Source: Calothrix sp. PCC 7103 (GTDB lineage: Bacteria > Cyanobacteriota > Cyanobacteriia > Cyanobacteriales > Nostocaceae). Taken from it: a stretch of DNA of 64,000 bases. The translations under genes were made by a program, and so were the position numbers. Within the stretch, counting starts at the first letter, position 1, and each line of letters starts with the position of its first letter. The notes beneath the pieces were generated by a model that made no database searches, was not told the origin of the DNA, and was given only the letters and a program-made list of their open reading frames with translations. The DNA is taken from NCBI RefSeq assembly GCF_000331305.1, contig NZ_KB217478.1, forward strand, positions 2,694,151-2,758,150. Direction: 5' to 3'. Below are positions 1 through 64,000 of the stretch, in pieces.

Positions 1-1700
1 GAGCAATCAATGCGTTTGGAGAACCTACACCAAAATCAAAATTAACAGATGAGTCAGTACGAGTTAGCTTTAAATTCGTAAAGTTCTCATTGTCGTAGTA
101 CTCACCCCTGAGTCCTGTACCTGTGCCAGCAATATCAACAAAGAATCTACCAAGGGTTGCCCCAGTAGCAAAATTACCATTGATATCACTTACTTCACTT
201 CGTTGGAGCGAAATGTCATAAAAACCGTTACTACTTGCACTCCAAGTAGCCCCAGGTGCATTAATTCGGTAAGTCGCAGTGCGAGGAGTTCCGTTAGTTG
301 TATTACCACTGCTACTGATATATTGTGCTAACTGACTAAATCCATTTGAACCAGTAACTAAGACATCTGTATTACCAAAACTAGCAACGTTCACTCCAAC
401 GTTATCACTGTAGGTGACAGTGAAAGTGTAATCATTGCCTCCTGCTGAATCGATGTTTGTAGCGTTAAGAGTTGCTGTTGGTGCCACTCCTTCAACATAA
501 AGTTGTGATTGAGGAATGATTTGTTTAACTTGGCTGTTGCTTGACCAAGCTAATCTAGAAACTGCTAATCCACCGTTTTCGTAGTAATCAAGTCTAATAT
601 CATATTTTTTACCTGCTTCAAGTAAAATTTTCTGACTTGCCACTTCAGTTGCTGCTTGGTCACGGAAGTTATTAATAACTAATTGGTTATTAATCCATAA
701 TCTGACGCCATCATCTGAAGTTGTGTAGAAAGTATATTCCTCGTTGAATTTTGCTTCAACTTGGCCAGTCCATCGAACTGAAAATGTATCTGGAGCAATT
801 GATGGGTCGGGAGAACCAGCACCAAAGTTAAAATTTACAGTTGGGTCTATGCGAGTAACTCTAAGGTTAGTAAAGTCTCTGTTATCGTAATATTCACCCT
901 TTAACCCTGTACCATTACCAGCAATACTAAAAGTGACTAGACCGAGACTTTGTGACGAAGCAAAATTATCTGCTGTATCTTTAACTTGGTTTGGTTCTAG
1001 CGTCACCGTATAACTACCTACATCAGCAAAGTCCCAAGTTCCACCTGGTGCGTTGATACGGTAATTTGCTGTATTGAAAGTAGCATTTGTATTTGGCTCA
1101 ACGCCTAAAAAAGTTGCTATTTGGTTAAACCCGTTGGGGCCTGTGACTCGAATACCATTGCTTATACTGCTAACATCAATAGCACCATCATCAGCATAAG
1201 CAACGCTGAAAGTGTAATCACTGCTATTAACTGTTGGGGTAGTAGTTGCTTTTAGTTCAGCTAAAGGCGCCGCAGGTGAATATAATTGTGATTGAGGAAT
1301 AATTTCTTTAGCTTGACTTTGACTCGACCAAGCGAGTTTAGAAACAGCAAGACCACGATTTTCGTAGTAATCTAGTCTAATATCATACTTTTTACCTGCT
1401 TCAAGTGTAACTTGCTGACTTGCAATTTCATTGGCGCCTTGGTCACGAAAGTTATTTATAATTAACTGATTATTAACCCATAACCTTACACCATCATCTG
1501 AAGTAGTATAGAAAATGTAATTTTCGTTGAATTTTGCTTCAATTTGACCAGTCCAGCGAATAGAAAAGGTATCTGGTGCAATTAATGAACTTGGAGAACT
1601 ACTACCAAAGTTAAAATTTATTGTTGAGTCAACGCGCGCGAGTTTGAGATTTGTAAAATCAATATTGTCGTAGTACTCACCGCGTAAACCATTTCCGCTG
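1..1700 (-). repeat. Tandem PA14 + Ig-like coding repeat, period about 785-790 bp
   Basis: Equivalent sites for the GEYYDN motif lie near 1675, 890 and 100, giving spacings of roughly 785 and 790 bp. The nucleotide sequence is also visibly similar between units, which points to fairly recent duplication or ongoing homogenisation. Confidence 0.75.
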
Positions 1701-1840
1701 CCTGATGCTAAACTGCTACTGCTACTACGATTCGATTGACCAAATGTTTTAGATATATCTACTGTATTTAAGATATTTAAAGGCGATATCAATGACGAAA
1801 TGGATGTCAAACTATTATTGTCGCTGACACGATTGTTCAT
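1..1840 (-). CDS. PA14-repeat surface/secreted protein, 5' part only
   Basis: The frame opens at the ATG at 1838-1840 on the minus strand and stays open to the window edge, so about 613 N-terminal residues are visible. After a Ser/Asn-rich leader of about 50 residues come two full units, each a PA14 domain followed by an Ig-like or cadherin-like segment, and the start of a third PA14. The GEYYDN motif that opens each PA14 recurs near 1675, 890 and 100. Other repeated motifs are RWTGQ, TSDDGVRLW and the closing IIPQSQLY. PA14 domains are beta-barrels that usually bind carbohydrate in adhesins and glycosidases. No Sec signal is seen at the N-terminus, so a type I secretion signal at the unseen C-terminus is possible. 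Family identity is secure; the role is inferred. Confidence 0.8.
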   Translation of the reverse strand, partial: MNNRVSDNNSLTSISSLISPLNILNTVDISKTFGQSNRSSSSSLASGSGNGLRGEYYDNIDFTNLKLARVDSTINFNFGSSSPSSLIAPDTFSIRWTGQIEAKFNENYIFYTTSDDGVRLWVNNQLIINNFRDQGANEIASQQVTLEAGKKYDIRLDYYENRGLAVSKLAWSSQSQAKEIIPQSQLYSPAAPLAELKATTTPTVNSSDYTFSVAYADDGAIDVSSISNGIRVTGPNGFNQIATFLGVEPNTNATFNTANYRINAPGGTWDFADVGSYTVTLEPNQVKDTADNFASSQSLGLVTFSIAGNGTGLKGEYYDNRDFTNLRVTRIDPTVNFNFGAGSPDPSIAPDTFSVRWTGQVEAKFNEEYTFYTTSDDGVRLWINNQLVINNFRDQAATEVASQKILLEAGKKYDIRLDYYENGGLAVSRLAWSSNSQVKQIIPQSQLYVEGVAPTATLNATNIDSAGGNDYTFTVTYSDNVGVNVASFGNTDVLVTGSNGFSQLAQYISSSGNTTNGTPRTATYRINAPGATWSASSNGFYDISLQRSEVSDINGNFATGATLGRFFVDIAGTGTGLRGEYYDNENFTNLKLTRTDSSVNFDFGVGSPNALIA

Positions 1841-2008
1841 TATCTAATTAAAATTCAATATGAAAGGATACCAGCTAGGTTTCTCAGTAATATCCCATAC
1901 TGAACTGATTCGTCTACTCTGTTTGACTTAATTAACTCAATATTTATACTGAAATCTTTTTTGTAAAAACTATACAAATGCTTTAAATTTTCTATACAAA
2001 AAATTATT

Positions 2009-2083
2009 CTCCGTGTTCTCTGTGCCTCTTTGGTAAAACAAAATGCTTTACTTACTGACCACAGAGACGCAGAGAGCGCAGAG
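2009..2083. repeat. CACAGAGAC-type dispersed inverted repeat
   Basis: The left arm at 2009-2034 (ctctgtgcctctttggt) and the right arm at 2059-2083 (ccacagagacgcagagag) are inverted copies of an element that recurs at 45110-45140. It sits just beyond the stop of the small reverse ORF at 2092-2238. Such elements are common in intergenic regions of filamentous cyanobacteria. It could fold into a long hairpin in RNA. Confidence 0.65.
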
Positions 2084-2091
2084 AGTTAGAG

Positions 2092-2238
2092 TTAACGTGT
2101 GCTTCGTATACCTTTAGATATATAGATTAATAAGAAACCAGATACAGTAATAGCACCCCAATGCCAGTCAACAAAAGTTGATGTTAAACATGTTATTATT
2201 AATACAGCAAGAAGACTAGACTTAAATATTTGTGGCAT
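2092..2238 (-). CDS. Possible 48-aa membrane protein
   Basis: An open frame runs from the ATG at 2236-2238 to a TAA at 2092-2094. It encodes a peptide with two hydrophobic stretches (roughly residues 8-22 and 29-41), a WHWG turn between them and a basic tail ending KGIRSTR. This two-helix hairpin with a positive C-terminus looks like a real small membrane protein. No clear Shine-Dalgarno sequence is visible and I do not recognise the family, so the call is tentative. Confidence 0.4.
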   Translation of the reverse strand: MPQIFKSSLLAVLIITCLTSTFVDWHWGAITVSGFLLIYISKGIRSTR

Positions 2239-2334
2239 AATTTTAATAAATGTTGCAATACATAATCATTGCATAGAACTTTGAGAGGATAAAAGCATAA
2301 GCAGAATAGACTTTACCTTTAATTGGAGGTCGTT

Positions 2335-2565
2335 ATGAATATTAAAATGATTATGTTTTCAGGTATTTTGACTGCATTAGCTGGTTCTGTAATTGGATTA
2401 GCAGGTGCCCGAATTGGTCAAAACGATTTCAATCAGTTAAGATTTGAGAGCCAGTACTATCAAAATCTGCACAATAAATATATACTAATAGGTACAGGAA
2501 TCGGATTTGCAGTTGGAGTAGCTCAAGAGTGCGTGCGTGAACTCCAAATGCAACAAGAAGAGTAA
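2335..2565 (+). CDS. Small conserved two-helix membrane protein
   Basis: A 76-residue protein beginning MNIKMIMFSG. The ATG at 2335 is preceded by GGAGG at 2325-2329 with a 5-nt spacer, so an upstream in-frame TTG at 2323 is rejected as start because it would include the ribosome binding site. Two glycine-rich hydrophobic segments (about residues 4-26 and 46-63) flank a polar loop with ESQYYQNLHNKY, and the tail is acidic. The stop lies 5 bp from the stop of the convergent GUN4-domain gene. The sequence looks like a cyanobacterial conserved hypothetical; its function is unknown. Confidence 0.7.
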   Translation: MNIKMIMFSGILTALAGSVIGLAGARIGQNDFNQLRFESQYYQNLHNKYILIGTGIGFAVGVAQECVRELQMQQEE

Positions 2566-2570
2566 TTTTT

Positions 2571-3122
2571 TTAAATTCCGCAGGTAATGAGTCTGTTAAA
2601 GAAATAATTGGTCATTTTTGAGCCAAAAGGAGAGTTCCACCAGCGTGATGGGTGACATCCTTTTGGTGCATTTAGTGTGTAATCTAGTTCATCGCATTTT
2701 TGCCATTTATTATTTAGGCGCCATCCATTTAATAAGCCTAATTTTTCAATGATACTATTATCCTGAGCAATAGTGGTATCAATGCTGCCACCGACTTCTT
2801 GGTACATATGAGCTTGAACACTGAAACCAAATTTGCCTTGACTATAAGTTGTCCAGAGTTTATCAATTGCTTGCAGTTGATTACAAGGAAAAGCACGCAC
2901 GTCGTTTGGTGTAATTGTATCTAAACTTTCGGCACCTGTGATACTGAGCATAACTCGAATTGTTTCTTGGTCAGCCTCACGAAAATCACCTGCTGCAAGT
3001 AATTTTTGTAAGCGTTGGAATCTATACACATCTGGTATAAGTAATAAAGTGGTTTCCAGATATGCGAGTTTTGCCTCAAGTTCAGTAATACGGTTTTGTA
3101 ATTGAACGTAATCTTCAGCCAT
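2571..3122 (-). CDS. GUN4 domain-containing protein
   Basis: A 183-residue protein with a short N-terminal coiled coil (about residues 5-30) followed by a GUN4 domain (about 37-180). Diagnostic GUN4 motifs are LLAAGDFREADQET, LWTTYSQGKFGFSVQ and the late GWR..NKW segment. GUN4 binds protoporphyrin IX and Mg-protoporphyrin and stimulates Mg-chelatase in chlorophyll synthesis, but cyanobacteria also carry several GUN4-domain paralogues of unknown role. The coiled-coil N-terminus differs from the all-helical extension of canonical Gun4, so I infer a paralogue. The gene converges with the small membrane protein at 2335-2565. Confidence 0.8.
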   Translation of the reverse strand: MAEDYVQLQNRITELEAKLAYLETTLLLIPDVYRFQRLQKLLAAGDFREADQETIRVMLSITGAESLDTITPNDVRAFPCNQLQAIDKLWTTYSQGKFGFSVQAHMYQEVGGSIDTTIAQDNSIIEKLGLLNGWRLNNKWQKCDELDYTLNAPKGCHPSRWWNSPFGSKMTNYFFNRLITCGI

Positions 3123-3282
3123 AAAAATGTTTGCTCTTAGTGTGTGATTGCAGAAAAATGTACTTTTTATATAAGTTTGTTGAATGTAGTGGATGGATGC
3201 TAGGAAGAAAGATAAGTTTTAGAGACTTGTGTGTACACCATAGCTTTAATAAGGAAGGTTAGGGAGAATTTCCCAACCATAG

Positions 3283-3390
3283 TTAGTCGTGAAAGAAGAA
3301 GGAATAAATCAGTAAGATTACTGCGAGTGAGAATAAAATGTGATTCATCCAATCGTCAAATGTCCAGTTGTGAAATAATTTTTTGAGCAT
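3283..3390 (-). CDS. Possible 35-aa single-helix membrane peptide
   Basis: A reverse-strand frame starts at the ATG at 3388-3390 and ends at a TAA at 3283-3285. The peptide has an amphipathic start (MLKKLFHNWTFDDW) and a hydrophobic stretch ILFSLAVILLIYSFFF near the C-terminus. The layout resembles small cyanobacterial membrane peptides, but there is no strong ribosome binding site and no recognised family. Confidence 0.3.
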   Translation of the reverse strand: MLKKLFHNWTFDDWMNHILFSLAVILLIYSFFFHD

Positions 3391-3423
3391 GGTACTAGTG
3401 GTTAGAGAATGTTTGTTTTTTAA

Positions 3424-3497
3424 TGTCATGCTGAACGTAGTGAAGCATCTCGTTTTATATTTAGATATTTAGATTCTTCGCTACGCTCAGAATGACA
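3424..3497. repeat. TCATGCTGAACGTAG-type dispersed hairpin
   Basis: Two inverted arms, TGTCATGCTGAACGTAGTG at the left and CACTACG-type CTACGCTCAGAATGACA at the right, flank an AT-rich loop. The same element is found at 57422-57495 (both arms), 13554-13630 (two direct copies), 9340-9366 and 14005-14029 (single arms). Here it lies just downstream of the RND transporter stop and may act as an RNA 3' end. Confidence 0.7.
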
Positions 3498-3505
3498 ACT
3501 GGTGT

Positions 3506-6500
3506 TTATTTGTTCTGTGTGGAGATATTTAGGCTCGGCCCCGATTTATCCTGAAGGGAGGCAACAACAGTAGGTTCGGGTTTAGGTTGCTTGGATTTTT
3601 TGGGTTTATCGGTTTTGTTAGGTGTTAAGAAGCGGTGTTCTATATCTTTAATTACTACATACAGCACTGGTACTAAAAACAAACTTAAAACTGTGGATAT
3701 TAAATAACCACCAAATAAAGCTGTTCCTAGTGACCAGCGACTTATGGCGCCTGCACCTTTGGCAATTACTAGGGGCCAAAATCCTACTAGACCAGAAAAT
3801 GCGGTCATTAAGATGGGGCGTAACCTATCTTCTGCTGCGCGAATAGCAGATTGTGTAATACTCATACCAATTTCGTGTAATTGGTTTGCAAATTCAACAA
3901 TTAAAATTGCGTTTTTAGAAGCTAAACCAATGAGCATTACTAACGCTACTTGAGCGTAGATATTATTGTTAACAACTGGATATACACCACCTGCTTGCAA
4001 GAAATTAGCGCGAAATTGAATTGCACCTAAAGCACCAAGAATTGCTAGTGGTACTGTCAACATAATGATGGTCGGGTCGATGTAGCTTTCGTACTGAGCA
4101 GCCAGAACAAGAAATACCATTACAAAAGCTAAACCAAAAATAATGGGAGCGGCGCCACCACCTGAACGTTCTTGAAGTGCGGTACCCGTCCATTCGTACC
4201 CAAATCCAGGTTGTAGTGTTTGTGCGGCAACTTGCTCCATTGCTATCATCGCTTGTCCGCTACTAAAACCAGGTGCGGGACTAGCTTGAACTTTAATAGC
4301 AGGATAGATGTTGTAGTGCGTAATAATTGGTGGGTAGTTTATACGTTCGGCTTTGATGACACTAGTAAGAGGAATCATTTTATTGTCGCGCGAGCGTACA
4401 TACAGACTATTTAAAGCATCAGGGTTAGAACGAAATTCTCCTTCTGCTTGAGCATAAACACGATACAGTTGCCCTCCTAGTACATATTGATTGACGTAAC
4501 GGGCGCCAAGATAGGTTTGCATTGTACTAAAAATGTCGTTGATGGCAATATTTTGGGCTTTGGCTTGGTTACGGTCGATAGCAATTTGCATCATGGGAGT
4601 ACTATTTGTAAATTGTGTAAATACTCCAGCTAATTCAGGACGTTTACGAGCAGCATTCATGAATTTTTGCGAATTATCGATGAGTGTTTCCATTGGTAGC
4701 GCTGCTTTGTTTTGGATGAAAAATTCCAAACCACCTGCACTCCCCAAACCATCTACAGGAGGTGCATTAACTGCTATTAGGCGCGCACCAGAAATTTTTG
4801 ATGCAAGTTCTTTGTTGATTGCACTAGTTATACCAAAAACTGATTCGTTAGCTTTTTTACGTTCTTCCCAGTGTTTTAACTTAACAAAGAAGAGAGATTT
4901 ATTTGTTGCGTTTCCTTCAAATCCAAATCCTGCTAAACCATTTACGTGTTCAACTTCAGGAAATTTCCGCACTATTTTTTGAACGTTCTCAACGATATCA
5001 TTGGTGTAATTTAATGATACTCCTGGGGGTCCCTCTCCAATAATAAAAAAGTAACCTTGGTCTTCTTCTGGAATAAAACCTTGGGGAGTTACCATATAAA
5101 TCCATGCGGAAGCAACTAACCCAGCAATAAAAACAGGAACAACAATTACACGAATCTTGATTAGAAAAACAACGATATTAGTGTAACCACCTTTGACCCA
5201 ATCGAAAAATCGATTGAACCATCTAAATAGTACGGCAATAGGGCCATGTGCTTCTTGAACAGGACGCATTAATAAGGCGCCCATTGCAGGAGAGAATGTA
5301 AGAGCGTTGAAAGTCGAAAGTAAAATCGAAAAAGCAATAATGAGTGCAAATTGCTTATAAACAATACCTGTAGTGCCAGGAAAGAACGATACAGGAATAA
5401 ACACTGCCATTAACACTAGTGATGTAGCAATCACTGCACCCGTTAACTCTCCCATCGAGTCCAAGGCAGCTTGTAAAGGTTTCATTCCTTGAGCAAGCTT
5501 TAAAGCAATCGCTTCTACAATAATAATTCCGTCATCTACCACTAACCCTGTTGCTAAAATTACTCCAAACAAAGTTAATTGATTGAGTGTAAACCCAAAC
5601 GCATAAGCAAACGCCATTGTACCAATTAAAGATACAGGTATTGCAATTGACGGAATAACAGTAGTTCTCCAATCCTGTAAAAATATAAAGATAACTAGAA
5701 ATACAAGCAACACTGCTTCTAACAATGTTTTAAATGCCTCATCAAGAGAAGCAGCAACGAACTCAGTATTATCTAGTGCAACTGTAGCTTTTAATCCAGG
5801 TGGAAAATTCTTTGATAACTCCTGCATTCTTGCTTTTACTAGTGCCGCAGTATTCCAAGCATTAGTACCTGGGAGTTGGTTAACTAATAGCGCAACAGCC
5901 GGAGCATTATCAAATATATTTGTTGTACTGTAATCTTGGGCGCCGACTTCCGCTCGTCCAACATCTCGAACGCGAGTTAATGTACCATCTTGACCAACCT
6001 TGACTACTATATCTTCAGCTTCTTGTGGTGTCGTAAACCTGCCAACTGCCCGCAATGCAATTTCAAACTGCTGCGTACTTGGAGTTGGTTGTTGTCCAAT
6101 CCGTCCAGCACCAACTTGGATATTTTGTTCACTGATGGCACTAATAACATCCTGTGCAGTAACACTACGTGCTGCTAATGATGAGGGGTTTAACCAGATT
6201 CGCATCGCGTACTTACGTTCACCGACAATTCGCGCGCTTCCTACTCCCTCAATTCGTTTAATTTCATCAAGAACAAAACGGTCTACATAGTTACTCAAAA
6301 AAACGTTGTCGTAGAGAAATTTTCCGCTCTTGTCTTTTTCTGATGAAATCGCATAAGCAATCGTAATAGTTGGTGACTGCTTCTGAGTAATTACACCAGT
6401 TTGATTAACCTCTACAGGTAACTGAGACGCAGCCACAGCAACGTTATTTTGTACCAATACCTGTGCTGTGTTCCTATCTATATCTGTAGGAAAAGATACG

Positions 6501-6778
6501 TTAATTGACGTATCACCGTTGTTTGTCGTTTGCGACGACATATAAACAACTTTTTCCGTACCATTGATTTGACGTTCTAGTACTGTTGTCACATTTTCTT
6601 CAGCAGTCTTCGCATCAGTTCCCAGATAGTTTGCTGTCACCGTAACCTGCTTTAATGCCAGTTGAGGCAACTTATCTAGAGGAAGTAACGGAATACAAAT
6701 ACCACCAACTAAAATAATTAAGATGGTACAGACTGTTGTGAGAACAGGCCGCTTAATAAAGTTTTGGGAAATACTCAT
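3506..6778 (-). CDS. RND-family (HAE1/AcrB-like) efflux transporter
   Basis: 1090 residues, slightly longer than AcrB (1049). It is the proton-driven inner membrane pump of a tripartite exporter. The two-fold repeat of a transmembrane block plus large periplasmic loops is clear. The first helix follows FIKRPVLTTV. The paired aspartates of the proton relay are at residues 415-416 (GLVVDDGII), and the helix that carries the relay lysine reads IGLASKNAILIVEF. The C-terminus has a Lys/Pro-rich cytoplasmic tail. The adaptor gene lies 123 bp upstream in the same direction, so the two form an operon. No TolC-like outer membrane gene is present in the window. The substrate cannot be deduced. Confidence 0.93.
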   Translation of the reverse strand: MSISQNFIKRPVLTTVCTILIILVGGICIPLLPLDKLPQLALKQVTVTANYLGTDAKTAEENVTTVLERQINGTEKVVYMSSQTTNNGDTSINVSFPTDIDRNTAQVLVQNNVAVAASQLPVEVNQTGVITQKQSPTITIAYAISSEKDKSGKFLYDNVFLSNYVDRFVLDEIKRIEGVGSARIVGERKYAMRIWLNPSSLAARSVTAQDVISAISEQNIQVGAGRIGQQPTPSTQQFEIALRAVGRFTTPQEAEDIVVKVGQDGTLTRVRDVGRAEVGAQDYSTTNIFDNAPAVALLVNQLPGTNAWNTAALVKARMQELSKNFPPGLKATVALDNTEFVAASLDEAFKTLLEAVLLVFLVIFIFLQDWRTTVIPSIAIPVSLIGTMAFAYAFGFTLNQLTLFGVILATGLVVDDGIIIVEAIALKLAQGMKPLQAALDSMGELTGAVIATSLVLMAVFIPVSFFPGTTGIVYKQFALIIAFSILLSTFNALTFSPAMGALLMRPVQEAHGPIAVLFRWFNRFFDWVKGGYTNIVVFLIKIRVIVVPVFIAGLVASAWIYMVTPQGFIPEEDQGYFFIIGEGPPGVSLNYTNDIVENVQKIVRKFPEVEHVNGLAGFGFEGNATNKSLFFVKLKHWEERKKANESVFGITSAINKELASKISGARLIAVNAPPVDGLGSAGGLEFFIQNKAALPMETLIDNSQKFMNAARKRPELAGVFTQFTNSTPMMQIAIDRNQAKAQNIAINDIFSTMQTYLGARYVNQYVLGGQLYRVYAQAEGEFRSNPDALNSLYVRSRDNKMIPLTSVIKAERINYPPIITHYNIYPAIKVQASPAPGFSSGQAMIAMEQVAAQTLQPGFGYEWTGTALQERSGGGAAPIIFGLAFVMVFLVLAAQYESYIDPTIIMLTVPLAILGALGAIQFRANFLQAGGVYPVVNNNIYAQVALVMLIGLASKNAILIVEFANQLHEIGMSITQSAIRAAEDRLRPILMTAFSGLVGFWPLVIAKGAGAISRWSLGTALFGGYLISTVLSLFLVPVLYVVIKDIEHRFLTPNKTDKPKKSKQPKPEPTVVASLQDKSGPSLNISTQNK

Positions 6779-6794
6779 GGGTTTGGAAGAGTTG

Positions 6795-6900
6795 AAAGTG
6801 CTGAGTGCTGAGTGCTAAGTGAGAAGTTAGGAGTTAGGAGTTAGGAGCTAGTAATTCTTAACTCAATTCTTTCCCCTACTCAGCACTCAGCACTCATTAC
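6795..6900. repeat. GTGCTGAGTGCTGAGT dispersed inverted repeat
   Basis: The left arm (gtgctgagtgctgagtgc) and right arm (ctcagcactcagcactca) fill most of the gap between the adaptor and transporter genes and can form a long hairpin. The loop holds a short tandem array of gttaggag. Other copies are at 10707-10760 (inside a coding sequence), 34252-34300 and 58771-58807. Inside an operon the hairpin could alter the ratio of the two products. Confidence 0.7.
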
Positions 6901-6901
6901 T

Positions 6902-8260
6902 CTATAAAAAAGCTGTTTGACTTGCAGCAGGTTTGATAGGCGCCCCGTTAGTCAAGCTTTGAATACCTGATATAATTAGGTTCTCTCCAGGTTGTATGCC
7001 TGAAACAAGTTGATAATCTTGTCCTTGCATTACACCTAATTTGACTGGTTTTTGCCGTGCGACCATTTGTGATTTTCCGTTTTTGGTTTCCGATTCTGCC
7101 ACAAAAACAAAATCTTGGGTGCCAATGCGAGATACTGCAACAGCAGGTACTTTCACACCAGCACCTTGACTCCAAATTATTCGCGCACGTACATATTGCC
7201 CATCGCGTAATTTTTGGTCATTATTGGGAAAACGCGCTTTAGTTAAAACTGCTTGGTCTCCTGAACTTACTTGTGGAGCGATAAAGTTAATACTACCGCG
7301 CGATATTTGTTTTCCTGAGTTTGGGTCTATTAAAGCAACTGGTAATCCTCGACGTAGTTGTCCAGATAAATTGATAGGTACTGGGATACGTAAATCTAAC
7401 TCGTCATTTTGAATAATACTTGTAACTGAATCACCAACATTAACTAAATCACCAACACGGACGGGTACATCACCAACTACACCACTTACAGGAGCAACGA
7501 CTCGGTTATAGCTTAAGTCTTCTACCTGCACAGCAGTTTCAGCTTGAGCGCGTTTTAGTTGTGACTCATTTTGTTTTACTAGCGCAACTGCACCTCTTTG
7601 CTGCGACTGCGCTTGTTGTAATGCACTTCGTGCTGATGCAAGTGATTGTATCGCAGCTTCACGTGCAGCAATAGCACTATTACGTTGGGCACGACGCTCA
7701 TCTAAATTTTGCCTTGCAACGGCGCCAGCTTTAGCTAACTCTTCTGAACGCTTATAGTTAATGTTGGCAAGCTCAACATCACTGTTACGATTAATAATAT
7801 CTGCTTGATAACGTTTAATTTCTGCTGTACGCTGTTTGATCTCAGCTTCACTAGCGCGTACTTGTGCAGTTGCATTTTCTAAAGTTCCCCTTTGGGAATT
7901 TACCGAAGCTATCGCTGCATCTACTGACGCTCGACTTCTTTGTGGACGTAACTGTATTATTGGTGTCCCCTGTTTCACAAAGTTACCCTGAGCAACAGTC
8001 ACTTGTACTATACGTCCACTAATTTGCGGTTTTAATGAAACACGTTGCTTTGCTTCGAGTGTTCCTACAAATTCTGTACTATTTTCGACTGTAGATGTTT
8101 CGACACGCTGTAATTTTACTAAAGCAGGAGGGGATCCATCCGCAGCATTCGTCGTTGGTTTCTTGCCGTCACAACCGCTTATTATCGCCGACGAAAGAAT
8201 TACAGCACAGCACAAATAATTTTTTGTTAGATTTTTTGTTAGATTTTTTGAATTTTGCAT
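6902..8260 (-). CDS. RND efflux periplasmic adaptor (membrane fusion lipoprotein)
   Basis: 452 residues. The N-terminus is a lipoprotein signal with lipobox IISGC (Cys at residue 30). It carries a small in-frame duplication, NLTKNLTK, from a repeated 12-bp stretch. A biotinyl/lipoyl-like half-domain (GTLEAKQRVSLKPQISGRI) leads into a long Ala/Gln-rich alpha-hairpin (about residues 110-240). The second lipoyl half (VVAPVSGVVGDVPVRVGD) and a beta-barrel plus membrane-proximal domain complete the fold. The adaptor bridges the RND pump encoded just downstream and an outer membrane channel. Confidence 0.92.
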   Translation of the reverse strand: MQNSKNLTKNLTKNYLCCAVILSSAIISGCDGKKPTTNAADGSPPALVKLQRVETSTVENSTEFVGTLEAKQRVSLKPQISGRIVQVTVAQGNFVKQGTPIIQLRPQRSRASVDAAIASVNSQRGTLENATAQVRASEAEIKQRTAEIKRYQADIINRNSDVELANINYKRSEELAKAGAVARQNLDERRAQRNSAIAAREAAIQSLASARSALQQAQSQQRGAVALVKQNESQLKRAQAETAVQVEDLSYNRVVAPVSGVVGDVPVRVGDLVNVGDSVTSIIQNDELDLRIPVPINLSGQLRRGLPVALIDPNSGKQISRGSINFIAPQVSSGDQAVLTKARFPNNDQKLRDGQYVRARIIWSQGAGVKVPAVAVSRIGTQDFVFVAESETKNGKSQMVARQKPVKLGVMQGQDYQLVSGIQPGENLIISGIQSLTNGAPIKPAASQTAFL

Positions 8261-8513
8261 ATACCCACTTATGACTCACCAGAAATATAAGGGTTTGCAG
8301 CTATAGCCATTGAAACGAATCAAAACTACTCCAAAAGATGTATTTCTTTAGAGATTTTCGAGTTTGATTATGTGTTCTAGACTAACAGTTATTTATTTCA
8401 TTGAAATATTTTTCTTGATTATTTTTGCTTTGCTACAAATTTTTATTAAATTATATATTTGTTGTAATATTAGTTTATATTGCTTAATGTTATTTATAGG
8501 TCAGACAGGGTGC

Positions 8514-9293
8514 CTAACCCATCGATAATAACCAAATACCACTATATGTCATCCCAGAATCATCTGGTTGAACGAGTAAAAAATGTAACCCTTTGCTTTG
8601 TTGTTTTCGCTGTTCATAATTTTGAGCAGCAACTTTAACATCATTATCATCAAAAGTTGCAATCACCCATCTATCAGCCAAACCAGCTTCAAGTATCAAA
8701 CCATCCGGCGCCCCAGCTATATAATTTAAATAAGCAGGACGTGATTCTTGTAACCAACGTGCCAACCGCATCGACTGTCTACCACCATAAATAACAACAC
8801 CAGGGATAAGTTGAGTTGATGCTAAACCCAAATTAAAAGGAAGAATAAAATCAGGAAAATCAACAATAGGAATACGACGTTGACGAAATTCTTCAACATC
8901 ACCCGCAGGAAGCGAAGCAAATCGCCATTTATCTCCTAAAATATTATCAGGTAAAGGAACTGGGGGTAACTTTTCTAATTCAACAGGATAAGATTTATCT
9001 TTTAACCAATGTTTTAAGGCAATAGTACGACGAGTTGCTTCGACCTCAATATTTACATTCCGTGCAGCAGTTTCAACTAAACTTAGAGATTGCGGACGAA
9101 ACACCTGTATTTTATCAGGTATACCAGAACCGCGCGCCAATTCAAACTGCGAAGTCAACCAATTAGAATTAGCTTGCGACTGAAGACAAGAAGCCTCATA
9201 TTTAAAATTACCGCTACTATCACAAATTAGCAAATCCCACAACTGCTCATGATTTTGAGGACGACGATAAAAATCAACTTGCCAAACTAACAT
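8514..9293 (-). CDS. Tab2/Atab2-family RNA-binding protein
   Basis: 259 residues. N-terminal VWQVDFYRRP, central WRFASLPAGDV and RRIPIVDFPD, and the C-terminal GIWLL motif fit the Tab2/Atab2 family (old name DUF1092). In algae and plants these proteins bind the psaB 5' leader and are needed for photosystem I (and in plants also photosystem II) protein synthesis. The cyanobacterial members are nearly universal but less studied. The gene lies 77 bp downstream of the tRNA nucleotidyltransferase fusion on the same strand, and a TCATGCTGA-type repeat arm lies in the gap. Confidence 0.85.
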   Translation of the reverse strand: MLVWQVDFYRRPQNHEQLWDLLICDSSGNFKYEASCLQSQANSNWLTSQFELARGSGIPDKIQVFRPQSLSLVETAARNVNIEVEATRRTIALKHWLKDKSYPVELEKLPPVPLPDNILGDKWRFASLPAGDVEEFRQRRIPIVDFPDFILPFNLGLASTQLIPGVVIYGGRQSMRLARWLQESRPAYLNYIAGAPDGLILEAGLADRWVIATFDDNDVKVAAQNYEQRKQQSKGLHFLLVQPDDSGMTYSGIWLLSMG

Positions 9294-9339
9294 ATTTTAT
9301 CTTCCCAGAGTATTATTGTGACTCATGACAATACATACT

Positions 9340-9366
9340 AGATGCTTCGTGCCTCAGCATGACAAT
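9340..9366. repeat. Single arm of the TCATGCTGA dispersed repeat
   Basis: The sequence gatgcttcgtgcctcagcat with flanking gacaat matches the arm at 14005-14029 almost exactly. It lies between the Tab2-like gene and the nucleotidyltransferase fusion. Confidence 0.55.
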
Positions 9367-9370
9367 ATAT

Positions 9371-12076
9371 TTACAGAGGATATTTTTGACTTAAAAACGC
9401 CTCAGCACTAACTCTATCATTAACAACACCATCTAAAGTAGCAGCTAACAAATCGTCAAGCATTTCCTTAAAAGCTCGACCAGGTTTATACCCTAATTTT
9501 TGTAAATCATTACCATTTAAAGGCGCCTGAACATAACGCCATACACTAATATACTGCCAAATTGAACGACGAATATACCGTTGATTTTGTAAAGCAGCTA
9601 AAATCAGCGTCTCCAAATCATACTTCTTAAGTAAAGCAACAACCTGACTCTTTAGTGTACACTCTGTCAAACCAGCAATATTATCCATTGCCTTACTAAA
9701 ATGCGATAATCTTTTAATACTATCGTCAGGCAATTGTAAATTAGTAGCAACCTTACTACGAAACTCCGGCGCCAAGTGAGCGATAATAGCTTCAAGGCGA
9801 AGTAGCCAATGAATAATAGCTTGTGAGTTATCAAAGCGTTGTAAACAGCGTTCGAGTAAACGAAGTTGACGTAATAACTCTAAATTAAGTTTTAAAGTAG
9901 GGTGAATACATTGCAACGCGCTTAAATTATCTAATAATTCGAGTGCCCGTTTCCAGTAAGGCGCCTCAAGAACTAACTTTAACTCAGCTTTGAGACGAGT
10001 TGAAAGTGCGGGAGTTTTATTATTTTCGCGTGCAGTGCGGTCATACACACCACTATTAATCGCATAACGAATATAACTTTCGGTCTGCGACTCAATAGTA
10101 AACCCTAACCGCACAGCAAACCGAACTCCCCGATAAATACGTGTTGGGTCTTCAATAAAGCTATTTGGGTGCAAAACACGCATTTGTCGAGCTTCTAAAT
10201 CGTGTAAACCATTAAAGAAATCAAGTAACTCACCTACGTGTGGGGGAGTTAAACGTAATGCCATTGCATTAATTGTAAAATCTCTTCGATATAAATCTTG
10301 ACGTATAGAACTTGCTTCAACTTCAGGATTTGCCGCTGGATATGGATAAAATTCAGTACGTGCAGTAGCTATATCAACCCATAATGAATCAAGTTCGGGG
10401 TCTTTGTGCCATAACAATGCAGCAGTTTGAAAAGCACCATGAACATCTAAACGTGCGTTTGGATATAACTTTTGCAGTGCAGTTGCAAGTTCTACACCAG
10501 CACCATCATCAGCAGATTCGTGGAACCCATCAACTACAAGGTCAATATCTTTGAGTAATAAAGGTTCTTGTTTTATATTGTGGGCAAGCAGTAAATCACG
10601 TACTGCACCCCCTACTACATATAAATGCCAACCGCGTTTTGTCGCTTCTTGGGATGCTTTATTTAATAATTGCCATAACACAGGGTTAATATGGTTTTTT
10701 AAATTAGTGCTGAGTGCTGAGTGCTGAGTTCTGAGTTTTTTTGACTCAGCACTCAGCACTTTTAACTCACCACTCTCATGTAGTTCGCGTAAAATATCAG
10801 TACGAGTCACAATACCTACTAATTCCCCATTATCCATTACAGGCAGGCGCCCGATATCATATTTAACCATCAACTCCTCGATTCGCAGCATAGTAGTATC
10901 AGGCGTGATAGTTTGAATATTTGTTGTCATATAACCTTTTACAGGTGCATGACTAAAACCATGATGTAAAGCAATATCAAGGTCACGACGCGAAATGATG
11001 CCAACTAAATTTCCTTCGATATCAACTACCGACAATCCCGAATGTCCATACCGCAGTAATATTCTTTGTGCTTCAGCAATAGTTGTTTCGGGACGAATGC
11101 TACGAACAGGGGAAGACATTAAGTCTCTCGCACAAGGAGGTTTGGGTATTTGAAGTTTTAAACTTTCGATTAGCTCGTTTATAATAACCTGAGTATTGGC
11201 GCCACGTAAGTTAACAGATGCAGCTTGAGCATGTCCTCCTCCCCCCAAAGGTTGAAATAATTCGTTTAAATCAACAGTTTTAATTTGACTTCTACCAATT
11301 ATTGTCAAACGAGTTTCATTACCTTCTCCCACGGGAAACTCGTGTACTAATAGCAATACATCAGTTTCAGATATTGAACGCAGTTGCGAAACTAAACTTG
11401 ATAGTCCAGGTACAAAAGCATCTGTCTTTAAATGCACCCACCCTATTGCATATCCATTTTTCTTTATTGCTTGAAGGTTATCGAGTGATGTTTTAAGAAG
11501 TTGCTGTAATTGTGGTGATAAACCAGGTTCTAAATATTGGTTAATATTAGGGATACTGGCGCCAAGTTGCATCAACCAGCCTAAAGCGATAGCATCACGA
11601 GGTGTAGAATTTTCAAAAGTTAGCGAACCTGTGTCAGCATGAATACCTAGAGCCATAACCGTCGCTTCACAAGTAGTTAGAGAAATACCTGCTTGCTGTA
11701 ACTTTTCAGCAATGATTGTACTTGTGGCGCCTACAGGTTCTATATATAACTTTGTAGCATTTATATCACTGTCTTCTGGGTGATGGTCGTAAATAGTGAT
11801 GCCTACCAAATGGGGTAGTTCTAGCCATTCTGATAACTTGCCAATACGTGAGCGAGCTTGAGCGTCTACAATTATCAACGACCGAATTTCTGAAACATTA
11901 ACTGCCCGTCGTTCAATCAGTGTAAACTCATCGCGGTACAACGCTAAAAAATCTCTGACAGCAGGATGGGCACCACCCGACAGAACAATTTTACTACCAG
12001 GAAGCAAGCGCGTCAATCCAACAGCAGCTCCCAGCGCATCAAAATCCACTGTGGTATGGCACAAAATTAAATCCAT
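9371..12076 (-). CDS. DHH phosphoesterase - CBS pair - tRNA nucleotidyltransferase fusion
   Basis: 901 residues with three blocks. Residues 1-310 form a DHH/DHHA1 phosphoesterase (HTTVDFDAL, YDHHPED, GGGGHAQAAS). Residues 315-430 hold two CBS domains (ARDLMSSPVRSI; GYMTTNIQTI). Residues 460-901 are a class II poly(A) polymerase/CCA-adding-type domain, with VVGGAVRDLLL, the KDIDLVV catalytic carboxylates and RRDFTINAMAL. Such fusions are known in cyanobacteria and a few thermophiles, where they probably add A residues or CCA to tRNA 3' ends. The linker between CBS2 and the transferase is partly encoded by a dispersed hairpin repeat at 10707-10760. Confidence 0.9.
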   Translation of the reverse strand: MDLILCHTTVDFDALGAAVGLTRLLPGSKIVLSGGAHPAVRDFLALYRDEFTLIERRAVNVSEIRSLIIVDAQARSRIGKLSEWLELPHLVGITIYDHHPEDSDINATKLYIEPVGATSTIIAEKLQQAGISLTTCEATVMALGIHADTGSLTFENSTPRDAIALGWLMQLGASIPNINQYLEPGLSPQLQQLLKTSLDNLQAIKKNGYAIGWVHLKTDAFVPGLSSLVSQLRSISETDVLLLVHEFPVGEGNETRLTIIGRSQIKTVDLNELFQPLGGGGHAQAASVNLRGANTQVIINELIESLKLQIPKPPCARDLMSSPVRSIRPETTIAEAQRILLRYGHSGLSVVDIEGNLVGIISRRDLDIALHHGFSHAPVKGYMTTNIQTITPDTTMLRIEELMVKYDIGRLPVMDNGELVGIVTRTDILRELHESGELKVLSAESKKLRTQHSALSTNLKNHINPVLWQLLNKASQEATKRGWHLYVVGGAVRDLLLAHNIKQEPLLLKDIDLVVDGFHESADDGAGVELATALQKLYPNARLDVHGAFQTAALLWHKDPELDSLWVDIATARTEFYPYPAANPEVEASSIRQDLYRRDFTINAMALRLTPPHVGELLDFFNGLHDLEARQMRVLHPNSFIEDPTRIYRGVRFAVRLGFTIESQTESYIRYAINSGVYDRTARENNKTPALSTRLKAELKLVLEAPYWKRALELLDNLSALQCIHPTLKLNLELLRQLRLLERCLQRFDNSQAIIHWLLRLEAIIAHLAPEFRSKVATNLQLPDDSIKRLSHFSKAMDNIAGLTECTLKSQVVALLKKYDLETLILAALQNQRYIRRSIWQYISVWRYVQAPLNGNDLQKLGYKPGRAFKEMLDDLLAATLDGVVNDRVSAEAFLSQKYPL
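10707..10760. repeat. GTGCTGAGT inverted repeat inside a coding sequence
   Basis: Three copies of GTGCTGAGT-like sequence face GACTCAGCACTCAGCAC, forming the same hairpin found in intergenic gaps at 6795, 34252 and 58771. Here it encodes part of a Ser/Lys/Thr-rich linker (LSAESKKLRTQHSALSTN) in frame, between the CBS and nucleotidyltransferase domains. Confidence 0.8.
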
Positions 12077-12196
12077 AAAAATGTTTGACTAATAGTCAAT
12101 ACTAGAATCAGATACTTTAAAATGAAGTAAAGTCGGTAAAATTTGTGTTGTAAAATATTTTATCTTTAATAGATAGCTGTCTTGGGAGAAAAGAAA

Positions 12197-12385
12197 ATGA
12201 CTTTTATATTCCAATTTGCATTGCTTGCTCTAGTAGCTCTATCCTTCGTTATGGTCATCGGTGTTCCGGTAGCATATGCTACACCCCAAAACTGGGTAGA
12301 ATCGAAAAAGCTTCTTTGGGTTGGTTCAGGAGCATGGTTCATTTTAGTAATTGTAGTTGGAGTCCTCAACTTTTTCGTAGTGTAA
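12197..12385 (+). CDS. psbZ: Photosystem II protein PsbZ (Ycf9)
   Basis: 62 residues, the usual PsbZ length. It begins [17 protein letters not shown] and has two transmembrane helices joined by the VAYATPQNW loop, with the second helix ending [10 protein letters not shown]. PsbZ sits at the edge of the photosystem II core near CP43 and stabilises the supercomplex and PSII-antenna interplay. The ATG at 12197 has GGAG 8 nt upstream; an in-frame TTG at 12182 includes that site and is rejected. The ribH gene follows on the same strand after about 385 bp. Confidence 0.96.
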
Positions 12386-12771
12386 GCTACCGAGTGAAGA
12401 TAAGCTACAACTCACGCTAATGTCTAAGTAGTGACAGGCAGAGGAGCAAACGTTGTAAAAGTAAAAGTTGGTTGGCGAAGGAATTATATCCTAAAACCTG
12501 TCAATGCATGACTTTACTACGTTAGCTTCTCTGCTATTTTGTGGGAATGTAACATTTTTCGGCGCCGTAATTTGATTTATTTAGATAAAAAAATTGGTAA
12601 CACGATTTACGCATGAAATCCTAGAAACCCGGTTTCTTCGTTGACATCTTTGATAAAAACGACGATTTGGCGTAGGAACCGGGTTTCTGAACGTAAGTCT
12701 TTGGTCAAAAAGTCCGGTTTTTGCGTTAGTTCTAGAAATAAGTATTGAATCGTATAGTAAATGAGGCAGTC
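12386..12771. other. psbZ-ribH intergenic region
   Basis: No gene is seen. The stretch holds one GGCGCC at 12561 and a pair of AGAAACCCGGTTTCT repeats at 12623-12688. The ribH promoter should lie here or the gene could be read through from psbZ. Confidence 0.5.
12623..12688. repeat. AGAAACCCGGTTTCT dispersed repeat pair
   Basis: Each arm is itself palindromic (agaaacccggtttct at 12623-12637; aggaaccgggtttct at 12674-12688), and the two arms also pair with each other. Related copies are at 24185-24250, 51933-51966 and a single degenerate arm near 45870. Confidence 0.7.
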
Positions 12772-13338
12772 ATGACAGTTTTTGAGGGAACTTTTACTCA
12801 GACCGAGACATTGCGCTTTGCGCTGGTGATTGGTCGCTTCAATGATTTGGTTACGACCAAGCTACTCGAAGGATGTCAAGATTGCTTGAAGCGTCACGGT
12901 ATTGATGTTGATCCTCACGGTTCTCAGGTTGATTATGTTTGGGTACCAGGTAGTTTTGAGGTTCCAGTGGTAGCTCGACAAATGGCACTGTCGCATCGTT
13001 ATGACGCGGTAATATGTTTAGGCGCCGTAATTCGTGGTCAAACACCTCATTTTGATCTTGTCTCGTCAGAAGTTGCGAAAGGGATAGCTGCCGCAAGTTT
13101 TCAAACGGGTGTACCTGTAATATTTGGTGTTCTCACAACCGATACAATGCAGCAGGCATTAGAAAGAGCAGGAATTAAAAGTAACTTAGGCTGGGAATAT
13201 GCAATGAGCGCGTTAGAAATGGGCAGCTTAATGCGTCAAATCCGTGCGGGTCTACCCCAATCGAACAACAATTCACCCTCCTTACCTGGTCGAATCAGCA
13301 CAACCATTGGTGAATTATCTCCATCCAGCAACGAGTAA
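12772..13338 (+). CDS. ribH: 6,7-dimethyl-8-ribityllumazine synthase
   Basis: 188 residues from the ATG at 12772 (GAGG at 12763-12766). The in-frame ATG at 12745 would add nine residues with no support. RibH condenses 5-amino-6-ribitylaminouracil with 3,4-dihydroxybutanone 4-phosphate in riboflavin synthesis and forms 60-mer or pentamer shells. Motifs visible: [14 protein letters not shown], the substrate loop [22 protein letters not shown] with the catalytic His, and [16 protein letters not shown]-terminal extension of about 30 Ser/Pro/Asn-rich residues goes beyond the usual end of the family. A hairpin with a following T-rich stretch (13365-13390) probably ends the transcript. Confidence 0.96.
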
Positions 13339-13364
13339 AATCACTGAAACCCCCCATAATTATT

Positions 13365-13390
13365 GTGGAATGGGCATCCTTGCCCGTTCC
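13365..13390 (+). terminator. Hairpin repeat after ribH, terminator-like
   Basis: The sequence gtggaatgggcatccttgcc with the following cgttcca forms a GC-rich stem, followed by an A/T-rich run with ctttttc. It belongs to the GGGCAAGGATGCCC dispersed family also found at 39330-39398, 49133-49162 and 50041-50068. Confidence 0.5.
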
Positions 13391-13466
13391 AAATCTAAAA
13401 AATCTTTTTCAAAACTATTGACAGACTATAAGCAATCAGGCATACTAAATATTGTTGAAGTTTTTC

Positions 13467-13538
13467 GCGGGTATAGCTCAGTGGTAGAGCGCAACCTTGC
13501 CAAGGTTGATGTCGCGCGTTCGAATCGCGTTACCCGCT
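13467..13538 (+). tRNA. tRNA-Gly (anticodon GCC)
   Basis: A 72-nt cloverleaf. The acceptor stem GCGGGTA pairs perfectly with TACCCGC. The D arm is GCTC..GAGC, the anticodon stem CAACC/GGTTG encloses TTGCCAA (anticodon GCC), and the T arm is GCGCG-TTCGAAT-CGCGT. The CCA end is not encoded. It lies 128 bp after ribH on the same strand. Confidence 0.96.
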
Positions 13539-13553
13539 TTTAAAATCTACAAA

Positions 13554-13630
13554 TGTCATTCTGAGCGTAGCGAAGAATCTTATATGCACCTAAAATAAAC
13601 AAATTTCATTCTGAGCGTAGCGAAGAATCT
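13554..13630. repeat. Two direct copies of the TCATTCTGAGCGTAG repeat
   Basis: Copies at 13554-13580 and 13604-13630 read tcattctgagcgtagcgaag in the same orientation, unlike the inverted pairs at 3424 and 57422. They start only 16 bp after the tRNA-Gly gene. Confidence 0.7.
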
Positions 13631-13786
13631 CATAAGCGCTTTGAAACTAACGATATTTTATTAATGGCGCCGTGAAGAATTTACTAGCTTTCCAGAAGCA
13701 CAGCGGTTATAACCTTTACCATAATATTCAAAACATTTCAAGTAGTATTTAACCATAATACTTAAAAATAAAAAGGCAGGTGTAAT

Positions 13787-14004
13787 ATGCAGGCTTTATT
13801 TTGGACTGTAGAAGAAGTTGCCCAGAGAGCTAAAGACTTTTATGAAAATGGAATTCGTCAATAGGTTGAGCATGGCGACAATATTGGCAAGATGATTGTC
13901 ATAAACGCTGAGACTGGTGAGTATGGAATTGATGAAATTGGCATAGAGCCAGGATTAAATTTAAAGCAAAAAATCCATTTGCTAGATTATATATGGTACA
14001 AAGA
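13787..14004 (+). pseudogene. Degraded small antitoxin-like protein gene
   Basis: An ATG at 13787 opens a frame that reads well (VEEVAQRAKDFYENGIRQ) until a TAG at 13862-13864. After the stop the same frame continues with VEHGDNIGKMIVINAETGEY and GIDEIGIEPG. The stop looks like a CAG-to-TAG change. The middle resembles small cyanobacterial proteins with a KMIVIDxETGDYEID motif, some of which lie beside toxin genes; this family memory is not verified. The tail is cut off by a dispersed repeat at 14005, which supplies the foreign residues that follow. An internal restart at 13892 is possible but unlikely. Confidence 0.6.
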
Positions 14005-14029
14005 AGATGCTTCGTGCCTCAGCATGACA
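14005..14029. repeat. Single arm of the TCATGCTGA dispersed repeat
   Basis: The sequence gatgcttcgtgcctcagcat followed by gaca matches 9340-9366. It sits at the point where the antitoxin-like pseudogene loses its homologous reading. Confidence 0.6.
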
Positions 14030-14086
14030 GAAGTGAAAATTTTATTTGTTTGCTATGTAATATATGTAGTATATATAATATAAGTT

Positions 14087-15238
14087 TTACCGTGATGAGC
14101 GAAATAAGACTCGTCCGGGGAATTCTTGTTCGTTGATTTTGGCGTAAACTCGTAAACAAGCTAAAACTTCTCCTACATTTCCTCCTTGTTCTAGCCGTAG
14201 GTCATCTTTAGAAAACGCACAAACATCAGCATAAAGACCTGATAGTTGACGGATGCGGATGTTATGACCTTCTGATAATGCTCTTTGAACAACTTTTTTT
14301 AACAGGCGCCTTGTTTCTTGTTGCATTTTACCCCACCAAGAGAAGCGGTCGGCAGGTGGTACAAAAACTAAAGAGTGAATGGCTTCGTCCAAATCAATCC
14401 AATGACGCAAAGCTGATAATGAATCTGCACTCTCTTCAGCTTTGAGCATTCGCCAAAAAGTTTCTATTAATGCGTCTATATACTGACAACGATGTTCTGG
14501 TTTTGAGTGCAAATTCATGATATCGAAGCTAAAAATGCTGTTTAAAGCATGATGTAAATCTGGGTCAATATCAATAAATTTTATACAATTCGATACTAAA
14601 TTTGCCAAAAAATATATATCCTCTTGGAAATCTCCTTGGTAATTTTGTAAATTTAATTGAGCAATTTGTGGATGTGGCGCCACATTTGAAAAAGATAATC
14701 CTTGAGTTGTAATACTTCCCTTCAATCCTGGGTAAATATTTTCGTGCTTATCAAATGGTAATGGGAGACAATTAGATGTGTCGGATTGGGCGCCAACTTC
14801 TGCTGCAATAGTTAAAGCACGCTGGCGCCAAGATACTGCTAACTCTTCTGGAAGCCTGAGCAACTTGCGTTGCACCTCGTTCCATAAATCAGAGTCAGTT
14901 TGACTTTGAAGTTGAGTATTTCCTAAATATAAAGCTAACTGCTGGTCAGAGTTAAACTCATTTTGGAGGCGCCTTAGTTTTAATTCGCTGGTTAATATTG
15001 GGGGGGATGCGATTTGAAGAACATCTGCCAAGTTGGAGTCTATATTTATAATCTTAGTTGGTGGATGTATAAGCGTGTTAAGTTCTTGTAAGGCGCCTTG
15101 ACATAAATCAGCTGCTGGGTCATTGGGATATTTTGTCAAGGCTTGTTTTAAAGCTGCTTCTACACCGTACAAACTAAATTGTAATAATCGAGCTAATTCA
15201 GAATTATCTGTTTTTAAAAGCTTGCTAAGATTTTCCAT
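14087..15238 (-). CDS. Unknown protein, third gene of the dynamin/Hsp70-like operon
   Basis: 383 residues, soluble, mostly helical by composition, with no signal peptide or membrane helix. The first half has leucine-rich amphipathic stretches (KLLKTDNSELARLLQFSLYG; ADLCQGALQELN). The second half contains RFSWWGKMQQETRRLLKKV and a C-terminal RVYAKINEQEFPG. I do not recognise a family. AGAGGA precedes the ATG. It is 97 bp downstream of the Hsp70-like gene on the same strand, so it is probably co-transcribed. By position and size it could correspond to the small partner in SrfABC-like triads, but this is inference from context only. Confidence 0.65.
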   Translation of the reverse strand: MENLSKLLKTDNSELARLLQFSLYGVEAALKQALTKYPNDPAADLCQGALQELNTLIHPPTKIINIDSNLADVLQIASPPILTSELKLRRLQNEFNSDQQLALYLGNTQLQSQTDSDLWNEVQRKLLRLPEELAVSWRQRALTIAAEVGAQSDTSNCLPLPFDKHENIYPGLKGSITTQGLSFSNVAPHPQIAQLNLQNYQGDFQEDIYFLANLVSNCIKFIDIDPDLHHALNSIFSFDIMNLHSKPEHRCQYIDALIETFWRMLKAEESADSLSALRHWIDLDEAIHSLVFVPPADRFSWWGKMQQETRRLLKKVVQRALSEGHNIRIRQLSGLYADVCAFSKDDLRLEQGGNVGEVLACLRVYAKINEQEFPGRVLFRSSR

Positions 15239-15264
15239 ATATTATTTTTCCTCTTTAATAATCA

Positions 15265-15316
15265 GTAGAGACGTAATTAATCCCTGCGGTAAATCCTGCA
15301 GATTACACATCTCTAC
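15265..15316. repeat. GTAGAGACG hairpin between operon genes
   Basis: Arms gtagagacgtaat and attacacatctctac form an imperfect stem around a GC-rich inner palindrome. Related hairpins are at 22487-22516 and 43622-43651. Confidence 0.6.
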
Positions 15317-15335
15317 AGTGACGGACGTGGTAATT

Positions 15336-18300
15336 TTAATGTAATCCGCAAAATGGGTCACGTTCTTTATCGACTTCGTTTTTTTGTAATTCTAATGGTG
15401 CCTGAAAAACGCATCCTTCTTGCTTGAGACATTCTTCACTATTAGATTTCCAATAGGGAACTTCTCCTGTGTGGATGCGTAAAATACCTTTTTCATCAAG
15501 GGTGACGCGATATTGACAAGGATAGTCTGTTGTTACTTGCGGTTTTTTTAATTCGCCAACTCTTATCCATTTTTTGGCGCCAGTTTCGCTGTCTTCGTGA
15601 TAAATATAAAAGCTGTGTTTATCACTTCGCGGAAATGAGGGTAAGGGGTCACTAATTAAACCAGTTCCTTGTTGCGGTATGTTACCAGTTTCGTAACGAA
15701 ATAATTCTAGAGCTTTGCTGTTTTGAGTAGTAGCTTGAAATATTAAGTAATAACCATTTGCTAAGTCTACGCTTGCTGACTCTAGTACATTAACTGCAAT
15801 ATCACCATTATTTAGCTCTTGGTCTGGGCGCCCGACAGCAATAGTCCATTTTAGTTTACCATCAGTAAATAACGTTGGGGTTTCTCGTATACCCGATGCA
15901 TGAATAGCTGCACCAACATCAATACTCTCTATATGAGATGGGATTAAGCGTTGTGCTTTGCCACGAACTAATAACAGGTTAAGTTGAAGATTCTGGTCGA
16001 TTTCAAACAGGACTTTAATTTGTTCGAGAAACTCCTGTTCGCTCATCTCTAGTTTTTGCCGCAGCTTGTTACCATCGTAGCTTCCCCAAAGTCGAAACTC
16101 ACCGTTTTCAAAATCTTGTCGGTGAATAATATTACTTAATTGTATACCTTGCCACTCAGTGCGTACTTTTGCGACTGTATCTGTTGCAGAAATTTGATAT
16201 AATTCTTGTCCAGCAGTAAATATCGGTAAGCTTTGTTCAGTTTGATTTAAGCGTTTGAAGTTACAGGGCAAATAGTAAAATAAGTTCTTAACGTCAATTT
16301 CTACCTGGTAGCCACCTTTACTCAGTATTTCTCTAGATTCTTCTGGGTTAAATCTGAGTCGTTGTAGCTTTTCTGCGTAACAAGCACCAGCAGAAGTAGC
16401 AAGTTTGGTAAATTCTAAATCAAAGGTAATCCTTTCTGGATTCCAAACAAAGTAATCGGACTTGCTAAATTCTTGGTAGATTTCTCGCTGGACGATGTTA
16501 AGGTTACAAGTTTTGCCAGATAAAATTAGCCAGTCAACTTTTCCTGTTGGGGTATTATTTTGTGTTCCCAATCGACTTTCAATTAATCCTTTCGCAATAC
16601 CAATAGCTTCTTTAGCTGCTACAATTGCGGCTCGTTCAAATTGGGCGCCATCCAAGGTAACATATAAGTTATTAGGATTTTGAACTTGTAGTTTAATGCC
16701 ACTTACAGATAGTAGTGAGGAAATTTGCGGTTCATCTAAAGTAAAGGTCAAAATAGAATCGTTAGTTAATGATTTTTGTCCTAATTTGAGTTTAGCTCTT
16801 TCTGCCTGCTCCCAAAGCAGATAAAAACTTTGCAAGCGTTGGGGAGATTGTAACCAATTAGTGGGTATAATTTTCTCTGCGGTATCAAGAGCATCTTTAT
16901 AAGCAGGACTGCTTTCAGGGTTTTCTTTATCTAAACATTTTAACAAAGAGCCACTTTTAAATTGACCTTGTTCTAAAAAGCGTTCATCTAAGGTATTTAG
17001 TACATCTTCTAACTGTTCGCTTACTAAATTGCCTGTTACTAATTCTGTTAATAAACGGTCAGCAAGTGCAACCTTGAGCAGTCGGAACACTCGCAGCGTA
17101 ATGTACTCACCACCTAGTTGTAAATGACCGGAAGACCCTAAAAGTTTCGGGGTCAGTTTATAGTAACGTCCTCCTAGACCTCGTTCTTCTTTGTTATCAG
17201 ATGCTGGGGTTTTATCTTCTAAGGTGAGTTCAATCAATGCTAGGTCTGTTGTACCACCACCAATATCTAAAATTAGGACGTTTTGCGACCATTTATTGCC
17301 GTTATAACGGCAGCGAGTTTTAAATGACTCAATACCAATAGATAAATTACCACCAAATTCTCGCCACAAAAAGAATATTGCGACAGAAACAGCTTCATCG
17401 TAAGCTATTTGCACATCGTCAATACCTAATTGTTGCACCAGTTCTTTAACTTCTTTGCGAACAATGGGCGGCGCCACGGTAGGATAAGTAACAACAGCAG
17501 TGCGAAATTCGCCATCAGAGAATTTACGTCTTCCTCGGTTACGGTCTTTTTCCGTCAACTCTTTCAAGTGTGCCCAAGCGACTTGCATCATTTGCTGGGC
17601 AGTTATAGTTTGCTCTGTCCCATTTAAAATTACCTTAAAATTACGCTCTTGCCCAAAGTAGCGCTTGGGTGAGTGATGAAACCTGCTAATAATTTCTCCT
17701 CCAGAGCTAGTTGTTCCTTGGGCAATAGCTTTGTTTCTGTTTTGTTTTGCCTCCTCTCCCATAATTACTTTTGCAGGAGACAAACCAACAATTTCTAATT
17801 CGCTAGAAATTTCTGTCGCGCGTCTATCAAAGTCGAGAATAATCGGAATAAGATTTTGTGACTCTAAAGTAGGTACGCGGAAAACTTCATGGTAAATTTC
17901 ATAAAGTTTTTTACTCACAGCACGGCGAAACTTTTCGCTAATACCCAAACAAAGTTCGATTTGTTTAATAGCTTCTAAAAATCGCTCGCTTTTGCTACTG
18001 CTAATTACAGAACTTAATTGGCTTGGCTCCACTTCTAAGTTTTTACTAATTTCAGTAATAAATTTTTGCCATTCCAGAAAATTTACATCTGGCAAAGCAA
18101 CAGTAGCTTCTGAACTAAGCCAGTCTGATAAACGTTTACGTAACCGAACTTCTTGCTCTTGAGGTAAAATATCTGAAATAGGCACTTCGCGCGGGTCAAA
18201 GAGTGTTACGGTAGAATTAGAAGTACCAAAATCAATAGCTAACCATCCAGGAAATCTTTGGTCATTACCATTATCTCGCTCAGACATAGTAGTTACAGGA

Positions 18301-18704
18301 GTAGGTTGCTGTTCTAAAGTAAACCATAAATAACAATAAGCTTCTACATATTTACGTGCAGATTTTAAGGGATTTCCTCCTGCATCTGAATCAAAATATT
18401 CAACAATTACTTGTAAAGTACAACTAGCTGGTTGTGTTAAAGGTTTATCGAGTATACAAGGGTTTTGTTTTAATTGCCCCAAAGCTGAAAGTTTAGTTGG
18501 TGTCTCAGTAATAAATTCTTTATAGGCGCCTTGAATTTGTAACGCTAATTCTTGGGGTATTCCTGTAACAGTACAATTAATACGGCTAAGGTGAGGGATA
18601 TTATCAACTGGATTAAGTTGAATTGTAGGAAGAACTAAGTTTAAATTATCATAGTCACTTGTATGCAGTTGAAACCGAGGTGAAAGTACTATCTCAATAG
18701 GCAT
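15336..18704 (-). CDS. Giant Hsp70/actin-fold ATPase (SrfB-like)
   Basis: 1122 residues, nearly twice DnaK. A 150-residue N-terminal domain of unknown type precedes an actin/Hsp70 ATPase fold. Phosphate-1 motif DFGTSNST is at 158-165, phosphate-2 motif LDIGGGTTD at 479-487 and the adenosine motif WLILSGKT at 725-732. The spacing is stretched by large helical insertions. After about residue 800 there is a C-terminal region rich in beta-type sequence, not the classical peptide-binding domain. AAGGA precedes the ATG. The GTPase gene ends 14 bp upstream, so the two are tightly coupled. Architecture and neighbour recall the SrfB component of SrfABC operons in proteobacteria. Membership is inferred from layout, not from an alignment. 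Confidence 0.8.
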   Translation of the reverse strand: MPIEIVLSPRFQLHTSDYDNLNLVLPTIQLNPVDNIPHLSRINCTVTGIPQELALQIQGAYKEFITETPTKLSALGQLKQNPCILDKPLTQPASCTLQVIVEYFDSDAGGNPLKSARKYVEAYCYLWFTLEQQPTPVTTMSERDNGNDQRFPGWLAIDFGTSNSTVTLFDPREVPISDILPQEQEVRLRKRLSDWLSSEATVALPDVNFLEWQKFITEISKNLEVEPSQLSSVISSSKSERFLEAIKQIELCLGISEKFRRAVSKKLYEIYHEVFRVPTLESQNLIPIILDFDRRATEISSELEIVGLSPAKVIMGEEAKQNRNKAIAQGTTSSGGEIISRFHHSPKRYFGQERNFKVILNGTEQTITAQQMMQVAWAHLKELTEKDRNRGRRKFSDGEFRTAVVTYPTVAPPIVRKEVKELVQQLGIDDVQIAYDEAVSVAIFFLWREFGGNLSIGIESFKTRCRYNGNKWSQNVLILDIGGGTTDLALIELTLEDKTPASDNKEERGLGGRYYKLTPKLLGSSGHLQLGGEYITLRVFRLLKVALADRLLTELVTGNLVSEQLEDVLNTLDERFLEQGQFKSGSLLKCLDKENPESSPAYKDALDTAEKIIPTNWLQSPQRLQSFYLLWEQAERAKLKLGQKSLTNDSILTFTLDEPQISSLLSVSGIKLQVQNPNNLYVTLDGAQFERAAIVAAKEAIGIAKGLIESRLGTQNNTPTGKVDWLILSGKTCNLNIVQREIYQEFSKSDYFVWNPERITFDLEFTKLATSAGACYAEKLQRLRFNPEESREILSKGGYQVEIDVKNLFYYLPCNFKRLNQTEQSLPIFTAGQELYQISATDTVAKVRTEWQGIQLSNIIHRQDFENGEFRLWGSYDGNKLRQKLEMSEQEFLEQIKVLFEIDQNLQLNLLLVRGKAQRLIPSHIESIDVGAAIHASGIRETPTLFTDGKLKWTIAVGRPDQELNNGDIAVNVLESASVDLANGYYLIFQATTQNSKALELFRYETGNIPQQGTGLISDPLPSFPRSDKHSFYIYHEDSETGAKKWIRVGELKKPQVTTDYPCQYRVTLDEKGILRIHTGEVPYWKSNSEECLKQEGCVFQAPLELQKNEVDKERDPFCGLH

Positions 18705-18718
18705 TTTAATTATCCTTT

Positions 18719-21259
18719 TTAAACTATTTCCGAAAGAATTTTTAACCAGTTAGGAATAGCAGCTTCCTGTGGAGACTCCTTATCCGCTAAATACCTTAGC
18801 AACGCTTCTTTTTTTGAAATATTTTGCAAAGTTGGAATAATTTCGCCCAGAATACCAGCTAACTCTTTATTTACTCGCTGATTAACTTCGCTAACATATT
18901 GAACAAGGTGTAAGCTGGCGCCTGCTGTAATTTCATCTCGCAATCGTAGTACAAGCATTTGCTGATTAGCAGGGGTACTTTTAATTTGGTTTGGTTTAAG
19001 TGACCAGTAAAAAATTGTACCAGTACTATGTTTCTCGTCTGGACTTGCGAGGGGAAATATTGTTTTAGGTACAAGACGTTGGTCTACGCTATCAATATCT
19101 GAGATAATCTCTTCCAACCATAACTTAGGGTCGCATCCAATAGTTAGTCGATAAAATAATTCTGCTGCTTCGGCACCAAACTTTGCTTCGATATCTTGTT
19201 CTAATTCGTCTTTTTGTTCCAAAGTTAAAATTCCTTGAAGTTGCTCACGTTGTGGAGCTATCTCATAAGATAATTGATTTAATAAGTCTATGACAGCCTG
19301 ACGAATGCGTTCTCCTGCAAAGCTTTCTAATTCTTGGATTGTTTTTTCAAATATAGGATAAAATTCCTCGCTTTTATTAGGGATGGAACTAGTAGCTTTA
19401 TTGCCACGATCAAATAACTTACCTGCTACACCTTTAGATTCTGTAAATGTAATAATGCCGTTATTGGCTTTATTAAATAGTAAAGTCCATTCGTTCCAAT
19501 TAATAACCTTAAAAATTAACTCTTCTTTGACTGCTTCTGCAACAGATATACCCGCACGATTTTTAAGTGGTTCTTTGCCCAAATTTCTTTGGAAGTTTCT
19601 ATAGATTTTATCTAGGGTTTGAATTGTCGAACGCAAATCATTTAAAGCTTGACTTTCTTTTATAGGTATTCCTTGTTCTTCAATTTTTTCTAATTCATCT
19701 CTGAGTTCCTGCTGTTGTTTGCACAAAACTTCGTAAGCTCTAGTAGTATCTTCGTATAATTGTCTTTGACCGTGAGTATAAGCGTGAGTTTGAATTAATT
19801 CCCGCAATCTACCAATACCACCATCAGTAGCAAAATAACCAAGCTGTTTACCAAGAGTGCTACGTGGGTCAGAAGTTTGTAAATTTTGGCTCAACTTTCC
19901 CCATTTATCACGCATCCGTTTGGATAAATCTAAAAATCCCGGATAATCTAAATTAGCCAAAAAATCTGGAGAAGCAACCGTTACGTTACTCGAACGCTTT
20001 GCTAGGTCTGCGATACCCATTAATTGGTCTAAAAATATAATTCGCTCTTTTTGGGTTGTAAATGCAGAAGCTTGGTCAATAGTTGTTCTAAGAACATTCA
20101 ATTTTTCTAGAACATCTGTTTCTGATATCAATTGTGAATTGTCAACAAGTTTATCAAGTTCTCTTTCACCTCCTTCACTTTCTAAAGGTAATTGATTAAA
20201 TCTGCCTATCCCAACTAATATCAAATCCTTGAGGTCTTGTCCTGGACGCTCTTGCTGCATCATCGTAAAGATTTCGTTTGCACGGTCGCTTCCAGTCGAT
20301 TTACCATTTAGCAGCAACAATACAGTCTGTACATCTTTTAATTCCTTCAAAGACAAATATCTATCACGCACTCCTGAATTAGCGGCGCCTAAACCAGGAA
20401 AATCAAGTAAAATAAATGGACTGAGACCTTGGTCTGTAGAAATATCCCAGATATCTTTGGAAATTTTGACTTGAATATCTACTCGCTTAATAAGAGGGAA
20501 AGTGTTTTGCATCAAACGTGCAGGAAGCGTCTGAGGTGCATTCGGTAAAGAGATGGGAGCTTTTGGTAATTCTTGAAAACTAAAATTTTGGATTGCCATT
20601 GGCATTTCAGGTAACTTTAACCCTTCACATGCAGTATCGGCACCTATTAAGTAGCTACGACCACACATTGCCTTACCATAAGCTATATAAGCTCGGATAA
20701 ATATTACCAACTCCCGCAGCAAATAACGCAACTCTAAATTTTTGCTGCTATTCCAAGACTCTTCACACCACTGTATAATATTATCTGAATTTAGCGTTAG
20801 CGTTGCTGGAGGCGCCTTTGTAATTCCTACTGCTCTGGCACGTCGAGAAGCTTCAGCTAACATAAATTGCAGGCACTCGTTAACTTCATCATCAGTAAGA
20901 TAATTTACTGTATAGTCATCAACTTGTGTTGTCTTAAAACCAGGTTGGGGAATTAAATGAATAGCAGTAACGTTACCTGTAGTTGGGTTTTCACTGACTG
21001 GTAAAGAATCTGCGTATCCAATTAGACAACCTAATAATAAAGTTTTACCACTACTAAATTCCCCCATTACACCAATTTTGACTGGTGATGTGGCAAGCTC
21101 AACGGTTTTCTCGGCAGCTTTGCGAAGTTTAACAATACACCCATCTAAACTACCAGGAACCCAGTCCCCTTGCATATGCAAGTTTGGGGGTACTAACTCT
21201 AGTTGTTTGAGTAAAAATTCGCCCTTATCTTTATAATCTCTCAGCTTATCCAGTTCCAT
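18719..21259 (-). CDS. Dynamin-like large GTPase
   Basis: 846 residues from the ATG at 21257-21259, which has GGGGA about 8 nt upstream. An upstream in-frame start at 21331 would add an unlikely Ile/Tyr/Cys-rich leader. The G1 P-loop GEFSSGKT is at residues 66-73, a switch-like threonine segment NPTTGNVTA follows, and G3 is DFPGLG (about 287-292). The C-terminal half is long, helical and charged (KQQQELRDELEKIEEQG), as expected for a dynamin stalk. Bacterial dynamin-like proteins remodel membranes, and several act in anti-phage defence or envelope stress. First gene of the operon with the Hsp70-like ATPase. Confidence 0.85.
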   Translation of the reverse strand: MELDKLRDYKDKGEFLLKQLELVPPNLHMQGDWVPGSLDGCIVKLRKAAEKTVELATSPVKIGVMGEFSSGKTLLLGCLIGYADSLPVSENPTTGNVTAIHLIPQPGFKTTQVDDYTVNYLTDDEVNECLQFMLAEASRRARAVGITKAPPATLTLNSDNIIQWCEESWNSSKNLELRYLLRELVIFIRAYIAYGKAMCGRSYLIGADTACEGLKLPEMPMAIQNFSFQELPKAPISLPNAPQTLPARLMQNTFPLIKRVDIQVKISKDIWDISTDQGLSPFILLDFPGLGAANSGVRDRYLSLKELKDVQTVLLLLNGKSTGSDRANEIFTMMQQERPGQDLKDLILVGIGRFNQLPLESEGGERELDKLVDNSQLISETDVLEKLNVLRTTIDQASAFTTQKERIIFLDQLMGIADLAKRSSNVTVASPDFLANLDYPGFLDLSKRMRDKWGKLSQNLQTSDPRSTLGKQLGYFATDGGIGRLRELIQTHAYTHGQRQLYEDTTRAYEVLCKQQQELRDELEKIEEQGIPIKESQALNDLRSTIQTLDKIYRNFQRNLGKEPLKNRAGISVAEAVKEELIFKVINWNEWTLLFNKANNGIITFTESKGVAGKLFDRGNKATSSIPNKSEEFYPIFEKTIQELESFAGERIRQAVIDLLNQLSYEIAPQREQLQGILTLEQKDELEQDIEAKFGAEAAELFYRLTIGCDPKLWLEEIISDIDSVDQRLVPKTIFPLASPDEKHSTGTIFYWSLKPNQIKSTPANQQMLVLRLRDEITAGASLHLVQYVSEVNQRVNKELAGILGEIIPTLQNISKKEALLRYLADKESPQEAAIPNWLKILSEIV

Positions 21260-21539
21260 AGAGTTATTCCCCATTTCACAAGAATTATATTTATTTGGAC
21301 AGTTATATATTAGATATATAATCAACGACAACTATGCGTGTTTCGGAAGATACTAAAATTTTCCGCAAGTCACCAGCAACAATTATTACTGGCAACGGAT
21401 GTAACGGATAGTTGATTCGTTTTACATTACAGCAAAGAGAAATAGAAAATTTAATACATATTTTTTATTTTTATAGTACGGCAAAAAACCGGACAAATCG
21501 AATTATAATTAAATTAACCTATATGTTTAGAGGCTACAC

Positions 21540-21845
21540 ATGACTGTTGTCAAAGGCTTTAATGAAAAACCAGAGCGTTCAAAAACTGAACGCTTGGAGG
21601 CTCGTCTTAGCAAAGAGCAAAAAGAATTGTTTCAGCGTGCGGCAGATATATTAGGGCTAACGCTAACAGATTTTGTAATTAGCAGCCTTCAAAGCGCTGC
21701 AAAACAAGCTATTCAAGAACACGAAATCATGATTTTGAGCCGACGCGACCAAGAAGTTTTTGTAGAAGCGCTCCTCAATCCGCCTGCTCCTAGCGCGAGA
21801 TTACGAGCTGCCGCTCAATCATATCAACAAAAAATGGGTTCTTAG
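21540..21845 (+). CDS. DUF1778/TacA-type antitoxin
   Basis: 101 residues. The N-terminal half is a ribbon-helix-helix domain (RLEARLSKEQKELFQRAADI, then TLTDFVISSLQSAA). The C-terminal tail (VFVEALLNPPAPSARLRAAA) is the type that wraps and blocks a GNAT toxin. It matches the DUF1778 family. RHH antitoxins usually bind their own promoter. The toxin gene starts 11 bp downstream. AGAGG lies just upstream of the ATG. Confidence 0.9.
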   Translation: MTVVKGFNEKPERSKTERLEARLSKEQKELFQRAADILGLTLTDFVISSLQSAAKQAIQEHEIMILSRRDQEVFVEALLNPPAPSARLRAAAQSYQQKMGS

Positions 21846-21856
21846 TTGGAGTATAG

Positions 21857-22369
21857 ATGAGCGCTGATAGCTTTGATTATTTGATAGAAGCCCTTGGTAA
21901 GCAGCATGACCAAACATTTTTTTGTTGCGGTGTCGAACCTTTAGACCGTTATTTGAAACAACAAGCTGGGCAAGATGCTCGTAAACGAGTAGCTGCACCT
22001 TTTGTTTTAATTGAAAAAAATTCTGGTACTGTTGCTGGTTATTATACTTTATGTGCTACTAGTATTGATATTGACGAATTACCTACTGAAATTGTGAAAA
22101 AGCTGCCGAAATATCCAGATGTTCCTGCAACGCTTCTTGGTCGTTTAGCTGTTGATCAAAACTTTCGTAAAAAGGGTTTGGGTGAAGTGCTGTTAATGGA
22201 TGCACTCAGCCGTTGTCTAAAAAACGAAATAGCTACAATGGCTGTTGTAGTAAGCGCTAAGGACGATAAAGCTCGTTCTTTTTACGAGCATTTTGATTTT
22301 ATTCGTTTTCCCGATTATCCTTACAGACTATTTTTACCAATGACAACGATTGCTAAAATGTTTGAGTAA
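21857..22369 (+). CDS. TacT-type GNAT acetyltransferase toxin
   Basis: 170 residues. The N-terminus has the hallmark FFCCGVEPLDRYLKQQAGQD, close to the F-x-C-G-x-x-x-LD pattern of TacT/AtaT relatives. The acetyl-CoA loop reads RLAVDQNFRKKGLGEVLL, and a C-terminal SFYEHFDF supplies the likely catalytic Tyr. Such toxins acetylate the amino group of charged tRNAs and stop translation; the preferred tRNA cannot be read from sequence. GGAG lies 6 nt before the ATG. The gene is intact. With the upstream antitoxin it forms a complete type II module. Confidence 0.9.
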   Translation: MSADSFDYLIEALGKQHDQTFFCCGVEPLDRYLKQQAGQDARKRVAAPFVLIEKNSGTVAGYYTLCATSIDIDELPTEIVKKLPKYPDVPATLLGRLAVDQNFRKKGLGEVLLMDALSRCLKNEIATMAVVVSAKDDKARSFYEHFDFIRFPDYPYRLFLPMTTIAKMFE

Positions 22370-22486
22370 GTAGATTGCAATAACCTGTTTCGTCTTACAA
22401 AGTATTTTTAACAACATAATTTATTTTGTTCTCACTGCATCACATACCTTAATATTTTTTACTTTCAACATTTTATTCTTGATATT

Positions 22487-22516
22487 TGTAGAGACGCGAT
22501 ATATCACGTCTCTACA
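22487..22516. terminator. Palindromic hairpin between convergent genes
   Basis: Nearly perfect palindrome: tgtagagacg faces cgtctctaca around cgatatatca, followed by tttt on the plus strand. It lies between the stops of the TacT-type gene (22369) and speD (22572) and can serve as a bidirectional terminator. It belongs to the GTAGAGACG dispersed family. Confidence 0.6.
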
Positions 22517-22571
22517 TTTTAATTCATGCGTCTATTCAGCAATGCCATTTATTCAGTTGTACGAGGAAGTG

Positions 22572-23135
22572 CTATACGACTTCGATATGTGGTTGAACAG
22601 TTGGTGAAAATCTTCCGCGTGGAAGTTTCATTAATATGTGCTTACCAGATTTAAATGCTTGTGCAATATACTCGCAAGCTTCTACTGGTTTAGCATGTTC
22701 ACCACATGTAAATACATCTGCCGCCAAATATCCATTCTCGGGCCAAGTATGAATCGAAATATGAGACTCGGCTAATAGCGCTAGCGCAGTTACTCCTTGA
22801 GGATGGAACTGGTGTGCTATTTTATCGAGTAAGGTTGAGCGTGCAGTTGTAGCTGCTTCCTCTAAAGTATTTCTGATGAACTCAATATCGTTGAGTAAGT
22901 TTGGTGGGCAGCCATATAGTTCTAAAATGCAGTGTACTCCAACGGGAACCTCTGGATCCTGCGGAGTGAAATTTGTAAAATCGGCGAGTGCTGCCTGAGA
23001 TTCTAAACTGCTTATTGTTTCGGCAGTTGAGAGTGTACTACTATTACCTAACTCGTTGGTGAAGTTGGTATCAAGACCGTCAACTTTGACTTCGTTCACG
23101 GTACAGCCGCCAATTTCATAACGCGAATCTTCCAT
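22572..23135 (-). CDS. speD: S-adenosylmethionine decarboxylase proenzyme
   Basis: 187 residues. The self-cleavage site is in LLAESHISIHTWPE, between Glu123 and Ser124, where Ser becomes the pyruvoyl group. His129 and Cys144 (DVFTCGEH) are the expected processing and catalytic residues. The product makes decarboxylated SAM for spermidine synthesis. The core (about residue 64 on) matches the usual 120-130-residue class 1B enzyme. A 63-residue Ser/Thr/Glu-rich N-terminal extension is extra. AGGA upstream of the 23135 ATG supports the long start, though a shorter product cannot be excluded. Confidence 0.92.
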   Translation of the reverse strand: MEDSRYEIGGCTVNEVKVDGLDTNFTNELGNSSTLSTAETISSLESQAALADFTNFTPQDPEVPVGVHCILELYGCPPNLLNDIEFIRNTLEEAATTARSTLLDKIAHQFHPQGVTALALLAESHISIHTWPENGYLAADVFTCGEHAKPVEACEYIAQAFKSGKHILMKLPRGRFSPTVQPHIEVV

Positions 23136-23267
23136 TTCGATGTTCCTACAAACATAAAATTACTACAAGGTCAATTGTTGTGATGGTGCCTATAGCTTTG
23201 CGGTAAAGGACTGCACGCTCTAACACTGTCACAAGTTAACAATCATAGCAGCTAATTATCACTTTCG

Positions 23268-24176
23268 CTATCGAAAAAACCACAACCATAAAGGTAGGGT
23301 TATCAGTAATATCATGGAGCCAAGCGCTAAGGTTGTCACTGCAAGCTCTCTATCTAAATTAAAAGTTTCGGCGAGTACTAAAGTCGCAAAGGCTGGAGGC
23401 ATTGCCATTTGTAATACTAAGACTTGAGCTGTTTTTCCTGTTAATCCAAAACTAGACAAGCTTATACCCAATATAAGGGGAACTATAATCATTTTTATTG
23501 TCAGGCTGATACTTGCCAATTTCAAACTACCCCAGGAGGTGAGTTTGCTTAGTCGCATCCCTATTAGTATCAAAGAAGCGGCTATTGAACTCCACGCGAC
23601 AACATCTAAGTATGATACTACTAGTGTTGGTAATGTGATTTGCCGTATAAGCAAACCTGCTGCAAAACTCCACAAAGCAGGGTTAATGATAATTGCTTTT
23701 ATGACATTCCAGTAGTTGTTTACATTTTCTCCATATTGTGCAGCTAATGCTACACCTAAACCATAGGCGCCTATAGTAGTACCGAGCAAATCATAAAAAA
23801 GTGCCCAGGCAAAGTATTGTGTACCAACTAGCGATAATATAACTGGGTAGCCAAGGTATCCAGTATTACCGACCATTGAAGCTAATAGCAAACTTCCTTG
23901 AGTTGGCTTTTGTAGTGAAGACTTTGTGATACGAATAGCTAACCAACAAAGTGAGGCACCGAAAAAAATTGCAGTAAATGCAATTGCAGGTGCAATCCAG
24001 ATTTGTCCTGATAAATCGGTTTTACGCAAAAAAGCTACAATGCTTGTGGGTACTCCTACCCAAAACAGTAGTTTACCCAAACACACAGGAACCGTTGCAG
24101 GAAGCGTCCGTCCTAGGATAAAACCAATTAAGGCTAAACCAAGTAACTTTGCGTATAGTTCAATGAGACTTGACAT
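23268..24176 (-). CDS. AEC-family (auxin efflux carrier-like) permease
   Basis: 302 residues from the ATG at 24174-24176 (MSSLIELYAKLLGLALIGF). An in-frame ATG at 24227 exists, but its 17 extra residues are encoded by an AGAAACCTGGTTTCT repeat and are rejected. About ten hydrophobic segments in two halves match the AEC family, with the GNTGYLGYPV motif in the middle. Bacterial members carry malate, malonate or other small organic acids; the substrate here is unknown. Confidence 0.85.
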   Translation of the reverse strand: MSSLIELYAKLLGLALIGFILGRTLPATVPVCLGKLLFWVGVPTSIVAFLRKTDLSGQIWIAPAIAFTAIFFGASLCWLAIRITKSSLQKPTQGSLLLASMVGNTGYLGYPVILSLVGTQYFAWALFYDLLGTTIGAYGLGVALAAQYGENVNNYWNVIKAIIINPALWSFAAGLLIRQITLPTLVVSYLDVVAWSSIAASLILIGMRLSKLTSWGSLKLASISLTIKMIIVPLILGISLSSFGLTGKTAQVLVLQMAMPPAFATLVLAETFNLDRELAVTTLALGSMILLITLPLWLWFFR

Positions 24177-24184
24177 AATATGCG

Positions 24185-24250
24185 AGAAACCTGGTTTCTT
24201 GCTAAGATATTGTAATAACAATAACAATTTTGCATAGAAACCTGGTTTCT
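24185..24250. repeat. AGAAACCTGGTTTCT dispersed repeat pair
   Basis: Two palindromic arms (24185-24199 and 24236-24250) separated by 36 bp lie between the histidine kinase stop and the AEC start. They are the same family as 12623-12688 and 51933-51966, with CCTGG in place of CCCGG. Confidence 0.7.
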
Positions 24251-24257
24251 AAATAAC

Positions 24258-25382
24258 TCAGCATGTCGGTTTAGGCAGACGAAGCCAAAACCGTGAACCA
24301 CCTTCAGGACGTGGAGAGTAAGCTATCTCACCACCCCAGCGTTCAATAGTAATTCTACAAAAGTAAAGCCCTAACCCTATTCTTCCTGGTTTACTTCCTT
24401 GAGAGAATTTTTGAAATAAGTTTGCGACTGCATTCGGACACACACCACTTCCTTCATCATCTACAGCGGCGAAAATAAAATCACCATCTTGCCTTAAGTT
24501 AATTACTACCGTTGATTCTCTTGGGCTATGGCGGAATGCATTTTCTGCTAAATTTGATATTACCCTTTCTAAACGTGACTTATCCCCTACTACTCTCCAA
24601 TCAACTGTCATATTAACATCAGCGCCTCCCTGAATGTTTAACAGTAGCTTAATTCTGTTTAAAGTATAAGTAGGAGTTAAAAATTGTATAACTTCTTGAG
24701 TAACACTCAAAATATTAGGGGCGTTTTTGATATCGACATCAAAAGAATCAAGCGATTGTACATCAGCGGAAAAGGCATCTAAAACCTCTCTGATTAACAT
24801 TTCTTGCTTAACTGATTGTCTACGGCCTATTTCTAAACGTTCTTTTCCTTTAGTTGTTAAATTTTCAAATTCTAACAAAGCTAAACAACAATTGATCCCG
24901 CTTAATTGCCCAGCGATATCATGAATAATACAATGAATTAAAATTTCTTTTTTTTGATTTTCTTTGACTAATTGTTCGTAAGTCAATTGATTTTCGCGCG
25001 CTTTTTGGATGATAAATAGTTTTTCTTGATAATCTCCATCTTGTAATTCTACCAACAAAATTTTTTTATCTCCAACACAAATTGCTGAAGCTTCAAAATA
25101 TTGTTCTTTACCTCTTCTGTCGTACTCTGACCATGCACCCGAATCGAGCTTAGTAGCATTGCCTTCACGCCAAAATTCTTCGGCATCAATTAAAAAGTTT
25201 TCTAAAAATGGAAATTCTTGTTCAGGTATTAATAACACCATTCCCGATTCAAGATTACTACGACAAAAGAATCTTATCCAATTAGGAACAGTTCCTATTA
25301 TTCTAAATGAACCGGGTTCTATCCGCTCTAAAACCAAAATGTCTAACACAGCAAACAAATCTTCGGTAATGGAGTTACTCAT
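24258..25382 (-). CDS. Histidine kinase, last gene of the OmpA/GTPase operon
   Basis: 374 residues, no membrane helix, so cytoplasmic. Residues 1-130 form a sensor-like domain (FAVLDILVLERIEPGSFRI; FFCRSNL; FPFLENFLIDAEEFW). A HisKA-like helix follows with the candidate phosphoacceptor His in IIHDIAGQLSG. The HATPase domain shows the N box (NLAENAFRHSP), G1 (DDEGSG) and G2 (GRIGLGLYFC). No response regulator lies in the window. It starts 26 bp after the small PAS-like gene and ends the five-gene operon. Confidence 0.88.
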   Translation of the reverse strand: MSNSITEDLFAVLDILVLERIEPGSFRIIGTVPNWIRFFCRSNLESGMVLLIPEQEFPFLENFLIDAEEFWREGNATKLDSGAWSEYDRRGKEQYFEASAICVGDKKILLVELQDGDYQEKLFIIQKARENQLTYEQLVKENQKKEILIHCIIHDIAGQLSGINCCLALLEFENLTTKGKERLEIGRRQSVKQEMLIREVLDAFSADVQSLDSFDVDIKNAPNILSVTQEVIQFLTPTYTLNRIKLLLNIQGGADVNMTVDWRVVGDKSRLERVISNLAENAFRHSPRESTVVINLRQDGDFIFAAVDDEGSGVCPNAVANLFQKFSQGSKPGRIGLGLYFCRITIERWGGEIAYSPRPEGGSRFWLRLPKPTC

Positions 25383-25408
25383 GGTAATAACATGGTGCTT
25401 TTGATAAA

Positions 25409-25810
25409 TTATTGATTAAGAACTCGACTGATTTTTTCTTGCGATAGTGATAATTCATTTGCGTGTTGCTGAATCAGCGATAGTTGCATTTCATCGACTG
25501 TCGCATCTAAAAGTAATACCCAGTCACCTTCTTCGCTTGGAAACATATGAACATCAGCACAAATACCTTCCTCTGTTTTTAAACGAGGTAGGAATAAGCT
25601 CACACCATCCAATGGTAAAAGACCTTCTAAGAAAAAAATTTGCTGTCCAATATTTTTCCCTTTTTGTAAATTACCCACTCCGTAAGCTGCTAATTTACCT
25701 CCCCACGCTGACAATGCACCATCTTTTTTAACTAGAAGGTAAGCAAGTGAACGATTTTCGAGTAAAAGAGCAATCAAGTAAGCAATTACGGGAGTAGGAA
25801 GTTCTAACAT
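25409..25810 (-). CDS. Small PAS-like/sensor protein
   Basis: 133 residues. The core reads LVKKDGALSAWGGKLAAYG, then FFLEGLLPLDG, ICADVHMFP and GDWVLLLDAT, ending in a short helix. I recall this pattern in uncharacterised PAS-like domains beside Ras-like GTPases and kinases in several phyla, but could not verify it. The ATG (25808-25810) abuts the TAA of the GTPase gene (25811-25813), and GGAGGG lies inside the GTPase 3' end, so translation is coupled. A direct partner or regulator of that GTPase is a fair inference; it might also be compared with MglB/roadblock proteins. Confidence 0.7.
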   Translation of the reverse strand: MLELPTPVIAYLIALLLENRSLAYLLVKKDGALSAWGGKLAAYGVGNLQKGKNIGQQIFFLEGLLPLDGVSLFLPRLKTEEGICADVHMFPSEEGDWVLLLDATVDEMQLSLIQQHANELSLSQEKISRVLNQ

Positions 25811-26308
25811 TTATCCCTCCAGCATTTTCTTAGTGATAGTTTGAAAAACTTCTTCTACTCCTCGACCAGTTTTTGCGCTGGTTTTTACTATATTCCATCC
25901 CCTTTGCGTCAAGTCGTTAATTTCATCTATATCAATTTCCCATTCATCGCTTAAATCGCATTTATTCATAACCAGTACAAATGGAACTTTTCCAATCGTT
26001 TCTTCGACTTTAACTTGTAAATTAAAAGCTTTTTCTAAGGTACTATGTCGAGTCCCATCAACTACTAACAAGTAAGCTGATGAACCACGCAAGTAAGACA
26101 TACGTACTTTTTGAAATTCATCTTCACCATATAAATCCCATAAAATTAGATTTAACTCTTTATCATTATAATTAATTGTTTTTTTATCAATCTTTACGCC
26201 AACGGTAGTTTGGTATTTTTCCGAAAAAATGCTGTGGACAAATCTTGCGATTAAACTCGTCTTCCCTGTTGCAAATGAACCGACCATACAAACTTTTTTT
26301 TGAAGCAT
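25811..26308 (-). CDS. Ras/Rab-like small GTPase
   Basis: 165 residues, the size of a bare Ras domain. G1 is GSFATGKTSL, the switch I Thr lies in YQTTVGVKI, G3 is LWDLYGEDEF (DxxGE in place of DxxGQ), G4 is NKCD and G5 is TSAKTG. No lipidation motif is present at the C-terminus. The aspartate and the missing glutamine in G3 suggest slow or assisted GTP hydrolysis. Neighbours are an OmpA-type envelope protein upstream and a PAS-like protein and kinase downstream, which suggests a polarity or envelope signalling switch, as MglA is in myxobacteria. Confidence 0.88.
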   Translation of the reverse strand: MLQKKVCMVGSFATGKTSLIARFVHSIFSEKYQTTVGVKIDKKTINYNDKELNLILWDLYGEDEFQKVRMSYLRGSSAYLLVVDGTRHSTLEKAFNLQVKVEETIGKVPFVLVMNKCDLSDEWEIDIDEINDLTQRGWNIVKTSAKTGRGVEEVFQTITKKMLEG

Positions 26309-26343
26309 ATAAAAGTAACAAAACCTCTGCCTACCGTTAATTG

Positions 26344-28107
26344 TTATTTCAAATTATCTATGAATATTTTTAAGCTAATTCTGCGCGCACGTGTCATATC
26401 TTGTTGATTTGTCGATTGAGTTGAACCGACACCAATAATTTTTAGGTTCGCTTTATTTATTCCTTGCGATATTAAAAAATCTTGTACTTTCGACGCACGC
26501 TGTTGACTCAGTTGTTTATTTTGTTGTTCACCTCCAGTTATGCTAGTATGTCCGATAATTTCAATTGTCACATCTTTACCAAAAGAATCTGCAACTTCTA
26601 ATAACCTCTTTACTTCTGATGCTATTTTTGGCAACTCACTTGTCTCTGATGGAAGTAAATCTGTTGAACCGTTTTTAAATAGCAATATTCTTTGTTCTAG
26701 TTCTTTTCGATAAGTATTAAGCTTTTCAAGGCTAGAATCAACAAGATTATTTTCTTGATATTGAATTACTCCTGGAATAAAACGCCATGTTCTCTGCGTG
26801 TCTGATATCCATTTTATCGGCGCCAAACCTGTTGCAGTTAAAGTTCCGTCATCAAAACTTAATGATACACTTTTCGGAGGTTTAAGTAATTGTTGCGCGC
26901 GCTTAACAACAAATTCTGGTTCCAGAGACACAAATAGCACCCATTTACTATTTACAAATTTGCCGTTAATATGATATGCACGCAAAATTTCATTTGGGTC
27001 AACTGCTAAAGGGTCACGCATTCCATTAATAATATACCTGCCGTTACGGTGTTCGGCTTTTGTAATGGCAATTCCCGGTTGCGCTGATAAATTTTCTACC
27101 GCGACATTCCATCTGTGCTGATCACGAATTATAAAAAAACTCCAAGCACCTACAACCAAAGTTATTAAGCCAGCTAAAGCATATGCGTAACTATAATTTT
27201 TCTGTGGAGGTATTTGGTAACGAGCTTCGAGACAATCTTCTAGATATGGAACAGCTTCAGAAAATGGTTCTGTTTCCCCAGTAAAGGAATGAAGTTGACG
27301 GTCGAGTCGTAGATGAATTTTTTCGACTGAATTTTTAAAACTTAATCTTAATTCTTGAGGTGCGTTTCCTCGTATAATACCTGCTAATACAGCGAAGGGT
27401 CCCTCTTCAATCCAAATTGTTAGTTCTCCAAACTGTAAGGTTCGCAGCATCTCATCTTTTTGAACGTGAAATGAGTCTTTGACAAAATCTTGAATTGCCG
27501 TTAGCATTGCCGATACCAAGTCTGGGTCTTGCATTGCTACTTGGGGTGCGACAATATGCTGTAATAATAATCCTGTTTCTTTATGAATTAAAAAAACCTG
27601 CTCGACACGATAAATCAAAGTTCGCAGCAAAACAATCTCAGCAAACGATTTACCTGTTTGCCTTGCTTCAAGGCGCCATTTAAAACTTTGAGGTGATAAA
27701 CTGTGTTCAAGTGTTTGATTTAATGATTGAATCATCTCACCAAGAGCGCTTGAAATCGCACGACGAGTTGCAGGTGCTATAATCGGAAAAATAGTGTTAG
27801 AAAGAACATTAAAGTCTTTTCTTATCGAAGATTCAATCGCTTGCTCAATAGTAGGAACAAATGCTTCACTTAGCTGTTTATCTTGCATTGTTCGTAATAT
27901 TACTGCTTGCGGTAGAGCTTTACTAATATCTTCGGGTTTAACTTCGATTTCGTCTATACGTTCATATATATGGTTAAGCTTAGAAGTCTCAATTCCTAAC
28001 AGTAAACTGCGGAGTTCTTCTAATTCTTCTAGCTCCGAAGCGCTTTTGTGATAATTTTCATGTTGATTCGGCAATTTACTTGAACCATTCGTCGAATGCT
28101 CATTCAT
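26344..28107 (-). CDS. OmpA-domain membrane protein
   Basis: 587 residues. A long N-terminal region (1-300) is predicted helical and cytoplasmic and contains SLSPQSFKWRLEARQTGKSF. One transmembrane helix follows at about residues 305-327 (YAYALAGLITLVVGAWSFFI). The middle part resembles BON-like or repeat folds (ENLSAQPGIAITKAEHRNGR). The C-terminus is an OmpA peptidoglycan-binding domain (IEIIGHTSITG; SQQRASKVQDFLISQGI; RRISLKIF). The topology puts the OmpA domain in the periplasm and the large N-terminus in the cytoplasm next to the GTPase. GGGGGA precedes the ATG. Confidence 0.85.
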   Translation of the reverse strand: MNEHSTNGSSKLPNQHENYHKSASELEELEELRSLLLGIETSKLNHIYERIDEIEVKPEDISKALPQAVILRTMQDKQLSEAFVPTIEQAIESSIRKDFNVLSNTIFPIIAPATRRAISSALGEMIQSLNQTLEHSLSPQSFKWRLEARQTGKSFAEIVLLRTLIYRVEQVFLIHKETGLLLQHIVAPQVAMQDPDLVSAMLTAIQDFVKDSFHVQKDEMLRTLQFGELTIWIEEGPFAVLAGIIRGNAPQELRLSFKNSVEKIHLRLDRQLHSFTGETEPFSEAVPYLEDCLEARYQIPPQKNYSYAYALAGLITLVVGAWSFFIIRDQHRWNVAVENLSAQPGIAITKAEHRNGRYIINGMRDPLAVDPNEILRAYHINGKFVNSKWVLFVSLEPEFVVKRAQQLLKPPKSVSLSFDDGTLTATGLAPIKWISDTQRTWRFIPGVIQYQENNLVDSSLEKLNTYRKELEQRILLFKNGSTDLLPSETSELPKIASEVKRLLEVADSFGKDVTIEIIGHTSITGGEQQNKQLSQQRASKVQDFLISQGINKANLKIIGVGSTQSTNQQDMTRARRISLKIFIDNLK

Positions 28108-28243
28108 TAATTCAATTCCCCCAATTATTTGAATACATAGTGTGTAAGATAATCATTCACAACTTAGGATGAAGCTGATTCTCTCACACCAATCTAGTAT
28201 TATGGGTTACTTCGACAGTAATTTTCCAAATTATTGTTCAATT

Positions 28244-28849
28244 TTATTGAGAATTCAATCGAATTGCCATTTCAGTTAACAAATTGGCTAAAGTTGAACG
28301 GTCTGTTTTTGCCTGACGTAAATCTTGCGACTCACGCTGTAAAACTGCTAATATTTCTTCATATTTTTGTAATATGTCGTTTTGTAAATTTTTAGATTGG
28401 TTAAGTATCTGGTCGCGTAAGTCACGCTGAGTATTATTAATATTGTCGTCGAATTGAGTCAGTTTTTTTTCTAAGGCTGTAATAATCTTCTTATTATCCT
28501 CTACAAGTACTCGTATTCCTTCATCGCGTGTGCTTTGCTCATTGGCAATACGTTGCGACAACGATTCTACTTCTTGCTTGATATAATTTTCAATACTATC
28601 CAAGCGCTTTCTAGAATCTTCACGTAAACTAGCGCACTCTTTTAATAAACGTTCTTCCAAACGAGAAAGCTTCTTTTCAACTTCCCGCATTTGGTTGCCA
28701 AATAAGATATCTCGAACTTTGTCTAAACTATTGCCTTCATTAACATTTTGGTTATTAAATCCAGGTTTGCTATGATTATGAACCGCGCCAAGCTGGACTG
28801 CATCGATAAAATTATGATTAGTTTCGCTTTCCATATCGGGTGACTGCAT
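28244..28849 (-). CDS. Coiled-coil protein, first gene of the OmpA/GTPase operon
   Basis: 201 residues. A polar N-terminus of about 45 residues leads into a long heptad pattern (VEKKLSRLEERLLKE through IIAALEKKL-type segments) to about residue 185. There is no signal peptide or membrane helix. AAGGGAA lies before the ATG. It is 136 bp upstream of the OmpA-domain gene. A structural or scaffolding role for the cytoplasmic side of the system is inferred from context only. Confidence 0.75.
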   Translation of the reverse strand: MQSPDMESETNHNFIDAVQLGAVHNHSKPGFNNQNVNEGNSLDKVRDILFGNQMREVEKKLSRLEERLLKECASLREDSRKRLDSIENYIKQEVESLSQRIANEQSTRDEGIRVLVEDNKKIITALEKKLTQFDDNINNTQRDLRDQILNQSKNLQNDILQKYEEILAVLQRESQDLRQAKTDRSTLANLLTEMAIRLNSQ

Positions 28850-29095
28850 AAATAATTCCCTTGTACTAATCTTGTATCTAGAAGCGAAGATTTAGCTTGG
28901 CTAAAAAGATACAGGAGTTACTTGTAAATGTAACTTTTACATACTACCCGAAAAACTAGCATTCCTAACATTAAGCATAAATATCATCTTTCTAGAGGTA
29001 GAGATTTGTGACCAATGGGCAAAGCTGCACAACAAAAGAGACAAAAGTCACACTAAAACTTTTGCCTCTACCTAAATATCATACAGTAAAAATTG

Positions 29096-30490
29096 TTACC
29101 CGGTTACATCAAGCTGATTTAATTCTTTCTGCGGGTCAGATGATTCTTTAAATGCTAGCCTTAGCAAAGGTGGAGCGATAAAGGTTGTTAAAATCACCAT
29201 TACGATAATTGCTGCTTGTAAAGGTTTATTCAAGACTCCACTAGCAGCACCAATGCCTGCAAATACTAAGCCAACTTCACCCCGTGGAATCATGCCAACA
29301 CCAATTGCTACACGGTTGATTCCAGGTTGACCGAAAACTGCCCACCCAGTGACAACTTTACCAATTATCGCGACTATAATCAAAAACGTTGCAATAATTA
29401 ATCCTTCACGATTTGCTGGAATGCTTGGATTGAGAACACTGAGGTCAACTTTGGCGCCAACAGTGATAAAGAAAATTGGTACTAAAATATCTGCTATTGG
29501 TTTAACTTGTTCGTCAAGTTCTTTACGTTTGTCGGTTTCGTCAAGCACTAAACCTGCTGCAAAGGCGCCTAAAATAGCTTCTAAATGAATAGCATTGCCA
29601 ATAAATGCCATGAAGAAGGCAAATACAAGAGCGGGGATAATAATGTTTCCGCGCGTTTGCAGTCTATCAGCAGCTGCAACAAATGATTTATTAAAGAATT
29701 TACCAAGTAGAATCGAGCCAATGAGAAACGAAGTTGCGCTGACAATCAAATATATAACGTTGGCAATATCAACCTCACCTGTTTTAGCAAGACTGGCAAC
29801 AACTGCTAAAACAATAATGCCTAAGATATCATCGATAACAGCGGCGCCAACAATAATTTGACCTTCGCGAGATTTGAGTTGCCCAATTTCAGAAAGAACT
29901 TTGGAGGTAATGCCAATACTGGTTGCTGTTAATGCTGCACCCGCAAAAATTGCAGGAATAGCTGGGAAGTTGAAAAGATAAATTAATCCTATAGTTCCAG
30001 CAGCAAAAGGAACAGCGACCCCAACACAAGCTACAATCGTTGCCTGATAACCGACTTTGGTTAATTCTTTTAAATCAGACTCCAAGCCAATTTCAAACAA
30101 TAGGATAATTACTCCGATTTCAGCTAAGACTGACACAACCTCGCTTTGCGCCTCAAAAATAGAGGTTACAGCATCGGGAGTAAGGTTCCCAATAAACTGT
30201 AAAACAGTCATAATCACCGAGTTTCCTGCATCTGCACCACCTTCAGGAAATACAAGTAAATGCAAAACTGAGGCGCCGACTATAACACCTGCAACTAATT
30301 CACCTAAAACAGGTGGTAAATTTATTTTTCTAGATATTTCTCCGCCAAGTTTACTAGCTATGTAAACCACAATTAAGCTCAGTAGTACACCAGTTAAGAC
30401 TATGGGACTATACTCAGAAGGGGTGGCAGTTCCCAGTAGTAGAGATGGGAAACTAAACGAAGATAACCAGGTACTGGGATTTAAAATCAT
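29096..30490 (-). CDS. Na+/H+ antiporter, CPA2 family
   Basis: 464 residues with about 12-13 hydrophobic segments. The paired aspartates of electrogenic CPA2 antiporters are in AAVIDDILGIIVL, and the sequence LPPVLGELVAGVIVG is typical of the first helices. No RCK or TrkA-N domain is attached. It resembles the cyanobacterial NhaS3-type antiporter of the thylakoid membrane, from memory. It lies downstream of bicA on the same strand after 97 bp, and could maintain the Na+ gradient that BicA uses. Confidence 0.88.
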   Translation of the reverse strand: MILNPSTWLSSFSFPSLLLGTATPSEYSPIVLTGVLLSLIVVYIASKLGGEISRKINLPPVLGELVAGVIVGASVLHLLVFPEGGADAGNSVIMTVLQFIGNLTPDAVTSIFEAQSEVVSVLAEIGVIILLFEIGLESDLKELTKVGYQATIVACVGVAVPFAAGTIGLIYLFNFPAIPAIFAGAALTATSIGITSKVLSEIGQLKSREGQIIVGAAVIDDILGIIVLAVVASLAKTGEVDIANVIYLIVSATSFLIGSILLGKFFNKSFVAAADRLQTRGNIIIPALVFAFFMAFIGNAIHLEAILGAFAAGLVLDETDKRKELDEQVKPIADILVPIFFITVGAKVDLSVLNPSIPANREGLIIATFLIIVAIIGKVVTGWAVFGQPGINRVAIGVGMIPRGEVGLVFAGIGAASGVLNKPLQAAIIVMVILTTFIAPPLLRLAFKESSDPQKELNQLDVTG

Positions 30491-30526
30491 CTTTTGATTT
30501 TGGGTTTTGGGATTTGGGGTTATCGT

Positions 30527-30580
30527 GGGCGGGTTTAGTGAGGTATCGAGTTAAATTCTAGGATATCTGTTAACCCGCCC
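30527..30580. repeat. GGGCGGGTT inverted repeat between bicA and the antiporter
   Basis: gggcgggtt at 30527-30535 pairs with aacccgccc at 30572-30580 across a 36-nt loop. It may form a hairpin that separates the two transcripts or stabilises an mRNA end. Confidence 0.55.
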
Positions 30581-30587
30581 GTACTAG

Positions 30588-32318
30588 TTAAGCGTTTTTA
30601 GGTTGAATAGGGTAATCGTAGGAGGATTCATCTCCTTGTGGATATTCTCTGCTAGTAGGGATATTAGCGTAACTTGGATTCACAATTACCAGTGCTTGTC
30701 TAAGAGCATCAACGCGTTCGCTAAATAAATTATGTTGCGGAATAATTTGGAAAATTCCAAACTTTTCTAAGCGTTTTTTCACTTTACCAGCGGCGCCAAC
30801 AATAAATACCTGACGATCTTTATCAACCGCATCTTTGATTGCATTTTCAAGTGCCAACGAAGCAGTCACACCAAGCATTGGTACATCGCTTAAATCCATA
30901 ATTACGACATCGCTGTCTGCCATTGCAGAGTGTTCGCGCGCAATTGCTTTTGATACCCCAAAAATCATCGGCCCGCTGAGGTAGAACAGTAATACGCGAC
31001 CATTTGCCAAATCGAACAAGCGCTTCTCTTCTGCGTTCAAAACAATTGCATCATCTGCATCGGTAATTGTTTTGACTTCTTCACCTTGCATTTCGGAAAG
31101 ACGCTCAATTGTTAAGATGTTCGCAATAAATACCCCAATACCAACTGCCACAATTAAGTCTACAAATACTGTCAGGAGCAATACACCATACATGATGATT
31201 GAACCTTTGAGAGAGACTTTGTGTGAACGCTTCAAGAAACTCCAGTCGAGAATGTCAATACCAACTTTTAACGCAATACCCGCTAATACAGCCATTGGAA
31301 TTGGTTGAGTTAAACGAGCTGCTCCCAAAACAACGACTAATAAGATTAATGCACGAGTCAAGCCTGATACAGCTGTCTTGGCGCCAGTTTGAATGTTTAC
31401 AACGGTACCCATTGTGGCGCCAGCACCAGGTAAACCACCACACAAACCAGAAATTAAGTTACCAATGCCTTGACCAATTAATTCTTTGTCAGATTTATGT
31501 TCGGTACGGGTTAAGCTATCTGCAATTACCGCTGTTAATAATGTATCAATACATCCCAAAATACCTAACATCACCCCGTCAATCAGCATGACTGTAACTT
31601 GACCGGCAGTAAAAGTTGGCATCTGGATGGTGGGCAAACCAACAGGTATTTCACCAATTCGTCTGATATCAGCGTTACCGAAAACTGTTAATGAAACTAC
31701 GGTACCAACGATTAACGCGACAAGCTGAGGTGGTACAATCCGCTTGACTTTAGCTGGCATGAAGAAAATAATCGCCAGCGTTAAAATTCCTAATGTCGCT
31801 TCTGCAGGATTTATATTAGATAGCAACTGCGGTAGATTTTGCACCATCCCCAACACACCACCTTTGGGGTTAGGTTGTCCGACAAACGGAGCAATTTGAA
31901 GAATAATCAAAATTACACCGATACCAGACATAAAGCCAGAGATAACACTGTAAGGCATTAAGGTAATATATTTACCCAATTTAAAAATACCAAACAGAAT
32001 TTGAAATATCCCTGCCAACATAACGACGGTAAAAGCCATCGCTAAACCGTTTTCTGGGTTAGCAGCGGTTAAAGAAGCAATGATAGTAGTAATTACTACT
32101 GTCATTGGTCCAGTCGGTTCGGAAATTAAAGTTGGTGTACCACCAAATAATGCAGCAAAGAAACCAACACAAACTGCACCATAAAGACCAGCGACTGCAC
32201 CGGCGCCACTTGCAACACCGAAGGCAAGTGCAAGGGGTAGAGAAACAATTGCTGCTGTAACACCACCAAAGATGTCACCGCGTAAGTTTCTGAAATGGAT
32301 TTGATTAGTTATTCCCAT
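30588..32318 (-). CDS. bicA: SulP-family Na+-dependent bicarbonate transporter BicA
   Basis: 576 residues. The N-terminus (IHFRNLRGDIFGGVTAAIVS) and the segment ISEPTGPMTVVITT are characteristic of cyanobacterial BicA, a low-affinity, high-flux HCO3- importer of the plasma membrane. A hydrophobic domain of about 14 spans reaches residue 400. A STAS domain follows (GRVLLFYLSGPMIFGV; DLSDVPMLGVTASLALENAI), with the expected conserved SDVP core. It works with carboxysomes in the CO2-concentrating mechanism. A Na+/H+ antiporter gene follows. The 1-kb AT-rich region upstream is likely to hold its promoter. Confidence 0.93.
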   Translation of the reverse strand: MGITNQIHFRNLRGDIFGGVTAAIVSLPLALAFGVASGAGAVAGLYGAVCVGFFAALFGGTPTLISEPTGPMTVVITTIIASLTAANPENGLAMAFTVVMLAGIFQILFGIFKLGKYITLMPYSVISGFMSGIGVILIILQIAPFVGQPNPKGGVLGMVQNLPQLLSNINPAEATLGILTLAIIFFMPAKVKRIVPPQLVALIVGTVVSLTVFGNADIRRIGEIPVGLPTIQMPTFTAGQVTVMLIDGVMLGILGCIDTLLTAVIADSLTRTEHKSDKELIGQGIGNLISGLCGGLPGAGATMGTVVNIQTGAKTAVSGLTRALILLVVVLGAARLTQPIPMAVLAGIALKVGIDILDWSFLKRSHKVSLKGSIIMYGVLLLTVFVDLIVAVGIGVFIANILTIERLSEMQGEEVKTITDADDAIVLNAEEKRLFDLANGRVLLFYLSGPMIFGVSKAIAREHSAMADSDVVIMDLSDVPMLGVTASLALENAIKDAVDKDRQVFIVGAAGKVKKRLEKFGIFQIIPQHNLFSERVDALRQALVIVNPSYANIPTSREYPQGDESSYDYPIQPKNA

Positions 32319-33329
32319 CTTTCTAATAAATCGGTAGAACTGAATACTGGGCTAAATATTGGACAGCTTAATCTCGCGATTAACTTGTGTTTTTCTCAGT
32401 GAGATAAAAACTATTTGATAATTGTGTTACACGAATTAATTACACAGCAATCTTTTATACGTATATATTATATGAAGATTGACGCTGGTGTATTATTTGG
32501 CAACTATTATTTTTGTTGCAATTTTTTACCTTATTATCTATAGAAGGTCTAAGAAAAAGTGATGCACACGTAATTTTTAAAATGTTATTCTAACTAAAGA
32601 AGCTGAATTCTTTAGTGAAAACAATCTATAACGTATGAACCTTGGTTAGCTCTATAAGGTTAATAAGGATTTATTAGTGGTGATTAGTCAATTATGGCTT
32701 CAAGGCTAATCGTATCATCATTTGTTTTCTAATTGACTTATATCTTAATAAATAAGATTAGAAAATTCTATCTTATTTTTAAGAACGCAGTTTCCAGTGC
32801 ATTATGCTTATGACTGCAAGCTGACTGTTTATAAGTTAATTTTAAAAACGTTGATTTAAAGAAGATTGGTCATGAAATATCCCGAAAGTTAAGATGTCTT
32901 TTTTTTGCATATAGCAACGCTATACAAGAGGTATAATTTACTTCTTGTACTTAAAGACGTTACGTATTAAGTGAGCATCAAGCAAACTAAGTAAAGTTAT
33001 ACTCAGTTCAATAGCTCAATGAATTAAATGCAAACGCATTTTTGATTTGAATCTAGTATCAGTGGACACAAAATTCAAATCGATATGTATAGCTTACAGC
33101 TTTTCTTGTCTCAGTGGTCAATGCAAAGATGATAATTATTAAACAATTATTAAATCAAGTTCATAGTATTAAATCTATACATGAGTTTTTATTATAAAAA
33201 AATTATTTGCTGCATAAATTTAAATTATCTTGACCTATCGCGATGCATAATATTCTTTTTGATAGAAGACAAGAGAGAAATCTTATGCTTCCCCCTTGTT
33301 TAGCTCATTTGTACTCTGTTTTTGCTTGC
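32319..33329. other. 1-kb AT-rich gap between nrtD and bicA
   Basis: No coding frame with a credible start or composition is seen. There is an AT-rich stem at 32751-32777 (aataagat/atcttatt) followed by a T run, and a small hairpin at 33026-33041 (aaatgc/gcattt) followed by T residues. The region should include the bicA promoter and the 3' end of the nrt operon. GGCGCC, frequent elsewhere, is absent here. Confidence 0.5.
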
Positions 33330-34208
33330 TTAACCGACATCATCATGTGCGAAACGGTTGAAGAGGAAGTCAAGAGCATAGTTACGCAGTTTATAGTAAC
33401 GTGGGTCGTCCATAATCCGTGCGCGGTCTCTGGGACGGTCGAAAGGAATTTCCATGACTTCACCGATTTTAGCGTGTGGCCCGTTGGTCATCATCACTAA
33501 TTTGTCAGCGAGGAATAGTGCTTCGTCGATATCGTGGGTAATCATTAATACAGTCGCACGGTTGTCACTCCATATTTTGAGCAACTCTTCCTGCAATTCT
33601 TCCTTAGTGATAGCATCTAAGGCACCGAAAGGTTCGTCTAAAATTAAAACTTTGGGACGAATAGAAAGCGCACGTGCGATAGAAACCCGTTGACGCATAC
33701 CACCCGACATTTGCATGGGTTTCTTTTCCATTGCATCTGCAAGTCCCACCATTGCTAAGTTATCGCGAACGATAGCTCTTTTTTCAGCTTCGGGTTTATC
33801 TGGATAAACAGCGTTAACAGCCAAGTAAATATTTTCAAAAGCTGTACGCCAAGGTAACAATGCATAGTTTTGGAATACTACCATTCGGTCGGGACCTGGT
33901 TTAGTAATAGGTTTACCTTCGAGTAATACCTCACCAGTTGTAGGATGGTTAAAACCCGACACCATATTTAGCAGCGTAGATTTACCACAACCAGAGTGAC
34001 CAATTACACAAATAAATTCCCCCTCATAGACGTTTAGATTTACACCATCAAGAACAGTGAAGGCTCCTTTCTTGGTTGGGTAAACTTTACTAACGTCTTT
34101 AATTTCAACGTATGGTTTTTTGTCACTAGCAACAGAGGCGCCGCTTACAAGAGGTTTCCCTAGTCTATCTCTGACGGAATCGTTAGCTTTAAAAGTGCGG
34201 TTTTGCAT
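33330..34208 (-). CDS. nrtD: Nitrate/nitrite ABC transporter ATPase NrtD
   Basis: 292 residues. Walker A GHSGCGKST, Q loop VVFQNYALLPWRT, signature MSGGMRQR, Walker B VLILDEPFGALDA and H loop MITHD are all present. The sequence ALLPWRTAFENI and the tail PRDRARIMDDPRYYKLR are typical of NrtD. It is the second ATPase of the high-affinity NrtABCD permease in the plasma membrane. It is the last gene of the operon; narB, often next in other cyanobacteria, is not here. Confidence 0.94.
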   Translation of the reverse strand: MQNRTFKANDSVRDRLGKPLVSGASVASDKKPYVEIKDVSKVYPTKKGAFTVLDGVNLNVYEGEFICVIGHSGCGKSTLLNMVSGFNHPTTGEVLLEGKPITKPGPDRMVVFQNYALLPWRTAFENIYLAVNAVYPDKPEAEKRAIVRDNLAMVGLADAMEKKPMQMSGGMRQRVSIARALSIRPKVLILDEPFGALDAITKEELQEELLKIWSDNRATVLMITHDIDEALFLADKLVMMTNGPHAKIGEVMEIPFDRPRDRARIMDDPRYYKLRNYALDFLFNRFAHDDVG

Positions 34209-34251
34209 AACTTTAAGAATTGGGGGAAAGGATATAAAGAGTGCTAAGTGG

Positions 34252-34300
34252 AAAGTGCTGAGTTATTTGGCTTAACTATATTTGTGTCACTCAGCACTTT
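34252..34300. repeat. AAAGTGCTGAGT hairpin between nrtC and nrtD
   Basis: aaagtgctgagt (34252-34263) pairs with actcagcacttt (34289-34300). It is the same family as the repeats at 6795, 10707 and 58771. It lies inside the operon and may tune nrtD expression. Confidence 0.65.
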
Positions 34301-34307
34301 TTACTTT

Positions 34308-36308
34308 TTACGCTGCTACTTGACGTGTGGGTGAATCGAGAATAACTTCAGCGATGGAGAAATCTTGTTTTATTTTGAGCTTATTAAGGTAGTCGATGGG
34401 GTTATCGGCGTCAAATGGTGTGCCATCAAATAATTTGATGGGTTGGCGAGTGTAGCTGATGTCTAAACCAAGTTCACGCGCAGCAGTACTAAATACACGA
34501 ACACGACATATTCGTTCGACAACTTCTACCCAGTTGCGTGGAAATGGAACATCACCCCAACGCGCGAGTTGTGTCATAATCCAAATTTGCTCGGTTCGAC
34601 TTGGACGGTTAATTGCTGACTCCGCATAGAACTGGTGGTGAGCGTACTCTACCTGATGGTCAATATCACACGTATCACCATAATCACCGAGTTGAATGTA
34701 TTCGATGTCCGTGCTGACATATTCTGGTCGTGCCACAATACGGCGAACTTCTTCGCTGTTCTCAGGCAAAGAACAGTAATAGCAAGCTTCAAGCAGTGCT
34801 TTAGTTAGAGCTATATGAGTATTTGGATATCTTTCCGCCCAATCTTCACGCACACCCAAAACTTTTCCTGGATGTCCTAACCATACTTCGAGGTCGGTTG
34901 CGATAGTAAAACCTACACCTTCTTCAGCGGCACGGATATTCCAAGGTTCTCCTACACAGTAACCATCGATACTACCATTTTGTAAATCGACGACCATTTG
35001 AGCAGGAGGGATTGTTTGAATATGTACGTCTTTATCGGGGTCTATACCACCTGCTGCTAACCAGTACCGTAGTAACAAGTTATGCATGGAAGCAGGGTGT
35101 ACTACGCCCATTGTATGACGTTTGTTACGAGTTCGCAATAAAAAATCTTTAAAGTCAGATAACCCTTGAACACCTTGCTTCAAAAAGTTCTTGTTGAGAG
35201 TAATGGCGTTACCATTACGGGTCATTGTTAAAGCAGTAACTACAGGTATAGGTTTGTTGCGGTGTCCACCTAAAGTCATCCACATTGGTAAGCCAGAAGG
35301 CATTTGGGCAGCATCAAGGTACCCAGCAGCAATACCATCGACAATACCGCGCCAGCTTGTTTCACGCACGAGTTGAACATCATCCAAACCGTGTTTTGCG
35401 AAGAAGCCTTTTTCTTTTGCAATAGCAAGAGGAGCGCAGGCAGTTAGAGGGACAAAGCCTATTTCTAAGTTAACTTTTTCTAAACCGTGACGTGATATTG
35501 CTGCTGTTTTACGCGCACGCAATTTCTTGATACGTTTTTGTTGGTTGAGGAAGTAAATCATTTCACTTCGCAAGCTGTAGTAGCTAGGGTGTTCGACAAC
35601 ATCCATACGCTTGCGAGGACGAGGAATATCGACTTCGAGGATATCACCAATTTTTGATTCGGGACCGTTGGTCAGCATGACGATACGGTCAGATAGTAAT
35701 ACTGCTTCGTCAACGTCGTGCGTTACCATTACAGCAGTTACTTCGTTCTCTTCGCATATCTGCATTAACTGCTCTTGTAAATTACCCCGTGTCAAGGCAT
35801 CCAAGGCGCCGAAAGGTTCATCGAGTAATAATAATTTGGGTCTAATAGCGAGTGCGCGAGCAATAGCAACCCGTTGCTTTTGTCCACCTGATAGCATTGT
35901 GGGGGATTTATCAGCGTGTGGTCGCAAACCCACCATATCAATATGTTTTTCAACAATTGCTCGACGCTCACCAGCAGGTATACCTGGCATAACAGCATCA
36001 ACAGCCAAGGCAATATTTTCGCGTACTGAGCGCCAAGGTAATAAAGAATAGTTTTGGAAAACTACCATCCGGTCGGGACCGGGCTTAGTAATTCTTTGTC
36101 CTTCCAAAGTTACAAGACCCTCGGTTGGCAAATCCAAACCAGCAATCATATTTAACAAAGTTGACTTACCGCAACCAGAGTGACCAATTAAAGATACAAA
36201 CTCACCTTTTTTAATTTGAAGGTCGATACCTTTAAGTGCAACGTACTTGCCACCACCGGTTAATTCAAAGACCTTATCGATTTGGTCAACACCAACAAAA
36301 AGAGACAT
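34308..36308 (-). CDS. nrtC: Nitrate ABC transporter ATPase/regulatory fusion NrtC
   Basis: 666 residues. Residues 1-255 are an ABC ATPase (GHSGCGKST, LSGGQKQRVA, LLLLDEPFGALDA, VTHDVDEA). Residues 280-660 resemble the NrtA binding protein (LEIGFVPLTACAPLAIAKEK; WRGIVDGIAAGYLDAAQMP; GYCVGEPWN). In NrtC this domain sits in the cytoplasm and mediates ammonium-promoted inhibition of uptake. Order and size match cyanobacterial nrtC. Confidence 0.95.
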   Translation of the reverse strand: MSLFVGVDQIDKVFELTGGGKYVALKGIDLQIKKGEFVSLIGHSGCGKSTLLNMIAGLDLPTEGLVTLEGQRITKPGPDRMVVFQNYSLLPWRSVRENIALAVDAVMPGIPAGERRAIVEKHIDMVGLRPHADKSPTMLSGGQKQRVAIARALAIRPKLLLLDEPFGALDALTRGNLQEQLMQICEENEVTAVMVTHDVDEAVLLSDRIVMLTNGPESKIGDILEVDIPRPRKRMDVVEHPSYYSLRSEMIYFLNQQKRIKKLRARKTAAISRHGLEKVNLEIGFVPLTACAPLAIAKEKGFFAKHGLDDVQLVRETSWRGIVDGIAAGYLDAAQMPSGLPMWMTLGGHRNKPIPVVTALTMTRNGNAITLNKNFLKQGVQGLSDFKDFLLRTRNKRHTMGVVHPASMHNLLLRYWLAAGGIDPDKDVHIQTIPPAQMVVDLQNGSIDGYCVGEPWNIRAAEEGVGFTIATDLEVWLGHPGKVLGVREDWAERYPNTHIALTKALLEACYYCSLPENSEEVRRIVARPEYVSTDIEYIQLGDYGDTCDIDHQVEYAHHQFYAESAINRPSRTEQIWIMTQLARWGDVPFPRNWVEVVERICRVRVFSTAARELGLDISYTRQPIKLFDGTPFDADNPIDYLNKLKIKQDFSIAEVILDSPTRQVAA

Positions 36309-36360
36309 AGCTGTAATTAAGGGGGTAAAGTTAGAAAATATCTTGAAAGCAAACCGACAT

Positions 36361-36377
36361 GGTGGGCAATGCCCACC
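36361..36377. repeat. Short hairpin between nrtB and nrtC
   Basis: ggtgggcaatgcccacc is a perfect stem of seven or eight pairs with a tiny loop, 7 bp past the nrtB stop. It may protect the upstream nrtAB message from 3' decay and so raise the binding-protein level. Confidence 0.55.
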
Positions 36378-36383
36378 CTACTA

Positions 36384-37217
36384 CTATCTTTCGGGAGGAA
36401 GAATGCGTCCTTGAAGCCATACCATAAATTTGTCAAGTATCAAACCGACAAGACCTATGTAAACTAGCGCCAAAATAACTTCACTAACGTTGTTGTTTTG
36501 GTAAGCTTCCCAGATAAAGAATCCAATTCCGACAATCCCTGACATTACAATTTCTGCCGCGATAATCGCCAACCAAGCCAAACCAATCGCAATTCTTAAA
36601 CCAGTGAAAATGTAAGGCAGTGCAGCAGGAATCAAAATGTTGAAGAAATATTCTTTTTTGTTGAGTTGTAGTACTTTCGCGACGTTGTTGTAGTCGTTGG
36701 GAATTTCTTTTACACCTACCGCAGTGTTAATTAAGATGGGCCAAATTGCAGTGACGAAGATTACGAAAAGTGCAGCGGGTTCGTTTTGACGCAGTGCTGC
36801 TAAGGAAATAGGTACCCAAGCAAGAGGAGGTACGGTTCTTAATAATTGGAACAAAGGGTCTAATGCTTTATTAATGGTTTTATTAACACCAATCAAAATG
36901 CCTAAGCCAATACCAACAATGGCTGCTAAAGTGTAGCTGATTGCAACTCGCTGCAAGCTAGCTAATATCTGCCAAAATAAACCTTTATCAGTACCACCTC
37001 TATCATAGAAAGGATACAAAATCAAAATCCAAGTGTCTTGAATTACTTGTATTGGTCCAGGCAATGTTGCTCCTGGTATCCAAGAAAATAGTTGCCATAC
37101 GGCTAAAAATACTCCGATAGCAATCGCTGGGGGAATCAATTCTGGAATTTGTTTTTGTATACGTGCGGCAAAACCATTACCGTCCATTGCAGCCGGTCGT
37201 CTTTGAACAGTCGTCAT
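36384..37217 (-). CDS. nrtB: Nitrate ABC transporter permease NrtB
   Basis: 277 residues. About six membrane helices are visible, and the ABC permease EAA-like loop lies in AALPYIFTGLRIAIGLAWLA. LRTVPPLAWVPISLAAL is typical of the NrtB/SsuC class. It lies 74 bp downstream of nrtA and 75 bp upstream of nrtC. It forms the membrane channel of NrtABCD. Confidence 0.95.
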   Translation of the reverse strand: MTTVQRRPAAMDGNGFAARIQKQIPELIPPAIAIGVFLAVWQLFSWIPGATLPGPIQVIQDTWILILYPFYDRGGTDKGLFWQILASLQRVAISYTLAAIVGIGLGILIGVNKTINKALDPLFQLLRTVPPLAWVPISLAALRQNEPAALFVIFVTAIWPILINTAVGVKEIPNDYNNVAKVLQLNKKEYFFNILIPAALPYIFTGLRIAIGLAWLAIIAAEIVMSGIVGIGFFIWEAYQNNNVSEVILALVYIGLVGLILDKFMVWLQGRILPPER

Positions 37218-37291
37218 TGAATTATCTCCTTGGGGGTTTTTATGGGGTAAATGGGGGTGTCTCCCATTTGCGATTAATCTTTGAGTATGAA

Positions 37292-38686
37292 CTAAATAGC
37301 AACTTTCTTGATTTTGAGACTCTTGAGGTACTCTTCTGGTTTTGCTGGGTCAAATTTCACGCCATCGAAAAATTCTTCTACTCCGCGCGATGTGTCAGTT
37401 GGAATATCTGCTGCTGCTATATTCATTTCTTTTGCAGCTTCTTTCCAAATATTTTCTTTGTTAACTCTATCAATTAACTCTTTTGCTTTGGCGGCGCCGT
37501 TAGCAAGGTAATCTGGTGGTAAGAATCCCCAACGCACGCTCTCAGTTATGAACCATAAATCATGACTTTTATAAGGGTATGAAACGCTTCCTTTTTCATC
37601 CTTCCAATAATATGCTGCTAACTTTTTATCGTCAATTTTGCGTCCATCTCCCATATCATAAACGCCTTGAAATGGATTTGCAAGAATCTCAGGTGCAAGG
37701 TTGAAATAATTACGTCCACCTAATATTTGTGCCGCTTCTTTGCGGTTATCAAAATTATCTAACCACTGTTGTGCTTCCATAATTCCCTTTAGCAAAGCTT
37801 TAGTAGCTTTAGGATTTTTGTCAACCCAATCTCCTCGCATTGCAAAGTATTCTTCGGGGTGATTTCTCCACATTTCTCCTGTTAACATCGCCAAGTAGCC
37901 GATTTTATCTTTAACGATGCGGTAAGGCCAGGGGTCACCGGTGCTGAACGCATCCATTGTTCCGGTCTTCATGTTCGCTACAGTTTGCGCTGCAGGTACT
38001 GTCAGCAGTTTGATATCAGCATCTGGGTCAATACCACCTGCTGCCAACCAATAACGAATCCAAAAATCTTGGTTGACTTGCGGAAAAGTGTGTGCTGCTG
38101 TAAATGGAGTCGATGACTTTAATTGGGTTATTAAACCTTTTGCCCCTGCATCTAAGTTTAAAGCAATTCCTTTACCAGCGTGCTTACTAGCTACCGCAAT
38201 TCCATTTCCCTGTGTAATCAACTGACACAACACATACATGGGAATCTTCTGATTACCTTTGGTAATTAAACCTTCACTAATCAAATGAGGCATTGGCATT
38301 TGCCATTGTCCACCATCAATACCACCACCAGCAGAACCAATTTCAACGTTGTCGCGTGCTGAACCCCAAGAAGCTTGTTTGGAAAGCTCAACCTCAGACA
38401 TTCCGTACTTCGCAAAAAATCCTTTTTCTTTAGCGATAATTAACGACGCCGCTTCAACGATTGGAATATATCCAAGTTTTACTTTTGTTGTTTCTGGTTT
38501 CTGCTCAGGGCTAATGTTGGCAACTGGCACAGCTGTCGCACCCGTGCCCGACAAACCAGTAGAAGCGTTGCCAGCACCTGCTTCTGGCGGATTTCCCAAA
38601 CAACCTTTGAGCAATATTGCGCTCGCAGACGCACCTGCTGTAACGATGAATTTTCTACGAGAAACTTGCTTGAAAAACTCCGACAT
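37292..38686 (-). CDS. nrtA: Nitrate/nitrite-binding lipoprotein NrtA
   Basis: 464 residues. The leader has a twin-arginine-like RRKF followed by a lipobox in LLKGC, so a lipid-anchored periplasmic protein. The binding domain includes [40 protein letters not shown] and [11 protein letters not shown], as in other NrtA proteins. It captures nitrate and nitrite and delivers them to NrtB. It is the first gene of nrtABCD. In many cyanobacteria nirA lies directly upstream; here 766 bp of non-coding DNA do. Confidence 0.95.
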
Positions 38687-39452
38687 TATGATTCTCCTGT
38701 TGGTGAATATGTAATTTTTGGTATGGCAAAGCTAGCAAGCGAAACCTAATGGTTTCTTGCGCTTTTAATTAAATCTATTCTTTCTATGGTTACCATTAAA
38801 TCAACCAATAACTATACGAAACTAGTTGAGGAAGACTTATTAGCAACCAGTTATTTCAGTCACGTTAATTTTTCGTGTTACTTAGAAACATTAATTAACG
38901 TTGTTTCATTTAGCTTACAGTGTTTCTTGCCATTTTGGTCATTTTGAAACAGCAATTATTAAATAAATATTAGATTGGAGGTATAAGTAAAACCTTATAT
39001 ATCACGCCAAAACTACCCTTGGCTTTTCAATGCATATTCTATCTCTTATGCAAACAATTTTAATTAATCTATGCATTGATTAATTTTGCTCTTTTTGAGA
39101 CGCTTTATGAAAATAAATTAAGAAATATTTATAAATGTTAAATGTAAGTTTTATAACTGTCTGGTTCTACCCCTAATGGCTTGTCATCTACGCTAGGTAT
39201 TACTTTTACTAATAGTAACAAAATATTTTTCTAATGAAAAGAGTACTTCGCTCTTAAGATATCTAGTGCAGTTTTGATAACTATCTTGCTTGCCATAATT
39301 AATTTCACTACGGCTATTAGTTATTCTTGTGGAATCGGCATCCTTGCCCGCCCTTTGTGTTGGGATGAGACGGGGCTTGCGATGACCATCCCACAAGACA
39401 TTTTTTTGATGTTATAGTGATATCATTATAATAACAAAGTGGTATTGCGACT
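38687..39452. other. Divergent intergenic region nrtA / SPFH gene
   Basis: No gene is seen in 766 bp. The right end holds an inverted repeat of the GGGCATCCTTGCCC family (about 39330-39398). The left part should contain the nrt promoter. A loose GT-N10-AC match at 38850-38863 fits the NtcA core but lacks the full GTA-N8-TAC pattern and a clear downstream -10 box at the usual distance, so it is not called as a site. Confidence 0.5.
39330..39398. repeat. GGGCATCCTTGCCC-family inverted repeat
   Basis: tggaatcggcatccttgccc and a second arm around gatgaccatcccaca form a long imperfect stem upstream of the SPFH gene. Related elements are at 13365, 49133 and 50041. Confidence 0.5.
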
Positions 39453-40382
39453 ATGGAACAGAATATTAAGGAATCTCCCGCGTTTAAGCTAAATGGCTTT
39501 GTAATGCTAGTTATAGTCGGCGCCATTTCTGTGTTCGGCGCCTGGTATTTATGGAACAGCGTTCAAGGATTGCAAAGTGTACTACAAAGAGGTTTAAAAA
39601 TAGCTGATTTTATTGATGACTCCCTAGCTGAGGGAATTGCGTGGTTGACAGCAGTGTTATTAGTAGTTGTGATTCCGTCAATATCAGGATTTTTTAGCGT
39701 CGAACCAAATAAAGCAGTAGTGCTGTTATTTTTTGGTAAATATATAGGTACAGTTCGCGAGCCAGGTTTTTGGTGGACAAATCCATTTGCAAGCAAATAC
39801 CAGATTTCGCTGCGAGTTCGTAACTTCAACAGTAAGATAATTAAAGTTAATGATGCTGAAGGAAGTCCCATTGAAATAGCTGCCGTCGTTGTTTGGCGAG
39901 TTGTGGATACGGCAAAGTCTAAATTTGCTGTCGATGACTATCAAGAGTTTGTTGCTATTCAAAGCGAAACTGCAATTCGGGCTTTAGCAATTCGCTACCC
40001 ATACGATACGCCCAACGATACTCCTTCATTGCGAGGAATACCCGATGAAATTGCTTACTCACTCAAGCATGAATTACAAGCGCGTTTGGAAGTAACGGGA
40101 GTAGAAGTTATAGAAGCACGAATTTCACACTTGGCTTATGCGCCAGAAATTGCCCAAATGATGTTACGGCGCCAACAAGCCAAAGCACTAATTGATGCAC
40201 GGCGCCAAATAGTCGAAGGGGCCGTGGGTATGGTTTCAGAAGCCCTAAACCGTCTAAGTGCTGACCAAATGATTGATTTGGATGACGAGCGCAAAGCGTC
40301 TATGATTAATAACTTGTTAGTCGTACTAACTTCCGAGCAAACCGCGCAACCAGTAATTAATACTGGCACTCTTTATAATTGA
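39453..40382 (+). CDS. SPFH/Band 7 membrane protein
   Basis: 309 residues. Two hydrophobic segments (about 12-33 and 60-82) anchor the N-terminus. The SPFH domain follows ([51 protein letters not shown]). The C-terminal part has the helical stalk [24 protein letters not shown] proteins form ring-shaped membrane scaffolds and often bind proteases. The stop is one base from the ATG of the small ribbon-helix-helix gene, so the two are translated together. Confidence 0.9.
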
Positions 40383-40383
40383 C

Positions 40384-40548
40384 ATGAGTCAGAAGAAACG
40401 CTTTCTATTACGTTTAGATTCTAAGCTATACGAAGTTTTAGAAAAATGGTCAGCAGATGATTTGAGAAGTGTCAACTCCCAAATTGAATATCTTCTTACC
40501 GAAGCAGCAAAAAAAGCTGGCCGCTGGAATCAAGATAAAGATAAATGA
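40384..40548 (+). CDS. 54-aa Arc-like ribbon-helix-helix protein
   Basis: A short frame encodes MSQKKRFLLRLDSKLYEVLE followed by KWSADDLRSVNSQIEYLLTE and a basic tail. The pattern (basic beta strand with RFLLRLD, then two helices with the turn at DLRSVNSQ) is the Arc/MetJ ribbon-helix-helix fold. It starts one base after the SPFH stop (TGACATG). Coupling with an SPFH gene is seen in other bacteria, from memory. It may repress its own operon or bind the SPFH protein; no toxin is adjacent. Confidence 0.85.
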   Translation: MSQKKRFLLRLDSKLYEVLEKWSADDLRSVNSQIEYLLTEAAKKAGRWNQDKDK

Positions 40549-40563
40549 TCTTAATGGTAAATT

Positions 40564-43467
40564 TCATCCTGGTCTTAAATCATTATCTATTTCCACAATA
40601 CCCCTAGAACCATCAATTCGCACTCGTTGACCATCCTGCAATACCCATGTTGCATTGCGTACATCCATTATCGCGGGAATTCCGTATTCACGAGCAATAA
40701 TGGCGCCGTGAGAAAGTCTTCCACCTGCATCAGCAATGATTCCTTTGGCTCTAATTAAAATAGGCGCCCATCCAGAGTCTGTATAAGGCACTACTAATAT
40801 TGTGTCGTCATCGATGTCGGGAACTTCTTGGAGGTTACGCAGTACTTTTACCCTTCCTTCTGCTTGTCCGGGACTTGCACCAATACCATGCATAACTTGG
40901 TCGGGCGCCAAAGCGGGCATTAAAGCAGGGATAATTGGGGGAGCGGTACCGTAAACAAGTAAAGGAGGGTTAAGTTGTCCATCGCGTTCGAGTTGGGAAC
41001 GTCTACGATAAATTAAGACTTGTAAGCGACTTATCTTTTCGGGAGTTGGTGCTTCCACAAGTTCGCGCACTTCCTGAAACTCTAAGAAGAAAATGTCACC
41101 TTTTTGCAGTAAAAAGCCTGCATGTAAGAATTTATCTTCTAAAGCGATAAAGCTCCAGCGTAAGTAAGCAAGTAGACGTGAGTAAACTTCGGTCACTTTT
41201 CCTTTCATGTCTACGCGACCCTGAACAAACAGAGGACGTTTTCTGCGTTTTTTGACCTTTGGTTGTTCGGAAAGCATAAACTGCACGAATAATCCTTTGA
41301 TTTTTTCGGGTTCTTCTTTCCAAGTTGGGATAGCAATATCTGTCCCAACTTCGCTTAAGTAACCGTATTTATTTAAGAGATATTCAAATGCTGTTAAGAT
41401 TTTTTGCCCTTCTGTTGAAACAGCTAAGTCCTCAAATACATTATCGGGGTCAAATTCTGCGACACCTGTGCGGTTTTCTGGTGGTGTTGCAGACAGTATT
41501 TGCTTTGCTTGTTGCGCTAGCTGTTGTAAATCACGTACTGCTGAGACTTCAGGAGTAAGCGTATTATCAATATCTGTATCTTTTACTTTAAATATTGCTT
41601 GTCTGAGTGCGGCACTCAGCGGCGCCATAATGCTGTAGTAGGTGGCACGCTGTAATAAGTCTAATATATAGTCAATGCGCGTGATTAATTTGGCTGCATC
41701 TAAGTCATCAACCATTTCTTGTGATAATTGTGACAGTCCAATACTAAAACGGCGCCGATTATCACGTTGAAACTCTTCTTTTAAAGACAATTCGCGTCCA
41801 ACCAACCGTAACAAGCCTGGTAAATTTCGTAACGTCGTATCAATTGCTGGTGCCGACATTTTGACACCTCGGGTTAAAAATTCTAAGCTTTCCGGTGGTA
41901 AACCCATACGGCGAAAAATTTGCCCTAACAGCGTAGCGTTAAAGTAAGCGTGGGAAAAATGAAGTGTGGCAGTATCATTAAAATCTAAACCAAGCGAACG
42001 CTCTCCCAAAACTATCGCAAAAATTCCTCCCCAAACACCACAAGTTAAAGGACGATTAATCGACCAAGTTAAAGGACGAATTAATCCAGGAATTACTTCA
42101 GCAGCAATTTTACGTGTCCAAATAGGCAATAATGTAGTAATAGGACGTGCTTGGAGTACCCATAACGTCTGACCGTCATAACTCCACTCAATATCTTGAG
42201 GTATACCGTGATAACGTTCTTCAATATGACGAACTAAGTACGCGACTTGCTTGATAATGACTGGGGGTACTCTCCCTTGTCCTTCGAGATGGATAAATGA
42301 AACGTTGTCACTTTCCATTACAAACGCACGGTATTGTTCAGGAGTAACGCGACCAGATACGACTTGTGTGGGACTTCCTGGTAATGCTTCGATAACGATA
42401 GCATCCATTTCTTGGGTTACAGGGTCACGACTAAATGCCACACCAGAATAAACGCTACGAATTTGCTGCTGTATCAAAACAGCCATTGTAGATTCTTTAA
42501 CGTCTCTATCTTGCCGATACTGTGCTGCGGATGGAGTGTTGTACGATGATTGAGTCCGCGCAATAGCAGTTTGTAATTCTTGTTTAGTAGTTACATTTAA
42601 AATACTTTCGTATTGTCCAGCAGCAGAAGCATTTTCAGTATCTTCACCTACTGCCGAAGAACGTACTACCAAAGGTGATAATTCTGAGGGTTGAAGAAAA
42701 TCAATCATTGGTTTTGGGTCTTCGTAAGGAAGTAATACCCATCCCTTGGGAACTGAATAACCCCAACGTTTAATTTCTGCTAACCTCGCAGCTTTGTTAC
42801 CAACAAAATTAGCATCAAGTTCATCATCCAACGTCAAAATAGACTCGCTATTTCCACGAAAGAAATTCATTGCAGCTTGTGAGTCAGGACTTGCTTGAGC
42901 TACAGGTAAGTCCATATCATCTTTGATTTGCTTGTAAATCCATCCAAGCATTCCAGCAAGTGCAATAGCTGCGACTATTCTAAAACCATCTTCGGCGTGA
43001 AGCACAGTAACAATAATTGGGAATAAAAGTAACACTCCATACTGGGCAGCTTGTCGCGAACGGATTATAGTAAAACTAACACCTGCAAGCAAAAACACAA
43101 AAAGTGCTGCCAACGGGTCATGAACTATAAAACCCCAAACAACATTCGTTGTTCCTGCACCTTTTGCTATCCAGTACCTACCTAAGACTAATGTAATTAG
43201 CGCTAGTAATTCCCATGCTGAACCATCTGGAAACACTGCGCGCGCAAGTAAAACTGCCGCAATTCCTTTAAATGCTTCCGACAACACAGCCAACATTCCT
43301 GCTAACGTTCCCCCGTGGTAAAACGCAGCAGAGACACCAATGTTACCAGTACCGAGTTGTGCCAATTGCTTCTTCGATACAATCTGTGTTACCCAAGCAA
43401 TTAGTGGCAAGGCGCCTAAGAGTGGGCAGATAACAAATATAACCAGTAAACCCGATAGTTCAAGCAT
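40564..43467 (-). CDS. PlsY-like acyltransferase fused to PEP-synthase-like domains
   Basis: 967 residues. Residues 1-190 are a membrane domain with the PlsY-type loop LGTGNIGVSAAF; PlsY makes lysophosphatidate from acyl-phosphate and glycerol 3-phosphate. Residues 215-450 are a PEP synthase/pyruvate phosphate dikinase ATP-grasp domain (LVVRSSAVGEDT; QQQIRSVYSGVAFSRDPVTQ; DIEWSYDGQTLWVLQARPI). A helical middle region follows. Residues 865-967 are the phosphohistidine swivelling domain (GGRLSHGAIIARE, His920). The C-terminal PEP/pyruvate TIM barrel is absent, so a phosphotransfer to another acceptor is likely. The PlsY active-site residues are only partly recognisable; activity is uncertain. 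Confidence 0.85.
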   Translation of the reverse strand: MLELSGLLVIFVICPLLGALPLIAWVTQIVSKKQLAQLGTGNIGVSAAFYHGGTLAGMLAVLSEAFKGIAAVLLARAVFPDGSAWELLALITLVLGRYWIAKGAGTTNVVWGFIVHDPLAALFVFLLAGVSFTIIRSRQAAQYGVLLLFPIIVTVLHAEDGFRIVAAIALAGMLGWIYKQIKDDMDLPVAQASPDSQAAMNFFRGNSESILTLDDELDANFVGNKAARLAEIKRWGYSVPKGWVLLPYEDPKPMIDFLQPSELSPLVVRSSAVGEDTENASAAGQYESILNVTTKQELQTAIARTQSSYNTPSAAQYRQDRDVKESTMAVLIQQQIRSVYSGVAFSRDPVTQEMDAIVIEALPGSPTQVVSGRVTPEQYRAFVMESDNVSFIHLEGQGRVPPVIIKQVAYLVRHIEERYHGIPQDIEWSYDGQTLWVLQARPITTLLPIWTRKIAAEVIPGLIRPLTWSINRPLTCGVWGGIFAIVLGERSLGLDFNDTATLHFSHAYFNATLLGQIFRRMGLPPESLEFLTRGVKMSAPAIDTTLRNLPGLLRLVGRELSLKEEFQRDNRRRFSIGLSQLSQEMVDDLDAAKLITRIDYILDLLQRATYYSIMAPLSAALRQAIFKVKDTDIDNTLTPEVSAVRDLQQLAQQAKQILSATPPENRTGVAEFDPDNVFEDLAVSTEGQKILTAFEYLLNKYGYLSEVGTDIAIPTWKEEPEKIKGLFVQFMLSEQPKVKKRRKRPLFVQGRVDMKGKVTEVYSRLLAYLRWSFIALEDKFLHAGFLLQKGDIFFLEFQEVRELVEAPTPEKISRLQVLIYRRRSQLERDGQLNPPLLVYGTAPPIIPALMPALAPDQVMHGIGASPGQAEGRVKVLRNLQEVPDIDDDTILVVPYTDSGWAPILIRAKGIIADAGGRLSHGAIIAREYGIPAIMDVRNATWVLQDGQRVRIDGSRGIVEIDNDLRPG

Positions 43468-43621
43468 CCTTAAATTTGGATTTTAGACCTGTCTTTAATT
43501 TAAAAGCTAGAATCTTAAAACAAAAACATTTTTTGAATTTTAGCTTGAATAAGTATATATGCTTAAGTGATATTTTTTAAGCGTGTTTGTCGCAAATTGT
43601 TTAGATTGCTACAAAAATAAT

Positions 43622-43651
43622 TGTAGAGACGTTACATGTAACGTCTCCACA
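43622..43651. repeat. GTAGAGACG palindromic hairpin
   Basis: tgtagagacgttacatgtaa followed by cgtctccaca is an almost perfect palindrome, the same family as 22487-22516. It lies between the PlsY-like fusion and a small photosynthesis-type gene. Confidence 0.6.
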
Positions 43652-43716
43652 CGTATAACGTTTTTCACAAAAAACGGTTTATAAAAATAAAATTATACAA
43701 GAGCAAGCGTTAATAC

Positions 43717-43857
43717 CTAACCGACAGCATAAGCCGATTGTAATGCCCAAATAATTAGAGCAAATATAGAGCCTAACAGAACCACAGTCGAAATTGTCAC
43801 TAGTTTAGGAGAGTCAGCACCATCGAACTTCATGATGCCACGGTTTAAGTCGGACAT
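43717..43857 (-). CDS. 46-aa single-helix membrane protein, thylakoid type
   Basis: The frame from the ATG at 43855-43857 to a TAG at 43717-43719 encodes MSDLNRGIMKFDGADSPK, then one transmembrane helix (LVTISTVVLLGSIFALIIWA) and the end LQSAYAVG. GAGGA lies upstream. The soluble start, single helix and AYAVG end look like a small photosystem-associated protein. I think it is conserved in cyanobacteria and may be a relative of the PSII assembly protein Psb35 (Ssl2148), but this was not verified. Confidence 0.75.
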   Translation of the reverse strand: MSDLNRGIMKFDGADSPKLVTISTVVLLGSIFALIIWALQSAYAVG

Positions 43858-44100
43858 AGCGTTATTATCCTCTTAAGACAGAATTGGGCATTTGCCCGCT
43901 TCGATTGTAGTCCTTTTACACGCAAAAGATGCATTCCTTTATAACGATTTTGACTTCTCTTTACAACAAAAGACATCACCATAATTACCAATGCCAAAAA
44001 TAAATATAATCAGTAGTTTAACTGTCGCGTTTACGTTCATATTTTGCTAAAAATTTGTATAAGATATAACATTCAACCGTAATTTTTTCACAATAAATTA

Positions 44101-45045
44101 ATGATTGACGAGGCTAGGCAGGTAAAAATTATGCTGGTAGCAGTTTTGGCTGTATGTTTAGGATTATTTATCGCGATTGAACTCGGATTGCGGATACTAT
44201 TTGGATTTGGCAACCCGCTAATTTACATTGGTGATTTAGAAATTGGTTATCTACTCGCACCCAACCAACAAACTCGACGTCACGGGAATTATATAGAGAT
44301 AAACCAGTATTCGATGCGTGGGGCGCCTATACAGAAAACTCCCTCTCCCTCAACACAACGAGTATTTTTATTAGGAGACTCTATCGCAAATGGTGGGTGG
44401 TGGACTGACCAGAAAAATACTATATCCAATTTGATAATGGAGTCGCTTACTAGTAAAAACTCGCCAGCAGAAGTATTAAATGCTTCTGCAAACTCCTGGG
44501 GGCCACGTAACGAGCTAGCATATCTACAAAAATTTGGCACATTTAACGCCCAAGCAATTGTACTACTAATTAATACAGATGATTTATTTGCCACGGCGCC
44601 GACATCACTACCAGTAGGACGCGAGAAAAACTATCCCAACAAAAAACCACCGCTTGCAATAGTTGAAATGTACCAGCGTTATATTCAAAAATCTAAACCC
44701 ATACCTGAACTTGAGAAAGTCCGACAAGAAGGGGGTGATAGAGTAGGTATTAATTTAGAAGCAATAGCAAAAATTCAAGATATTGCCACACACAACAACA
44801 GTAAATTTGTTTTAGCGATGACACCCTTGAAACGGGAACTAGGAGAACCAGGTTCTCGCGACTATGAAATAAAAGCACGTGCAAGACTTGATGAGTTTGC
44901 CAAAGCAAGACAAATTGATTATATTGATTTTCTTCCTTTGTTTAATGGGCGCCAAAACTCAGAAAGTTTATACCACGACCACATTCACCTAAACTTACAG
45001 GGTAATCAATTTGTCAGTGAGGTCATAAAAAAAAGCTTATTGTAG
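44101..45045 (+). CDS. Membrane-anchored SGNH/GDSL-like hydrolase
   Basis: 314 residues. One N-terminal transmembrane helix (about 9-30) leads to an SGNH hydrolase fold. Block I is LLGDSIANGG with the nucleophile Ser. The C-terminal DHIHLN supplies the Asp-x-x-His pair. The insert WWTDQKNTISNLIME and NASANSWGPRN (block III-like Asn) fit. The family removes or adds acyl groups on glycans and lipids, for example in exopolysaccharide acetylation. The substrate is unknown. Confidence 0.82.
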   Translation: MIDEARQVKIMLVAVLAVCLGLFIAIELGLRILFGFGNPLIYIGDLEIGYLLAPNQQTRRHGNYIEINQYSMRGAPIQKTPSPSTQRVFLLGDSIANGGWWTDQKNTISNLIMESLTSKNSPAEVLNASANSWGPRNELAYLQKFGTFNAQAIVLLINTDDLFATAPTSLPVGREKNYPNKKPPLAIVEMYQRYIQKSKPIPELEKVRQEGGDRVGINLEAIAKIQDIATHNNSKFVLAMTPLKRELGEPGSRDYEIKARARLDEFAKARQIDYIDFLPLFNGRQNSESLYHDHIHLNLQGNQFVSEVIKKSLL

Positions 45046-45222
45046 GTTGGGTGGAGGCTTTGCGTTCACGTAGTGTCCCGCAGGGAAACCCAACATATAT
45101 TATTATATTTACCACAGAGACACAGAGTAGACAGAGAGATTCAATAAAGGCTATATTTTACCAAGAAATCAAACGCTGCTAATGTTAGGTGTTGGGTTGT
45201 GCTAACGCTCCACCCAACCTAC
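45042..45222. repeat. GTAGGTTGGGTGGAG inverted repeat with nested CACAGAGAC element
   Basis: gtaggttgggtggag at 45042-45056 pairs with ctccacccaacctac at about 45208-45222. The loop contains a CACAGAGACACAGAG element at 45110-45140. It fills the gap between two convergent genes and begins at the stop of the SGNH hydrolase gene. Confidence 0.65.
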
Positions 45223-45229
45223 GAGAGTG

Positions 45230-45751
45230 TTATACGGTGGTTTTGATATGTTTTACAATGGTATTTACAGGCGCCGAACAATAAATACACAATTCGTTAG
45301 CAATTTCAACAGCTTCTTGTGGAGTTTTATCTAAATACATTGCGGTTAATGCAAATTCTCTACCAGCACCGATAGCACTAAATTCATTAATTTTCTCAAC
45401 CAAATAGCCATCGGAAATACGAAATATTTCTCCTTCCATTCCCATCAAATAACTATTGCGTTTGCCAAAGGTATCATCCTTCTTTTTTGCCCATGCGTAA
45501 AATTCAACAATATATTCTAACACTGCTTCTACTGTTGGTGCAGATGGTTTGTGGTTGCGTGCAAATAACTGCATGAAACTTAATTCCATTATCCAGCCAA
45601 CACTGCCAATCACAATATCATTTACCTCAAATAGTTTTCCTTGTTCGTGTCCTGATACTCGTGAAGTTTCACTTAAGTAACCACTCACACGGATACTATC
45701 TGCGGCAAACACAAGTCTATCAGCATACTTTTTTGCAGCAACAACGCTCAT
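45230..45751 (-). CDS. Proteasome/HslV-like Ntn-fold protein
   Basis: 173 residues. MSVVAAKKYADRLVFAADS aligns by eye with the first strands of proteasome beta/HslV subunits. Asp17 equivalent lies in AADS and a Lys33-like residue in GKLFEVND. Later GAGREFALTAMYLDKTPQEA resembles the GSG-x-x-A-x-A segment. The usual N-terminal Thr is replaced by Ser2, which would become N-terminal after Met removal. Known bacterial relatives are HslV and Anbu; this looks like a separate, shorter group. Peptidase activity is uncertain. Confidence 0.7.
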   Translation of the reverse strand: MSVVAAKKYADRLVFAADSIRVSGYLSETSRVSGHEQGKLFEVNDIVIGSVGWIMELSFMQLFARNHKPSAPTVEAVLEYIVEFYAWAKKKDDTFGKRNSYLMGMEGEIFRISDGYLVEKINEFSAIGAGREFALTAMYLDKTPQEAVEIANELCIYCSAPVNTIVKHIKTTV

Positions 45752-46151
45752 AATTAATATTTCTAGCTATAAAGTGCGAGAATCATAATATACATTTCTT
45801 TTATTTATCTCACAAGTCAAACTTCTACTTATTTTCATTAATCTCGCTGTGGATAGATGATTTTTAGAAACCGGGCTTCTAATTTTTTGTAACATAAATT
45901 AATTTATTTTAATAATCTAAGTTGTAATTAAGCCTGAATACCTAAATATAAATTACTAAAGCTTCAAATCGTATATTTATGTTAAGTAATTTTCATAAAA
46001 TCAGAAAACAACTGCACAATGAAAAATACAAGTTTTCGCTAAAACGTTTACAAAAAGCAATCGAATAATATCGTTGCTGAAAGTGTGGCTTGAGGGGAAG
46101 TGACTCGCTATTCTTTAAAAACAAACCTGTAGACCGGAATGAGGTAATATT
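45752..46151. other. Intergenic region upstream of the pentapeptide gene
   Basis: About 400 bp, AT-rich. Only a degenerate AGAAACCGGGCTTCT arm near 45870 is seen. The region should include the divergent promoters of the Ntn-fold gene and the pentapeptide-repeat gene. Confidence 0.45.
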
Positions 46152-46706
46152 ATGGATAAAAGTATGCTCCTGAATCGGTACGCGGCAGGGGAACGCGATT
46201 TTAACGGAATTATTTTACATTCCTTAAATCTTTCTGATATCGATTTAAGTGGTGCGAATTTAAATGGTGCTGACTTAAGTGGCGCCAACCTCAACCGTAC
46301 AAATCTGAGTGGTTGTGATTTAAGTCGGGCAAACTTAACAGACGCAGACCTAAATAATGCCAATTTAAGTGGTGCGAACTTGAGTGAAACAAATCTTATT
46401 GGTGCCAACTTAATTCACGCGAATATGGAAGCAACAAATCTTAGTCGCGCCGATTTGAGAAGTGCTAGCTTAGTTTTGGTCAATTTAGCGCGTGCCAACA
46501 TGAGCGAAGCAGAATTAAGTGGTACTGACTTAAGTGGCGCCAACCTCTTCCATGCCAATTTAACAGCCACAAACTTATATGAGGCAGAAATTATAGGTGC
46601 GGATTTAACAGGCGCCATTATTAGCGAAACAGAAATGAGCGCTGAAAAATCGCAAACAGGATTATCCCATAAATGGGTAACTTGGGCAGGTCAAAAAACA
46701 AGTTAA
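46152..46706 (+). CDS. Pentapeptide-repeat protein
   Basis: 184 residues. A 20-residue head (MDKSMLLNRYAAGERDFNGI) leads to about 25 consecutive A(D/N)LXX pentapeptides up to about residue 160 (GANLNGADLSGANLNRTNL and so on). Such repeats form a square right-handed beta helix. The tail EKSQTGLSHKWVTW is different. Cyanobacteria have many of these proteins; most have no known function. The repeat coding also gives long spurious frames on the opposite strand. Confidence 0.92.
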   Translation: MDKSMLLNRYAAGERDFNGIILHSLNLSDIDLSGANLNGADLSGANLNRTNLSGCDLSRANLTDADLNNANLSGANLSETNLIGANLIHANMEATNLSRADLRSASLVLVNLARANMSEAELSGTDLSGANLFHANLTATNLYEAEIIGADLTGAIISETEMSAEKSQTGLSHKWVTWAGQKTS

Positions 46707-46724
46707 GCACCTAGAACGTCCGGT

Positions 46725-46803
46725 GTGTGTCATGTAGGGTGCGTGAAAGCCTACACAAGTCTGAACCAAAACGCAAGATTATGTAGCTTTCACGTACCAC
46801 CCA
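46725..46803. repeat. GTAGGGTGCGTGAAAGC inverted repeat
   Basis: gtagggtgcgtgaaagcc and gctttcacgtaccaccc pair across about 40 bp in the gap after the pentapeptide gene. This is a further dispersed-type element with no second copy seen in the window. Confidence 0.5.
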
Positions 46804-46945
46804 CTTCAACACTCAATATACATTCGATAAGTTTTACAATATATTTTTTAACAACAAATTATAAATTTAAAATTAAAACAGCTTTATTTATGGTCCCCAG
46901 CAATGTAACGTTACAGATAACAAAAAATCGCTGAGGTTTTGAGTT

Positions 46946-47365
46946 ATGAAGGCTGCATCTATAATTGAGACGGCAGGACACCCGACAAACGACCAACTTT
47001 GTGCCATCGCCCGCACTTATATATTAGAAGAACACGCGCGCGTTGGCGATAGAATTTACTATTGGGACAACTGGAACATCTCGGTTGGCGCCAATAGTAG
47101 TGCTAGCGAACCAACACTCGATAATGATGCTTATTTTTGGGCGACAACATTATCGTGCGACATTACCGATATAAAAGTTTTAGAACGTAATGACTCACAG
47201 CAAGAATACTTAGTGACTGTAGCAGCAGATATTACGGTTGGCAGTGGCAGTCACTCAAACGGCGCCGAAGCAGAGAGTCAAGAAATAGAGTATGAAAAAC
47301 ATGTTTTCTTCTGCTACATCAAATCAATACAAGGAGACTATTTAGTTACCAGCGTTGAAGAATAG
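46946..47365 (+). CDS. Unknown soluble protein, 139 aa
   Basis: No signal peptide or membrane helix. The middle contains YWDNWNISVGANSSAS and the second half VTVAADITVGSGSHSNGAEA, then YEKHVFFCYIKSIQGDYLVT. The alternating pattern of the second half suggests a beta-sheet domain of the NTF2 or cystatin-like kind, but I recognise no family. The gene stands alone between a pentapeptide gene and an FAD oxidoreductase. Confidence 0.7.
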   Translation: MKAASIIETAGHPTNDQLCAIARTYILEEHARVGDRIYYWDNWNISVGANSSASEPTLDNDAYFWATTLSCDITDIKVLERNDSQQEYLVTVAADITVGSGSHSNGAEAESQEIEYEKHVFFCYIKSIQGDYLVTSVEE

Positions 47366-47525
47366 CTTTTGATTACAAGAGATGCTACACAATTTTGGCA
47401 TCTCTATAATTATTTCTTTAAAATACATAGCTACCAGCCTTAAGTTTAAGTTGTCATCCGGAATTGTATTGATTTGTTGTGTTGAATTTCTCTAGACGAT
47501 TAAAAAAATTATTGAGAAAATTCTT

Positions 47526-49118
47526 ATGCCAGGTACTAATACCACTAATACAATAACCCGCACATACGACATAATTGCTTTCGGTGATGAAGTTCCAGGC
47601 GTTTTAGCTTTGGTATGTGCTGCACGTGAGCATTTTCGTCGCACTAATAAATATCCACGTTCGTTATTGTTGTTCAAAGGTAATTCCCAATTAGGTATCG
47701 GTGGTCATTTGGTTCGTGGTGGCTTGTCTTATTTAGACCGCTCGGTTGTACCTCAAGCAATTCGCAGTCAATATGGTTTGGCTGTTTATGGAGATGAGTC
47801 GGATATATATAAAGAATTTTTAAAACGCACTGGTGTAGTTCAGGTGGCACTTGACCCTAAAAAAGGTGATGCGGTTTTGCGGGAAATGTTAAAGGAAATT
47901 AACGCGGATGTTCTTAGCGGTGTTGATATTGGATCGGTTATTAAACAGGGGCAAGCTATCACAGGTATTCGTCTGACTAAAGGTGAAACCTATATGGCGA
48001 AAATCTTTATTGACTCTACAGTCAACGCTGAACTAGCTGTTGCTGCTGGTGTAAGCAAGTTGAAGGGGTTTGAAACTTTTGGTTTACCAAATTCTGAGCT
48101 TTCAGTAACGCTGACTTTTGAAACTCAAGGTTTGAGTGTGCAAGCACTGAAGAATATTGAAATGCAGTATATGCTGCGTCTTGCTGATGTTAATGATGGC
48201 GAAGCACAAAGATGGATTAACATAGCAGCAGGTGGAGACCGTACACGCTTTTCTGAACTACAAGCTCCGTTTATCAATAATAAAAACGACCTCAATAAAA
48301 TTGCGCTGTATGCAGGTAGCGATTATATAGATGTTCGTAGCTTTGCACTTTCAATTGCTTACCACGCATTCCGAGGTACAGCATTATCACTAGACCAAAG
48401 CAGTGCTGTATTAGACAAAGGAAATATTGCCGTATTCCCTGACGGTAGAATGTCGTGGAACGCGCTACTATTTGACGTCAATGCCGACCAAGCTGAAGCA
48501 TTAGCTCGTGGTGATTCCAAACCCACACCTGAAATGTTCAAAGAAATGCAGCTATTAACTCAATGGTTTAAGGGTATCGGCGCCACTACCGTTACACCAG
48601 CACCAGAATTATACATCCGCCATGCAGGTAACGTTGAAGGTGCAGTTGACACACTAACAGGTGCCGAAATGCTCAAAGGAGGTGTGCCAGCATCTGAAGC
48701 ATTAGGTACATTTGGCTACCATTTTGATATCCGTGGAGGTATCGAAGGTCTCGGAGCGCGTGCATCTGAAAAAGGCTTAGGTGAAGTTAAATTAGACCCA
48801 CCACTATTTAATGTAGGCATTCAACACGCGGTATTAAAAAGCGTACCAAATATAGCAGTTATTAGCCCAGCATCAGGATTTGAAGGTTATGCATCCTCAG
48901 CAGGAAGAATTGTAGAATTCAATTGTGCAGTTGGACAAGGTATTGGTATAGCAGCAGCAATAGCAATGTTAAGCAACCGTAACCTCAACCAAATTTCAAA
49001 TAAAGAAGTGCATAATATCCTAACCAACACAGGCAAACTTTCAAAAATCTACGGTCAACCCGATGCACAGCAAGATATTGCCAGCTTAGACAATTTTGAG
49101 AATGCTTTAGCTGCGTAA
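47526..49118 (+). CDS. FAD-dependent oxidoreductase, copy 1
   Basis: 530 residues. The N-terminus YDIIAFGDEVPGVLALVCAA is a Rossmann-like start with a modified GxGxxG (GDEVPG). The family (FAD_oxidored-type) is seen from IFIDSTVNAELAVAAGV and the C-terminal flavin segment GRIVEFNCAVGQGIGIAAAI. No signal peptide. It shares clear homology along its length with the gene at 50365-51921, for example YPRSLLLFKG, YIRHAGN and GFEGYA. The substrate is unknown. A hairpin follows 15 bp after the stop. Confidence 0.82.
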   Translation: MPGTNTTNTITRTYDIIAFGDEVPGVLALVCAAREHFRRTNKYPRSLLLFKGNSQLGIGGHLVRGGLSYLDRSVVPQAIRSQYGLAVYGDESDIYKEFLKRTGVVQVALDPKKGDAVLREMLKEINADVLSGVDIGSVIKQGQAITGIRLTKGETYMAKIFIDSTVNAELAVAAGVSKLKGFETFGLPNSELSVTLTFETQGLSVQALKNIEMQYMLRLADVNDGEAQRWINIAAGGDRTRFSELQAPFINNKNDLNKIALYAGSDYIDVRSFALSIAYHAFRGTALSLDQSSAVLDKGNIAVFPDGRMSWNALLFDVNADQAEALARGDSKPTPEMFKEMQLLTQWFKGIGATTVTPAPELYIRHAGNVEGAVDTLTGAEMLKGGVPASEALGTFGYHFDIRGGIEGLGARASEKGLGEVKLDPPLFNVGIQHAVLKSVPNIAVISPASGFEGYASSAGRIVEFNCAVGQGIGIAAAIAMLSNRNLNQISNKEVHNILTNTGKLSKIYGQPDAQQDIASLDNFENALAA

Positions 49119-49132
49119 TTAAGTACTATTTG

Positions 49133-49162
49133 ATGGGACGGGCAAGGATGCCCATCCCACAA
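49133..49162. terminator. Hairpin between convergent genes (GGGCAAGGATGCCC family)
   Basis: atgggacgggcaaggatgcc followed by catcccacaat forms a stem with arms tgggac-ggca and tgcc-atccca. It lies between the stop of the first FAD oxidoreductase (49118) and that of the SH3 protein (49209). Bidirectional termination is likely. Confidence 0.55.
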
Positions 49163-49208
49163 TTGTAGGTTAATTTAATTTACAGATAAATTATAGATTC
49201 TCAAAAAA

Positions 49209-49550
49209 TTAACGGCGCCACATGTCAAACTTATCCTCAGAACATCCGTTAATAAACTGATTATTCACCCAACCATCTAAAGGTTTAGTGTCATCCTCTC
49301 CAATAACCCGTGCAGAAATTTTCACCCAACCACCTTTACGGTATAAAGCAATAACCCCATCTCCTCGATTCATTTTAGTCACAACTTTATAGCTTTTTCC
49401 AGGGCCAGTACGAATCATCACGTCGTTGCCTGTAATAAACGAACAAGTTCCAGATTGTTTAGCTTCGGTGCGTGCAGTGGAAGAGAAAGATGAACAGATA
49501 TTAATAATGAGCAAAGCTAAAGCAATTCTTAACAACTTAGTAAATGCCAT
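49209..49550 (-). CDS. Secreted bacterial SH3-domain protein
   Basis: 113 residues. A Sec signal peptide (KLLRIALALLIINICSSFSSTARTEA) precedes an SH3b domain (VMIRTGPGKSYKVVTKMNRGD; YRKGGWVKISA; GWVNNQFI). Two Cys residues may pair in the periplasm. Such domains usually bind peptidoglycan peptides. It is on the opposite strand between the two FAD oxidoreductase copies. Confidence 0.85.
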   Translation of the reverse strand: MAFTKLLRIALALLIINICSSFSSTARTEAKQSGTCSFITGNDVMIRTGPGKSYKVVTKMNRGDGVIALYRKGGWVKISARVIGEDDTKPLDGWVNNQFINGCSEDKFDMWRR

Positions 49551-50364
49551 TTTTATACCTCTTTTACAACTTTGTTGCTCACAATGCTAACCATAGTCAT
49601 AAAGGATGGATATTCGTACTTCCTCTGAATATTTTATGAAGATTGTGATATTCAGATTTGCTTTAGATTCTCGGTGAGAGCTAAAGTTGTCGGAAAGGGC
49701 GCCTGTGCAATACTGTATTTTATAGTTTATCTAAGGTGAAATTTCGCGGTTTTTTAAATGAAAGTGCCGTTTTCCTTAATAAAATTGCCTGTACATTAAA
49801 TTGCCGTCCGTTCTTGATACGCTTTTAGAGCCAAAATATAATCATGTTTTTAGCTATTAAATAAAGTTAGATAAAAATGATTATTAAAATTGATATTTTT
49901 CCTTGCTTAACTTAATTGCTTACACAAAAAAGCGGCGCCTAATACTACAAGGGATATGTTATTTGCAGGTTAGGCTCGCTTTTATCTCCAACTCTTTAAC
50001 TGAACATTGTGGGGTGGCTGTCCTCACCCGCATTTAGAATATGGAACGGGCAAGAATGCCCATTCCATAAGAACATTTATTGTTAAGATTTGTTAATATT
50101 TAATTTAGTGATTTGATTATAAAAAGTAACAATTTACACTAAATTGTTGCCGTTTATTAGAGATAGTTAGGCTTCGAGTGATATAGAACAGAGAACATAG
50201 CATTTAGCTGTTTAGTAATGATTAATACGCAAAAAAAATATTATCTAAGTACAGAATAAAGGCGCCGTAAAAAATCACCCTAGAAGGGTACCCATTTCGT
50301 ACTGAAAAATTAACAACACGTTGTTAATTGTGTACAGAGGGTATAAGTTCATGAGGGAATCACT
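49551..50364. other. Intergenic region upstream of FAD oxidoreductase copy 2
   Basis: About 810 bp without a credible gene. It holds an aagcggcgcctaat / aggctcgctt hairpin near 49930-49985, ggggtggctgtcctcacccg near 50011-50030 and a GGGCAAGAATGCCC hairpin at 50041-50068. It includes GGCGCC at 49699, 49935 and 50262 (approximate). The promoter of copy 2 is expected near its right end. Confidence 0.5.
50041..50068. repeat. GGGCAAGAATGCCC-family hairpin
   Basis: atggaacgggcaagaatgcc followed by cattccat is a perfect-armed copy of the element at 13365 and 49133. Confidence 0.65.
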
Positions 50365-51921
50365 ATGTATGGAGTAGAGGCATCTGCACCGTCAGGGAAT
50401 CGTAATTATGACATTATCTGTTTTGGCGATGAAGTTCCAGGGATATTAACGCTTATTTGTGCTGCACGAGAGTATTATCGTCGCACCAATAGCTATCCCC
50501 GTAGCTTGTTGTTGTTTAAAGGTAGTTCTAAATTAGGAGTTGGTGGGCATGTTGTTCGTTCTGGTTTGGCATATCTAGACCGTTCTTCGGTTCCTAATAC
50601 AATTCGGCAAGAGCGAAAGCTTGATATATTTGGTGACCCATGTGCTATTTACAAAGAACTTTTACAACGCACGGGGGTAGATCAAGTAGCACTTGACCCA
50701 AGTAAAACAGATTGGGTATTGCGCGAGATGTTGCGAGAGATACACGCTAATATTTTGAGTAGTGTTGAAATTAAATCGGTTATTAAAGAAGGGCAAAAGA
50801 TACTTGGTATTGAGTTAACTAAGGATGAAACTTATTTTGCTAAACATTTTATTGATAGCACTGTGAATGGGGAACTAGCGCTTTCTGCTGGTGTGAGAAA
50901 ATTTAAAGGATTTGAAAATATTGGTTTACCAGATTCTGAACTTGCTGTAACACTTGTCTTTGAAACCCAAGGTTTGAGTGTTGAACGATTACAAAATATT
51001 GAGTATCAATACTTACAGCGTTTTACAAACCTTCAAGATAAAGAAGCACAAGATCTAATCAATCTTGCTACGGGAGGAGATGCAAATTTTGCGAACCAGT
51101 TGAGAGCAGACTTGGTTGACAAAAAAGGCTATCTCAAGACGATGGCTGTAGGTAAAGATTATATAGATATTCGTAGCAAAGCCCTTTCTATTGCTTATCA
51201 TGCGTTTCGCGGTACTAAGTTAGATATTAATCTGAGTCCAGGAATTCTTGACAACGGTAATATTGCTTTGTTATCACGAGTGCGAATGTCGTGGAATGCT
51301 TTGCTGTTCGGCTTATCTGCCAACGAAGTTGAAAAACTTGCCCGCGCTAAAGCACAACCAACGCGAAAAATGCTCGATGAAATTTTATTTATTACCAGGT
51401 GGTTTCAATTGCTTGGCGCCAGTGAAGTCAAGCCAGCCAAAGAGGTTTATATTCGTCATGCAGGTAATATTACCGATGTAATTCAACCACTTACAGGCGC
51501 CGAAATGCTGTCAGGTGGTGTTCCAACACACGAAGCTATAGGCACTTTTGGCTATGACTTCGATGTTCGTGGTGGTATTGGTAGTTTTGGCGAACACCCT
51601 GTAAATAAAGGTTTTGGTAATTTGGCTTTGTTAACAACTCCTTTATTTAACATTGGCATTCAACACGCATTACTTAAGCATGTGCCAAATTTAGCTGTAG
51701 TGAGTCCGTGTTCAGGGTTTGAAGGTTACGCTTGCTTTGCAGGTCGAATTGTTGAGTTTAACTGTGGAGTTGGGCAGGGTGTAGGTATTGCCGCAGGTAT
51801 TGCATTAGCACAAGAACGTGAACTAAATGAAGTTTCAAACAAAGAAGTGCATGATGTACTGCAAAGCACTGGGCAACTTTCCCAAATATACGGCATTACT
51901 TACGAAGTAGCTGCCGCATAA
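50365..51921 (+). CDS. FAD-dependent oxidoreductase, copy 2
   Basis: 518 residues, paralogous over its full length to 47526-49118. Shared segments include YDII.FGDEVPG, FETQGLSV, SWNALLF, YIRHAGN, LTGAEML.GGVP and GFEGYA. The flavin motif near the C-terminus is GRIVEFNCGVGQGVGIAAGI. AGGGA precedes the ATG. The copies differ at many positions, so the duplication is not recent or the copies have specialised. The reaction is unknown. Confidence 0.82.
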   Translation: MYGVEASAPSGNRNYDIICFGDEVPGILTLICAAREYYRRTNSYPRSLLLFKGSSKLGVGGHVVRSGLAYLDRSSVPNTIRQERKLDIFGDPCAIYKELLQRTGVDQVALDPSKTDWVLREMLREIHANILSSVEIKSVIKEGQKILGIELTKDETYFAKHFIDSTVNGELALSAGVRKFKGFENIGLPDSELAVTLVFETQGLSVERLQNIEYQYLQRFTNLQDKEAQDLINLATGGDANFANQLRADLVDKKGYLKTMAVGKDYIDIRSKALSIAYHAFRGTKLDINLSPGILDNGNIALLSRVRMSWNALLFGLSANEVEKLARAKAQPTRKMLDEILFITRWFQLLGASEVKPAKEVYIRHAGNITDVIQPLTGAEMLSGGVPTHEAIGTFGYDFDVRGGIGSFGEHPVNKGFGNLALLTTPLFNIGIQHALLKHVPNLAVVSPCSGFEGYACFAGRIVEFNCGVGQGVGIAAGIALAQERELNEVSNKEVHDVLQSTGQLSQIYGITYEVAAA

Positions 51922-51932
51922 GGGTTGTACAC

Positions 51933-51966
51933 AGGAACCGGGTTTTTCGGTAGAAACCCGGTTTCT
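51933..51966. repeat. AGAAACCCGGTTTCT repeat after FAD oxidoreductase copy 2
   Basis: aggaaccgggttt and agaaacccggtttct are separated by a few bases and can form a hairpin just after the stop at 51921. It may end this transcript and that of the convergent lipoprotein gene. Confidence 0.65.
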
Positions 51967-51977
51967 AGTTTCTAAAG

Positions 51978-52478
51978 TTAATTGGAAACTTGCTGAAGCG
52001 GACTTATAAAAGTCCATGTATTGTCAGATTTCCGAATTGTCCATCCTGTAACTTGATACTCTTCATTGCCTTTTACGTAAACAATCTCAGTTCTATTCTG
52101 TTCTAAGGATGCGGGCAAACCTTCACATGCTTTGACGGCGATTTTTTCGTAGTTATTATTTTTATCTAGAGAAAAGTAGTCAATTTTAGTTTTATCTTTA
52201 TTTGACTTAATAATTTCAGTGTAATCTTGGTCTATAAGCTTAGACTCTGTGCTAGCTGGAAAGTAGTAATAAGTATTTGATGCTGCATTTTTATCTTTGG
52301 AGTATACCTTACAAGCAAAAAAACCACCATGTGGCTCTACTCTCACAGGTTTAAGCGATTGCGGGTTTTGAGCAAAATTCGAGTCAGCGGCGCCAGAATT
52401 TGTTGAACATCCAAATAAATATGTAGATATAGATATTGATAGAGAACTCAATAGTAATATTTTATGCCAATTATTCAT
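51978..52478 (-). CDS. Lipoprotein of unknown function
   Basis: 166 residues from the ATG at 52476-52478 (MNNWHKILLLSSLSISIST). This gives a compact signal with lipobox YLFGC; an in-frame ATG at 52523 adds 15 polar residues that do not fit a signal. The mature part has Lys/Asn/Tyr-rich segments and two Cys residues (GGFFACKVY; VKACEGLP) that may form a disulphide. No family recognised. Confidence 0.75.
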   Translation of the reverse strand: MNNWHKILLLSSLSISISTYLFGCSTNSGAADSNFAQNPQSLKPVRVEPHGGFFACKVYSKDKNAASNTYYYFPASTESKLIDQDYTEIIKSNKDKTKIDYFSLDKNNNYEKIAVKACEGLPASLEQNRTEIVYVKGNEEYQVTGWTIRKSDNTWTFISPLQQVSN

Positions 52479-52768
52479 AAATTGTTGATACAAGCTACAG
52501 TACGTTTTGCTTGAAATCCCCATAAATCAAGGAAATGCATCTTACTTATGCAAGATTATCATTGAATAAGGGGGTATGATGTAATACTTGACTTGGGTCT
52601 AAGTATTCACTCACCAATGTGACGACGTACTATTAAAGCTTGTTTCCCTAAATTTACGCAAGCAATTACGATACAGGTAGCTAATAACCTGCTTGAGTTT
52701 GACTGAAACTCATAAAATGCAAGCCTCTGCTTCAAGTATGGTGTAAATACGTTGTGCATTTTAATGCA

Positions 52769-53350
52769 TTAATACTCATAGTCAGGTAAATACTTATTTT
52801 TGAAAATCTTTCGCAGCTTACCAAGCGCACGCGACCCTCTTTTTCGCAACGCTTCTGTAGTAACTTCAGCTCCATTTGCTGATAATTTTCTCGCGATATC
52901 TTGCCATGAAAGTTGACGATAATATCGCATTATCAATAATTTTCTGTCTTCAAAGTCTAACTCTTTCAATGCTTGATTCAAGTGTTTATAAGCTTCAGTG
53001 TCTTGACTAGATTGCTGCAAACGTTCATCTGGTAAAAATTCTTCAAAGTCAAAGTTTTGATTATCTATAATTCGACATCGAGTTTCTTCTCTACTTATTT
53101 CATTGATAATGTGTAAACCAGTTGTACGTAACCAAGGAATAAGCTTGTAAACTTTTTTACCTGTGGATTCAGCTTTTGATAAGCGTGAGATAGCTTCATT
53201 AAGAATTTCATCAGGTTCATGTTTACCTAATAGCCCATATTGCCTAAGACGCAGACGGTAAAAGTTGCGTAGAACTAACTGTAATTCTTTGCTATTCAAC
53301 TCTGGAAAATGATTTTCAAACGATTTTTTAACTGCACCTACTTGTGACAT
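52769..53350 (-). CDS. ECF-like sigma factor, module A
   Basis: 193 residues. Region 2-like part: LVLRNFYRLRLRQYG, PDEILNEAISRLSKA and WLRTTGLHIINEISREE. Region 4-like part: LLIMRYYRQLSWQDIARKL and the recognition helix region LRKRGSRALGKLRKIF. Size and layout fit an ECF-type or minimal sigma-70 protein. It is clearly paralogous to the gene at 54649-55239. It follows the helical gene at 53641-54333 on the same strand after 290 bp. The target promoters are unknown. Confidence 0.82.
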   Translation of the reverse strand: MSQVGAVKKSFENHFPELNSKELQLVLRNFYRLRLRQYGLLGKHEPDEILNEAISRLSKAESTGKKVYKLIPWLRTTGLHIINEISREETRCRIIDNQNFDFEEFLPDERLQQSSQDTEAYKHLNQALKELDFEDRKLLIMRYYRQLSWQDIARKLSANGAEVTTEALRKRGSRALGKLRKIFKNKYLPDYEY

Positions 53351-53640
53351 ACTGCTGATTCCTGGTTACGGTAGACAATATCACAAGGGTTGAAAAATTG
53401 TAAGTAACGCATTATAAACGAATATATGGGTGTATGACACAATCAATTGAAATCGCGTTACAAGCTTTTTCGCTATCCTTGCTACAAATTAATGACTTAC
53501 TGCTTGCTTATGTGACATAATTACCTATAGGAGTGTTGTTTTTTCGTCTTTAAGCAAGCAGGAAACCGATTTTAACCTGTTTAATAAAAGCAGTTTGGCT
53601 TGTTGTCGGTGTTTATTTGATTTATGTCCTACCCAAAATA

Positions 53641-54333
53641 TTATTCATCAGATAATCTCTGTTCAAGGTACTTAATAAAAATCTCCTTAAACCTTTTTGT
53701 TATACTATTCTCTTCGGAAGCATTAGTCTCTGTTATCCCTGCTTCCTCAGCAATTGCTGCGTCAATTTGGTTAATAAAATCGTCTAGTTGAGGGTCAAAT
53801 TGAGCAAGTTCTAAAATTAATAGCATTCGTTTTGCATCACTATCTGTAAGATTTGGTAATGAAGAAAGTCGATAGTACTCTTGCATTAACCATAACAGTT
53901 CTTCATCTATTTCTTGCAGTTTTGAATATAAAGCATTATTCACGTTTAAATTACAGTTATTTATCAATTTTGAAAGCAAATTTTTCATCTGTCTTCTTTC
54001 TTTAACTTCATGTTCCAATTGAAATAGTAAATGAGTATTATTATTGGCTTCATATAATAGCTCTTTTAAATCTATACTGGAATAATTAGTTTTGATTTTA
54101 CGACAGACTCTACTTGATGCAATTGTTAACTTCTGATTTATGTTTTGAGCTTGAGTTTTATTTCGCTCTGTATCTTCGATGAGTATTTGTAATATAGTAC
54201 TCAGTCTTACTATTGATATATGGCATTGCGAATTACTTGCCATGACTGTATTCTGCCAAGCATCATACTCTTGCAGGTCATTGAACAGGTTCTGTCCAGG
54301 TGTGATACGTGGGTCAAATTCTTCAAATATCAT
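53641..54333 (-). CDS. Helical partner protein, module A
   Basis: 230 residues, soluble, nearly all helical by composition. The C-terminal part has EYYRLSSLPNLTDSDAKRML followed by LILELAQFDPQLDDFINQID, a segment also found in the module B protein at 55462-55860. The N-terminal 120 residues are absent from module B. No zinc or membrane anchor of classic anti-sigma factors is seen. An anti-sigma or adaptor role is inferred only from its repeated pairing with a sigma-like gene. Confidence 0.7.
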   Translation of the reverse strand: MIFEEFDPRITPGQNLFNDLQEYDAWQNTVMASNSQCHISIVRLSTILQILIEDTERNKTQAQNINQKLTIASSRVCRKIKTNYSSIDLKELLYEANNNTHLLFQLEHEVKERRQMKNLLSKLINNCNLNVNNALYSKLQEIDEELLWLMQEYYRLSSLPNLTDSDAKRMLLILELAQFDPQLDDFINQIDAAIAEEAGITETNASEENSITKRFKEIFIKYLEQRLSDE

Positions 54334-54648
54334 TAACTTAGATTTCCTAACTCTCCGTTTGTTAATGATTTTATAGATATAAATGTGACCTTGATTTAGA
54401 TACTTTATTGTAAAGTTTATAAAAGTAAATTATAAAATTATTATATAGGGAGCAGTTAAATGACAAAATCCATTTTACTGAATTCACAAATACCAAGAAT
54501 TGAGAAGGCAGTATAAGTATAATTTCCTAGCCTGTGACGTATACTGCCAGGAGAATGAAAATCACACTACGTTATTTCACTAAATTCAAAAACTGAAATA
54601 TTGTTTTGGTGATTCTTACTACCTAATTTTGACAAATTATTAAGATTT
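54334..54648. other. Intergenic region between modules A and B
   Basis: 315 bp. A stem of ggcagtata (54507-54515) and tatactgcc (about 54539-54547) spans a 23-nt loop. On the plus strand a GGGAG followed by an ATG at 54460 opens an 18-codon frame ending at 54516, partly inside the stem. No other feature is visible. Confidence 0.45.
54460..54516 (+). CDS. Possible 18-aa leader-type peptide
   Basis: ATG at 54460 with AGGGAG 7-8 nt upstream and a TATATA 10 bp before that; the peptide is MTKSILLNSQIPRIEKAV. Its end overlaps an inverted repeat (54507-54547), which is the arrangement of a leader peptide with a stem-loop, but no gene follows on this strand. It may be chance. Confidence 0.15.
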   Translation: MTKSILLNSQIPRIEKAV

Positions 54649-55239
54649 TTATACATCTAGTTTGTCTGGGGGTAACAAGCGCATTTTATCTCGATATATT
54701 TTTCTTAGACACTTAAGAACACGAGAACCTCGTTGCCGCAGTGTTGGTACTGAAATACTTTCACCTCGACTTGCATAAAGTTGCGCGATTTCATTCCAAG
54801 ACATATTATCGTAAAAACGCATTACTAGGAGTTCGCGTTCGCTAGCTTGTAAATGTAGTATACTCTTACCAAGTAGTTGATAAGTTTCTTCGGTTTCAAG
54901 TTGTTCAACTCCGATAGTGTGAGAATTCTGGATGTAAACTGATTTGGATGATGTTTCATTCACATCTATATTAAGAGTTGTAAACTTGCTTTCATGGCGC
55001 CGCAACTCTAAGATATAAAAGAAGCCAGTTGTTTTTAACCAGGCTTCTTGGTTATAAATATTTTTACCCATTTTGAGCGCATATTCGAGACGAAGTACTG
55101 CTTCTGAAAGAATTTCTTCTGGTTGATAACGACCCTTTAATCCAACTTGAGCCAAACGTAAACGAAAGAATACAACTAATCTTGCGTACATTTGTTTTAG
55201 TGGTTTATGTAAAGAGTGGTTCGGTGTGAATCCAAGCAT
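54649..55239 (-). CDS. ECF-like sigma factor, module B
   Basis: 196 residues. FFRLRLAQVGLKGRYQPEEI, LSEAVLRLEYALKMGKN and WLKTTGFFYILELRRHE match the region 2 part of module A, and LLVMRFYDNMSWNEIAQLY with LRQRGSRVLKCLRKIY match region 4. A linker of about 35 residues is Ser/Thr/Asn-rich. GAGAGGGA precedes the ATG, so it should be well translated. It follows the helical protein of module B after 221 bp that contains a terminator. Confidence 0.82.
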   Translation of the reverse strand: MLGFTPNHSLHKPLKQMYARLVVFFRLRLAQVGLKGRYQPEEILSEAVLRLEYALKMGKNIYNQEAWLKTTGFFYILELRRHESKFTTLNIDVNETSSKSVYIQNSHTIGVEQLETEETYQLLGKSILHLQASERELLVMRFYDNMSWNEIAQLYASRGESISVPTLRQRGSRVLKCLRKIYRDKMRLLPPDKLDV

Positions 55240-55372
55240 CGGGATTTCCCTCTCAAAAATAAATTTTTATAGGAAAAAAATACCCACACATATCTCTCGT
55301 GATAGTGTCTATTTAAAAATGAAGATATTCGATAATTTGTGACAAACTGAACTTAGGTAATAAGCTAAAAAT

Positions 55373-55393
55373 CCAGCTTTGCAACAAAGCTGG
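55373..55393 (-). terminator. Intrinsic terminator inside module B
   Basis: On the minus strand CCAGCTTTG and CAAAGCTGG form a perfect 9-bp stem with a 3-nt loop, followed by ATTTTTAG. It lies about 70 bp past the stop of the helical protein and before the sigma gene, so the two genes of module B are probably transcribed separately or by attenuated read-through. Confidence 0.75.
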
Positions 55394-55461
55394 TTATTTC
55401 AGAACTATTTAGGTGCCTTTATAGTACTTATGCTTAAAAATAGTACTTGCGTTTGTCAACA

Positions 55462-55860
55462 CTAAAGTACTATTATATTAGAACAGAAAAGCGTAGAATC
55501 GTTTAACGTTGCCTTGGTAGCTAAAAATGCATCAATAGCATTAATCAAATTACTAAGAGTGACATCAATTTCAGCGAAACTCAAAATTATTAGCATTCTT
55601 TGAGAATTAGACTCATTCAATTCTGCTAGAGAAGCTAATCGATAGTATTCGTAAGCAAGAGTGACTAAAGCTTCATCAGATGTATCAAATTTTATTTTAG
55701 TTACAATTGCCTGTAGGGTTCTCGCCATCTTTTTTTGATACTCAGAGCAATTGATATGTTTATTGCTTTCATTTTCAGATGCGACTCGATTTAAATATGG
55801 AAATGTGCTTTTAGCTCTAGGTGAGCAACTTGCAATATATCGATTCAATTTTTCTTGCAT
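55462..55860 (-). CDS. Helical partner protein, module B
   Basis: 132 residues from the ATG at 55858-55860, which has GGAG 6 nt upstream (an in-frame GTG at 55872 would include this site). The core YEYYRLASLAELNESNSQRM followed by LIILSFAEIDVTLSNLINAI is homologous to the C-terminal part of the module A protein. The N-terminal part is shorter and unrelated by eye. It ends in a hydrophobic FCSNIIVL. Function unknown; linkage to the sigma gene is the only clue. Confidence 0.68.
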   Translation of the reverse strand: MQEKLNRYIASCSPRAKSTFPYLNRVASENESNKHINCSEYQKKMARTLQAIVTKIKFDTSDEALVTLAYEYYRLASLAELNESNSQRMLIILSFAEIDVTLSNLINAIDAFLATKATLNDSTLFCSNIIVL

Positions 55861-56225
55861 AATTATCTCCACAATCTAACTGGAGAATCATGTTTATTAC
55901 AGTTATATATGTTGAGTTGAACGTCTTTGTGACATGTATGTTATAAAGTCAACATCATATATTTATCTATTGGTTAGGCTGTATATCAATAGATAGAATA
56001 TATGCTGTGCATCGGTAGCTAATAGTATATATAAACCCTGTTTCTAGGATTTTATAATTGGTAAAATAATTTACATAAATGAGAACTTATAAGACCTAAT
56101 ACTGTTATGAGATGGGCTTATAAAAATTGTTGCAATTTTTGACAGTATTTTTGACGATAGGAAAAATTACTCAAATACAGATTATGATGTAATCCTGCAC
56201 TCTTTTCGCTTACATATTCAGACCA
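55861..56225. other. Intergenic region between module B and serC
   Basis: About 365 bp of AT-rich DNA between two divergent genes. It should hold both promoters. No repeat or gene is seen. Confidence 0.45.
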
Positions 56226-57395
56226 ATGCTAGAAATGCTATCTCTTCCAACCGTTAAACCTAGCGTCCCTCATTTCTCTTCAGGCCCATGTGCAAAGCGT
56301 CCCGGCTGGTCTGTTTCAAATCTGAGTAGCGCTTGCGTGGGACGTTCGCACCGTTCAGCAGATGGTAAAGCCAAATTAGCTGAAGTTATCGAACTATCGA
56401 AAAAAATTCTTGGTGTCCCGGCAAATTACCGTCTGGGAATTGTACCAGCTTCTGATACAGGCGCCGTAGAAATGGCGATGTGGTCACTTTTAGGTAAGTT
56501 ACCCCTTGATATTCTCGCGTGGGAAAGTTTTGGTCAGGAATGGGTGAAAGATGTTACCGACGAGTTGAAATTATCTGATGTGCGCTTAATGAAGGCACCT
56601 TACGGTAGCTTACCCGACTTTAGCCAAGTTGATTTTAGTCACGACGTAGTATTTTTATGGAATGGTACCACATCAGGAGCGCGCGTACCAAATGCCGACT
56701 GGATACCAGACGACCGCGAAGGTTTAACAATTTGCGACGCCACCTCAGCAGTATTCGCAATGGATGTAGACTGGTCGAAACTTGATGTTGTTACTTACTC
56801 GTGGCAAAAGGTACTTGGTGGAGAAGCACAACATGGTGTTATTGTACTATCACCACGTGCTGTTGAACGTTTAGAGACTTACCAAGCACCTCGACCTTTA
56901 CCAAAATTATTCCGCATGACCGAAAAAGGTAAGCTGATTGAAGGTATTTTTAAAGGCGATACTATTAATACTCCATCGATGTTGTGCGTAGAAGATGCAC
57001 TCGACGGGTTAAAGTGGGCAGAAAGTATTGGTGGTCTTTCAGGATTAATTAATCGTAGCGAAGCAAACCTTGCAGTAATTACAAAATGGGTTGAGCAAAG
57101 TAACTGGGCTGCATTTTTAGCAGAAACACCAGAAATTCGCTCTTGCACATCAATTTGTCTCAAAATTACAGACGAATGGTTTACTGGCTTAAACCCAGAA
57201 CAACAAGCTGAATGTGCGAAGAAACTCGCAAAAGTACTCGAAAAACAAAACGTTGCTTTCGATATTGCAGCTTACCGCTCGGCACCTCCAGGTTTACGCA
57301 TTTGGGGAGGCGCCACTGTTGAAACCAGTGATATAGAAGCACTACTTCCTTGGCTAGACTGGGGTTTCGCAACAGTCAAAAATGAAATGAAGTAA
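56226..57395 (+). CDS. serC: Phosphoserine aminotransferase (SerC_2 type)
   Basis: 389 residues, fold type I PLP enzyme. The start [20 protein letters not shown] and the sequence GRSHRS are typical of the second phosphoserine transaminase family. [10 protein letters not shown] precedes the Schiff-base lysine Lys195 in SYSWQK-like [24 protein letters not shown] is another family motif. The enzyme converts 3-phosphohydroxypyruvate and glutamate to phosphoserine in serine synthesis. The gene stands alone; a dispersed hairpin follows. Confidence 0.9.
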
Positions 57396-57421
57396 CAGGA
57401 TATTTTAGAAATGTCCCACAA

Positions 57422-57495
57422 TGTCATGCTGAACGCAGTGAAGCATCTGGAGTATACATGTAAAACATAGATTCTTCGCTGCACTCAGAATGACA
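57422..57495. repeat. TCATGCTGAACGCAG-type dispersed hairpin
   Basis: tgtcatgctgaacgcagtg and cactcagaatgaca arms flank a short spacer, the same family as 3424-3497. It lies 27 bp past the serC stop. Confidence 0.7.
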
Positions 57496-57535
57496 ATTTT
57501 TGACTTTTCAAATATATCCTAAGTATCAATACTTA

Positions 57536-57673
57536 AAAACACATGTTCTTCTTTATCCTGCTTTCCAAGCTTTAGAATTAAGGAAACGCTTGCTTGGTTT
57601 GGAGCATCCTAATACAGTTACTACTCGTAAAAATTTAGAAAATTGTCTCGCGCTCAAACAGCAGAACTACTAG
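57536..57673 (+). pseudogene. Remnant of a kinesin-light-chain-type TPR gene
   Basis: One frame reads YPAFQALELRKRLLGLEHPN followed by TVTTRKNLENCLALKQQNY and a TAG at 57671-57673. The ALELRKRLLG-EHP-T pattern is the consensus of TPR_12 repeats found in NB-ARC/CHAT-associated TPR proteins of cyanobacteria. Only about one repeat is left, without start or domain context, so it is a fossil. Confidence 0.6.
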
Positions 57674-57763
57674 TGCAAGAAGGCAGAGGGCATTCGTAAA
57701 GAAACCTTATTACACAAGCTTCTTAGCTTTTTCTAACTGGATAGTTATTTTAGCTACGCTGCA

Positions 57764-58660
57764 CTAGACTGTTTCTTCAATTGTAGGAATTTGTCTTTGG
57801 ACTATTTTAATTAACCCTAAAGTTTTTTGGTAAGCTGTTTGCTCTCCTTGTTTTCCAAAATATAATGCTGCTGTTTGTAAGTCAGAAATGGCGGCTTGTT
57901 CATACCCTAGGTTGTGATAAGCTATACCACGGTTTGCATATGCTTGAGCGTTACTAGGATTGAGTCTTACTGTGTTACTGAAATCTTTAACGGCGCCGAT
58001 ATTGTCACCACTTTTACCACAAGTACAGCCTCGGTTAAAGTAAGCGCGTTCAGATTGTGGGTTAAGACTAATTGCTAAGGTAAAGTTTTGAGTGGCAGAT
58101 TTGTAATCATTGAGGTGAAATGTTGCTAAACCCAAATCATTATATATATCCGCACGTAAATAACTGGGGGTTTTGCTTACGAGTGATAGTGCGCGTTGAT
58201 AATCTGTAATTGCTTTTCTATAATCTTGTAATGCCGCAGTTGCAACACCTCGATTATAATACGCGCGAAAGTCTTGAGGTTGACGCCTCAGAACTTGGTT
58301 ATTGTCTTCAATTGCAGCGGTATAATTACCTTGACGATAATGAGCTATACCTCTGTTAATATACGCTTCGATATTTTCTGGGGCCTTTTTTATGGCTTGA
58401 TTGCAATCGCTGAGAGCATTTTGGTAATCTTCTAATTGAAGGTTTGCTAAACATCGATTACTATAAGCTGCCGCATAATCTTCTTTAATATTGATTGCTT
58501 CTGTAAATTTGACTACTGCTTGTTGATAATTTCCTTGTTGTAATAATTCTACTCCTGAACGAAATATAATTGAAAAGTTTGTTATGGCGCCTGCTTTATC
58601 AACTTGGCATATTAGTAAGCTGATAGTTAAAGCGGTTAGAAGGAATAATTTACTAATCAT
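57764..58660 (-). CDS. Secreted TPR protein
   Basis: 298 residues. A signal peptide (KLFLLTALTISLLICQVDKAGA) is followed by about seven TPR units (GNYQQAVVKFTEAINIKEDY; YAAAYSNRCLANLQLEDYQN and later copies). TPRs bind proteins; cyanobacterial periplasmic or thylakoid-lumen TPR proteins often help photosystem assembly, but no partner is indicated here. It is not homologous to the TPR remnant upstream beyond the general motif. Confidence 0.88.
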   Translation of the reverse strand: MISKLFLLTALTISLLICQVDKAGAITNFSIIFRSGVELLQQGNYQQAVVKFTEAINIKEDYAAAYSNRCLANLQLEDYQNALSDCNQAIKKAPENIEAYINRGIAHYRQGNYTAAIEDNNQVLRRQPQDFRAYYNRGVATAALQDYRKAITDYQRALSLVSKTPSYLRADIYNDLGLATFHLNDYKSATQNFTLAISLNPQSERAYFNRGCTCGKSGDNIGAVKDFSNTVRLNPSNAQAYANRGIAYHNLGYEQAAISDLQTAALYFGKQGEQTAYQKTLGLIKIVQRQIPTIEETV

Positions 58661-58770
58661 ATAGTATTTATATACTGCAATAGGGATACAGCATTGCCGT
58701 ACCCCTATTGATGTTTTATTAGAACTAAATGACTATGAGCCTGATTTATAAGCAAGTATTAATATTGGCA

Positions 58771-58807
58771 GTTAACACTCAGCACTCAGCACTCAACACT
58801 CAGCACT
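58771..58807. repeat. ACTCAGCACTCAGCACT tandem element
   Basis: cactcagcactcagcactca followed by acactcagcact lies a few bases past the stop of the cytochrome c6 gene (58813). It is one arm of the GTGCTGAGT family seen at 6795, 10707 and 34252. Confidence 0.65.
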
Positions 58808-58812
58808 ATTAA

Positions 58813-59151
58813 CTACTTCCAGCCTTTATCTGCTTGCGACAATACATAACTTGCGACGTTAGCAATTTGTTCTGGTTTCAAGCGACCCCCAAAGGCAGGC
58901 ATAGCGTTTTTACCCTTTGTAACTTGGGTAATAATTGCTTCTTCTGAGTACATATTGTACTTTTCTAAAGCATCTTTTTGTAGAGTTTTTTGTGCGTTAA
59001 CCAAGTTTTTACCACCTGCGTGACAAGAAGCGCAGTTTGCACTGAAAATTTTTCCTCCAGCCACAGCATCACCATCAGCTAATGCGGGACGACTGAAGGC
59101 AAAGGTGAAAATTGCTACTCCTAGCAGTAATACTGATACAATTCTTTTCAT
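58813..59151 (-). CDS. petJ: Cytochrome c6
   Basis: 112 residues from the ATG at 59149-59151 ([19 protein letters not shown]), with AGAGGG 8 nt upstream; an in-frame ATG at 59172 includes that site and is rejected. The signal peptide ends at PALA and targets the thylakoid lumen. The haem motif is CASCH and the axial Met lies in AMPAFGG. Cytochrome c6 carries electrons from cytochrome b6f to photosystem I or to the oxidase, in exchange with plastocyanin under low copper. [11 protein letters not shown] is typical of the family. Confidence 0.95.
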
Positions 59152-59370
59152 TAAGTGTTCCCTCTGTAACAAGGATGGGTAAGTGCTATATCCTCATAAT
59201 ATTTTCTTGTTCACGGCTTTTATAGTCAAACGACAGGCTGTCATACTTCGCAAAAACCTTTACAATTCTTGATTTTAAGTAAAATTTTGTTACTTTGTTT
59301 GTTAATCTCTTGACATCTAACATAAAGATTCAAAAAGAAAGATTAATAAGTGTAAAATAAATTACATAGG

Positions 59371-59877
59371 TTAAGGAGTAGAGGTGCCTTCGTTTGATAG
59401 GTTGGCAAGGTGGTTAATAGCTGCACCTGTAACTCGACAAATTCGCCATTCGCCCAAAATTTCCGCGCCGATGCGACGGTAAAATTCAATCGCAGGTTCG
59501 TTCCAATCTAGAACGCTCCATTCGAGGCGCCCATAATTACGTTCTAAAGCGATTTGTGCGAGTTTACTTATAAGTGATTTACCAATACCTTGACGCCGAT
59601 ATTCGGGAAGAACAAAAAGGTCTTCGAGATAAATACCAGGTTTAGTAAGAAACGTTGAATAGTTATAAAGAAATAAAGCATAGCCGACAGTTTTGCCATC
59701 ACATTCCGCTAAAATGGCTTCAGCAAATTTATGCATACCAAAAAGATGCTCTTTTAGTGCAAGAGCATCTCCAGTTACAGCGTGTGTTAGTTTTTCGTAT
59801 TCCGCTAAAGCTTGGATAAGAGAAAAAATTGCTTCGCAATCTTCTGCTTGTGCAGAACGTATAGTTATATTACTCAT
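59371..59877 (-). CDS. GNAT N-acetyltransferase (diamine acetyltransferase-like)
   Basis: 168 residues. IRSAQAEDCEAIFSLIQALA, YALFLYNYSTFLTKPGIYLE and DLFVLPEYRRQGIGKSLI match the SSAT-like group of GNAT enzymes. The R-x-x-G-I-G loop binds acetyl-CoA, and WNEPAIEFYRRIGAE contains the catalytic Tyr region. The substrate may be a polyamine or a small thialysine-type amine. A repeated ATTTTAGATTTTGG array lies upstream. Confidence 0.85.
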   Translation of the reverse strand: MSNITIRSAQAEDCEAIFSLIQALAEYEKLTHAVTGDALALKEHLFGMHKFAEAILAECDGKTVGYALFLYNYSTFLTKPGIYLEDLFVLPEYRRQGIGKSLISKLAQIALERNYGRLEWSVLDWNEPAIEFYRRIGAEILGEWRICRVTGAAINHLANLSNEGTSTP

Positions 59878-59879
59878 GG

Positions 59880-60030
59880 GATTTTAGATTTTAGATTTTG
59901 GATTGTGGATTATACAATTCAAATTTTAGATGTGTGTTTATTCAATCAAAAATCATAAACTAAAAAGCGGCATTAATATTTGCCTATTTTGCCTGTCTTA
60001 ATCCAAAATCCAAAATCCAAAATCCAAAAT
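59880..60030. repeat. ATTTTGGATTTT repeat pair between two genes
   Basis: attttagattttagattttg at 59881 and its inverse ccaaaatccaaaatccaaaa at about 60003-60028 flank an AT-rich spacer and can form a hairpin. Similar text is at 30495-30515 (gattttgggttttggg). Confidence 0.6.
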
Positions 60031-60031
60031 T

Positions 60032-61153
60032 CTATATCAGCCAACCTTTCAAGCGTTTTGCGATATGTGGGCGACGGAGCTTTCGCATTGCTTTACTTTG
60101 AATTTGACGAACACGTTCGCGAGAAAGATTGAACATATTGCCAACTTCTTCTAAAGTACATGGCTCACTCGTTGTTAAACCATACCGCAATGAGATTACA
60201 TCTTTTTCACGCGGTGTCAATACATCAGCCAAAACTTCCCAAATTTCCTGACGCATCATGCTTTCATTCATTTTGGCTTCAGGAGACTGATTATCTTCAT
60301 CTTCTAGTAAATCCATCAGTTCGGTATCTTCTTCTTTACCGACACGATGGTTGAGTGAAAGCGCTTGACGACGTAATTGTTGAAGCTGACGCAGTTGAGA
60401 TGGAGGTATTTCTAATATGGCAGCAAGTTCGACTTCGTTCGGGTTACGTCCAAGCTGCTGTTTGAGTTCGCGTTGCGCTTTTTTGAGCTTGTTCAGCTTT
60501 TCAACAATGTGAATTGGCAAACGAATTGTTCGCGCGTCATTTGCTATAGCACGAGTTATAGCTTGACGTATCCACCAATATGCGTAAGTTGAAAACTTAT
60601 ATCCTTTATCTGGGTCAAACTTTTCTGTCGCGCGGTTCAAACCCATTGCTCCTTCCTGTATCAAATCCAGAAAAGGAACTCCACGATTTAAATATCGTTT
60701 TGCTATTGATACTACTAAACGCAAATTCGAGCGAATCATTTTGCGTTTAGCGACTCTACCTTGATACAACCGACTTTCTAATTGTCTTTCTGTTAAATCT
60801 AATTGCGCTGCAACTTGTGCCTTAGTTACAGGTTGCTCTGACTTCTCTTCTAATGATGCTTGTATTTCTCGAACTTCTTCTAAAAATCTGACTCGTCTTG
60901 CTAACTCGACTTCTTCATCGGGTTTTAGCAACGGGTAACGTGCCATTTCTTTAAAGAAAGCTCCGACTGCATCATCATGTTCGGTTTTGTTATATCCAGA
61001 AGGACGAGCTGCTCCCATCTGGTCACCGTCACGTTCATCATTGTCGGCAATCAAAGCTTCGTCAGCTACTTGTTCTAAAATATCGAGCGATGGTTCTTCA
61101 ATATCAGTAGCACTTTCGATTATCTCGATTGTTTCCAATTCTGCAATATTCAT
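60032..61153 (-). CDS. Group 2 RNA polymerase sigma-70 factor
   Basis: 373 residues. Region 1.2 (VGAFFKEMARYPLL), region 2 (LRLVVSIAKRYLNRGVPFLD; YAYWWIRQAI), region 3 and region 4 with the helix-turn-helix (TLEEVGNMFNLSRERVRQIQ) are complete. Region 1.1 is replaced by an acidic 60-residue N-terminus, and the cyanobacterial SigA acidic/basic leader is lacking, so this is a non-essential group 2 factor (SigB-SigE class). I cannot name it surely. Other sigma-like genes in the window belong to a different family. Confidence 0.88.
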   Translation of the reverse strand: MNIAELETIEIIESATDIEEPSLDILEQVADEALIADNDERDGDQMGAARPSGYNKTEHDDAVGAFFKEMARYPLLKPDEEVELARRVRFLEEVREIQASLEEKSEQPVTKAQVAAQLDLTERQLESRLYQGRVAKRKMIRSNLRLVVSIAKRYLNRGVPFLDLIQEGAMGLNRATEKFDPDKGYKFSTYAYWWIRQAITRAIANDARTIRLPIHIVEKLNKLKKAQRELKQQLGRNPNEVELAAILEIPPSQLRQLQQLRRQALSLNHRVGKEEDTELMDLLEDEDNQSPEAKMNESMMRQEIWEVLADVLTPREKDVISLRYGLTTSEPCTLEEVGNMFNLSRERVRQIQSKAMRKLRRPHIAKRLKGWLI

Positions 61154-62135
61154 AGGTTTATGTGAGGAATGGTTGCTTCCGATTGGTACATAACTTTTGC
61201 ACTTTACTGCACTTATGCAATACGTAGATTAGAGTATCCTGGTATCGCTTTCTCGCGCGCGAAAACTTATTAGTAAGTGCGCCTGGTTTATTTTCTCAAA
61301 CAGATGCTTTGGCTAAAAGTTAATTATTAGCGTCCTTTTAGGCACTAGTTTTAGATTTTACACTATAACTAGTAAAATTTACTACGTAAGTTGTTTTGAC
61401 TTAGGTCAACTTGTATTGGGAGCTTACGGTTTGGGTCATTTTAACGCGAACTGTTATTTTTTTTAATCAACGTTTGCAGGTTCTAAACGTTGTCATGTAG
61501 AGCAAATTTATTTGTAGCTTCTTTTTCAATTTTGGTTCTAATTCATCAAATACCTCAAATCCTCCTCAATCAAAATTGCATACACTTCACAGAAAAATAC
61601 CTTTGCCACTCCTCAATGCTTAAATTTTTCTATAATTATTTGAATAACTATGAGTTTATGCTTTGTGGCTCCAAAGATACACAGTTTTGTATCCTGTGCT
61701 TCTCTGATGATTTTTAACTTGCTGCCATGTGACAGTTTAAACTTTGGCATTGAGAGTAACTAGATAAAAGCTTCTCATATAGTAATAAGGTTGAATATCT
61801 ACCGATGGAGGGAAAAGATGCTCTTACTTATTTAGTATATGGAGAAAAAATAATCTAAGCAATTACGAGCATTATTGTGTTATTTTATCTGCGTCTAAAT
61901 AAGTATGAATAAGTAATGGCGGCGATGCAATTAATAACGGAAAGCTTAAGCAATTCACTTGTATAGGAAACTTATCAAGTAATATGACAAGCGAAAGTAT
62001 TGATAACTACAATTTTTAATGATTTAGTTAATGGTTAACGGTCAGGGAAAAGGGGAAGGGGGAAAGGGAAAAGGGGAATCATCTAGAAGGATATGAGATT
62101 TAGGATTATAATTCATTGATAAATAGATAATATAT
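61154..62135. other. Intergenic region between the sigma factor and priA
   Basis: 980 bp with no convincing gene. A polypurine tract of gggaaaagg-type repeats lies at 62041-62080. The left part should contain the sigma gene promoter. No structured RNA I recognise is present. A 75-codon frame at 61490-61717 has Cys-rich, random-looking composition and no start signal. Confidence 0.5.
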
Positions 62136-64000
62136 ATGTACACCACAAGCATTGCTAGTCCAACCAAGTTGAAGGTTGCCGAAGTCGGGGGAAGGTACCA
62201 TAGCGTTACGCAACGTTTGGTAGAAGTTTTGGTAGATATTCCACCGGAGTTGGCTGAATTTGCAACGAAGGACGGACACAAACTCTACCCATATTTCATA
62301 CCAACCGAGTTGGATATTAAACCCGGTGATATTTTAAGCGTTCCATTCGGCGCCTCTGTTGTAGGTGGCATTGCAATACGTTTAATTGATACACCTCCAT
62401 CAGGTATAGAAACGAACAAAATCAAGCAAGTTGAAGATGTTGTTCATAAGCATTTCTTCCAAGAAAGTTATTGGAAGCTGATGGAGCGGGTATCACAATA
62501 TTATTACACACCCTTAATTCAGGTAATTCGCGCTGCACTGCCACCTAAACTGCTCACGAAGTCACAGCGTCGCGTCCGTTTAACCGTTGCAGGCGCCGCA
62601 GTTTCAACTTTAACAAATTCCGTTGAAGAACAATCTCAACTAATATTTCAGAAATTTAGTCAAGCTAAAAAAAAGGGTTTTTCTTTAGAACCTTATATCA
62701 TATTACTCTTATTTTATTTACAAAACTTAATTGACAGTGAATATTTAATATCGATTTTTTGCTTATTGATATTCCGGAACTCAACGAAGCAAGTACATAA
62801 TGTAACATTCAATAAAATTTTAAGAATTCTGCAAGAGCAAACGGAAGGAGATTACAGCTTAGTTTTCTTGCAACGACAAGTTCAGGGAGCAACTCGTGCT
62901 GTCCGCGAACTTGCGAAGTTAGGTTTAGTCGAAAAATATATAGAACAAGCAAGAAGCGTTCGTCCTAAATTACAAAAAGCTGTCATTTTAACTGCTTACT
63001 CCTTTGCGGGTGATATTAGCACTCGTCAGCGCGAAGTTTTGGAAGTATTACGACGACGTGGTGGTGAAATGTGGTTGGCTGAATTATTACAAATAACCGG
63101 TGCTGCTGCTTCGACATTAAAATCTTTATCTAATAAAGGCTATATAGTTATTGAAGAAAGAGAGCTATTACGAAGCGAAAGCGATGAAAATGCAGGCAGC
63201 TTAACAGGAACAGACATAGCAAAAACCCTCACACACGACCAAACTCAAGCGCTGTCACAAATTCGAGCAAGCCTTAGTGGAACTATTTTGCTACACGGAG
63301 TAACAGGTTCAGGAAAAACCGAAGTTTACCTGCAAGCAATAGCACCTTTGCTCGAAAATGGAAAATCTGCTCTTGTATTAGTCCCCGAAATTGGGCTAAC
63401 ACCTCAACTTACTGATAGATTTCGCGCCCGTTTTGGTAGCAAAGTTAGCGTTTATCATAGTGGACTCAGTGATGGTGAACGTTACGATACATGGCGCCAA
63501 ATGTTGAATAAAGAACCACAAGTAGTAATTGGTACTCGTAGTGCTATATTTGCTCCTTTATCTAACTTGGGTTTAATTATCCTTGATGAAGAACACGATT
63601 CATCATTTAAACAAGATTCTCCCATTCCTACATACCACGCGCGTACAGTTGCTACTTGGCGTGCAGAACTCGAAAATTGTGTCTTGGTTCTAGGTTCTGC
63701 AACTCCTGCGTTAGAAACATTAATAGCTTCGCAACAGCAAAAAACTCTTTATTTATCTTTGCCCGAACGTGTGAACTCACGTCCACTTCCACCTGTAGAA
63801 ATTATTGATATGCGCTCTGAGTTACAGCAGGGCAATAAATCAATGTTTAGCAGAACGCTCTGCGACGCATTAATACAACTTCAAGAAAAAAAACAACAAG
63901 GTATCTTATTCATCCATCGACGTGGACATAGTACTTTCGTTTCATGCCGTAGTTGTGGGTATGTAATGGAGTGTCCGCATTGTGATGTATCGTTGTCGTA
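62136..64000 (+). CDS. priA: Primosomal helicase PriA, 5' part
   Basis: The frame from the ATG at 62136 is open to the window end (621 residues visible). The N-terminal 3'-DNA-binding domain (VDIPPEL; PGDILSVPFGAS) is followed by a winged helix, then the helicase with Walker A HGVTGSGKTEVYL, the DEEH box (IILDEEHDSSFKQ) and VLGSATPALE. The last residues include zinc-binding Cys (CRSCGYVMECPHC). PriA restarts stalled forks. A segment of about 45 hydrophobic residues near residues 180-225 (SLEPYIILLLFYLQNL) looks like an insertion relative to other cyanobacterial PriA as I remember it. No Shine-Dalgarno sequence is evident. Confidence 0.93.
   Translation, partial: MYTTSIASPTKLKVAEVGGRYHSVTQRLVEVLVDIPPELAEFATKDGHKLYPYFIPTELDIKPGDILSVPFGASVVGGIAIRLIDTPPSGIETNKIKQVEDVVHKHFFQESYWKLMERVSQYYYTPLIQVIRAALPPKLLTKSQRRVRLTVAGAAVSTLTNSVEEQSQLIFQKFSQAKKKGFSLEPYIILLLFYLQNLIDSEYLISIFCLLIFRNSTKQVHNVTFNKILRILQEQTEGDYSLVFLQRQVQGATRAVRELAKLGLVEKYIEQARSVRPKLQKAVILTAYSFAGDISTRQREVLEVLRRRGGEMWLAELLQITGAAASTLKSLSNKGYIVIEERELLRSESDENAGSLTGTDIAKTLTHDQTQALSQIRASLSGTILLHGVTGSGKTEVYLQAIAPLLENGKSALVLVPEIGLTPQLTDRFRARFGSKVSVYHSGLSDGERYDTWRQMLNKEPQVVIGTRSAIFAPLSNLGLIILDEEHDSSFKQDSPIPTYHARTVATWRAELENCVLVLGSATPALETLIASQQQKTLYLSLPERVNSRPLPPVEIIDMRSELQQGNKSMFSRTLCDALIQLQEKKQQGILFIHRRGHSTFVSCRSCGYVMECPHCDVSLS

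Follow-up and report, generated by a model that had tools for sequence, protein, structure and literature searches.

The locus analyzed here raises the question of what a small helical protein does when its gene precedes that of an ECF-like sigma factor not once but twice in a row. The window, a stretch of 64,000 nucleotides from Calothrix sp. PCC 7103, contains on its minus strand the gene order partner B, sigma B, partner A, sigma A, with a partner gene ahead of each sigma gene on the same strand, as an earlier note made from the sequence alone had described. The features of the locus are as follows:

55907..55933, minus strand: promoter-like site GTCACA-N16-CATAT before partner B
55462..55872, minus strand: partner B, 136 aa, GTG start, with the segment near the C-terminus
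55504..55692, minus strand: conserved helical segment of partner B, residues 61-123 (segment profile 83.0 bits)
55373..55393, minus strand: terminator-like hairpin (stem of 9 bp) separating partner B from sigma B
55317..55343, minus strand: promoter-like site GTCACA-N16-CATTT before sigma B
54649..55239, minus strand: sigma B, predicted ECF-type sigma factor, 196 aa (family profile 215.5 bits)
54363..54389, minus strand: promoter-like site GTCACA-N16-CATTA before partner A
53641..54333, minus strand: partner A, 230 aa, with helical hairpin, conserved segment and last helix
53914..54234, minus strand: N-terminal helical hairpin of partner A (AlphaFold model: helices 34-81 and 86-140)
53734..53922, minus strand: conserved helical segment of partner A, residues 138-200 (segment profile 89.0 bits)
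53490..53516, minus strand: promoter-like site GTCACA-N16-CATTA before sigma A
52769..53350, minus strand: sigma A, predicted ECF-type sigma factor, 193 aa

An alternative ATG of partner B, four codons inside its GTG start, is located at 55860 and marks the end of the region 52769-55860. All four genes are under purifying selection across the genus, with dN/dS values of 0.13-0.51 in 40 of 40 pairwise comparisons among five genus genomes. Five terminator-like sites were found on both strands of positions 52500-56300 compared to a mean of 1.7 in shuffles, and the hairpin between partner B and sigma B suggests separate transcripts.

ECF sigma factors are proteins of about 190 aa that contain sigma regions 2 and 4 and lack region 3. 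Sigma A and sigma B are paralogous, as had been claimed (35% identity, E 5.8e-30), and by their lengths and profile matches both are predicted members of this class. In the Pfam scan sigma A exceeded the Sigma70_r4 cut-off of 24.1 bits (27.0 bits) and sigma B fell just below it (23.6 bits), with region 2 reported for neither, and both scored just under the cut-off of 42.9 bits of NCBIfam sigma70-ECF (42.1 and 40.4 bits, respectively). A profile built from 31 family sigmas matched solved ECF sigma structures, among them SigW (5wuq) over SigW residues 6-186 with an E of 4.1e-8. In a tree built on 29 chosen rows, the A clade and the B clade were each supported 100/99; the nearest relatives of sigma A were plasmid sigmas fused to PIN and EAD1 domains (91/87, 98/96), sigma B was joined by a plasmid sigma from Fischerella (87/85), and a wider group (91/95) united A and B with three plasmid sigmas. 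Since the two sigmas have different nearest relatives, some of them on plasmids, a recent origin of the tandem duplication, as the wording of the earlier note might suggest, was rejected, with moderate support, while its notion of a repeated regulator pair with a helical protein as likely sigma regulator was upheld. The tandem of the two modules is at least genus-old, and an old duplication with later spread may be its origin.

Partner B aligns to residues 138-206 of partner A (42% identity, E 1.7e-10), and the previously noticed shared motif was recovered as EYYRLSSLPNLTDSDAKRML in partner A and EYYRLASLAELNESNSQRML in partner B. The N-termini differ, partner B having a shorter and different one than the hairpin of partner A; the reported surplus of about 120 residues was corrected to about 77 N-terminal residues, the segment beginning at residue 138 in partner A and 61 in partner B, and to 94 residues in total length. 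The AlphaFold model of partner A (mean pLDDT 76.9; 71-82 in blocks of residues 41-140 and 89-98 in those of residues 141-200) places the segment in predicted helices 144-158, 164-179 and 181-197, followed by a fourth helix, 208-229; a relative, L155, was modelled similarly, with a low-confidence fourth helix. No Pfam or NCBIfam family was found above cut-off for either partner, these scans reported neither a zinc nor a membrane domain, and inspection of the two proteins by eye revealed no zinc motif. Likewise, no known anti-sigma family in Pfam was detected in 65 partners at E 0.001 or in 11 segments at E up to 10, and no anti-sigma match of the segment was obtained in the PDB by sequence. Foldseek returned helical and coiled-coil proteins as the best 50 of 699 matches of partner A (best E 0.069), with no anti-sigma factor among these 50, and 37 matches for L155 (best E 0.19), headed by peptidoglycan-binding domains and with no anti-sigma factor among all 37. 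Homology of the segment to known anti-sigma domains was rejected because Pfam, PDB and Foldseek gave no support for it; the partner probably represents a type of sigma-factor regulator that has not been described before.

The association of segment and sigma gene was surveyed, as the earlier note had proposed, in 388 cyanobacterial genomes, a segment counting as linked when a family sigma lay no more than 3 kb away. Among the matches listed, which included 123 sigma rows of at least 60 bits, 81 of 141 segments were linked, and the segment is thus not mostly found without a sigma gene; several of the 141 are two copies inside one protein, and as the best 16 segment and best 8 sigma candidates were scored per genome, the counts are lower bounds. 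For segments of at least 25 bits, 77 of 125 among the matches listed were linked compared to about 0.4 (0.36) expected under the assumption of 5.5 Mb for every genome. Both genes occurred together in 54 of the 388 genomes, the partner only in 9, the sigma only in 10 and neither in 315, among the matches listed (Fisher p 5e-46), and the copy counts per genome correlated with a rho of 0.79 in genomes containing either. Moreover, the distance matrices of sigmas and partners from 73 pairs correlated with r = 0.79, a value inflated by shared species history and matched in 0 of 2000 permutations, and with r = 0.57 when restricted to comparisons with sigmas more than 50% different. A chance neighbourhood of unrelated genes could account for the many unlinked copies (for 60 of the 141 segments no family sigma was listed inside the 3 kb limit, and 34 of the 48 unlinked segments of at least 25 bits came from one genus), but the linkage, co-occurrence and shared-site statistics make it extremely improbable. 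Calothrix sp. PCC 7103 itself has one partner copy without a linked sigma (L001); a sigma remnant next to it was rejected, as tblastn gave nothing convincing (best E 0.66), though in a relative, L227, the corresponding position is occupied by a sigma. At least two sigmas scored as unlinked adjoin weak partners (L131, 13.7 bits; L134, 15.5 bits), and in L231 and L232 a weak sigma-like region and the segment are joined in a single chain.

Upstream of all four window genes we found a bipartite promoter-like site, GTCAC(A/G)-N16-CA(C/T)WW, which is kept in five genus genomes. Because this one site is common to all four genes, a module-specific output is doubtful. The chance figure for the window sites (0.22) is partly circular, the pattern having been read from those four sites, and independent support comes from the search outside the genus. 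There, the same dyad ranked top in a de novo search, with 49 of 173 family genes compared to 1 of 355 control genes (the redundancy filter left 173 of 178 genes, and the site was again enriched when the test was repeated on 60%-identity clusters), and a relaxed site was present upstream of 80 of 178 family genes, and absent from 98, compared to 3 of 352 controls. In 56 of 61 sites a purine lies 8 nt past the -10-like element, a position chosen after the sites had been viewed. At the L278 locus a further small ORF also carries the promoter-like site. A wider regulon was not supported, since GTCACRN16CATWWW had 22 matches in the Calothrix genome (4 of them at the locus) compared to 29 for a reversed control, and 12 of the 16 sites matching the strict form TGTCACAN16CACTA in 10 genomes hand-picked as family carriers lay at family loci and 4 elsewhere (control, 2 sites); the strict form was not found in the Calothrix genome. 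Five further sites, two of them in this genome, were inspected, and four lie inside an ORF on either strand and one is intergenic, with no ORF of at least 100 aa downstream. The best reading of these sequence patterns is that the family is probably autoregulated via shared -35/-10-like predicted promoters; alternatively, the site could belong to another regulator.

Taken together, we consider it likely, at a probability of about 0.6, that these ECF sigmas form a family in which each member is held in check by a signal-sensing partner and, when freed, drives its own promoters. The three-helix segment, with the following helix, would hold the sigma factor, and the remainder of the partner would sense the signal, in the window perhaps by the long helical hairpin. 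The signal would free the sigma to direct RNA polymerase to GTCACA-N16-CA(C/T)TA promoters, raising both sigma and partner in a self-limiting loop. We infer the binding of partner to sigma, inhibition rather than help, the reading of the site by the sigma and every signal. In relatives, the segment is joined to peptidoglycan-binding, cupin, RlpA-like or membrane-anchored modules: Pfam domains in 65 linked and unlinked partners included PG_binding_1 (24), CDO_I cupin (2), DPBB_1 (2) and TPS (1), and of 73 linked partners 10 have a predicted transmembrane helix following the segment and 1 has one preceding it, so that the claimed absence of membrane domains holds for partners A and B and not for the whole family. 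All 29 partners with a peptidoglycan-binding motif were without a membrane helix after the segment. Such varied sensor-like modules on the partner segment are found as in anti-sigma factors. Points against this explanation are the missing match to known anti-sigma factors, the mostly divergent gene order, the unlinked copies, the peptidoglycan-binding partners without a membrane helix and the absence of the site from more than half of the family genes.

Alternatively, the partner might be a co-regulated output gene, a sigma target that makes no contact with the sigma and is linked to it by shared regulation, as partner genes have the same site as sigma genes and so does the small ORF at L278. 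This is unlikely, as one constant small segment on very varied domains fits direct contact better, and the weak single-chain joins and the correlated divergence of distant pairs also favor contact. Somewhat more weight, at a still low probability, is due to a partner acting as a positive co-factor or appropriator, either required for activity through binding to the sigma or its polymerase, or bringing the polymerase to a site such as the membrane or wall. Transcription units are often divergent or separate, the divergent arrangement being the commonest (44 of 81 linked pairs) and unusual among co-transcribed sigma/anti-sigma pairs; and the relaxed site is retained by five of six short partners scored as unlinked (L117, L126-L129), which would suit a helper under common regulation. 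Some of these come from short contigs, where the sigma may have been broken off. However, sensor-like and membrane-anchored architectures are those of sequestering regulators, and long fused sigmas manage without a linked partner.

These long sigmas (ORFs of at least 340 aa, a class defined after the data were seen) were without a linked partner in 8 of 8 cases, whereas 78 of 113 others had one (p 1.6e-4), and they represent 8 of the 43 sigmas without a linked partner. Several carry TRADD-N, EAD1, PIN, TPR or NB-ARC/CHAT domains; the L178 sigma, 57% identical to sigma A, is fused to EAD1 and TRADD-N, and some sigma relatives are plasmid-borne. Both these fusions and the plasmid carriage, together with the previously reported association of bacterial TRADD-N with an ECF-like HTH (Kaur et al., 2021, PMC8195603), would be in line with a conflict or defence network of the EAD/TRADD-N type. 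In such a network invaders or cell damage would elicit a sigma-driven response, with the partner as one of several interchangeable sensors. We regard this as quite unlikely, since the four window proteins contain no EAD, TRADD-N, NTPase, nuclease or effector domain and no PADLOC match, and 12 of 16 strict sites lie at the sigma/partner loci themselves. The same source describes EACC2-caspase loci with an ECF sigma and DUF1822, similar to the family described here in that ECF-like sigmas are joined to or lie beside signalling domains, some with TRADD-N or EAD1; in contrast, caspase and DUF1822, like TRADD-N and EAD, were absent from the window proteins scanned (nine in and around the locus for the former two), and the available part of that account of TRADD-N/EACC2 systems makes no mention of this two-gene pair or of its helical segment. 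ECF sigmas with fused regulatory extensions, such as ECF41, are also known (PMC8999054, PMC3426412), and where no partner is linked the attached domain probably regulates the sigma similarly; unlike in these, the attachments here include EAD1, PIN, TPR, TRADD-N and NB-ARC/CHAT, and the window sigmas have none.

The preferred reading of a sequestering partner resembles class I anti-sigma factors (ASDI), where likewise a small helical regulator carrying varied sensors, membrane-anchored in some versions, is encoded next to an ECF sigma. The three-helix bundle and fourth helix of ASDI may have a counterpart in the predicted three helices and later helix of the partners, and autoregulation is probably a further similarity. 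The window partners differ from ASDI in lacking a visible zinc motif and any detectable sequence or fold relation, in the mostly divergent gene order of the family, in the long hairpin of partner A and, among relatives, in peptidoglycan-binding modules without a membrane helix. In ChrR a zinc anti-sigma domain is combined with a cupin (PMC8999054), which also occurs in two partner relatives here. Class II (CnrY) and class III (RsbN, of the BldN pair) bind sigma factors as short helical proteins whose sequences share little with class I (PMC7406223), and resemble the partners in this, but the partner segment had no PDB match to either in the sequence search or among the Foldseek matches listed.

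Tentatively, and with odds somewhat short of even, the segment might define a sigma-controlling domain class of its own in cyanobacteria, with no relation to the anti-sigma classes known so far, through which one ECF family is connected to exchangeable sensors, soluble peptidoglycan-binding ones among them, while the same sigmas fused to EAD1, TRADD-N, PIN or NB-ARC/CHAT would turn conflict signalling into transcription. The genes next to many ECF sigmas have no assigned role, and here a defined partner domain and a candidate promoter are at hand. Genomes with one to several copies, fused sigmas, unlinked copies and a decayed locus represent natural experiments on sigma control, one ECF sigma family is tied to TRADD-N/EAD domains, and the peptidoglycan-binding partners without a membrane helix pose the question of how the wall could be sensed from the cytoplasm.

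The four genes of the locus lie on the minus strand at the following coordinates, with intergenic gaps of 222, 315 and 290 nt:

55462-55872, minus strand, partner B (helical-protein gene paired with sigma B)
54649-55239, minus strand, sigma B (ECF-type sigma gene)
53641-54333, minus strand, partner A (helical-protein gene paired with sigma A)
52769-53350, minus strand, sigma A (ECF-type sigma gene)

The two sigmas are 35% identical, and apart from sigma B nothing in the genome of the organism itself (11.58 Mb) matches sigma A better than E 0.002. As had been claimed, the partners share one segment (42% identity), a conserved three-helix one, and across the four genes dN/dS among the genus genomes ranges from 0.13 to 0.51. 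The tandem is intact in five of seven genus genomes and shortened in one, and in the remaining genome only sigma remnants are found between the same flanking genes. In the tree, sigma A and sigma B fall into separate clades, each supported at 100/99, and moderate support places them with different relatives outside these clades. Close to the locus, 47526-49118 and 50365-51921 encode two FAD-dependent oxidoreductases (FAD_oxidored) that resemble each other.

Pfam region 4 scores 27.0 bits in sigma A and 23.6 bits in sigma B (cut-off 24.1), and both fall slightly below the cut-off of the NCBIfam ECF superfamily model. A profile built from 31 sigmas of the family finds ECF sigmas of known structure, with SigW (5wuq) as the best match (E 4.1e-8, residues 6-186). 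A profile search of 388 genomes of the class gave family sigmas scores of at least 74.8 bits and the next match listed at most 63.1; at least 121 sigmas exceed 70 bits. With a narrow single sigma pattern, 41 loci were retrieved from a GTDB-based collection, every title being cyanobacterial, and the segment lies within the fetched flanks at 24 of them. The sigma ORFs of five loci (L079, L083, L090, L101, L229) show two overlapping or successive sigma-profile matches, perhaps reflecting a partial second sigma domain.

The earlier proposal of a repeated regulator pair is supported by the linkage of the segment to sigma genes. The segment profile gave at least 141 matches (E ≤0.01) in at least 72 of the 388 genomes, and 81 of the 141 matches listed have a listed sigma no more than 3 kb away, at a median distance of about 465 bases. 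Forty-four of these 81 linked pairs are divergent and two convergent; among same-strand pairs the sigma comes first in 25 and the partner, as in the window, in 10. Among the matches listed with at least 25 bits, 77 of 125 are linked compared to about 0.36 expected (75 of 122 with the organism's own genome left out), the proportion being 55/69 outside the genus g164 and 22/56 within it. Counting against the pairing, 60 of the 141 segments listed are unlinked by the 3-kb measure, and among the matches listed nine genomes carry a segment (at least 25 bits) without a family sigma and ten the reverse. At least two "unlinked" sigmas (L131, L134) do have a partner, one too weak to reach the threshold. 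Partner A alone matched seven of 148 genomes of the order, its own included; a sigma homologue, in some cases partial, lies near nine of the ten loci outside its own genome, and a partial one was detected at the tenth (L009) with a better profile.

A third segment copy in the organism's own genome (L001) has no sigma within about 6 kb, and its partner carries a predicted membrane helix and a tail that appears coiled-coil-like by eye. The fourth copy (L002) is weak (E 0.36, 15.6 bits) and follows a different sigma-like gene. This locus (L002:5391-11739; C7:5716000-5729000), with its sigma-like gene and then a helical protein with the faint segment, also encodes an IrrE-like peptidase (Peptidase_M78), a metallophosphoesterase and two more proteins without Pfam match, one ATPase-like by eye.

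Alignment of the four upstream regions across five genus genomes yielded a dyad, GTCAC(A/G)-N16-CAT(T/A)(A/T), whose halves are always 16 nt apart; it stands before each gene, with four copies in each of the five loci. The window contains five matches, four of them these sites, against 0.22 expected for a pattern read from those four. Outside the genus, the dyad precedes both genes of a Fischerella plasmid pair, and a de novo search for dyads in the regions preceding family genes ranked GTCAC-N17-CACT first (49/173 vs 1/355 controls). The strict form, GTCAC(A/G)-N16-CACTA, precedes 23/84 partners, 18/94 sigmas and 0/352 controls, and the relaxed form 41/84, 39/94 and 3/352, respectively; on 60%-identity clusters, taking the first member of each, the relaxed form precedes 21/57 partners and 26/58 sigmas. 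A purine stands 8 nt past the -10-like element at 56 of 61 sites, a position chosen after looking, placed as a transcription start would be. The relaxed site occurs in five of six short partners taken as unlinked, in none of seven long unlinked segment proteins, and, with entries of one gene merged by hand, in none of nine distinct fused sigmas or of 14 unfused sigmas at partner-free loci (L130, L138-L153). No wider regulon was found with the site patterns among the few other sites examined. At two loci (L275:1243-1518, L284:1390-1785) strict sites overlap the beginning of a small ORF preceding the sigma gene, the two ORFs being alike, and at a third (L278:1561-1833) a 90-aa ORF located between partner and sigma has a strict promoter site of its own; this ORF contains CxxC pairs as well as a hydrophobic stretch.

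Among 73 distinct linked pairs, with membrane helices called by simple hydropathy, 29 partners carry a peptidoglycan-binding motif and lack a membrane helix C-terminal to the segment; in 22 the segment is followed by fewer than 60 residues and in 10 by a membrane helix, and 12 have something else. A membrane-like stretch precedes the segment in one. Pfam domains in 65 linked and unlinked partners were PG_binding_1 (24), DPBB_1 (RlpA-like; 2), CDO_I cupin (2), TPS (1) and pentapeptide repeats (1). In two unlinked proteins (L231, L232) the segment shares a single chain with a weak sigma-like region (20.7 and 10.0 bits). The partner A model (mean pLDDT 76.9, pTM 0.46) shows a long helical hairpin (34-140), three high-confidence helices (144-197) and a further helix (208-229), and the same three helices are predicted in L155, a relative with a peptidoglycan-binding half. 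According to PMC7406223, three helices of class I anti-sigma domains bind region 4 and a fourth binds region 2; modelled partner A would be similar in helix count, a resemblance and not membership. Foldseek returned no anti-sigma among the best 50 of 699 matches for partner A or all 37 for L155.

Among the matches listed, 43 of 121 sigmas are without a linked partner, including all eight ORFs of at least 340 aa with a family sigma (p 1.6e-4, the length cut being set after seeing the data). The fused-domain scan, which left out L234 and L235, gave the following:

L178:3026-4570, Calothrix sp. NIES-4105 plasmid2, 514 aa, EAD1 + TRADD-N + sigma domain (57% identical to sigma A), annotated hypothetical
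L179, Nostoc plasmid, PIN fused to family sigma
L132, TPR fused to family sigma
L143, L145 and the 447-aa protein of L142, TRADD-N fused to family sigma
L175:3929-7411, 1160 aa, family sigma with NfeD-like, NB-ARC and CHAT

Near the L178 fusion lies a gene annotated as RNA polymerase subunit beta', matching RNA_pol_Rpb1_5. TRADD-N joined to an ECF-like HTH was already reported by Kaur et al. (2021; PMC8195603), as were loci in which an ECF sigma adjoins EACC2-caspase genes; section 9 of that paper, where these are described, makes no mention of the segment.

The cyanobacterial sigma/partner family is real and widespread. Our literature search found no paper naming the partner; the main ECF classification and the Nostoc ECF/anti-sigma work (Bell et al. 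2017, cited in PMC11119718) lay outside it, and an existing ECF group may already cover the pair. Most likely, the family consists of an ECF sigma with an undescribed, putative anti-sigma-like domain and putatively autoregulated promoters.
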